From Nitrospira sp. (lineage in GTDB: Bacteria; Nitrospirota; Thermodesulfovibrionia; Thermodesulfovibrionales; SM23-35), in assembly GCA_016873615.1 (NCBI GenBank), contig VGWX01000024.1:1-32563 (forward strand): 32,563 bases of DNA, written 5' to 3'. Both the position numbers and the translations under genes were made by a program. The notes under the pieces are model-generated. The model was not told the DNA's origin. It ran no database searches and saw only the letters and a program-made list of their open reading frames with translations. Shown here one piece after another: positions 1-32,563 of this stretch (positions are counted from its first letter, which is position 1; each line of letters begins with the position of its first letter).

Positions 1-4
1 CGAA

Positions 5-82
5 CCCGCCTGAGTGCGGGAGCGACTCGCCGAGGCGAGAATCTTTCTGCAAAACCCAGAAGGATTGCGGACAAGCCGCAAT
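5..82. repeat. Cluster of three short inverted repeats (REP-like dispersed repeat candidate)
   Basis: CCCGC(5-9)/GCGGG(16-20); CTCGCC(26-31)/GGCGAG(34-39); ATTGCGG(64-70)/CCGCAAT(76-82). Confidence 0.5.
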
Positions 83-145
83 GACAAAAATATTAACAAT
101 GTCGTCTTACTAATGACCGTATTAGTATATGCTATATTGTTTTGT

Positions 146-987
146 TTATGGTATAGAAATCTCAACAATAGAAATCTCAACAGGCTCTGACGGCTCTCCC
201 TGAACACCGTTTGCAGCCTGGTAGATAAGACGGTATTGGACTTTTCCCTTCTCCGGAAGACTTGTGTGAATGGCATAATCAATAGTAAGTGCACGTGTAA
301 TAGTTAACCAGGGATCTTTGCCTTCAGTTCTGTGTTGTACTGTAATGAAAAGCCCTTTAGTCGGTCTTTCAAACTTTAGCTCCACACGCTGAAAAGGCTC
401 CTTCAGGAATTTCACTTCAGGTTTTTTAGGAATAGGAATTGTCGGGGAGCCAACCCGCACAACAACGGGGCTGCTCAGGTCGCTTCTGTTCCCCTTTTTA
501 TCGAGTGCGACAACACGGTACCAGTAAAACTGCCCGGGCTTCACACCGGTTGTCGGGGTTCCTGAGAGAAGTCCTGCCTGGCTCATGCTTAGGCCAGGAG
601 GCAAAGAACCTGTAGCTATGCTGTATACGATCGGCGCTTGCCCTCCTGTTGTCTGAAGCTGATAGCTGTACGCCGTCCCCACCGTGCCTGAAGCAAGTGT
701 CTGCGGTGAGGTGATGTTCAGTGCCGGGCATGCCGCAGCAGCACCGACACTTGTACAGGCTTCTTGCGGAACCTGGAGAGTAGTCCAGGATGCATCATCT
801 CCAAAATTAATTTCCGTATCGCATTTCGGAGAGCATGAGACATAGGGCACAGAGCTACCTTAGCGGTAACACTTTGATTGATCAGCGCTGGACTGGGAGA
901 TGCTTCAATGGTGATAGCGTAGGATACGTTGCTTAAAATAATGACTAAAGATAACGCAATAAATAGAAATAACGAACTTTTTTTCAT
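146..987 (-). pseudogene. Secreted Ig-like (He_PIG-type) protein, apparently frameshifted: signal-peptide half (718-987) and Ig-domain half (146-850) in different frames
   Basis: 718-987 encodes a signal peptide MKKSSLFLFIALSLVIILSNVSYA followed by ITIEASPSPALINQSVTAKV. 146-850 continues in another frame with CSPKCDTEINFGDDASW and a He_PIG-like stretch LPPGLSMSQAGLLSGTPTTG. Confidence 0.6.
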
Positions 988-1422
988 GTCCCCCCTGTCC
1001 TGTCCATTTGGTCCCTTAAGTTTATTTCGCTATGAGTTTCTCCCCTTCAATTGAGACATGGTGGCGCCGGCCTGAAAAGGTTCAAAACTCTCAATTTTGC
1101 AAAGTTAAGCTGAAATCAAAAGCATATAGAACCTTTTGAAAAATATACTCTTTTGAAACATTATTTGCAACTTATATTATTTGCGAGGCGGGGGTAAGGT
1201 TCTTCAAGAAATAAGTGGGGGTCGTGGTGAGCAGAGGACTATCTTTGCACTCTGGGCTGTTTTAATTTAATTCTGCAATTAAGAACTGCTTTCTTGAAAA
1301 TTGCTCATCTATCTGGCCCCCCTCCTCCATTGAATCGACCTTACTGTTGCAAGAAGGAAATGGAGGAGAGGGGAATTTATATCTATTTCCAAATCAAATG
1401 CTGACAGCCTATTTATTCGCTC

Positions 1423-1938
1423 CTACCTTGCGGTGTATCCTGCAGAATTTATATTGTTTCCTTCATCCCACTCATTGATCCAGTTGAGATTGTCTGCTGT
1501 AGCTCTGTATTTTCTTGCTGTGCCTTTCTGAACCCATTGTTTGAACTTCACAGTTTTGCTATCTCCGCAATTCAAGGCTGTCATGCCTGCCTCGCCGAGA
1601 CGGCTAAAGCCTGCCGCGGGATTATCCGACCATTCAAGGAGTACCTTAAATGCGCCTGCGCAGGCACGCGCTGTTCCCTCAGCGGTGAGAGATGATGAAG
1701 TTGAAGAGCACTGTCCCGGCATTTTGATCTGATTCTTTACCGTGACTGATATTTCAACCTTAACCCTTGCCGGTTCATCTACAAGCTTCACAAAGCTGAC
1801 ACTTTCAACGATCAGATCAGGTTTTTTCGGCAGAGGAGCAGACCCTTTTAGTGGCGCATCCGCAGCAAAAGCAACCGAAGCAAAACAGAATATAACCAAT
1901 AAAGCCAGAATTGGATTAATCTTTGACATTCTCTTCAT
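1423..1938 (-). CDS. Secreted CARDB-like domain protein
   Basis: Signal peptide MKRMSKINPILALLVIFCFASVAFA; KKPDLIVESVSF ... WINEWDEGNNINSAGYTAR resembles CARDB (PDLxV...DEGNN). SD AAGGAGGG upstream. Confidence 0.65.
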   Translation of the reverse strand: MKRMSKINPILALLVIFCFASVAFAADAPLKGSAPLPKKPDLIVESVSFVKLVDEPARVKVEISVTVKNQIKMPGQCSSTSSSLTAEGTARACAGAFKVLLEWSDNPAAGFSRLGEAGMTALNCGDSKTVKFKQWVQKGTARKYRATADNLNWINEWDEGNNINSAGYTAR

Positions 1939-2177
1939 AGTTGACCCTCCTTAATTAATAATTTCATCTGCTGCTCCTTGTAAAACTTTCATCTCACTAT
2001 TTAAAAAGTGCTCTATATTCAACTACCTCCTTTCTCTCACTTTACCTGTGAGTAGCAGTTCTTTTTAAAAAGGTTCAAAATAATTTCGGCTCATCGTATA
2101 AGTGAGTGGTTAAAAAGTGAGCCATAAATTAGACATAAGATATCATGAGACAAGAGAAAAAGATAGGTCCATTGCCG

Positions 2178-2867
2178 TCACTCTCCAAGATATGCCTTTT
2201 TGAGTTGTTCGTTGATTAAGAGATATTCTCCTTTCCCCTCCAATACTATCTTGCCGGTTTCAAGGACATATCCCTTGTTCGATAACTTAAGCGCTGCGCG
2301 TGCATTCTGTTCGACAAGGAGGACCGTAACCCCTTCCCTGTTGATATCCTTTATTGTCCTGAATATTTTACTCACGATTATCGGGGCAAGACCAAGGGAG
2401 GGTTCATCCAGAAGCAAAAGCTTTGGATTTGACATAAGCGCCCTTCCGATGGCGAGCATCTGCTGCTCGCCGCCGCTTAAGGTACCACCTAACTGTTTCT
2501 GCCTTTCTTTGAGCACCGGGAACAACTCAAATATTTTGTCCAATTGAACTTTGAACTTTGTATACGCTCCCATCTCAAGGTTCTCTTTGATGGTAAGCCT
2601 GGGAAAGATCCTCCTGCCCTCAGGCACCTGGCTGATGCCCATTTCAACGATCCTGTGCGGAGGCATACCACCGATGCCTTCTCCTTCAAAAACAATATCG
2701 CCTGCCTGTGGCTTGAGTATTCCGGATATGGTCATAAGGGTTGTTGACTTGCCGGCTCCGTTATTTCCAATCAGGCTGACAATCTCACCCTGTTTCACTT
2801 CTATATTAATGCCCCTGAGGGCTTCGATAGGACCGTAGAAGGTATGTATACCATTGAGTTTAAGCAT
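2178..2867 (-). CDS. livF: Branched-chain amino acid ABC transporter ATP-binding protein LivF
   Basis: Walker A GNNGAGKST, signature LSGGEQQMLAIGRALM, Walker B LLLLDEPSLGLAP; adjacent to livGMH. Confidence 0.93.
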   Translation of the reverse strand: MLKLNGIHTFYGPIEALRGINIEVKQGEIVSLIGNNGAGKSTTLMTISGILKPQAGDIVFEGEGIGGMPPHRIVEMGISQVPEGRRIFPRLTIKENLEMGAYTKFKVQLDKIFELFPVLKERQKQLGGTLSGGEQQMLAIGRALMSNPKLLLLDEPSLGLAPIIVSKIFRTIKDINREGVTVLLVEQNARAALKLSNKGYVLETGKIVLEGKGEYLLINEQLKKAYLGE

Positions 2868-2877
2868 ATAAATATAA

Positions 2878-3026
2878 GTGGTCGAGGGTTCGAGGGTTCA
2901 AGGGGACAAGGGTAAGAAGGTTTATTTTACAAAGATTTAAGAAGACATTTAGGCGTTCTTCCTTTGAAACGTTCAATTTTTTGTATGTCTTAATCATCTC
3001 ACTGGAATCCTTGAACCCTCGACCAC
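2878..3026. repeat. Inverted-repeat-bounded insertion (MITE-like) between livG and livF
   Basis: GTGGTCGAGGGTTC (2878-2891) is the exact reverse complement of 3013-3026; GAGGGTTCAAGG (2892-2903) is the reverse complement of 3009-3020; about 105 bp between the arms. Confidence 0.6.
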
Positions 3027-3046
3027 TTGAACCCTTTTGTATTCTT

Positions 3047-3820
3047 TCAGTGTTCTTTCCCAAGATATGCCTCTATTACTGCCGGGTCTTTCTTTATATC
3101 AGCGGGAAATCCTTCTGCTATCTTCACACCGTGATCTAACACGGAGATCCAGTCAGATATACCCATAACCACTTTCATATCATGTTCTATAAGCAAAACC
3201 GTTTTGCCGAGTTCCTTTAAGTTTCTGATAAGAGTCATCACCTCAGTTGTTTCCTGCGGGTTCATTCCTGCTGTCGGCTCATCAAGCAATATCAATGCAG
3301 GTTCTGCAGCCAGCGCCCTTGCTATCTCAAGCCTTCTCTGGGCGCCGTAGGGCAGATTCGCCGAAACGGTTTCTGCAAAATCGGACAGACCAACAAAGTT
3401 AAGGTATTCAAGGGCCTTTTCCCTTACCTCTGTCTCTTCATTACAGAATTTTTTCCATCGCGTTATAGAGCCAATAAGCCCCGATCGTGTCCTGCAGTGC
3501 TGGCTAACCATCACATTTTCTATAACAGACATTTCCCTGAAGAGTCTGATGTTCTGGAAAGTCCTTGATATGCCGAGCCTTGCAATATCATGAGTTGCGA
3601 GCCTGGTAATGTCAGTATCAGAAAAAAGGATGGTCCCTTTTGCAGGTTTTGCAAGACCTGTGAGACAGTTGAAGAATGTGGTTTTTCCTGCTCCGTTCGG
3701 CCCGATAATGCTCATGATAATACCCTCTTTTACCCTGAGGTTCATCTCTTCAATAGCTTTGATGCCGCCGAAATGCAAAGATATGTCTCTAACTTCTAAG
3801 AGATACACGTTTGCCTCCAA
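3047..3820 (-). CDS. livG: Branched-chain amino acid ABC transporter ATP-binding protein LivG
   Basis: GPNGAGKTTFFNCLTG, RTFQNIRLFREMSVIENVMV, ILLDEPTAGMNPQET; ends AYLGKEH. Confidence 0.93.
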   Translation of the reverse strand: MEANVYLLEVRDISLHFGGIKAIEEMNLRVKEGIIMSIIGPNGAGKTTFFNCLTGLAKPAKGTILFSDTDITRLATHDIARLGISRTFQNIRLFREMSVIENVMVSQHCRTRSGLIGSITRWKKFCNEETEVREKALEYLNFVGLSDFAETVSANLPYGAQRRLEIARALAAEPALILLDEPTAGMNPQETTEVMTLIRNLKELGKTVLLIEHDMKVVMGISDWISVLDHGVKIAEGFPADIKKDPAVIEAYLGKEH

Positions 3821-4961
3821 GTAATCCCTGCGGCCTGAATATCATCATAAGCACAAGTCCGACGCCAAGGCTAAGCATTCTGTATAGTTGAACTTCGCGC
3901 AGCACTTCAGGCAGCAATACTAAAATAAAGGCCCCGAAAATTACTCCGGGGATGCTGCCAAGACCTCCAAGGATGACCATGCAGAGTATCAGCACCGATT
4001 CCATGAATGTAAAGCTCTCCGGAGATACAAATTGCATTTTCCCTGAAAACAGAGCGCCTGCAAGACCAGCCCAGAACGTACCGAAGGCGAAGGCATAGAG
4101 CTTATACAGGGTAGTGTTTATGCCCATGGCAGAAGCTGCTATTTCATCTTCACGTATGGCAACCCATGCCCTTCCTATCCTTGATGCATATACTCTCCTG
4201 GTTATGAAAAGCGTCAGAATAACAAACAAAAAGACAAGATAATAGTAATGTGAGAGCTTCCCGAATGATATTGACAGAATTTCAGGAGGCGCAATCCCAG
4301 AAATTCCATTAGGGCCTCTTGTCATGCTGTCCCAGTTATTCAGAATAAGCCTTGCTATTTCTCCAAACCCCAGTGTAACAATCGCAAGGTAATCTCCTCT
4401 CAGCCGCAAGGCTGGTATTGCAAGGAGGAAACCGGCGACTGATGTAATGACAAGAGAAAAAGGCAATGCTGACCAGAAACCTATTCCGAATTTTGTATTC
4501 AGCAGCGCATATGTATATGCGCCAATTGCATAGAAAGCCACAAAACCGAGGTTCAGAAGGCCGGTAAACCCCACTACTACATTCAGCCCAAGCGCAAGAA
4601 TGACATATATCCCCACGAGTATCGCCACATCAATAAAATAATCCCTGACCATAAATGGCATAGTGAGAATAAGCAGCAGTAATGCAGAACGAATCACGAT
4701 TGACGGATAGCGGTTAACGGATAACAAATAAATTTTTTTACTGAAAATCTGCAGCCTTTCCGCAAATATCTTTTTATACGGGGAAAGAAATTTTAAAGAG
4801 AGAAGAAGGACAGAGAATATTGCAAAAAACAGGATTGCAGCTTTAAAGCCCTTGAATGGCAGAAAAAGCAGGGATAGCCAGAGCGCAATTATAATTGGCT
4901 TTGCTGCAGTGGAAAGGGTATTCATATCGAAACTTTTAACTTTTAACTCTTCGCTTCTCAC
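3789..4961 (-). CDS. livM: Branched-chain amino acid ABC transporter permease LivM with N-terminal extension (start may be the ATG at 4925)
   Basis: GLNVVVGFTGLLNLGFVAFYAIGAYTYALL, AWVAIREDEIAASAMGIN, GGLGSIPGVIFGA motifs; multiple TM segments. Confidence 0.9.
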   Translation of the reverse strand: MRSEELKVKSFDMNTLSTAAKPIIIALWLSLLFLPFKGFKAAILFFAIFSVLLLSLKFLSPYKKIFAERLQIFSKKIYLLSVNRYPSIVIRSALLLLILTMPFMVRDYFIDVAILVGIYVILALGLNVVVGFTGLLNLGFVAFYAIGAYTYALLNTKFGIGFWSALPFSLVITSVAGFLLAIPALRLRGDYLAIVTLGFGEIARLILNNWDSMTRGPNGISGIAPPEILSISFGKLSHYYYLVFLFVILTLFITRRVYASRIGRAWVAIREDEIAASAMGINTTLYKLYAFAFGTFWAGLAGALFSGKMQFVSPESFTFMESVLILCMVILGGLGSIPGVIFGAFILVLLPEVLREVQLYRMLSLGVGLVLMMIFRPQGLLGGKRVSLRS

Positions 4962-4981
4962 TCTTCCCTCTTCACTGTCTT

Positions 4982-5926
4982 TTATACTTTCTCCAGATCT
5001 GCCTTGCCGAAGAGTCCGCCCGGCTTAACAAGGAGTATGATGATCAGGATCACAAACGCATACGCATCCTTGTATTCGCCTGAGATGTAACTGCCTCCGA
5101 GGCTTTCCACAAGTCCAAGCAGGAGGCCCCCGAACATTGCGCCCCTGATGCTTCCTATACCGCCCAATACTGCTGCAGTAAAAGCCTTAATGCCTGCGAC
5201 ATACCCGATAGAATAGTTCACAAGTCCGTAGTACATAGCGACCATGAGTCCGGCAACAGCTGCAAGACCTGAACCTATGATGAATGTCAATGAGATGATA
5301 GTATCGATGTTTATGCCGACGAGTGAGGCCATTGTTTTATCCTGTGCAACCGCTCTCATCGCCTTACCCATCCTTGTTTTTCTCACAAACAGACGAAGTG
5401 CGATCGTCAGGACTGCTGATGAGAGTATTATGAAAAGTTGCAGATAGGTCATCCTGACCGACATGAATTGAAATCCGGCAACACCGAAGAAGGCCGGGAA
5501 AACCTTGTCGGTAGCTCCCTGTGTGAGCATCACATAATTCTGCAGGAATATTGAAACCCCGATGGCGCTTATAAGCGGGCTTAGCCGGGGAGCATTTCTC
5601 AGCGGTTTATATGCTATTTTTTCAATGGTAAACCCGTAAGAAGAGCAGAAGATTATCGACAATACAAAAGTCAGCATTAAGGCAAGGGGAAGATTATGGG
5701 CTGTCAGACCGACAGCAGTAAAAAATGCAAGAAAGATAATCCCGAGGTATGCACCGAGCATGTAAATCTCACCGTGGGCAAAATTGATGAGTTCAAGTAT
5801 GCCATAGACCATCGAATAACCGAGAGCAATAAGCGCATAAACACTGCCAAGGGTAAGACCATTGATCAGTTGCTGCAGAAACATGGGGAATTGTAACAGA
5901 AAAAACAGCAGAGAGCAAAGAACCAA
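4982..5926 (-). CDS. livH: Branched-chain amino acid ABC transporter permease LivH
   Basis: LINGLTLGSVYALIALGYSMVYGILELINFAHGEIYMLGAY; AVLGGIGSIRGAMFGG. Confidence 0.93.
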   Translation of the reverse strand: MVLCSLLFFLLQFPMFLQQLINGLTLGSVYALIALGYSMVYGILELINFAHGEIYMLGAYLGIIFLAFFTAVGLTAHNLPLALMLTFVLSIIFCSSYGFTIEKIAYKPLRNAPRLSPLISAIGVSIFLQNYVMLTQGATDKVFPAFFGVAGFQFMSVRMTYLQLFIILSSAVLTIALRLFVRKTRMGKAMRAVAQDKTMASLVGINIDTIISLTFIIGSGLAAVAGLMVAMYYGLVNYSIGYVAGIKAFTAAVLGGIGSIRGAMFGGLLLGLVESLGGSYISGEYKDAYAFVILIIILLVKPGGLFGKADLEKV

Positions 5927-5944
5927 ATCCTGAAAGATTTGGTT

Positions 5945-7375
5945 CTATCCTATCAAGACCTTCAATGCGCTGCGCCTGTTTGGATGTTTCAGTTTTCTGA
6001 GCGCTTTTGCCTCTATCTGCCTTACTCTTTCACGTGTAATAGAAAAGTGCCTGCCCACTTCTTCGAGGGTGTGGTCTTTATCAAAGCCTATGCCAAACCT
6101 CATTCTTATTACCTGCTCTTCCCTTGGGGTCAGAGTATTGAGGACCCTCAATATATGCTCGGTCACATTGTTTCTTTCTGTATCAGCATATGGCGAAGGA
6201 CTGTCTTTGTCACTGATAAAATCCTCAAGCTTTGAATCTTCATCCCCTATCGGAGTTTGAAGCGCTATCGGATCCTGAATTGCCCTGAATACTTCCTCGA
6301 TTTTTCCGGTCGGAATTTCCAGTTTTTTCGCAATTTCCCCTTTGCTCGGTTCTCTTCCAAGCTCCTGTGTTAATTCCCTCGAGGCTCTGGTAACCTTGTT
6401 ATAAAATTCCATCATATGTACAGGAACTCTGATAGTCTTTGTCTGGTCAATTAATGCCCGTGTTATTCCCTGCCGTATCCACCATGTTGCATAGGTGCTG
6501 AATTTAAATCCCATTGTATAATCGAATTTATCTATAGCTTTCATCAGACCGATATTCCCTTCCTGAATAAGGTCAAGAAAGGAGAGCCCCCTCCCAATAT
6601 AGTTCTTGGCAACATTAACTACCAATCTCAGATTCCGGGTTATCAGTTCATTCTTTGCTTCACTGACAAGGGTTCTTGCTTTGGTTATTCTCTCCCACTT
6701 GGCTTTCAATTCGTCAATCCTGACGCCTGCTTCTGATTCAACCCGCTTATATTCATCCTGAACTTCTTTTGCAATGCTATTAAGCTTTACGGAACTGATA
6801 TCCTGTTTCTTTTTTTCATTTATTGCTTTTTTCAATTTTTTTAAAGTCCCGTACCTTGCAATCTTTCTATCTGCCAATTCTACTTTTATCATAAGATTGT
6901 CAAGCGCTTTCAAGCTCATTTCAAGAGCTTCATCGGTTTTTTCTTCCTCTGAATTATTCAATGCCTCTTCGTCTGTTCCATCTAAATCTGCTTCGATTTC
7001 CTTATATAAAGGCAGCGCTGTTACTATCCCCTTAATTATCTCTTTCCCTTCTTCCAAACTCTTGGCGAGTTCTATTTCTTCATTCCTTTTTAGTATTGTA
7101 ATATTCCCCATCGAGTGGAAATATGTTTGAACAATGTCCTCTGTTTTTTCGTATTCCTCTTCTTCCTCAGGAGCAAATACGTCTCCCTCTGCAAGGTCAT
7201 TCTCATGCTCATCAACAACTTCAATTCCGACATCATGGAGAAGATCCATAAGTTCTTCTATTTCACTCATCGAGAAATATTCTGAGGGAACAGCATCGTT
7301 TATCTCATCATACGTTAGCTTTCCGCGCTTCTTCCCCATATCTATAATCTCTTCAAAAATATCCTCTTTTTCCAT
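5945..7375 (-). CDS. rpoD: RpoD-like sigma-70 family RNA polymerase sigma factor (likely start ATG 7375; the track ORF extends to 7426)
   Basis: Region 2 KFSTYATWWIRQGITRALIDQ; region 4.2 TLEEVGRHFSITRERVRQIEAKALRKLKHP; N-terminal region 1.1-like segment; SD AAGGAG just upstream of ATG 7375. Confidence 0.88.
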   Translation of the reverse strand: MEKEDIFEEIIDMGKKRGKLTYDEINDAVPSEYFSMSEIEELMDLLHDVGIEVVDEHENDLAEGDVFAPEEEEEYEKTEDIVQTYFHSMGNITILKRNEEIELAKSLEEGKEIIKGIVTALPLYKEIEADLDGTDEEALNNSEEEKTDEALEMSLKALDNLMIKVELADRKIARYGTLKKLKKAINEKKKQDISSVKLNSIAKEVQDEYKRVESEAGVRIDELKAKWERITKARTLVSEAKNELITRNLRLVVNVAKNYIGRGLSFLDLIQEGNIGLMKAIDKFDYTMGFKFSTYATWWIRQGITRALIDQTKTIRVPVHMMEFYNKVTRASRELTQELGREPSKGEIAKKLEIPTGKIEEVFRAIQDPIALQTPIGDEDSKLEDFISDKDSPSPYADTERNNVTEHILRVLNTLTPREEQVIRMRFGIGFDKDHTLEEVGRHFSITRERVRQIEAKALRKLKHPNRRSALKVLIG

Positions 7376-7591
7376 GCTGCTCCTTAAAATAAGTTTTTTA
7401 ACGGCGTCTGTATAAAACCAGGGCACTCATAGCTCAATATGCAGTTATACTCCCTTGTAGTTTTGATAAGAGGAGGGAATCAGACAAGGCTATAATATAA
7501 AATGAATCCGCTGATTCAAACGACCTGTTTTAATTTTTAATATTATACCAAGATTTGCTGATTTTATGCTTAAATAGTGAATGGAATGCCA

Positions 7592-7620
7592 TTGACTAAT
7601 GGAGATATATCCTATATAAA
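7592..7620 (+). promoter_or_regulatory. Sigma-70-type promoter for the sensor kinase
   Basis: TTGACT (7592-7597), 17-bp spacer, TATAAA (7615-7620). Confidence 0.55.
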
Positions 7621-7629
7621 ATATCTATA

Positions 7630-9063
7630 ATGTCTGTTAAAGATTATTTCCTCAGCATTTCTCTCAACAAGAAACTCATCGGGATGATGCTTTTGCTCAG
7701 TTTTATCCTCATCTCGGTCATGCAGTTCCTGTATGCACAGTCTGAAAAAGCGCTCCTGTCAGAACTTGAAAATCAGACCGCAGAACTCTCAAAAGCTATC
7801 CAGGTTGGAGTAGAAGAGGTAACAAGCAAGGGTTCCACAGATGAGATGAAGCTTCAGAATTATCTTAAAAAGCTTAATGCCAAGGGCTTGAAAGAGATCT
7901 CGATTATCAGCAATGCGGATGAGATTATCGCAAGCACCAACCCGATGAAAGTCGGGGAAGAGGTTGGCCATGTAAAAAAAGAGCGCATTATAAAGGCAGA
8001 ACTTGGCGAGCCGGTTTCGAAGGAGGGGAAGGTCTACAATGTCATTCTGCCTGTTGTTGCAGGCAACGAGCATTATGGCTATATACATCTGAAGATAAAC
8101 GTCGAAGACTTTTCTGAGATTTTAGCGAGTAATTCAATAAAAAGAATAGTCGCAACATCCCTGGTATTCGGGCTCGGTATTATTCTCGCTGTATTTCTTT
8201 CATGGCTGTATACAAAGCCGATCCATAATGTCGTCAATGCTGCACGCAGTGTTGCAGCAGGCGATCTGACACCTGAACTTACTACAGACAGGAAGGATGA
8301 GATTGGTGAACTGACACACACGTTTAATTATATGATCCAGAAACTCAGAGAGGAGCGTGCGCTTGAGGAAAAACTACGCGAAGCAGAACATCTTTCAGGC
8401 ATAGCTCAATTAGCAAAAAGCATTGCACATGAAATAAGAAATCCTCTGAATTTTATCAGCCTCTCGATTGATCATTTGAGAAAAAAATATGTACCACAGC
8501 AGGATGAGGAAAAGCAAAAGTTTGAGTCGCTCATCTTAAGCATAAAACATGAAATACAGCGATTGAATAAACTGGTAGGGGATTTCCTCGATTATGGAAA
8601 ACCATTACGATTAAATCTCCAGAATACCGATATCGGCAGCCTTATTAATGAAGTGATAGCTCTTGTCTCGGCAAAGGCAGAAAAGGATGGGATTAAGATC
8701 CAGTACAACAATGGAGATCTTCCTCAACTCGCCATAGACCCTGAGTTATTTAAGACATGTATCTTTAATATCGTCCTGAATGCTTTTCAGGCAATGCCTG
8801 ACGGGGGAGGCCTGACTATAAGCTTAAACGCATCAAACGGGAGAGCATATATTGCTATTGACGATACAGGCATTGGTGTTTCAAAGGAAAACCTGCCAAA
8901 GCTATTCGATCCTTTTTTTTCAACAAAGATCACAGGCCTTGGACTCGGGCTCGCCATGACAAAACGGGTTATCGAAGAACATGGTGGCAAAGTAGACTTT
9001 CAGAGCGAAGAGGGAAAAGGCAGCACAATGACGATATCATTGCCTGTTACGAATGAGAAATAA
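7630..9063 (+). CDS. Membrane sensor histidine kinase (HAMP, HisKA, HATPase_c; NtrB-like)
   Basis: Two TM segments, HAMP (WLYTKPIHNVVNAARSVAAGDLTPEL), H-box IAHEIRNPLNFIS, G-box GLGLGLAMTKRVIEEHGG. Confidence 0.92.
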   Translation: MSVKDYFLSISLNKKLIGMMLLLSFILISVMQFLYAQSEKALLSELENQTAELSKAIQVGVEEVTSKGSTDEMKLQNYLKKLNAKGLKEISIISNADEIIASTNPMKVGEEVGHVKKERIIKAELGEPVSKEGKVYNVILPVVAGNEHYGYIHLKINVEDFSEILASNSIKRIVATSLVFGLGIILAVFLSWLYTKPIHNVVNAARSVAAGDLTPELTTDRKDEIGELTHTFNYMIQKLREERALEEKLREAEHLSGIAQLAKSIAHEIRNPLNFISLSIDHLRKKYVPQQDEEKQKFESLILSIKHEIQRLNKLVGDFLDYGKPLRLNLQNTDIGSLINEVIALVSAKAEKDGIKIQYNNGDLPQLAIDPELFKTCIFNIVLNAFQAMPDGGGLTISLNASNGRAYIAIDDTGIGVSKENLPKLFDPFFSTKITGLGLGLAMTKRVIEEHGGKVDFQSEEGKGSTMTISLPVTNEK

Positions 9064-9081
9064 GAAAATAAGGAGGAATAA

Positions 9082-10461
9082 TTGGCTGTTATCCTGGTAA
9101 TAGATGATGAACCATTGCAGAGGGATATTCTTAAAACCATACTCGATGATGAAGGCTATGAGACACACACTGCTTCATCCGGAGAGGAAGGCATTACCAT
9201 CATTAGAGAGATCAAACCGGATGTAATTCTCACTGATCTAAAAATGGGAACCGTAGACGGGATAGAACTTATCGGTTCCCTTCCTGAAGAGCCTTTCAAG
9301 CCACCGGCTATTGTCATGACAGCATATGGAACTATTTCGTCTGCTGTAGAGGCAATAAAGAAAGGGGCTTTCGATTATCTCACAAAGCCACTCGATAAGG
9401 ATGTGCTTCTCATAACAGTGAAAAGGGCTGTTGAAAAAGTAGAACTGCTGAAGGAAAATATACAACTCCAAAAGGCGCTATTTGACAAATTCAAAATCGA
9501 AGGGATTATCGGACATTCCAAGAAAATGGTTGAAGCAGTTGAGATCATGAAAAAAGTTTCCTCAAGCAATATTACTGTTCTCGTACTCGGTGAAAGTGGA
9601 ACAGGTAAGGAACTTGCAGCAAGAGCTATTCACTATAACAGCTCACGCCGCTCTAAACCTTTCACAGCAGTAAACTGCGCTGCAATCCCGGACAACCTTA
9701 TTGAAAGTGAGCTTTTCGGATATGAGCCCGGGGCATTTACCGGCGCCACATCGAGAAGCATCGGGCTTTTCGAGGCATCAAACGGCGGCACCATTTTTCT
9801 TGATGAGATCGGTGATCTCCCGGCCTTAACTCAGTCTAAAATCCTTCGGGTGCTTCAGGATAAGGAGATAAGGAGGCTTGGCAGCCGTGAAAGCATAAAG
9901 ATAAATGTAAGGATAATAGCGGCAACAAATAAAGACCTCGAAAAAGAGATTGCTAATAAAAATTTCAGAGAAGACCTCTATTACAGGCTTAAGGTCATCA
10001 CCATAGAACTTCCGCCATTGAGAGAGAGAAAAGAAGATATGCCTGAACTGGTCGATTTTTTTATTACGAAATATAATAAGGAATTCGGCAAAAGGGTAAA
10101 AGGCATTGAGGAAAGCGCTTTAAAGGCGCTCAGGGAATATCACTGGCCCGGAAACATTCGTCAACTCGAATCTGTTACTGAGCGGGCTGTGCTGATGTGT
10201 GAATCTGCCCAGATATGTCTGAAGGATATAAAGAGTGAATTGCGGTTTTTACAGGGGAAAGATATACTCGATTTTGATCTGCCTGATGAAGGAATAAATG
10301 TCGAGGATCTTGAAAAAGACCTTTTAAAGAAGGCTATGCAAAAATCAAATGGTGTTGCTGCAAAGGCGGCAAAATTATTGGGGATGAGTTATAAGACCTT
10401 CTGGTACCGGTGGGAGAAACTGAATCTCCATTCCCCAAAAAAGGATAACCTTCCCAAATAG
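9082..10461 (+). CDS. NtrC-family sigma-54-dependent response regulator (TTG start)
   Basis: Receiver domain ILVIDDEPLQRDIL; AAA+ GESGTGKELAARAIH; GAFTGA sigma-54 contact loop; C-terminal Fis-type HTH; SD AAGGAGG. Confidence 0.94.
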   Translation: MAVILVIDDEPLQRDILKTILDDEGYETHTASSGEEGITIIREIKPDVILTDLKMGTVDGIELIGSLPEEPFKPPAIVMTAYGTISSAVEAIKKGAFDYLTKPLDKDVLLITVKRAVEKVELLKENIQLQKALFDKFKIEGIIGHSKKMVEAVEIMKKVSSSNITVLVLGESGTGKELAARAIHYNSSRRSKPFTAVNCAAIPDNLIESELFGYEPGAFTGATSRSIGLFEASNGGTIFLDEIGDLPALTQSKILRVLQDKEIRRLGSRESIKINVRIIAATNKDLEKEIANKNFREDLYYRLKVITIELPPLRERKEDMPELVDFFITKYNKEFGKRVKGIEESALKALREYHWPGNIRQLESVTERAVLMCESAQICLKDIKSELRFLQGKDILDFDLPDEGINVEDLEKDLLKKAMQKSNGVAAKAAKLLGMSYKTFWYRWEKLNLHSPKKDNLPK

Positions 10462-10465
10462 GGAA
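10451..10465. promoter_or_regulatory. Candidate enhancer (UAS) inverted repeat for the adjacent NtrC-type regulator
   Basis: TTCCC-AAATA-GGGAA, centred ~80 bp upstream of the predicted sigma-54 start site. Confidence 0.3.
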
Positions 10466-10508
10466 AAGAGCTATTTCTTTAACCCTTTGTATTTAAATGA
10501 TTTTTATC

Positions 10509-10525
10509 TTGGCATGCTTATTGTA
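10509..10525 (+). promoter_or_regulatory. Candidate sigma-54 (-24/-12) promoter
   Basis: TTGGCATGCTTATTGTA versus consensus TTGGCACGnnnnTTGCA (two mismatches), upstream of the CDS at 10597. Confidence 0.55.
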
Positions 10526-10596
10526 TTCATACTGTTTTGTGACAATAAACGGTATAGAATATGCCGTGTATTTCTAAATGAAAGGAGGTGATTTGA

Positions 10597-11025
10597 ATGA
10601 AGAAAGCAATCGCCATTATCGTTTCAGTTCTTTTTGTATTCGCCATTACTTCTGTATCCTTTGCAGCAGAAAAGGCAGCAGCTCCTGCACCGGTAGAGAA
10701 GAAGGCTGAGCCAGCAAAAGCTGAGAAGAAGGCTCCGGCAAAGGTAAAGCAGGTCACTGGTGACGTTACAGCAGTTGATGCAAAAGCCAAGACCATTACC
10801 GTAAAGGGAAAGAAGGGTGACGTTGTCATCGCAGTTGACGAGAAAATGATCGCAGACGTTAAGGCAGGTGATAAAGTTACAGCAAAGTACACCGAGGCTG
10901 ACGGCAAAAACACTGCCAAATCAGTAAAGAAGGCAGCTGCAAAAAAGGCAGAAGAAAAGAAAGCTGAGCCTGTAAAGATGGAAAAGAAGGCTGAGCCCGC
11001 AGCAAAACCAGCAGAGAAAAAATAG
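10597..11025 (+). CDS. Secreted Lys/Ala-rich protein with a small beta-rich core (VTGDVTAVDAKAKTITVKGKKGDVVIAVD)
   Basis: Signal peptide MKKAIAIIVSVLFVFAITSVSFA; SD AAAGGAGGTGAT; low-complexity KKAEPAK tails. Confidence 0.75.
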   Translation: MKKAIAIIVSVLFVFAITSVSFAAEKAAAPAPVEKKAEPAKAEKKAPAKVKQVTGDVTAVDAKAKTITVKGKKGDVVIAVDEKMIADVKAGDKVTAKYTEADGKNTAKSVKKAAAKKAEEKKAEPVKMEKKAEPAAKPAEKK

Positions 11026-11038
11026 TTTTTATTAATTA

Positions 11039-11076
11039 AAATAGGGCGCTAAAGATTTAGCGCCCTATTTTTTTAG
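11039..11076. terminator. Strong intrinsic terminator between convergent genes
   Basis: AAATAGGGCGCTAAA (11039-11053)/TTTAGCGCCCTATTT (11056-11070), perfect 15-bp complementarity followed by a T-run. Confidence 0.9.
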
Positions 11077-11937
11077 GTTAGTCTTCACCTTTTCAACCGT
11101 ATCCTGAACACGGCACTCGTAAAAATCGTGCAGCTTTTTTAAAACATCAGGATACTTTTCAAAAATCTCTTCTAAAAGCAGCTTGTTAAATTCGAAGATC
11201 TCGGTATTGTCGAGAGCGACCACCGAAGCAGTCCGCGGCCTGCCGGTAAGAAACGCTACTTCACCGAATACATCACCGGCAGAGAGGATCGCAAGTTCTA
11301 TCTCTTTTCCAAGTATGTGTGAAAAAACCCTTGTGTTTCCTGACCGGATCAGGAATATCGAATCGCCGGAATCTCCTTCTTCGATAATAGTCTGCCCCGC
11401 AGGACAGGATTGCAGTTTAGTCTTTTCAATGAGTTGTTTCATTTCATCCTGAGGCAAAGATTCGAACAGCGGAGGCAATAAATATGACAAGCCTGCTTCA
11501 GTTTCAGGCTTCAGTTCAGTTTCTTCCAACCCTACAGGGAAACCGGTCTCAGCTTCTTCCTTTTTCCCCTCTTCAACCGGCGCTTCAGAAAAAGGAGCTG
11601 CTGTTTTTAGATTATTTTTACTGCTTATATCTATCATCAATTCCTTTGAAGCTTTTAATGCTTCTTCATTGAAAGGGTCCAACCTGAGAATTATCTTATA
11701 AAGGGCAAGGGCTTTCTGTATAAAGCCCTGATTTTTGAGGGCCCATGCAGATTTGTGATATGACGCTATGGCTTCTGAGGTATTACCCAGTCTTTGATAT
11801 ATGTCACCGAGTTTCAGCTGAACCTGTGGATTGCCGGGTTCGGTATTACAGAGGTGCTCCAGTGTGGTCTTAGCCCATTCCCAATTCTGTTGCTTTATGG
11901 CATTAAAATAGGCTTCCCAGTATTGTTTACTCATCAA
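11065..11937 (-). CDS. TPR-repeat protein with C-terminal cyclic-nucleotide-binding domain
   Basis: N-terminal TPRs (NPQVQLKLGDIYQRLGNTSEAIASYHKSA); cNMP-binding motif IIEEGDSGDSIFLIRSG ... GDVFGEVAFLTGRPRTASVVAL. Confidence 0.88.
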   Translation of the reverse strand: MMSKQYWEAYFNAIKQQNWEWAKTTLEHLCNTEPGNPQVQLKLGDIYQRLGNTSEAIASYHKSAWALKNQGFIQKALALYKIILRLDPFNEEALKASKELMIDISSKNNLKTAAPFSEAPVEEGKKEEAETGFPVGLEETELKPETEAGLSYLLPPLFESLPQDEMKQLIEKTKLQSCPAGQTIIEEGDSGDSIFLIRSGNTRVFSHILGKEIELAILSAGDVFGEVAFLTGRPRTASVVALDNTEIFEFNKLLLEEIFEKYPDVLKKLHDFYECRVQDTVEKVKTNLKK

Positions 11938-12029
11938 CAGAGTGCGTCTCCATCCTGAAAAAATACTTCATTTAGTTATTCAAGAGACTATAGTATATAA
12001 TATAGCAACTAAAAAAACAGGAGGTAGAC

Positions 12030-13202
12030 TTGAAAAATAAGGTTGTATTTGACCTTGCTTCCAGAATAAAACATCTCCCACCCTACCTTTTCGCATCTAT
12101 AGATCAGATGAAACAGAAGGCGATCGGAAAGGGTATTGATCTCATAGACCTGAGCATAGGCGACCCTGATATCCCCACGCCGTCCAGGGTTGTGAATGCG
12201 ATGAAAAAGGCTGTTGAAAAACCGGAACATCACCGTTATCCATCTTATGAAGGCATGTTTTCATTCAGAGAAGCCGTGGCAAAATGGTACAGGAAAAGAT
12301 TCAATGTCAGAATCGACCCCCTTACAGAGGTATTGTCCTTGATCGGATCAAAAGAAGGGATCGGCCACATTCCATTAGCTTTTGTTAATCCGGGAGATAC
12401 CGTACTTGTCCCGTCACCCGGTTACCCTGTTTATCCGATCGGCGCTTTATTTGCCGGAGGAGAGAACTTTTTCATGCCGCTCAGGAAAGAGAATGATTTT
12501 CTGCCTGATCTGGATGCGATACCGGCAAAAGTATTCCGTAAAACAAAACTGATGTTCATAAACTATCCGAACAATCCGACATCTGCGGTAGCGCCTCTGG
12601 CATTCTTTAAGGAAATAATAAGGATTGCTCAGAAATATAACATTATTGTCTGCCACGATGCATCATACACTGAGATCTATTATGATCAAAAACCTATGAG
12701 TTTCATGCAGGCGCCGGGTGCAAAAGATGTTGCTATAGAATTCCATTCGCTTTCAAAAACCTATAATATGACCGGATGGAGAATAGGTTTCGCTGTTGGC
12801 AACAAAGAGGTTTTGGCCGGTCTCGGCAAAGTAAAGACCAACCTTGATTCAGGTGTTTTTCAGGCCATTCAGGAGGCAGCTATTGTTGCCCTTGAAATGG
12901 GACAGGACACCCTTTCGGGTATCAGAAAAACATTTCAGGAAAGACGGGATATTCTCTGCAACGGATTGACAAAACTGGGTATGGACCTCATGAAACCAAA
13001 AGCAACATTCTATGTCTGGGTAAAGGTGCCTTACCGTTTTAATTCCATGAGTTTTGTTACACATGTACTCGACAAAGCAGGGGTGCTTGGAACCCCGGGG
13101 AACGGTTTCGGAGCAGCAGGAGAAGGATATATAAGGTTTGCCTTAACAGCTCCGGCAAAGAGAATAGACGAGGCTGTAAAGAGGATATCAATAATTCTGT
13201 AA
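12030..13202 (+). CDS. dapL: Class I/II PLP aminotransferase, LL-diaminopimelate aminotransferase-like (TTG start)
   Basis: DLSIGDPDIPTP, FINYPNNPTSAVA, PLP lysine motif FHSLSKTYNMTGWRIGFAVG. Confidence 0.75.
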   Translation: MKNKVVFDLASRIKHLPPYLFASIDQMKQKAIGKGIDLIDLSIGDPDIPTPSRVVNAMKKAVEKPEHHRYPSYEGMFSFREAVAKWYRKRFNVRIDPLTEVLSLIGSKEGIGHIPLAFVNPGDTVLVPSPGYPVYPIGALFAGGENFFMPLRKENDFLPDLDAIPAKVFRKTKLMFINYPNNPTSAVAPLAFFKEIIRIAQKYNIIVCHDASYTEIYYDQKPMSFMQAPGAKDVAIEFHSLSKTYNMTGWRIGFAVGNKEVLAGLGKVKTNLDSGVFQAIQEAAIVALEMGQDTLSGIRKTFQERRDILCNGLTKLGMDLMKPKATFYVWVKVPYRFNSMSFVTHVLDKAGVLGTPGNGFGAAGEGYIRFALTAPAKRIDEAVKRISIIL

Positions 13203-13238
13203 ATATCTGTTTCATCTTTATTGCATTTTTCTTTTAAA

Positions 13239-13691
13239 ATGTCTATTGTATACATCGGTATCGGTTCTAACCTGGGGGATAGAAAAGCAAACTGTATGCG
13301 TGCAATAGAACTTCTTGCAGGAAAAGGCATCGTTGTCAGAAAAGAATCTTCTCTCTATGAGACAGACCCATGGGGAGACAAAAACCAGCCAAAGTTTCTC
13401 AATATGGCAATAGAAATTGAGACAGAAATCAAACCGCAGGATCTTTTAAGCCTATTAGCTGATATAGAAAAAGAGCTCGGCAGAAAGAGGTCTTATAAGT
13501 GGGGACCCAGGGTCATCGACCTTGATATCCTGCTTTACAATAGTTTAACTATAGACGAGGATGATCTTAAAATCCCTCATCCTTTCATGCATGAAAGGGA
13601 TTTTGTCCTGAAGCCTCTGTATGAAATAGCGCCTGATGTAAAGCATCCTGTACTGAATTTAAGCGCAGGCGAACTTTTACAAAAACTGTAA
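13239..13691 (+). CDS. folK: 2-amino-4-hydroxy-6-hydroxymethyldihydropteridine pyrophosphokinase
   Basis: MSIVYIGIGSNLGDRKANC; RKRSYKWGPRVIDLDILLYN; IPHPFMHERDFVLKPLYEIAP. Confidence 0.93.
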   Translation: MSIVYIGIGSNLGDRKANCMRAIELLAGKGIVVRKESSLYETDPWGDKNQPKFLNMAIEIETEIKPQDLLSLLADIEKELGRKRSYKWGPRVIDLDILLYNSLTIDEDDLKIPHPFMHERDFVLKPLYEIAPDVKHPVLNLSAGELLQKL

Positions 13692-13710
13692 AATACGCAA
13701 TAAGGAATCC

Positions 13711-15723
13711 ATGAAGTCTCTTGACTTTGATGCTCTATCCTCTTTGCACGCTCACCTGTCACATCTTACAGGTCTTTCCATTTCAGTGTATGGAGAAAAT
13801 GGAAACAGGATTCTTCTCCCGGTCAATGAAAATAAACTCCTCTCAGTTGTGAGAGCTACAACAACGGGAAGAGAGGAATACAATGAGTTTATGAAGAAAA
13901 ACCTCGAAAATACGATCCGGAAAAATGATGTTTCAATATCTAAGGGACCGGCAGATCAACATTATTTCTTCATCCCGCTTCGCATTGAAAATACGATCCT
14001 GATCATCACCGGAGGTTGCATCTACCTTTCTGTTCAGGATTTTGAGAATTTCTATAGAAAAAAGGGGCCATCTTACGGCCTCCTCCCTTATCAAATAAAA
14101 TCCTGGTATCCGGAGATATGTATCAGGGATTATGCAGATATTCAGGACAATGCCAGGCATATCTGCTCACTCTTCAGTCTTATCTTAAGTAGCGGTCATA
14201 AAGACAGGATTGCTGAGAAAAGGCACAGATTGATGAAAATTATTATCAGTCTTATATCCGAAATACGGTTTGATCAGCAGGCTGACGATGTATATGATAT
14301 TCTGCTCGACATCATCCTCTTCCTGTTCAATGCTGACAGCATTTCTATAATGATCAGGGACAATGACACATTTTCGACCCAAAAAACAGCCGGCAGATTG
14401 AGAGATCAACTGCAATCAATCCCGTTAACGGTCTCAGGCATTATAAGCGAGGTTGTTGAAAAACAGAGACCTGTATGCTCTGAATCCGTGATGGACATCC
14501 TGAGGTTAGGTTACCCTGATGCAGTCACATCGATTTATGCATTCCCCATTATATCTGAAAATAAGGTGACCGGATTATTAAATATCTTCAACTCTGAGGT
14601 ACATCGGGAGGATGCGGATATTATCTTCGGGATATGCAAGATTACCGGTTTTATAGTAAGGCTTACAGAATTACTGGATATGCGTAATAAATACCTGAAA
14701 GAAATAGACGTTTTGAATACAGCAACTGAACGCATTACCCCTGTGAAAGAACCTGATATGCTCTATGAAGCAATACTTGATACATCAGTGCATCTTGCAG
14801 GGGCAGAAAAGGGCTCTTTGATGATAGCAGATGATGATTTATGTCTTACGGTGAAGGCTGCAAAGGGGATACATAAAATGCTCCAGAGCGAGATAAAGAT
14901 CAAGGCAGGTGAAGGAATATCAGGTAGGGTCTTCAGAGAAGGCATGCCGCTTATAGTTGAGGACATCGAAAAACACGAGTGGGGTTCCTCTGTAAAAAGA
15001 TCAAAATACAGGACCGGCTCTTTCATTAGCATACCGCTGAAACTTGGGGAAAAAACTATCGGAGTTTTAAATATCTCTGATAAGATTACAGGTGCAGTAT
15101 TTTCCGAACAAGATATGGTTTTACTCCGCTCTTTTGCATCATTTGCATCTATTGCGCTTGATAGGTCAAGCTATTACAGTCTTGCCGGCCACCTTAAAGA
15201 ATTATCCATAACAGACTCTTTGACAGGCGTTTTCAACAGGCGGTATTTTGAGGAGAGGTTTTTTGAGGAAATCCAGCGTTCAAAACGGCACAGCCTCTCC
15301 TTTTCACTTGCCATGATAGACATAGATGATTTTAAACTCTTCAATGACACAGAGGGACACCTCGCCGGCGATGAGATATTGAAACATATTGCCAATATCG
15401 CAAAGGACAGCCTGCGTATTATTGACGTCATAGCGAGATTTGGAGGAGAGGAATTTGCAGTAATCATGCCACAGACAGATAAAGATGAGGCGTTTATGGT
15501 CACTGAAAGGATAAGGAAATCTATTGTGGAATACCTGCCACGCACATGGAATATTTTCCCGAATGACGCCATAACCATCAGTATCGGTATAGCATCATTT
15601 CCGTCTGATGGCAATGACCGAAAATCACTTATACGAAATGCGGATAAAGCGCTTTATACAGCTAAAATAAAAGGCAAAGACAGGACAGTGGTATGGGCAA
15701 ATCAGCAGGCTAAGCCTTTCTGA
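13711..15723 (+). CDS. GAF-domain diguanylate cyclase (GGDEF family, GGEEF active site)
   Basis: GAF-like repeats; C-terminal DSLTGVFNRRYFEERF ... DVIARFGGEEFAVIMP ... ISIGIASFPSDG. Confidence 0.9.
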   Translation: MKSLDFDALSSLHAHLSHLTGLSISVYGENGNRILLPVNENKLLSVVRATTTGREEYNEFMKKNLENTIRKNDVSISKGPADQHYFFIPLRIENTILIITGGCIYLSVQDFENFYRKKGPSYGLLPYQIKSWYPEICIRDYADIQDNARHICSLFSLILSSGHKDRIAEKRHRLMKIIISLISEIRFDQQADDVYDILLDIILFLFNADSISIMIRDNDTFSTQKTAGRLRDQLQSIPLTVSGIISEVVEKQRPVCSESVMDILRLGYPDAVTSIYAFPIISENKVTGLLNIFNSEVHREDADIIFGICKITGFIVRLTELLDMRNKYLKEIDVLNTATERITPVKEPDMLYEAILDTSVHLAGAEKGSLMIADDDLCLTVKAAKGIHKMLQSEIKIKAGEGISGRVFREGMPLIVEDIEKHEWGSSVKRSKYRTGSFISIPLKLGEKTIGVLNISDKITGAVFSEQDMVLLRSFASFASIALDRSSYYSLAGHLKELSITDSLTGVFNRRYFEERFFEEIQRSKRHSLSFSLAMIDIDDFKLFNDTEGHLAGDEILKHIANIAKDSLRIIDVIARFGGEEFAVIMPQTDKDEAFMVTERIRKSIVEYLPRTWNIFPNDAITISIGIASFPSDGNDRKSLIRNADKALYTAKIKGKDRTVVWANQQAKPF

Positions 15724-16321
15724 CGAAATCCCCGAAGTTTTTCAATATCATGAGACCGGTTTCCTGACTTTTCTCAGGATGAAACTGGGTTGCAAAAATG
15801 TTATCTTTCCAGACCATTGAAGTGAAGGTTATGCCGTAATCAGTGGTTGCTGATACCACTGCAGCGTCGTCAGGCACAACATAGTATGAATGTACAAAAT
15901 AGAAAAAAGACTCATCCTTTATCCCGTCAAATATCGGGGTTCTTCTCAGTATCTTCACATTATTCCATCCCATATGCGGCACCTTAAGATCTGTCTTAAA
16001 TCTCACAACCTTCCCTTTGAAAACATCCAGACCTTTATAGATTCCGAATTCCTCTGATTCAGTGAATAAGACCTGAAGTCCAAGGCATATGCCGAGATAT
16101 GGCTTGCCCTTCTGAATTGACCTCATAATGGATTCGGTCATAGATGTCTGCGCAAGATTTCTGATGCAGTCCCTGAATGCCCCGACCCCGGGAAGCACAA
16201 CCGCATCGGCATCATCAACTGCCTGCGGTTCTCTTACAACCCTTGCATCAACACCGACTTTGAGGAATCCCTTCTCAACACTCCTCAGATTCCCCATCCC
16301 ATAATCAACAATCGCAATCAT
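15710..16321 (-). CDS. hisH: Imidazole glycerol phosphate synthase subunit HisH
   Basis: MIAIVDYGMGNLRSVEKGF; VLPGVGAFRDCI; GICLGLQVLF; FATQFHPEKSQETGL. Confidence 0.95.
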   Translation of the reverse strand: MIAIVDYGMGNLRSVEKGFLKVGVDARVVREPQAVDDADAVVLPGVGAFRDCIRNLAQTSMTESIMRSIQKGKPYLGICLGLQVLFTESEEFGIYKGLDVFKGKVVRFKTDLKVPHMGWNNVKILRRTPIFDGIKDESFFYFVHSYYVVPDDAAVVSATTDYGITFTSMVWKDNIFATQFHPEKSQETGLMILKNFGDFVRKA

Positions 16322-16399
16322 GTTTTATTATATTATATATTACAGATTGTATAATATTATCTGAGTTTACACTTGAATTTGACATGAATTTGATTTTGT

Positions 16400-16428
16400 T
16401 TGACATTTGAGAGTTGCATATGTAAGAA
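16400..16428 (+). promoter_or_regulatory. Sigma-70-type promoter upstream of the RRM-rpsU leader
   Basis: TTGACA (16400-16405), 17-bp spacer, TAAGAA (16423-16428). Confidence 0.5.
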
Positions 16429-16434
16429 TATTTC

Positions 16435-16500
16435 GGTTTCGAGAGTTTTTGTCTTGTGAAGGGCCGCAAAGACTTTAGACTCAGCGGCCTTTTTGTTTTT
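16435..16500 (+). ncRNA. Short leader RNA or sRNA ending in a terminator-like hairpin; possible H-type pseudoknot
   Basis: AAGGGCCGC (16459-16467)/GCGGCCTTT (16484-16492) then TTTTGTTTTTATTTTTT; GTCTT (16451-16455) complements AAGAC (16469-16473) in the hairpin loop. Confidence 0.45.
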
Positions 16501-16610
16501 ATTTTTTGTATTGGGCAAAGCGCTCAATAGCAGAGCTTTATAACAACCAAAGTTCTCAGGAGTGCAGTGCAACTCCTGACGAATCAGAACACGGAGGAGA
16601 AAAAGAGAAA

Positions 16611-16931
16611 ATGGCAAAAAGAATTTTTGTTGGGAACCTTTCTTACAAAGTGGATGAAGAATCACTCAAGGATGTATTTGCAAAGATAGGAGAGGTTCAG
16701 TCAGTTAAGATAATCACAGACAACGCAACCGGACGCTCAAAGGGGTTCGGTTTTGTAGAGATGGGCTCTGATGCAGATGCTGAGAAGGCAATTGCCAGCC
16801 TGAACGGCACTTCACTTCTTGACAGAAACATAACCGTTAATGAAGCAAGACCTCAGACCTCCAGAGGCAGGACTGACAGCAAAAGAGGTCAGGGTGGCGG
16901 TTTTGGAAGGAAATCCGGTAATTGGAGATAA
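16611..16931 (+). CDS. RRM-domain RNA-binding protein (track ORF start 16506; ATG at 16611 more likely)
   Basis: RNP2 RIFVGNLSY and RNP1 KGFGFVEM; Gly/Arg-rich C-terminus; SD GGAGGAG upstream of 16611. Confidence 0.93.
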   Translation: MAKRIFVGNLSYKVDEESLKDVFAKIGEVQSVKIITDNATGRSKGFGFVEMGSDADAEKAIASLNGTSLLDRNITVNEARPQTSRGRTDSKRGQGGGFGRKSGNWR

Positions 16932-17128
16932 AAGTAAACGGCAATGACGTTGAAAAAGCCCTAAAGATTCTCAAACGCCAGATCCAGAAGGACGGCCTTT
17001 TAAGGGAACTCAAGGAAAGGCGTTTCTACGAGAAACCTTCTGTTAAGTCCAGAAGAAAGCAGAGAGAAGCACACAAGAGGAGAATGAAGAACGCAAGAAT
17101 GAGAAGGCAAAGAAATCCTGCCATTTAG
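16922..17128 (+). CDS. rpsU: 30S ribosomal protein S21 (TTG start, overlapping the RRM gene)
   Basis: MEIKVNGNDVEKALKILKRQIQKDGLLRELKERRFYEKPSVKSRRKQREAHKRRMK matches S21. Confidence 0.93.
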   Translation: MEIKVNGNDVEKALKILKRQIQKDGLLRELKERRFYEKPSVKSRRKQREAHKRRMKNARMRRQRNPAI

Positions 17129-17200
17129 GTTTTGTCTGAACTGATTCCATGATTCCTTTTTTTCTGTTCAGTAATGCACCTTTCATGACCAATGCCTTCG

Positions 17201-17230
17201 TTGACACAGTATAATTTTCCTTGATATACT
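17201..17230 (+). promoter_or_regulatory. Sigma-70-type promoter for the chemosensory operon
   Basis: TTGACA (17201-17206), 18-bp spacer, TATACT (17225-17230), ~130 bp upstream of the first gene. Confidence 0.5.
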
Positions 17231-17360
17231 CCATTAGTATTCATGGCATGTAGATTACTCTAAATATAAAGACTATAATCCAAATATTGGAACCCTTTGA
17301 ATATGCCGCAAAAATACTGCATGGGGCACACAGCATGACCGGTAAAGGTGATTAATTCAA

Positions 17361-18485
17361 ATGAGTCTTGTGGGACGGCTTGAAGACCTTGCCCTTTCTG
17401 ATATTTTTCAGATACTCAGTATAGGCAAAAAAACAGGCACCCTCCTTCTTAAGGGAAGCCGCGGGAATGCCCTTATAACCTTCAAAAATGGCCTCGTTGT
17501 AAGAGCAGAGACTGACGATATTGAAAAAACTCTCGGCGATGACCTGTTACATTCCGGGCTCATAAAAGACACTGTTTTCAATTTAGCTTCGGAAGTAAAA
17601 AAAAAGCTGCCTGCAAAATCCCACGTTGAAATACTCTTTGAACTCGGCTCCGTTAGTAAAGACACCCTGGAAAAAATAACAAAAAAAAGGATAGAGAGGG
17701 TTGTATGTCAACTGCTTGTATGGCAGGACGGTGATTTCCAGTTTGAACCCGATGATACAGACCCGAAAGGAAAGGTAGAGATATCTGACTTTGGCTGGGA
17801 GCTTTCAAAAGGAATGAGTCCGGAATATCTCTTAATGGAAGGGGCCAGGGTACATGATGAATCTTCACAGACTGCAACAGTTTCAACAGAGCAATTGACC
17901 GGGAGCCGGGAAGATGAGGAAGCATGGGAACAGGACTGGGATGTCATGCCCATTACGGAAAGAAAAGATATTTCGTCTTTGAGGGCCCTTACCCAGGAAT
18001 TACGGTTCCCGAATTCAGCATCAGAAATAACCCTTCTTATTCTAAGATTTGCAAGCGATATATTCCAGAGGGGCATCCTCTTTATGGTTGGCGATACAGA
18101 GGTTGTCGGACTTGGACAGTTTGGGCTCGACATAGATGGGGCTGATGAAAAGATAAGGGAGATAACTCTACCTTATGAAGAAAGCGCTTTTCTGGGAAAG
18201 ATTATACTGGAAAAACGTCCTTACAAAGGATTTGTGGAAAAAGATCCCGCAGTAGAGTCAATGATTCAGGAAATCGGAGGACAATGGCCTGATAAATTTG
18301 CCTTTTTCCCTATTATAGCTGAAGACAGGGTCGTTGCAATCCTTTATTGCGACAATCTGACGACTGAAGAAAAAGCAGGAGAGACAGAAGGTCTTGAGAT
18401 TTTCATAGATCAGGCGGGGCTTGCCCTTGAAAAATCTCTGCTCCAGAGAAAACTGCAGGAAATGGAAAAAAAGACCAAATCATAA
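17361..18485 (+). CDS. DUF4388/PATAN-domain protein with C-terminal GAF-like domain
   Basis: SLVGRLEDLALSDIFQILSIGKKTGTLLLKGSRGNALITFKNGLVVRAE is PATAN-like; C-terminal FAFFPIIAEDRVVAILYCDN is GAF-like. Confidence 0.8.
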   Translation: MSLVGRLEDLALSDIFQILSIGKKTGTLLLKGSRGNALITFKNGLVVRAETDDIEKTLGDDLLHSGLIKDTVFNLASEVKKKLPAKSHVEILFELGSVSKDTLEKITKKRIERVVCQLLVWQDGDFQFEPDDTDPKGKVEISDFGWELSKGMSPEYLLMEGARVHDESSQTATVSTEQLTGSREDEEAWEQDWDVMPITERKDISSLRALTQELRFPNSASEITLLILRFASDIFQRGILFMVGDTEVVGLGQFGLDIDGADEKIREITLPYEESAFLGKIILEKRPYKGFVEKDPAVESMIQEIGGQWPDKFAFFPIIAEDRVVAILYCDNLTTEEKAGETEGLEIFIDQAGLALEKSLLQRKLQEMEKKTKS

Positions 18486-18520
18486 TGTTTTTTTTAGTTC
18501 AATCTGTTAGAATTTAAAAA

Positions 18521-18910
18521 ATGCAGAGAGAAGCAGCCACTAAATCCATTCTTATCGTTGAAGATTCATCGACAACGAGGGCCCTCATCAGAGCTATTAT
18601 TGAAGAGATGGGAGACTTTACTATAGTGGAGGCTGGTTCAGGATTCGAGGCATTAAAGCTCCTTCCTACAGAGGAATTCAGCCTTGTCATAACTGATGTA
18701 AATATGCCTGATATCAATGGTCTTGAGCTTATCAACTTCATTAAGAATAATCCCAGATATACTCACATGCCCCTGATAATTGTGAGCACCGAGAGAAGCG
18801 AGGAGGATAAAAAACGTGGGATAGCGTTAGGCGCAATGGCTTATATTGCCAAGCCGTTCAAGGCTTATGAACTCCAGGAAGTTATAAAACAAGCTCTAAC
18901 AGGCATATGA
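18521..18910 (+). CDS. cheY: CheY-like single-domain response regulator
   Basis: SILIVEDSSTTRALIR; phosphoacceptor VITDVNMPDINGLEL; AKPF. Confidence 0.9.
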   Translation: MQREAATKSILIVEDSSTTRALIRAIIEEMGDFTIVEAGSGFEALKLLPTEEFSLVITDVNMPDINGLELINFIKNNPRYTHMPLIIVSTERSEEDKKRGIALGAMAYIAKPFKAYELQEVIKQALTGI

Positions 18911-20868
18911 AGGCCTCTAAAAAAGAATTCATCGCTGAGGCAGAAGATCTCCTTTTTGAATGTCAGCAGCTTGTTATCGAGATCCAGGGCACTTATCAAA
19001 CAGCATTAAATCCCGATACAATCAATGCGCTTTTCCGTTATATGCATACCCTCAAAGGACTTTCAGGTCTTTTTGGGAATAAGGGCATAACAGATATCAG
19101 CCATGCCCTGGAATCTCTTTTAGATGAAATAAGACTCGGAAAGATATTGATTAACGATACGATTGTGAATTTTCTATTCAAGAACATTGATATCCTGAGG
19201 TCTGCCATAGACGGGGTCAAGGAAGATCAGGAACCGGATTTGACCGAGGATATAAATAATATAAAGACCTTCAGGACGTCTTTGCAAGAAATGGCGATCG
19301 AAGTGAGTCTTCACGGACTTATTGATGAATCTATTGTTAAGGTGCTCTCAGAATATGAGGAACACAGGCTAAAGACAAATATAAAAAGCGGGAATGGCAT
19401 TTATCTTTTAAAAGCAGTTTTTGACCTTTCAACCTTTGACAAATCACTCGAAGAAACAACAAAAATAATAAAATCAAAAGGTGAACTGATATCCACCCTC
19501 CCTACATCTGCAGATGTGCCGAATGGCTCAATAGGATTCAACCTGATGTTTTCCACAAATATGCTCCTGAACGGGGTAAAGGAACACCTTGGTGAAAATA
19601 TTGAAGTTCTTGTGCAGGGAAAACAAACAGTAGTCCAGCCGCAGAAAAAACAGGAACAGTCTATTAAAAGCACAACAACCACGGTACGGGTTGACATAGA
19701 CAAACTTGACAGAATACTCAATACCATCGGAGAACTTACACTTGCAAAAGATGCCGTAAAAAGAATCGGCAAGGAATTAGCCGATGCATACCATTATTCG
19801 CCTTTTGTGCAAGACATAAACAAGATTTCTCAGACACTCGAAAGGAAACTTACAGAGCTTCAGGATGAGGTTCTTGAGATACGTATGGTCCCGGTAGGTC
19901 AGATATTCTCAAGACTCGCTCAGGTAATCAGGCGTTATTCAAGAGAGATAGGGAAAGAGATAGAACTGAACCTGTATGGGGAAGATACAGAGCTTGATAA
20001 ATCCCTTGCCGAGGAGATAGTTGACCCATTGATGCACCTTGTGAGAAATTCGCTCGACCATGGCATAGAGCCATCGGAAGAGAGGAAGAAAAAAGGCAAG
20101 AAAGAAAATGGCCGCATTGTTCTGAAGGCGTTCCAGAGGGGAAATCATGTTGTGATCGAGGTTAAAGATGACGGCGGCGGCATAGACACTGAAAAGGTAA
20201 GGGAAACAGCGATAAAAAAGGGATTGCTTGAGCCCGATGCCAAAGTGGAAGAACGTGAGTTTATTGATTTCATCTTCAACCCCGGTTTCAGCACAAAAGA
20301 TGTCGTGAGTGAAATTTCCGGCAGGGGCGTCGGCCTGGATGTTGTCAAGGAAAAACTCTCTGCCCTTGGTGGCTTTATAGAGGTTTATACAAAAAAAGAT
20401 AAAGGGACAACATTTACACTTACCTTGCCGATCACCCTTGCCATAATAAAGGCGCTTATTATTAAAGTCGGGCAGGAGAAATTTGGCATACCGATAACAA
20501 CCATATCTGAGACCATTGCGATCGAGCTACAGGACATTCAGACTATAGAATGGAAGGATGTCTATTATCTCAGAGGTGAAATGCTTCCTATAATCAGCAT
20601 AGCAAAAATTTTCAATATAGAGACAAAAAAAAGTGATTTTTCATTCGCAATCATTGTTGGGTTTGGCAAGAAAAAAATAGGACTGCTCGTTGATGAGATT
20701 ATAGGGCAACATGAGATTGTTATAAAGTCGCTCGGTGAATATTTCAAGGGCTTAAGTGGTTTTGCAGGCGCGGCAGAAATAGGGAGGCATGAAGTGCTGC
20801 TCATTCTTGATATAGAATCCATTATGGAAAAATCTCTCATAAAACAGGAGGGTGCCTCTCGTGTATGA
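18907..20868 (+). CDS. cheA: Chemotaxis histidine kinase CheA
   Basis: Hpt MHTLKGLSGLFG; H-NBox HLVRNSLDHGIE; DDGGGID; ISGRGVGLDVVK; C-terminal CheW-like regulatory domain. Confidence 0.95.
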   Translation: MKASKKEFIAEAEDLLFECQQLVIEIQGTYQTALNPDTINALFRYMHTLKGLSGLFGNKGITDISHALESLLDEIRLGKILINDTIVNFLFKNIDILRSAIDGVKEDQEPDLTEDINNIKTFRTSLQEMAIEVSLHGLIDESIVKVLSEYEEHRLKTNIKSGNGIYLLKAVFDLSTFDKSLEETTKIIKSKGELISTLPTSADVPNGSIGFNLMFSTNMLLNGVKEHLGENIEVLVQGKQTVVQPQKKQEQSIKSTTTTVRVDIDKLDRILNTIGELTLAKDAVKRIGKELADAYHYSPFVQDINKISQTLERKLTELQDEVLEIRMVPVGQIFSRLAQVIRRYSREIGKEIELNLYGEDTELDKSLAEEIVDPLMHLVRNSLDHGIEPSEERKKKGKKENGRIVLKAFQRGNHVVIEVKDDGGGIDTEKVRETAIKKGLLEPDAKVEEREFIDFIFNPGFSTKDVVSEISGRGVGLDVVKEKLSALGGFIEVYTKKDKGTTFTLTLPITLAIIKALIIKVGQEKFGIPITTISETIAIELQDIQTIEWKDVYYLRGEMLPIISIAKIFNIETKKSDFSFAIIVGFGKKKIGLLVDEIIGQHEIVIKSLGEYFKGLSGFAGAAEIGRHEVLLILDIESIMEKSLIKQEGASRV

Positions 20869-21679
20869 GGAATTTTTCGGCCTCAGGCAGCGACCTTTCA
20901 GCAAAACGCCTGATCCTAACTTTCTTTTTTTAAGCAGGAATCATGAAGAGGCATTGGCAAGGCTTCAATATGCTGTAGAGGAAAAAGAACTTATCCTGCT
21001 CACAGGAGAGATCGGCAGCGGGAAAACTACACTGACCCGTGCCCTCATGGATTCTCTCGGCGAAAAATACAGGATTATTCTGATAATTAATCCGCAGCTA
21101 ACCCCGATGCAATTCCTGAGGACAATCGCAAAGCGCTTTGATTTAGATATTCCTTACAATTACAAAGATAATCTGCTTGATGCAATATACGAAAAGGTCT
21201 ACAAGGATTTTGAGTCCGGGATAACACCGGTTATAATAATAGATGAGGCGCAGCTGATACCAAACAAAAGCACCTTTGAAGAGATAAGGCTTCTTACGAA
21301 CTTCCAGCTCGATTACACAAACCTTCTGAGCCTGATACTCGTGGGTCAGACAGATTTGCGCAGGAGATTGAACCACAAGACATACCTTCCCTTAAAGCAG
21401 CGGATAGGAATGTTTTTTCATCTCGGACCCCTGACTGAGGATGAAATCAAAGGTTATGTGGAGCACAGGTTGAGGATTTCAGGGCTTGATAATCCCTTGT
21501 TTACAGATAGCGCGCTGAAACAGCTTTATCATTACTCAGGCGGGATACCAAGGGTAATCAACAGCCTTGCCACATCAGCCCTTCTTGAAGGATTCAGCAG
21601 GGAGCTGCGGATCGTGGATGAAATGCTTATGCATGAAGCAGCACGGGAGCTCGGATTAAATGGATATCGCCAAAATTAG
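20861..21679 (+). CDS. ExeA/GspA-type AAA ATPase embedded in the che operon (GTG start 20861 preferred; track start 20852)
   Basis: MYEEFFGLRQRPFSKTPDPNFLFLSRNHEEALARLQYAVEE; Walker A TGEIGSGKTTL; Walker B VIIIDEAQL; AGGAGG 9 nt before 20861; overlaps the cheA stop by 8 nt. Confidence 0.88.
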   Translation: MYEEFFGLRQRPFSKTPDPNFLFLSRNHEEALARLQYAVEEKELILLTGEIGSGKTTLTRALMDSLGEKYRIILIINPQLTPMQFLRTIAKRFDLDIPYNYKDNLLDAIYEKVYKDFESGITPVIIIDEAQLIPNKSTFEEIRLLTNFQLDYTNLLSLILVGQTDLRRRLNHKTYLPLKQRIGMFFHLGPLTEDEIKGYVEHRLRISGLDNPLFTDSALKQLYHYSGGIPRVINSLATSALLEGFSRELRIVDEMLMHEAARELGLNGYRQN

Positions 21680-22403
21680 AAAAAAGCTTAAAGATTCAGA
21701 AGCGGAGAGTCAACAATCTAAAGCTTATGGTCAATCTGCAAAGGCGCCTGCGGACCAGACTGTTACGCATGACAAAATAATCCCGGAACCATCTTTCAGG
21801 CATGTTTCCACCTCTAACACTGAACAACAAACACCTGATATCGAAGCCCTGGAAACTGTTGGCACTGAAAAGGAAACGAAATCATCAGATAATGCACAAT
21901 TACAGACCAGGGAAGATCAAAAGAAGACACTCAGTGTTAAGGAAAATATAGAAGCTGAGAAAGAAGAAGAAATTATTGAGATACTTACCTTCAGCCTGCT
22001 GAAAGAAGAATTTGCATTCAGGGTCTCCCAGCTTGCTGAAATCCTGAGGTCCCAATGGATAACAAGGGTTCCAAATGTTCCTGACTATGTCCTCGGGATT
22101 ACTTCACTCAGGGGGAAAATCATCCCGGTGATTGATCTTAAGCTCAGACTTTCCCTGACATCCAGTCCATCAGATGTTATCCGCAAAGGCAAGATCCTGA
22201 TAATCAATGGGGACAAGGGGCCTGTCGGTACAGCAGTCGATAAGGTCATCGGCGTTGTACGTGTTGCAAAATCTGATATATTGCCGCCGCCGTCTCATCT
22301 CTCAGAAAAAGAACTCAAATTCATTGATGGCATAGCTGTTGTAGATAAGCGCTTCGTCTCAGTAATAAATATGGAAGAGGCAATTGCCCTGCATCTAAAA
22401 TGA
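21660..22403 (+). CDS. CheW-domain protein with ~105-aa acidic, low-complexity N-terminal extension
   Basis: C-terminal CheW domain EFAFRVSQLAEILRSQWITRVPNVPDYVLGITSLRGKIIPVIDLKLRL; N-terminus rich in E/K/Q/S. Confidence 0.88.
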   Translation: MDIAKIRKKLKDSEAESQQSKAYGQSAKAPADQTVTHDKIIPEPSFRHVSTSNTEQQTPDIEALETVGTEKETKSSDNAQLQTREDQKKTLSVKENIEAEKEEEIIEILTFSLLKEEFAFRVSQLAEILRSQWITRVPNVPDYVLGITSLRGKIIPVIDLKLRLSLTSSPSDVIRKGKILIINGDKGPVGTAVDKVIGVVRVAKSDILPPPSHLSEKELKFIDGIAVVDKRFVSVINMEEAIALHLK

Positions 22404-22440
22404 AAATAATTTTAACTCTTAATTGTCTTAAGGGGGCCTT

Positions 22441-24960
22441 ATGAGAAAAATTTCAAGAGAAAGCCTCGAATTCAAGTATCTGATCTTTGTTATAGGACTG
22501 CTGATCACCGGAATCCTGTGGTCCGGTATTGTATCATTCAGTGCTGTTTCGCTCGAAAAAATATATGGCAGAAGTTTTCAGTCTATTATGTGGGTCACGC
22601 TTATCTCGATCATAGGAATCACAGTAGTAGCTTTTTTATTCTGGATAGTTGCCAGGAAACTGGTAATTAAACCGCTTCAATCCATTGAAAAAGCCGCCAG
22701 ATCCCTGGCCGACGGAGATCTCACCTTTCGCCTGGATCTGAAGGCAGATGACGAGATAGGCAGGACGAGCAAGGCTATGAATGAATCTTCCCGCTCTCTC
22801 GGTGATATTTTCCAGAGGGTTAAGAACGGGTCAAAACGCGTAACCGCGGTTGCTGAAAAAGTAGAATCTGAATTTAATAAAGTTAGAGAAAATACAAAAC
22901 TCGAAACTGAGGCAATAGCCAATATTGCGAGTTCATTAGAGGAGATGAATTCAGCGGCAGCGGAGATCTCTGAGAGCACTGAGCGTCTTGCAGTCTCTAC
23001 AGAGGAAAAAGCAGCGTCAATGGAAGAAATTGTCACAAGTATAAGTCAGGTTGCACATAGCGCCCAGGAACTGTCAAATGTAGTCGACACAACATCATCC
23101 TCAATTGAAGAACTGTCTGCAACAATAAAAGAGGTAGCCTATAAGGCGGAGGAACTTGCTGCAGCCTCGGAAGAAACGCTTGCTGCAACAGAAGAAATTT
23201 CCTCTTCCATCAAAGAAGTTGAACAGAGCGCAAAAGAATCTGCGATGCTGTCGGAAAAGGTAAAAAATGAAGCATCTACTCTCGGCATATCGTCAGTGGG
23301 GAAAACTATAGAAGGGATTCAGAATATCAAAATATCATTTGACAACACAGCCAATTCCATAAATAAACTTGGCGTGAGATCAGATGAAATCGGCAAAATC
23401 CTGAATGTCATTGATGAGGTTACAGATCAGACAACCCTGCTCGCCCTTAACGCAGCTATACTTGCTGCTCAGGCAGGTGAACACGGGAAAGGGTTTTCGG
23501 TTGTTGCTGATGAAATAAAAGACCTTGCAGAGCGAACATCCTTCTCAACGCACGAGATAGCGGCACTTATTCAGGCCGTACAGCAGGAGGTAAAAGACGC
23601 TATTCTCGCTATGGATGAAGGCCTCAGGTCTGTAGAAGAAGGATTAAGTGTTGCAAATGACGCAGGCGACGCCCTCAGCAAGATAGTCGAGAGTTCTAAA
23701 AAATCAGCAGAAATGTCATTTTCCATTGAGCGCTCGACTGCGGAACAGGCAAAGACAACAAGACTTGTTTCAGAGTCCATGGAAAAAGTAAAAAACATGG
23801 TTTCACAGATTGCCAAGGCTACTTTAGAACAGAGCAAAGGCACACTGCTGATCACAAAAGCTACAGAGAAAATGAGAGACGTTTCCAATCATGTGAGAAC
23901 TGCAACAAATGAACAACTTATAAGCACCAAGCATATATCTGAAGCTATGGAACTCGCATCTGAAAAAAGTATTCAGATAGCCAAGGCTGTTAATGAACAA
24001 AGGGCAGGCGCAAGCCAGATATTCAGCTCTATCGAGAAGATAAAAGATACTCCAAAGCATAACATGGACAGAATGTTCAGCATAAACCAGTCACTAAAGG
24101 GTTTGTTCAAGAATACAGAACTTCTGACAAATGAACTGAAGAGGATTAAGTTACCCGATGAAGGGTCAGCCGGCTATACAGACATTGATATTGTAAGGTT
24201 CGGCGTTGAGCCTGTTGGTGGAGTTTCGCCTCTCGAGATTCAGGAAAAATTCAGCCCTTTGGCAGAACATCTCAGCAAAAAAACCGGGAAGAAGGTTGTG
24301 CTGAAGGTCGTATCTGATTATGAGGGTATTTTACGGGATATTGAGAAGGGCCTTACTCAATTCTCTTTTGTAAGCCCTGTTACGTACATCCTAGCAAAGA
24401 AAAAATATGGAACCCAGGTTATTGCCAAAGCATTGATTCAAGGAAAATCTACGTATCGTTCTGTCATCGTAACAAAAAGCGCCGGCAGGATTAACTCGAT
24501 CGAAGACATCAGGGGACGAAAATTCGCTTTTGGAGATCCGCACTCACTCTCGAGCTACATCGCTCCAAGGAATATGCTCCTTAATGCGGGAATTGATTTA
24601 AAAGATCTGCTCCATTATGAATATCTCGGCTCACATGAAGCTGTGGCAGATGCAGTCCTGAGCGCAAATTTCGACGCGGGAGGAATAAGAGAGAGCGAAG
24701 CAAACAAATTTAAAGATAAAGGACTCAAGTTTATTCAGTTCTCTGAAAATCTCCCGGGGTTCATTGTATGCGTCAGCAAGACAATGCCTCAGGGGACGAA
24801 AGAATCTCTTGAGATTGCACTCACTGCGCTGACAGACACAAGACCGGAAAGTTCCGCAATTCTCCATTCAATTTACAAACGTTACAGCGGCTTCGAAAAG
24901 GCTTATGACACTGAATTTGCCCAATTAGAGTCCATGATGTCTCAATTAGGTCTGCCTTAG
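22441..24960 (+). CDS. Methyl-accepting chemotaxis protein fused to a C-terminal PhnD-like periplasmic-binding-protein domain
   Basis: Two N-terminal TMs, HAMP, MCP tip [42 protein letters not shown], then from ~24187 [53 protein letters not shown] (PhnD-like). Confidence 0.9.
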
Positions 24961-25002
24961 AAAAAACAGAATCGTATTGGGAGGAAAGAAGTTAATAACG
25001 TT

Positions 25003-25485
25003 ATGAAATTTGCTGTTTTTAAGATAGGAGAGGAAATATTCGGGATTGAGATCAATAAAGTTGTTGAGATCCTCAATACACAAAAAGTCTATTCATTGCC
25101 GGAACTGCCTGACTTTCTCTCAGGTGTTATCACTGTTAGGGGGGAAGTGTTGCCACTCCTTGATCTGAGAAAAAGATTCGGCGTCAAATCCACTGATACA
25201 AAAGAGCTTGTCATAATAGTGCGGTCTGAGAGCGAGAAAATCGGATTGCTCGTAGATGAAATAAAAGAGATACTTTCCCTGAATGTCCAGGAGATCACAA
25301 CTCCCCCAAGCATATTCAAAGGCCTGCAAAAAAAGTACCTTACCGGGCTTGGCAAGAAAGACGATAGGATAATAATCCTTCTCAATATAGACTACCTCCT
25401 TACCTCAGAAGAAAAGATAATTCTGAAAGAGTCAGAAAGGATATTGGAAGAAGATGCAGGAACTGGAAAGGCTACTGAAAGATAA
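25003..25485 (+). CDS. cheW: Chemotaxis coupling protein CheW
   Basis: FAVFKIGEEIFGIEINKVVEILNTQKVYSLPELPDFLSGVITVRGEVLPLLDLRKRFG. Confidence 0.92.
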   Translation: MKFAVFKIGEEIFGIEINKVVEILNTQKVYSLPELPDFLSGVITVRGEVLPLLDLRKRFGVKSTDTKELVIIVRSESEKIGLLVDEIKEILSLNVQEITTPPSIFKGLQKKYLTGLGKKDDRIIILLNIDYLLTSEEKIILKESERILEEDAGTGKATER

Positions 25486-27433
25486 TGATGTTGAAGTCAG
25501 GAGGGATGCTCTTGAAAGACTGAAGGGAAAGTCAGGTGACATTTCTTCTATAAATCTGCTCCTGAAAGCTATGGAAGACACAAGCTGGAGGGTAAGGAAC
25601 ACTGCCGTAGATATCATCATCGAAGAACATCCGATCGAAACCTATATCAATAGTTTGATTAATCTCCTATATCTTGACGATAATGCAGGAGCAAGGAACT
25701 CTGCAATTGAAGCTCTCGTGAGACTCAATAAAAAGGCAACTATTTTTCTTATCGAGGCATTCAATACACCTAACAGGGATGTAAGAAAATTCATCATAGA
25801 TGTCCTCGGAGAATTTAAAGACAGCAGATCCCTCCCGCTAATGCTCAGCGCCCTCAGGGATGACGACGAAAATGTTCGCGCCACAGCCATAGAACATATC
25901 GGTAAGGTAGGCGAATCATCTGTGGTTGACGCCTTAATAGAAATAGTCGAGAGTGATGATATCTGGACAGCCTATCCTGCAGCTGATGCGCTTGGCAGGA
26001 TTGGAGACAGGAAGGCTGTACCGGCCTTAATAAAGGCATTAGACAAAAAAACACTCAGGATACCTACTATAAAGTCTCTGAGTTTGATTGCAGATCCTGA
26101 TACGCTAAAACATATAATCCCTTTTTTAGAAGATCCGTCAAAGACTGCACAGGAAGAAACCCTGCGCAGCATAGAGAGATTCTACCGCAAAGGAATAAGT
26201 GAAGAAATAGTAACAGGGGAAATAAAAAGACTTATCGGTGACAGGACATTAGATATACTTATAGCGCATGCATGGTCCAACAAGCCTGAGGCAAGGAAAT
26301 CTGCAATACTCATCCTCGGTTTAATGAAAGATGAGAGGGCTTTCACTCCTCTCCTCGATATATCACAGGAAGAAGATTTCGCAGAAGAAGTTAAAAGGGC
26401 CTTCGTATTTATCGGGAAAGACAGACCGGAATCTTTATTAAAACTGTTTGAGACCGAGAATGTTTATCAAAAGCGTTTTATATGCGACATAGCAAGCAGG
26501 ATAGTCTCTCCTGTTTATTCCCCTGTTTTTGAGAATCTTCTGGATGATGACGATGGACATATCCGCTCCATCTCTGCGATAGCGCTTTCGAAAATCAGTG
26601 ATCCAAAGTCCGTAGAACCCATCAAAAGACTCCTGACCGACCCATATCAGGACGTTCAGGAAGCTGCTGTTGAGGCGCTCTCAAACCTTGGAGCATGGCT
26701 TTCAACCGATGAACTCATAAGTATGCTCGGTAATATGAACCCGATACTCAGGAGAAACGCAGCTTTGATACTCGGGAAAACAGGCTCAAAAGAGGCAGTG
26801 CCTGCCCTTGGTTTCGCGCTTAAGGATGGGAATGTAAATGTAAGGAAGGCTTGCGTTGAAGCATTTTCACTATTAAAGACAGAAGATTCCATCAGGTTTC
26901 TCATCTTTGCGCTTACTGATGAGGAACCTTTCATCAGGGTTTCATCAGCTGTCAGCCTTGGCCGCATAGGGGGTAAAGGCGTCTTTGAGGCCCTCTCTCA
27001 TCTCCTGTCCGATACAGATGACTCCGTCCGGGTTGCTGTATCAAAGTCCTTAGGTATGCTTAAAGACAACCGGGCTGTTAAACCGCTTATCGGGCTTCTA
27101 TCCGACAGAAATGGTTTTGTTGTGACAACAACAATAGAGTCTCTCAGCAGGATAGGCGGGGATGAGGCAAAATATGCCTTATTGAAGATGCTTGCTTCAG
27201 AAGATAAAGAGGTCAGAAGGACCGCCATAAAAGCGCTTTCATCATTTGAGGACAGTCAGGATAAATTAATGCCCTTTCTCTACGATGCTGATTGGGCAAC
27301 AAGAATGGCTGCTGTAGAGGTTTTAGGGAAAAAAGCAAGGGGTATTATACGAAGGGAACTCGAAAAAATTCTTGATATCGAGCAAGATCCGATAGTAAAA
27401 AAGGCGATTGAAGAGAGCCTTAAAATAAGTTAG
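25454..27433 (+). CDS. HEAT-repeat protein
   Basis: Many ~30-aa HEAT repeats, e.g. DDDENVRATAIEHIGKVGESSVVDALIEIVES; overlaps the cheW 3' end by 32 nt. Confidence 0.92.
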   Translation: MQELERLLKDNDVEVRRDALERLKGKSGDISSINLLLKAMEDTSWRVRNTAVDIIIEEHPIETYINSLINLLYLDDNAGARNSAIEALVRLNKKATIFLIEAFNTPNRDVRKFIIDVLGEFKDSRSLPLMLSALRDDDENVRATAIEHIGKVGESSVVDALIEIVESDDIWTAYPAADALGRIGDRKAVPALIKALDKKTLRIPTIKSLSLIADPDTLKHIIPFLEDPSKTAQEETLRSIERFYRKGISEEIVTGEIKRLIGDRTLDILIAHAWSNKPEARKSAILILGLMKDERAFTPLLDISQEEDFAEEVKRAFVFIGKDRPESLLKLFETENVYQKRFICDIASRIVSPVYSPVFENLLDDDDGHIRSISAIALSKISDPKSVEPIKRLLTDPYQDVQEAAVEALSNLGAWLSTDELISMLGNMNPILRRNAALILGKTGSKEAVPALGFALKDGNVNVRKACVEAFSLLKTEDSIRFLIFALTDEEPFIRVSSAVSLGRIGGKGVFEALSHLLSDTDDSVRVAVSKSLGMLKDNRAVKPLIGLLSDRNGFVVTTTIESLSRIGGDEAKYALLKMLASEDKEVRRTAIKALSSFEDSQDKLMPFLYDADWATRMAAVEVLGKKARGIIRRELEKILDIEQDPIVKKAIEESLKIS

Positions 27434-27476
27434 CATTTATGATTAATTGCTACAGGATGAAAGAATCTAAATCCAA

Positions 27477-28346
27477 ATGTTCGAAAAAGAAGAGATAATA
27501 CCACTTGAGGAAGAAGTCTTCAGACTTATCAGGGATTTTGTCAGGGATTACTGCGGGATATATTTTGATGACGACTCACGATATCTCCTTGAAAAAAGGC
27601 TTTCACGGAGGGTGCGGACCCTCCACTTCAGTAATTTCAGGGAATATTACCGCTATCTGCTGTATCACAAAAATCGTGAGGAAGAGCTCGCTTCAATCAT
27701 AGATATTATTACTATAAACGAGACATATTTTTTTAGAGAGCAAAATCAGCTCAAGACATTCAGTGAGGAGATTCTCCCTGAACTCAAGGATATAAATAAA
27801 GATAAAAAAAGACTGAGGGTTTGGTCTGCAGGCTGTTCAACAGGTGAGGAGCCCTATACTATTGCCATCCTCGTGCTTGAAAAAGGATATTTTCACAACT
27901 GGAACATAGAGATTTTCGGCAGTGATATAAACCAGAGGGTTCTTCAGGCAGCAAGAAGCGGCATATACAGAAAAAATTCGTTCAGGGCAACAGAGCCCTA
28001 TTTTCTGAGAAAATATTTCAGGGAAGAAGATAATATTTCGAGGATATCAGACAATGTCAAACAATACGTTAATTTCAGCCATCTCAATCTTCTCGATCCC
28101 TTCAAGGTAAAATTGGTGGGAACTGTGGATGTAGTATTCTGCAGAAATGTGTTAATCTATTTTGACTATCCATCGCGAAAAAAAGTGATCGAGATGTTTT
28201 ATGAAAGACTTGCTGATGGAGGATATTTATTACTGGGCCATGCTGAATCATTAATAAATATATCCACTGCCTTTTCCCTGAGACATTTTAAATATGACAT
28301 GGTCTATCAAAAACCCGCAAAAAAAGGAGCCTCTGTAGATGTCTAA
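27477..28346 (+). CDS. cheR: Chemotaxis protein methyltransferase CheR
   Basis: INETYFFRE; RVWSAGCSTGEEPYTIAILV; VDVVFCRNVLIYFD; LLLGHAESL. Confidence 0.95.
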   Translation: MFEKEEIIPLEEEVFRLIRDFVRDYCGIYFDDDSRYLLEKRLSRRVRTLHFSNFREYYRYLLYHKNREEELASIIDIITINETYFFREQNQLKTFSEEILPELKDINKDKKRLRVWSAGCSTGEEPYTIAILVLEKGYFHNWNIEIFGSDINQRVLQAARSGIYRKNSFRATEPYFLRKYFREEDNISRISDNVKQYVNFSHLNLLDPFKVKLVGTVDVVFCRNVLIYFDYPSRKKVIEMFYERLADGGYLLLGHAESLINISTAFSLRHFKYDMVYQKPAKKGASVDV

Positions 28347-29403
28347 AGTCAGGGTGCTTATTGTTGATGACTCTGCATACAGCAGACAGACAATCAAAAA
28401 AATGCTTGAGTCAGATGCCAATATCGAAGTAGCAGGCATAGCCTCTGACGGTATTGATGCAATGGCAAAGACACTAAGGCTCAATCCTGACATCATAACC
28501 CTCGACATCGAAATGCCCGAGATGGATGGTTTCAGTTTCCTCAGGTGGTTGATGAGCAACAGACCAACCCCTGTAATCATTGTCAGTTCATATTTTGACT
28601 CAAAGACTGTTTTTAGGGCGCTCGAATTCGGGGCGGCTGATTTCGTTGCAAAACCGCCGCGTATGGTCTCCTCCGAATTCCATAGACTGGAGAGTGATTT
28701 ATTAAGAAAAGTCAAAGGGATCAAGGGCTTTCGTCTGGACAAACTGAGCAAAAATCTCGAATTACTTGAGGAAAAAACTTTTCAAAGACCAATATTAGAT
28801 ACCTCAGATAACATTCAGGTTGTCGCCATAGGTTCATCAACCGGCGGGCCTGCTGCACTGAAGATAATTCTCTCGAAACTCCCTGGAAATTTTCCAGCCG
28901 GGATAGTGATAAGCCAGCATATGCCAAAAGGTTTTACTGCGTCATTTGCAGAGAGGTTGAACGCAATCTCAAAGGTTTATGTGAAGGAGGCTGCCGATGA
29001 TGACGAACTGGAAATGGGAAAAGTTCTCATCTGTCCGGGAGGCTTTCACATGTCATTTAAGAAAATGGCTGAGGGAATAGTGACTGTCATAAAAGAGCCG
29101 AAAAGTACAGATAAATACATACCGTCTATAGATGTAATGATGTCATCTGTTGCTGATATTTTTGGATCAAAAGCTTTGGGTGTTATATTGACGGGTATGG
29201 GTAATGATGGAAGATCAGGAATGCTGGAAATTAAGAAGAGAGGAGGGTATACTATAGCTGAATCAGAAGATACTGCTGTGGTTTTTGGTATGCCTGCAGA
29301 AGTTATAAGGGCAGATGCTGCAGAGATGGTGTTGCCCATCTCCAGGATACCCGTTGAGATAATAAAATTAGCTAAAGAAACACCAAGGGGTAAAGATTCA
29401 TAG
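28339..29403 (+). CDS. cheB: Protein-glutamate methylesterase CheB
   Basis: Receiver VLIVDDSAYSRQTI; catalytic motifs AIGSSTGGPAAL, ISQHMPKGFTASFAERL, GVILTGMGNDGRSGM. Confidence 0.95.
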   Translation: MSKVRVLIVDDSAYSRQTIKKMLESDANIEVAGIASDGIDAMAKTLRLNPDIITLDIEMPEMDGFSFLRWLMSNRPTPVIIVSSYFDSKTVFRALEFGAADFVAKPPRMVSSEFHRLESDLLRKVKGIKGFRLDKLSKNLELLEEKTFQRPILDTSDNIQVVAIGSSTGGPAALKIILSKLPGNFPAGIVISQHMPKGFTASFAERLNAISKVYVKEAADDDELEMGKVLICPGGFHMSFKKMAEGIVTVIKEPKSTDKYIPSIDVMMSSVADIFGSKALGVILTGMGNDGRSGMLEIKKRGGYTIAESEDTAVVFGMPAEVIRADAAEMVLPISRIPVEIIKLAKETPRGKDS

Positions 29404-29415
29404 AGTGGAGGATTC

Positions 29416-30243
29416 ATGGAAAAAGACTCCAATATAACAAGGAAAGTGGATGAGTTTCTTCAGATCTTCAAAAGGGGAGAGGAGTTTACCAAAGATCTGA
29501 TCAAAGAAAACGAGAGACTCAGGTTCAGGATAGCAGAGCTCGAAGAGTCTATTGAGAAGACAGGGAGTGAAGGAAGGATCAGACTCTATGAAGACAGGAT
29601 AAAGCTGCTCGAGGATGAGATTAATTCCATCCTGGACAGATACAAAAAGGCAGAGGAAGAAAATAAGGATTTCGCAGCTAAATATGTGGATGTAGAGGCT
29701 GAGAATAATATGCTTGCAAATCTCTATGTGGCAAGCTATCAACTCCATTCGACCCTGGACTTCAATGAGGTTTTACGGGTAGTAATGGAAATAATAATTA
29801 ACCTGGTAGGAGCTGAAAAGTTCGCAATATTCCTTATGGACGATAAAACAAATGAGCTCCTGCCGGCTGCTTCTGAAGGTTTGTCTCTCAATGAAATGCC
29901 AAAGGTAAAAATGGGGGAAGGCACTATCGGAAGAGTAGCAAAAGAAGGAGTGAGTCATTTCACGGAAAATATGACTGATACGGCAACTTCAGGAATTAAC
30001 GCTGCAAACCCATTTGTATGCATTCCGCTAAAGATAAAAGAACATGTTATTGGTGTAATCTCAATTTATTCACTCTTTATGCAAAAGACCTCATTTTCTA
30101 ATATTGATTATGAACTTTTTAATTTATTGGCAGGTCATGCTGCCACTGCAATATTTTCTTCAAGACTCTATACACAATCTGAGAGAAAACTTACAACCAT
30201 ACAGAGTTTCCTTGATCTTCTGAAGGAGAAGCCGAGAAGATAG
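29416..30243 (+). CDS. Coiled-coil plus GAF-domain protein
   Basis: N-terminal charged heptad-like coiled coil (~90 aa), then GAF (VGAEKFAIFLMDDKTNELLPAASEGL ... CIPLKIKEHVIGVISIYS). Confidence 0.85.
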   Translation: MEKDSNITRKVDEFLQIFKRGEEFTKDLIKENERLRFRIAELEESIEKTGSEGRIRLYEDRIKLLEDEINSILDRYKKAEEENKDFAAKYVDVEAENNMLANLYVASYQLHSTLDFNEVLRVVMEIIINLVGAEKFAIFLMDDKTNELLPAASEGLSLNEMPKVKMGEGTIGRVAKEGVSHFTENMTDTATSGINAANPFVCIPLKIKEHVIGVISIYSLFMQKTSFSNIDYELFNLLAGHAATAIFSSRLYTQSERKLTTIQSFLDLLKEKPRR

Positions 30244-30261
30244 CATACAGAGGAGGCATAC

Positions 30262-30627
30262 ATGTTGAATGTTCTTGTTGTTGAAGATTCACCAACTATG
30301 AGACAACTCATAGGATTTGCCATAAAGAGGATACCCGGGTCAAGGGTTATTGAGGCAACAGACGGTGTTGATGCATTAAAGAAATTGTCCTCAGAAAAGA
30401 TAGATATTATCCTTGCTGACATTAATATGCCCATAATGGACGGCCTGAAATTAGTAAGTCTTGTCAGGAATAATCCTTCTTATAAGAGTATCCCTATCAT
30501 TATGATTACAACAGAAGGCGCTGAAGAAGATAAGAACAAGGCCTTAGCCATCGGAGCAAATGCTTATCTTACAAAACCCATACAGACGCAGGAGTTAATG
30601 AAGCTTGTGAACAGCTTCATATCATAA
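30262..30627 (+). CDS. cheY: CheY-like response regulator
   Basis: NVLVVEDSPTMRQLIGFAIKR; LADINMPIMDGLKLV; TKPIQTQEL. Confidence 0.92.
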   Translation: MLNVLVVEDSPTMRQLIGFAIKRIPGSRVIEATDGVDALKKLSSEKIDIILADINMPIMDGLKLVSLVRNNPSYKSIPIIMITTEGAEEDKNKALAIGANAYLTKPIQTQELMKLVNSFIS

Positions 30628-30709
30628 ATCCGGTATTTCCTGTGAGCTTATTCTAATGACCTGAAGCCCGTTTCATGCTGCAAACAAAGCAAACTGCTCT
30701 TCTATCCGC

Positions 30710-30772
30710 TTACTCCTTCAATATCCGCTGAACAACCTCATAATCTTCGATGAGCAATATCTTATTGCGCAT
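30710..30772 (-). pseudogene. Truncated receiver-domain remnant (20 aa)
   Basis: Minus-strand ATG...TAA encodes MRNKILLIEDYEVVQRILKE*, matching the beta1-alpha1 segment of response regulators. Confidence 0.45.
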
Positions 30773-30774
30773 TG

Positions 30775-31713
30775 CTACTTCTGAGTGCTACTTTCTGTCT
30801 CTGTTTTTAATAAAACTTCTATCTTGGCCTTTGCCCTCAGATCAGTTATCCATGCTTCCTTGAGTTCCTGTGCCCTGGTGGTCTCAAGTTCCTTTTTCAG
30901 TTTGTCCTTAGTTTCTTCAAAAGACAACTGATGTTCGGGCTTCTTATCTTCAAGTTTAATGATATACCAGTTGTTCTCAGCCTTGATTAGATCACTCATC
31001 TCTCCGACTTTAAGCTTGAATGCTGCTTCTTCAATCTCCGGAAGCATCCTGCCTTTATGCATGTAACCAATGTCTCCGGACTTAACGCGATAACTGTCTT
31101 CAGACATCTTGTATGCAAGGTCACCAAAGTCCTCACCGGCCTTTATTCTGGCCAGAATGTCCTGAGCTTTCTTCTCATCCTTTGTGGAAATAAGCCTCAG
31201 TTTAACACTCTCAGGTTGTTTAAACTTAGAAGCGTTCTTTTCATAATACTCTTTCAGATCCTTTTCGCTGATCTTTGATGCCTCTGTCACCTTTTTTGCA
31301 ACCATATTCTGCACAAGTATTTCTTTCTCAACCTGTGCGCGCACCTTTTCCTCTGTTATTCCTTCCTTCTCAAGGGCCGCCTTATATTCCTCCGGTGACT
31401 TGAATTTTTTTCTGATCTTTTCCATCTGGGCATTCACCTTTTCCTTATCTATCTCCATGCCCTTTGCCACTGCATCCTTATACTGAAGCTCTCTGTTGAC
31501 AAGCGCCTCAATTGCTTTATCATAGTAAAACTTGCGTTTTTCCTGTGGAACATTGCGATGAAATGTAGTCTGAGGTATCAATCTGTCCACCTCAGCCTCG
31601 AGATCTTTTTTCGTAAAAGCAGCGCCGTTCACCTTCGCGACCACTGCATCATCAGCATATGCTGAAACAGAAAACAGGATGATTATTATCGAAGACAAAA
31701 GTATTTTAAACAT
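30775..31713 (-). CDS. SurA/PpiC-type (parvulin) peptidyl-prolyl cis-trans isomerase, secreted
   Basis: Signal peptide MFKILLSSIIIILFSVSAYA; SurA_N-like region; rotamase LRLISTKDEKKAQDILARIKAGEDFGDLAYKMSEDSYRVKSGDIGYMHKGRMLPEIEEAAFKL. Confidence 0.92.
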   Translation of the reverse strand: MFKILLSSIIIILFSVSAYADDAVVAKVNGAAFTKKDLEAEVDRLIPQTTFHRNVPQEKRKFYYDKAIEALVNRELQYKDAVAKGMEIDKEKVNAQMEKIRKKFKSPEEYKAALEKEGITEEKVRAQVEKEILVQNMVAKKVTEASKISEKDLKEYYEKNASKFKQPESVKLRLISTKDEKKAQDILARIKAGEDFGDLAYKMSEDSYRVKSGDIGYMHKGRMLPEIEEAAFKLKVGEMSDLIKAENNWYIIKLEDKKPEHQLSFEETKDKLKKELETTRAQELKEAWITDLRAKAKIEVLLKTETESSTQK

Positions 31714-31949
31714 GTAAAACTCCTTTTTCTTTTATAATGCAGGATATATACGATAAGATGCAAGCCCAAAGCTGATATTCAGCTCATGCACATCGGCTGA
31801 CTGAAATATCATAAGTCTGATTAATCAGTCGGAATTGTTGGATTAAAAAAGGAAACAGTCAACAACATATATTAACTGCTGAAAACGACCATAAGAAGCT
31901 ATTTATGAATATATTTAATCCTTGAAATCTTTCCGAAAATAAGTAAACT

Positions 31950-31955
31950 TATAAT
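31950..31955 (+). promoter_or_regulatory. -10 element TATAAT for the 6S RNA candidate
   Basis: Exact TATAAT; predicted start site about 31962, just before the 6S closing stem. Confidence 0.5.
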
Positions 31956-31969
31956 TAAGAAGAGTAAAA

Positions 31970-32138
31970 GAGATTGCGAGACCCAGGACGGGTTAAAACT
32001 GAGGAGCAAGTAAAATATCGGGAGCGGGAGTTGGATACAGTGAGCAGGCCTTCAGCAGCGAGAAGGAAGCCTAAAGTATCTGCCGAAGCACCCACTTAAA
32101 AAAAGAGCTCAGGGATTCCCGGATCTGGGATCGCAAAA
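31970..32138 (+). ncRNA. ssrS: 6S RNA (SsrS)
   Basis: Closing stem TTGCGA/GA/CCCAG (31974-31986) with CTGGG/A/TCGCAA (near 32125-32136); conserved-looking GTGAGCAGGCC...GAGAAGGAAGCCTAAAG...TGCCGAAGCACCCACTT; length ~165 nt; TATAAT upstream; no ORF. Confidence 0.8.
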
Positions 32139-32259
32139 AAATACTGGAGTCATAAAAGGGTAATGGTCATCCTGAAAGCGAATGGCAGAAGTTAAAATGC
32201 CGGACTACAGGTTGTCCAATCAAGCAGCCCCTTAATATGGCTCTATTTATTTGGTTTTT

Positions 32260-32291
32260 TGGCTGTTATATATAGCTGCACATAACAGCCA
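32260..32291. repeat. 10-bp inverted repeat with 12-nt loop
   Basis: TGGCTGTTAT (32260-32269)/ATAACAGCCA (32282-32291); no T-run on either strand's 3' side. Confidence 0.4.
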
Positions 32292-32563
32292 CTACTAAGC
32301 GATAACAGGAGTTCAAGATTCTGCAATATTTCCATTTAAAGTCCTCACGGTCAATCCTGGATTGATGTGAATGGTTCGAATGAAAATCAATAAAAAGATG
32401 CTTTTAAGAAAGAAAAAAGTGGTTTGATAATCTTGCAGTTTTTGGTGTACCACCTTCACCTACAAAGAAACAAAATCAGCCTATTGAAATAATTGAGACA
32501 TACTGGCACAAATAGAAGTCTGATTTAATAGGCAGGCTTAAGGAGGTCGACGGAAGGGACATG

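Follow-up and report, generated by a model that had tools for sequence, protein, structure and literature searches.

A conserved N-terminal motif of an extended CheW protein accompanies an ExeA-type ATPase in chemosensory operons and is a candidate site for docking the array onto it

Comparison of gene sequences across genomes strongly indicates that a short motif at the N terminus of an extended CheW protein is linked to an ExeA-type AAA+ ATPase encoded beside it. The motif is kept together with the ATPase, and four lineages without the ATPase have lost the motif as well. This pattern suggests that the CheW tail docks the chemosensory array onto the ATPase, and we consider docking through the CheW N terminus likely. 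A search of a limited collection of papers found no description of ExeA together with CheW in chemosensory systems.

The pair lies in a chemosensory operon on the forward strand of a 32,563-nucleotide stretch of Nitrospira sp. DNA (the window). The operon begins with a PATAN/DUF4388 protein whose position is conserved (17361–18485; PF14332, E 2.2e-24), followed by a CheY-like response regulator (18521–18910; PF00072), the CheA histidine kinase (18907–20868; Hpt, H-kinase_dim, HATPase, and CheW-like P5 domains in Pfam), the ATPase (20861–21679), and the extended CheW protein (21660–22403). Next come a methyl-accepting chemotaxis protein (MCP) with N-terminal TM/HAMP and C-terminal phosphonate-binding-like domains (22441–24960; PF00015, PF00672, PF12974), a second, canonical CheW that lacks both extension and motif (25003–25485; PF01584), and a HEAT-repeat protein that marks the operon and is kept in operons lacking the ATPase (25454–27433; PF13646, E 7.2e-97). 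The CheR methyltransferase (27477–28346; PF01739) and the CheB methylesterase (28339–29403; PF01339) follow, and the operon ends with a GAF-domain protein that recurs in relatives (29416–30243; PF13185) and another CheY-like response regulator (30262–30627; PF00072). By eye, the MCP has only two TM helices, both N-terminal, and its PhnD-like domain would be cytoplasmic. Upstream of the operon are genes for a PocR-GAF-GGDEF diguanylate cyclase (13711–15723) and an RRM-type RNA-binding protein (NCBIfam Rbp_regulator; 16527–16931). Another che cluster in the same genome (L088, G000:C53) lacks this ATPase.

The ATPase gene overlaps cheA by 8 nt and the extended CheW gene by 20 nt, and the coordinates thus bear out the arrangement given in a preliminary description of this DNA. 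It encodes 272 amino acids from a GTG start and contains the Walker A sequence GEIGSGKTT and the Walker B sequence IIIDEAQ; an alternative GTG is present at 20852, but orthologues start at the residue equivalent to 20861, which we therefore prefer. The protein had been described as ExeA-type but without a TM segment or a peptidoglycan-binding domain, and this was upheld by a Pfam match to AAA_22 (PF13401, E 2.9e-24), by a maximum 19-residue Kyte-Doolittle value of 1.09, and by the absence of any peptidoglycan-binding domain from the Pfam matches of the 272 residues. Fold and profile searches grouped it with MuB, TnsC, and Cdc6/ORC-type AAA+ proteins, which gave the best full-length AAA+ matches, and no ParA-type Pfam match was obtained. 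The ATPase is therefore a member of the MuB/TnsC/ExeA fold group and not of the ParA group, as had been proposed when it was set apart from ParA-type ParC. Its best NCBIfam match, TIGR03015 (the XrtA/PEP-CTERM system ATPase), scored 231.3 bits, under the curated cut-off of 324.5, and the neighborhood here is chemosensory. The orthologue clade (50–83% identity) carries the signature NFQxDxxN in place of NLExxxxK; set against GspA, residues typical of the che clade are K15, R34, E41, D64, Q149, and N154.

The extended CheW protein (247 aa) has a ParP-like architecture, in which an extension of about 105 residues precedes a CheW domain at residues 107–242 (PF01584; E 9.7e-30, 103.4 bits against a cut-off of 23.5). 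The extension had been noted as disordered-looking and as starting with MDIAKIRKKLK; 74% of its residues are charged or polar, and the linker portion has low pLDDT in AlphaFold models of an orthologue. Mean entropy was 0.94 bits in motif columns 1–11, 3.01 bits in the linker, and 1.93 bits in the CheW core, and M1 and R7 of the motif were invariant among 38 sequences. MDLAEIRKK, MDILAARKK, and MNLAKIRQK occur as variants. Conservation in the extension centers on the nine N-terminal residues, MDIAKIRKK, after which the sequence is variable. On the basis of entropy and composition, we divide the extension into a putative docking motif of low entropy (residues 1–11; 21660–21692) and a variable, polar, low-complexity linker that runs to the CheW domain (21693–21977). 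A strict DNA pattern for the motif matched 32 of 246 genomes, once in each and always at the start of the extended CheW gene, even though the genomes examined in detail encode several CheW domains apiece; the reversed pattern, used as a control, had no match in the 246 genomes.

Among 61 genomes, made up of the genome of the window and those of 60 relatives, 35 encode full-length orthologues of the ATPase with at least 56% identity; other full-length ExeA-type paralogues in this set show at most 44% identity. In a phylum sample, 57 of 246 genomes contain the ATPase at E <= 1e-70. A database scan added orthologues in Desulfuromonadales (Geobacter, Geomonas, Oryzomonas, Trichlorobacter, and Citrifermentans) and in Acidobacteriota MAGs. 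The gene immediately 5' of the ATPase encodes CheA in the first 30 loci (30/30) and in every testable database locus (55/55), and the gene immediately 3' of the ATPase starts with the motif in 56 of 58 database loci, four of which were read by eye. The ATPase–CheW pair is conserved across Nitrospirota, Geobacter relatives, and Acidobacteriota, so that the genome-neighborhood check suggested by the preliminary description found the adjacency both in related genomes and in other phyla.

In the Nitrospirota set, every other ATPase-positive genome with a readable CheW start has the motif (64/64, a count that accepts GTG starts, allows motif variants, and includes an orphan start in L132); one further case, cut off by a contig edge, lies outside this count. 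In six Nitrospirota genomes from two families, the operon is split exactly between the ATPase and CheW (L047/L075, L050/L078, L052/L076, L056/L080, L058/L077, and L059/L079). The ATPase always remains with CheA, and the detached CheW retains the motif. At two Acidobacteriota loci, the ATPase is followed by an RNase III-like gene (identified by eye) instead of CheW. We predicted beforehand that the detached CheW proteins of these genomes would carry the motif, and both do (MDLAKIRKKAK and the GTG-started VDLAKIRKKAR). Both genes adjoin HEAT genes, and the motif is absent from the other CheW genes of the two genomes. The motif is thus retained in 8/8 genomes in which CheW has moved away from the ATPase.

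Four genomes (G010, G024, G037, and G213) have kept CheA, CheW, MCP, HEAT, CheR, and CheB and have no intact ATPase, and according to the CheA tree they arose by four separate losses. In all four (4/4), the motif is absent from the CheW start. In G010, a single deletion removed the body of the ATPase and the start of CheW and runs into the CheW linker, leaving a remnant (L081:4326–4541) in which about the first 50 residues of the ATPase are recognizable; because one deletion spans both genes, the co-loss in this genome is a single event. The CheW extension of G024 (L085:8074–8979) is about 160 residues long and has a Lys/Ala/Pro-rich, histone H1-like start in place of the motif. G251, which has the motif without the ATPase, was considered as a counter-example and rejected: the matching CheA is also missing (best 37% identity), and in its sister G022 one separate locus holds both CheA and the ATPase, so that the draft of G251 is likely to have a gap.

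The deletion in G010 raises the question of whether the motif and the ATPase are linked merely by gene overlap and shared deletions. The 20-nt overlap occurs in most close relatives, and in an ancestor with this overlap, loss of the 3' end of the ATPase gene would have taken the CheW start with it. For the other three losses, however, the two genes mostly abut or scarcely overlap in the closest relatives that have the ATPase, and the motif is conserved without overlap and in every split operon. We also rejected the idea that the motif is a by-product of overlapping reading frames, as it is also present in genomes whose two genes abut, stand apart, or lie on different contigs. A link by overlap and shared deletion is largely contradicted by these observations and is most improbable. 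The same pattern bears on the proposal that the motif, as a basic amphipathic helix at the extreme N terminus of CheW, targets the membrane rather than the ATPase. All of the genomes have a membrane and receptors, yet the motif tracks the presence and absence of the ATPase, and the invariance of R7 seems stricter than a membrane helix should need. We regard membrane targeting as very unlikely.

Structure prediction offers a weak indication in the same direction as the docking model. At the orthologous locus L066, the ATPase, a stop codon, and CheW are in one frame, and reading the stop as a residue yields a linked model. In this AlphaFold model, the motif helix has a pLDDT of 80–81 and the surrounding linker 35–45, compared with values of 71 and 60 in the two blocks of the motif and 53–63 in the linker when L066 CheW is modeled alone. 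The gain would fit docking of the motif on the ATPase, but it is modest, is judged by pLDDT, and comes from a linked reading that by itself brings the parts together. A Foldseek search with the orthologue model matched CheW folds.

Gene order ties the ATPase more closely to CheA than to CheW, and therefore control of the kinase or of array assembly is also possible. According to this alternative, the ATPase would act mainly on CheA, through kinase control or assembly of CheA–CheW rings, and the CheW motif would be a recruitment handle with no part in positioning. The ATPase adjoins CheA in all testable loci, including the split operons, and published transposon data can be read in the same way. 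In the Esn network of G. sulfurreducens, GSU2220 (CheW), GSU2221 (ATPase), and GSU2222 (CheA) are adjacent (PMC5585712), in the same order as in the window's operon; GSU2221 is the probable orthologue of the ATPase, matched by gene order and annotation and not by sequence. During electrode growth, the Tn-Seq log2 values were −2.4 for GSU2220, −2.1 for GSU2221, and −2.8 for GSU2222, a growth defect in each case, and the authors of the library reported relief of polar effects by transcriptional read-through; that study confirmed the CheW and CheA deletions and did not take a GSU2221 mutant further (PMC5585712). The signalling-type defect of the ATPase thus resembles those of CheA and CheW. What places the ATPase on CheA is gene adjacency alone, however, whereas the CheW start is what changes upon loss of the ATPase. 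We consider a main action on CheA unlikely.

The preliminary description also pointed to secretion and pilus ATPases, and this link can now be made concrete, because proteins encoded next to other ExeA/GspA-type ATPases start with a similar motif. Genes beside paralogous ExeA-type ATPases often start with MSYILDALKK (GspB-like) or MSRIEKALEKA, and the neighbors with these starts are GspB-like and tyrosine-kinase-like (L070–L073 and L238–L264). A fixed regular expression for the related motif matched 20 of 83 adjacent same-strand genes and 1 of 321 others (Fisher p 4e-14, an optimistic value, as the expression was composed after some examples had been seen and the loci are related). The idea of a wider rule arose from L222–L236, and 13 of the 20 matches are in loci inspected later. 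The motif is absent from the remaining 63 of the 83 genes, and we rejected E. coli K-12 GspB as an example because it has no clear match; a family-wide motif is accordingly not universal. A docking rule of this kind may nevertheless be common to the whole ExeA/GspA family. In the GspA/GspB (ExeA/ExeB) pair of type II secretion, the AAA+ domain is homologous to the ATPase studied here and the partner's N terminus carries the related motif MSYILDALKK, and formation of the published ExeA–ExeB complex requires the ExeA ATPase domain. The chemosensory pair differs in that its ATPase lacks TM and peptidoglycan-binding parts, its partner is a CheW, and it forms a distinct orthologue clade; some GspA proteins also lack the periplasmic part (PMC9239104).

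These relationships allow a further alternative, in which the module links the array with an envelope machine of the pilus or secretion type, machines of the kind that other ExeA/GspA ATPases serve. FlhA, of the flagellar export apparatus, is absent from the window's genome (G000) and from 25 of the 35 ATPase-positive genomes, the window's genome included, and PilT-family ATPases are encoded in all 61 genomes, from which we conclude that most hosts probably have a non-flagellar output. PilT is universal in this set and so does not discriminate between the explanations. The operon contains no gene for an envelope machine, and the TM and periplasmic parts of GspA have no counterpart in the ATPase. 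On balance, coupling to such a machine seems quite improbable.

The pair had also been likened to ParC/ParP of Vibrio. Both systems comprise an ATPase encoded in a che cluster and a CheW-like protein with an N-terminal part and a long linker; in ParP, the N terminus is reported to bind ParC and an SH3-like domain inserts into the array (PMC5706961). ParC is a ParA-type ATPase, whereas the ATPase here is an AAA+ protein of the ExeA/MuB/TnsC type, and the conserved N-terminal part is a nine-residue peptide. The pair is thus laid out like ParC/ParP but falls outside that system, because the ATPase family differs. Of the suggested likeness, the conserved pair and a probable N-terminal docking function stand; the notion of a 105-residue partner domain gives way to a nine-residue peptide and a linker.

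MuB and TnsC, the fold relatives of the ATPase, act in DNA transposition and are controlled by partner peptides. By analogy with them, the ATPase would be expected to assemble into rings or filaments in an ATP-dependent manner, and the ATPase and extended CheW would together make up a two-part tether. We propose that the amphipathic helix formed by MDIAKIRKK binds the ATPase, that some 95 residues of flexible linker join this peptide to the CheW domain, and that the CheW domain inserts into the chemoreceptor–CheA array. The ATPase could then act as a platform, switched by nucleotide, for recruiting, assembling, or positioning the array, probably at the envelope and in the service of a surface or pilus-based behavior. 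We lean toward docking combined with a scaffold or tether role for the pair. Array positioning is plausible by analogy, and the chance that docking results in positioning or assembly of the array falls a little short of even.

For the placing and building of arrays beyond Vibrio-like and ParA-based systems, this pair provides a defined, testable case of an ATPase and a peptide. It spans several phyla, including culturable Geobacter relatives, in which a probable orthologous operon has a published electrode-growth phenotype. The findings also suggest a general rule of client recognition for ExeA/GspA-type ATPases. We offer as a tentative idea, somewhat against the odds, that these ATPases recruit their clients by a common code, a short amphipathic peptide at the client's N terminus, and that chemosensory arrays may have taken over one branch of the family as a device for positioning or assembly with no relation to ParA-type systems.
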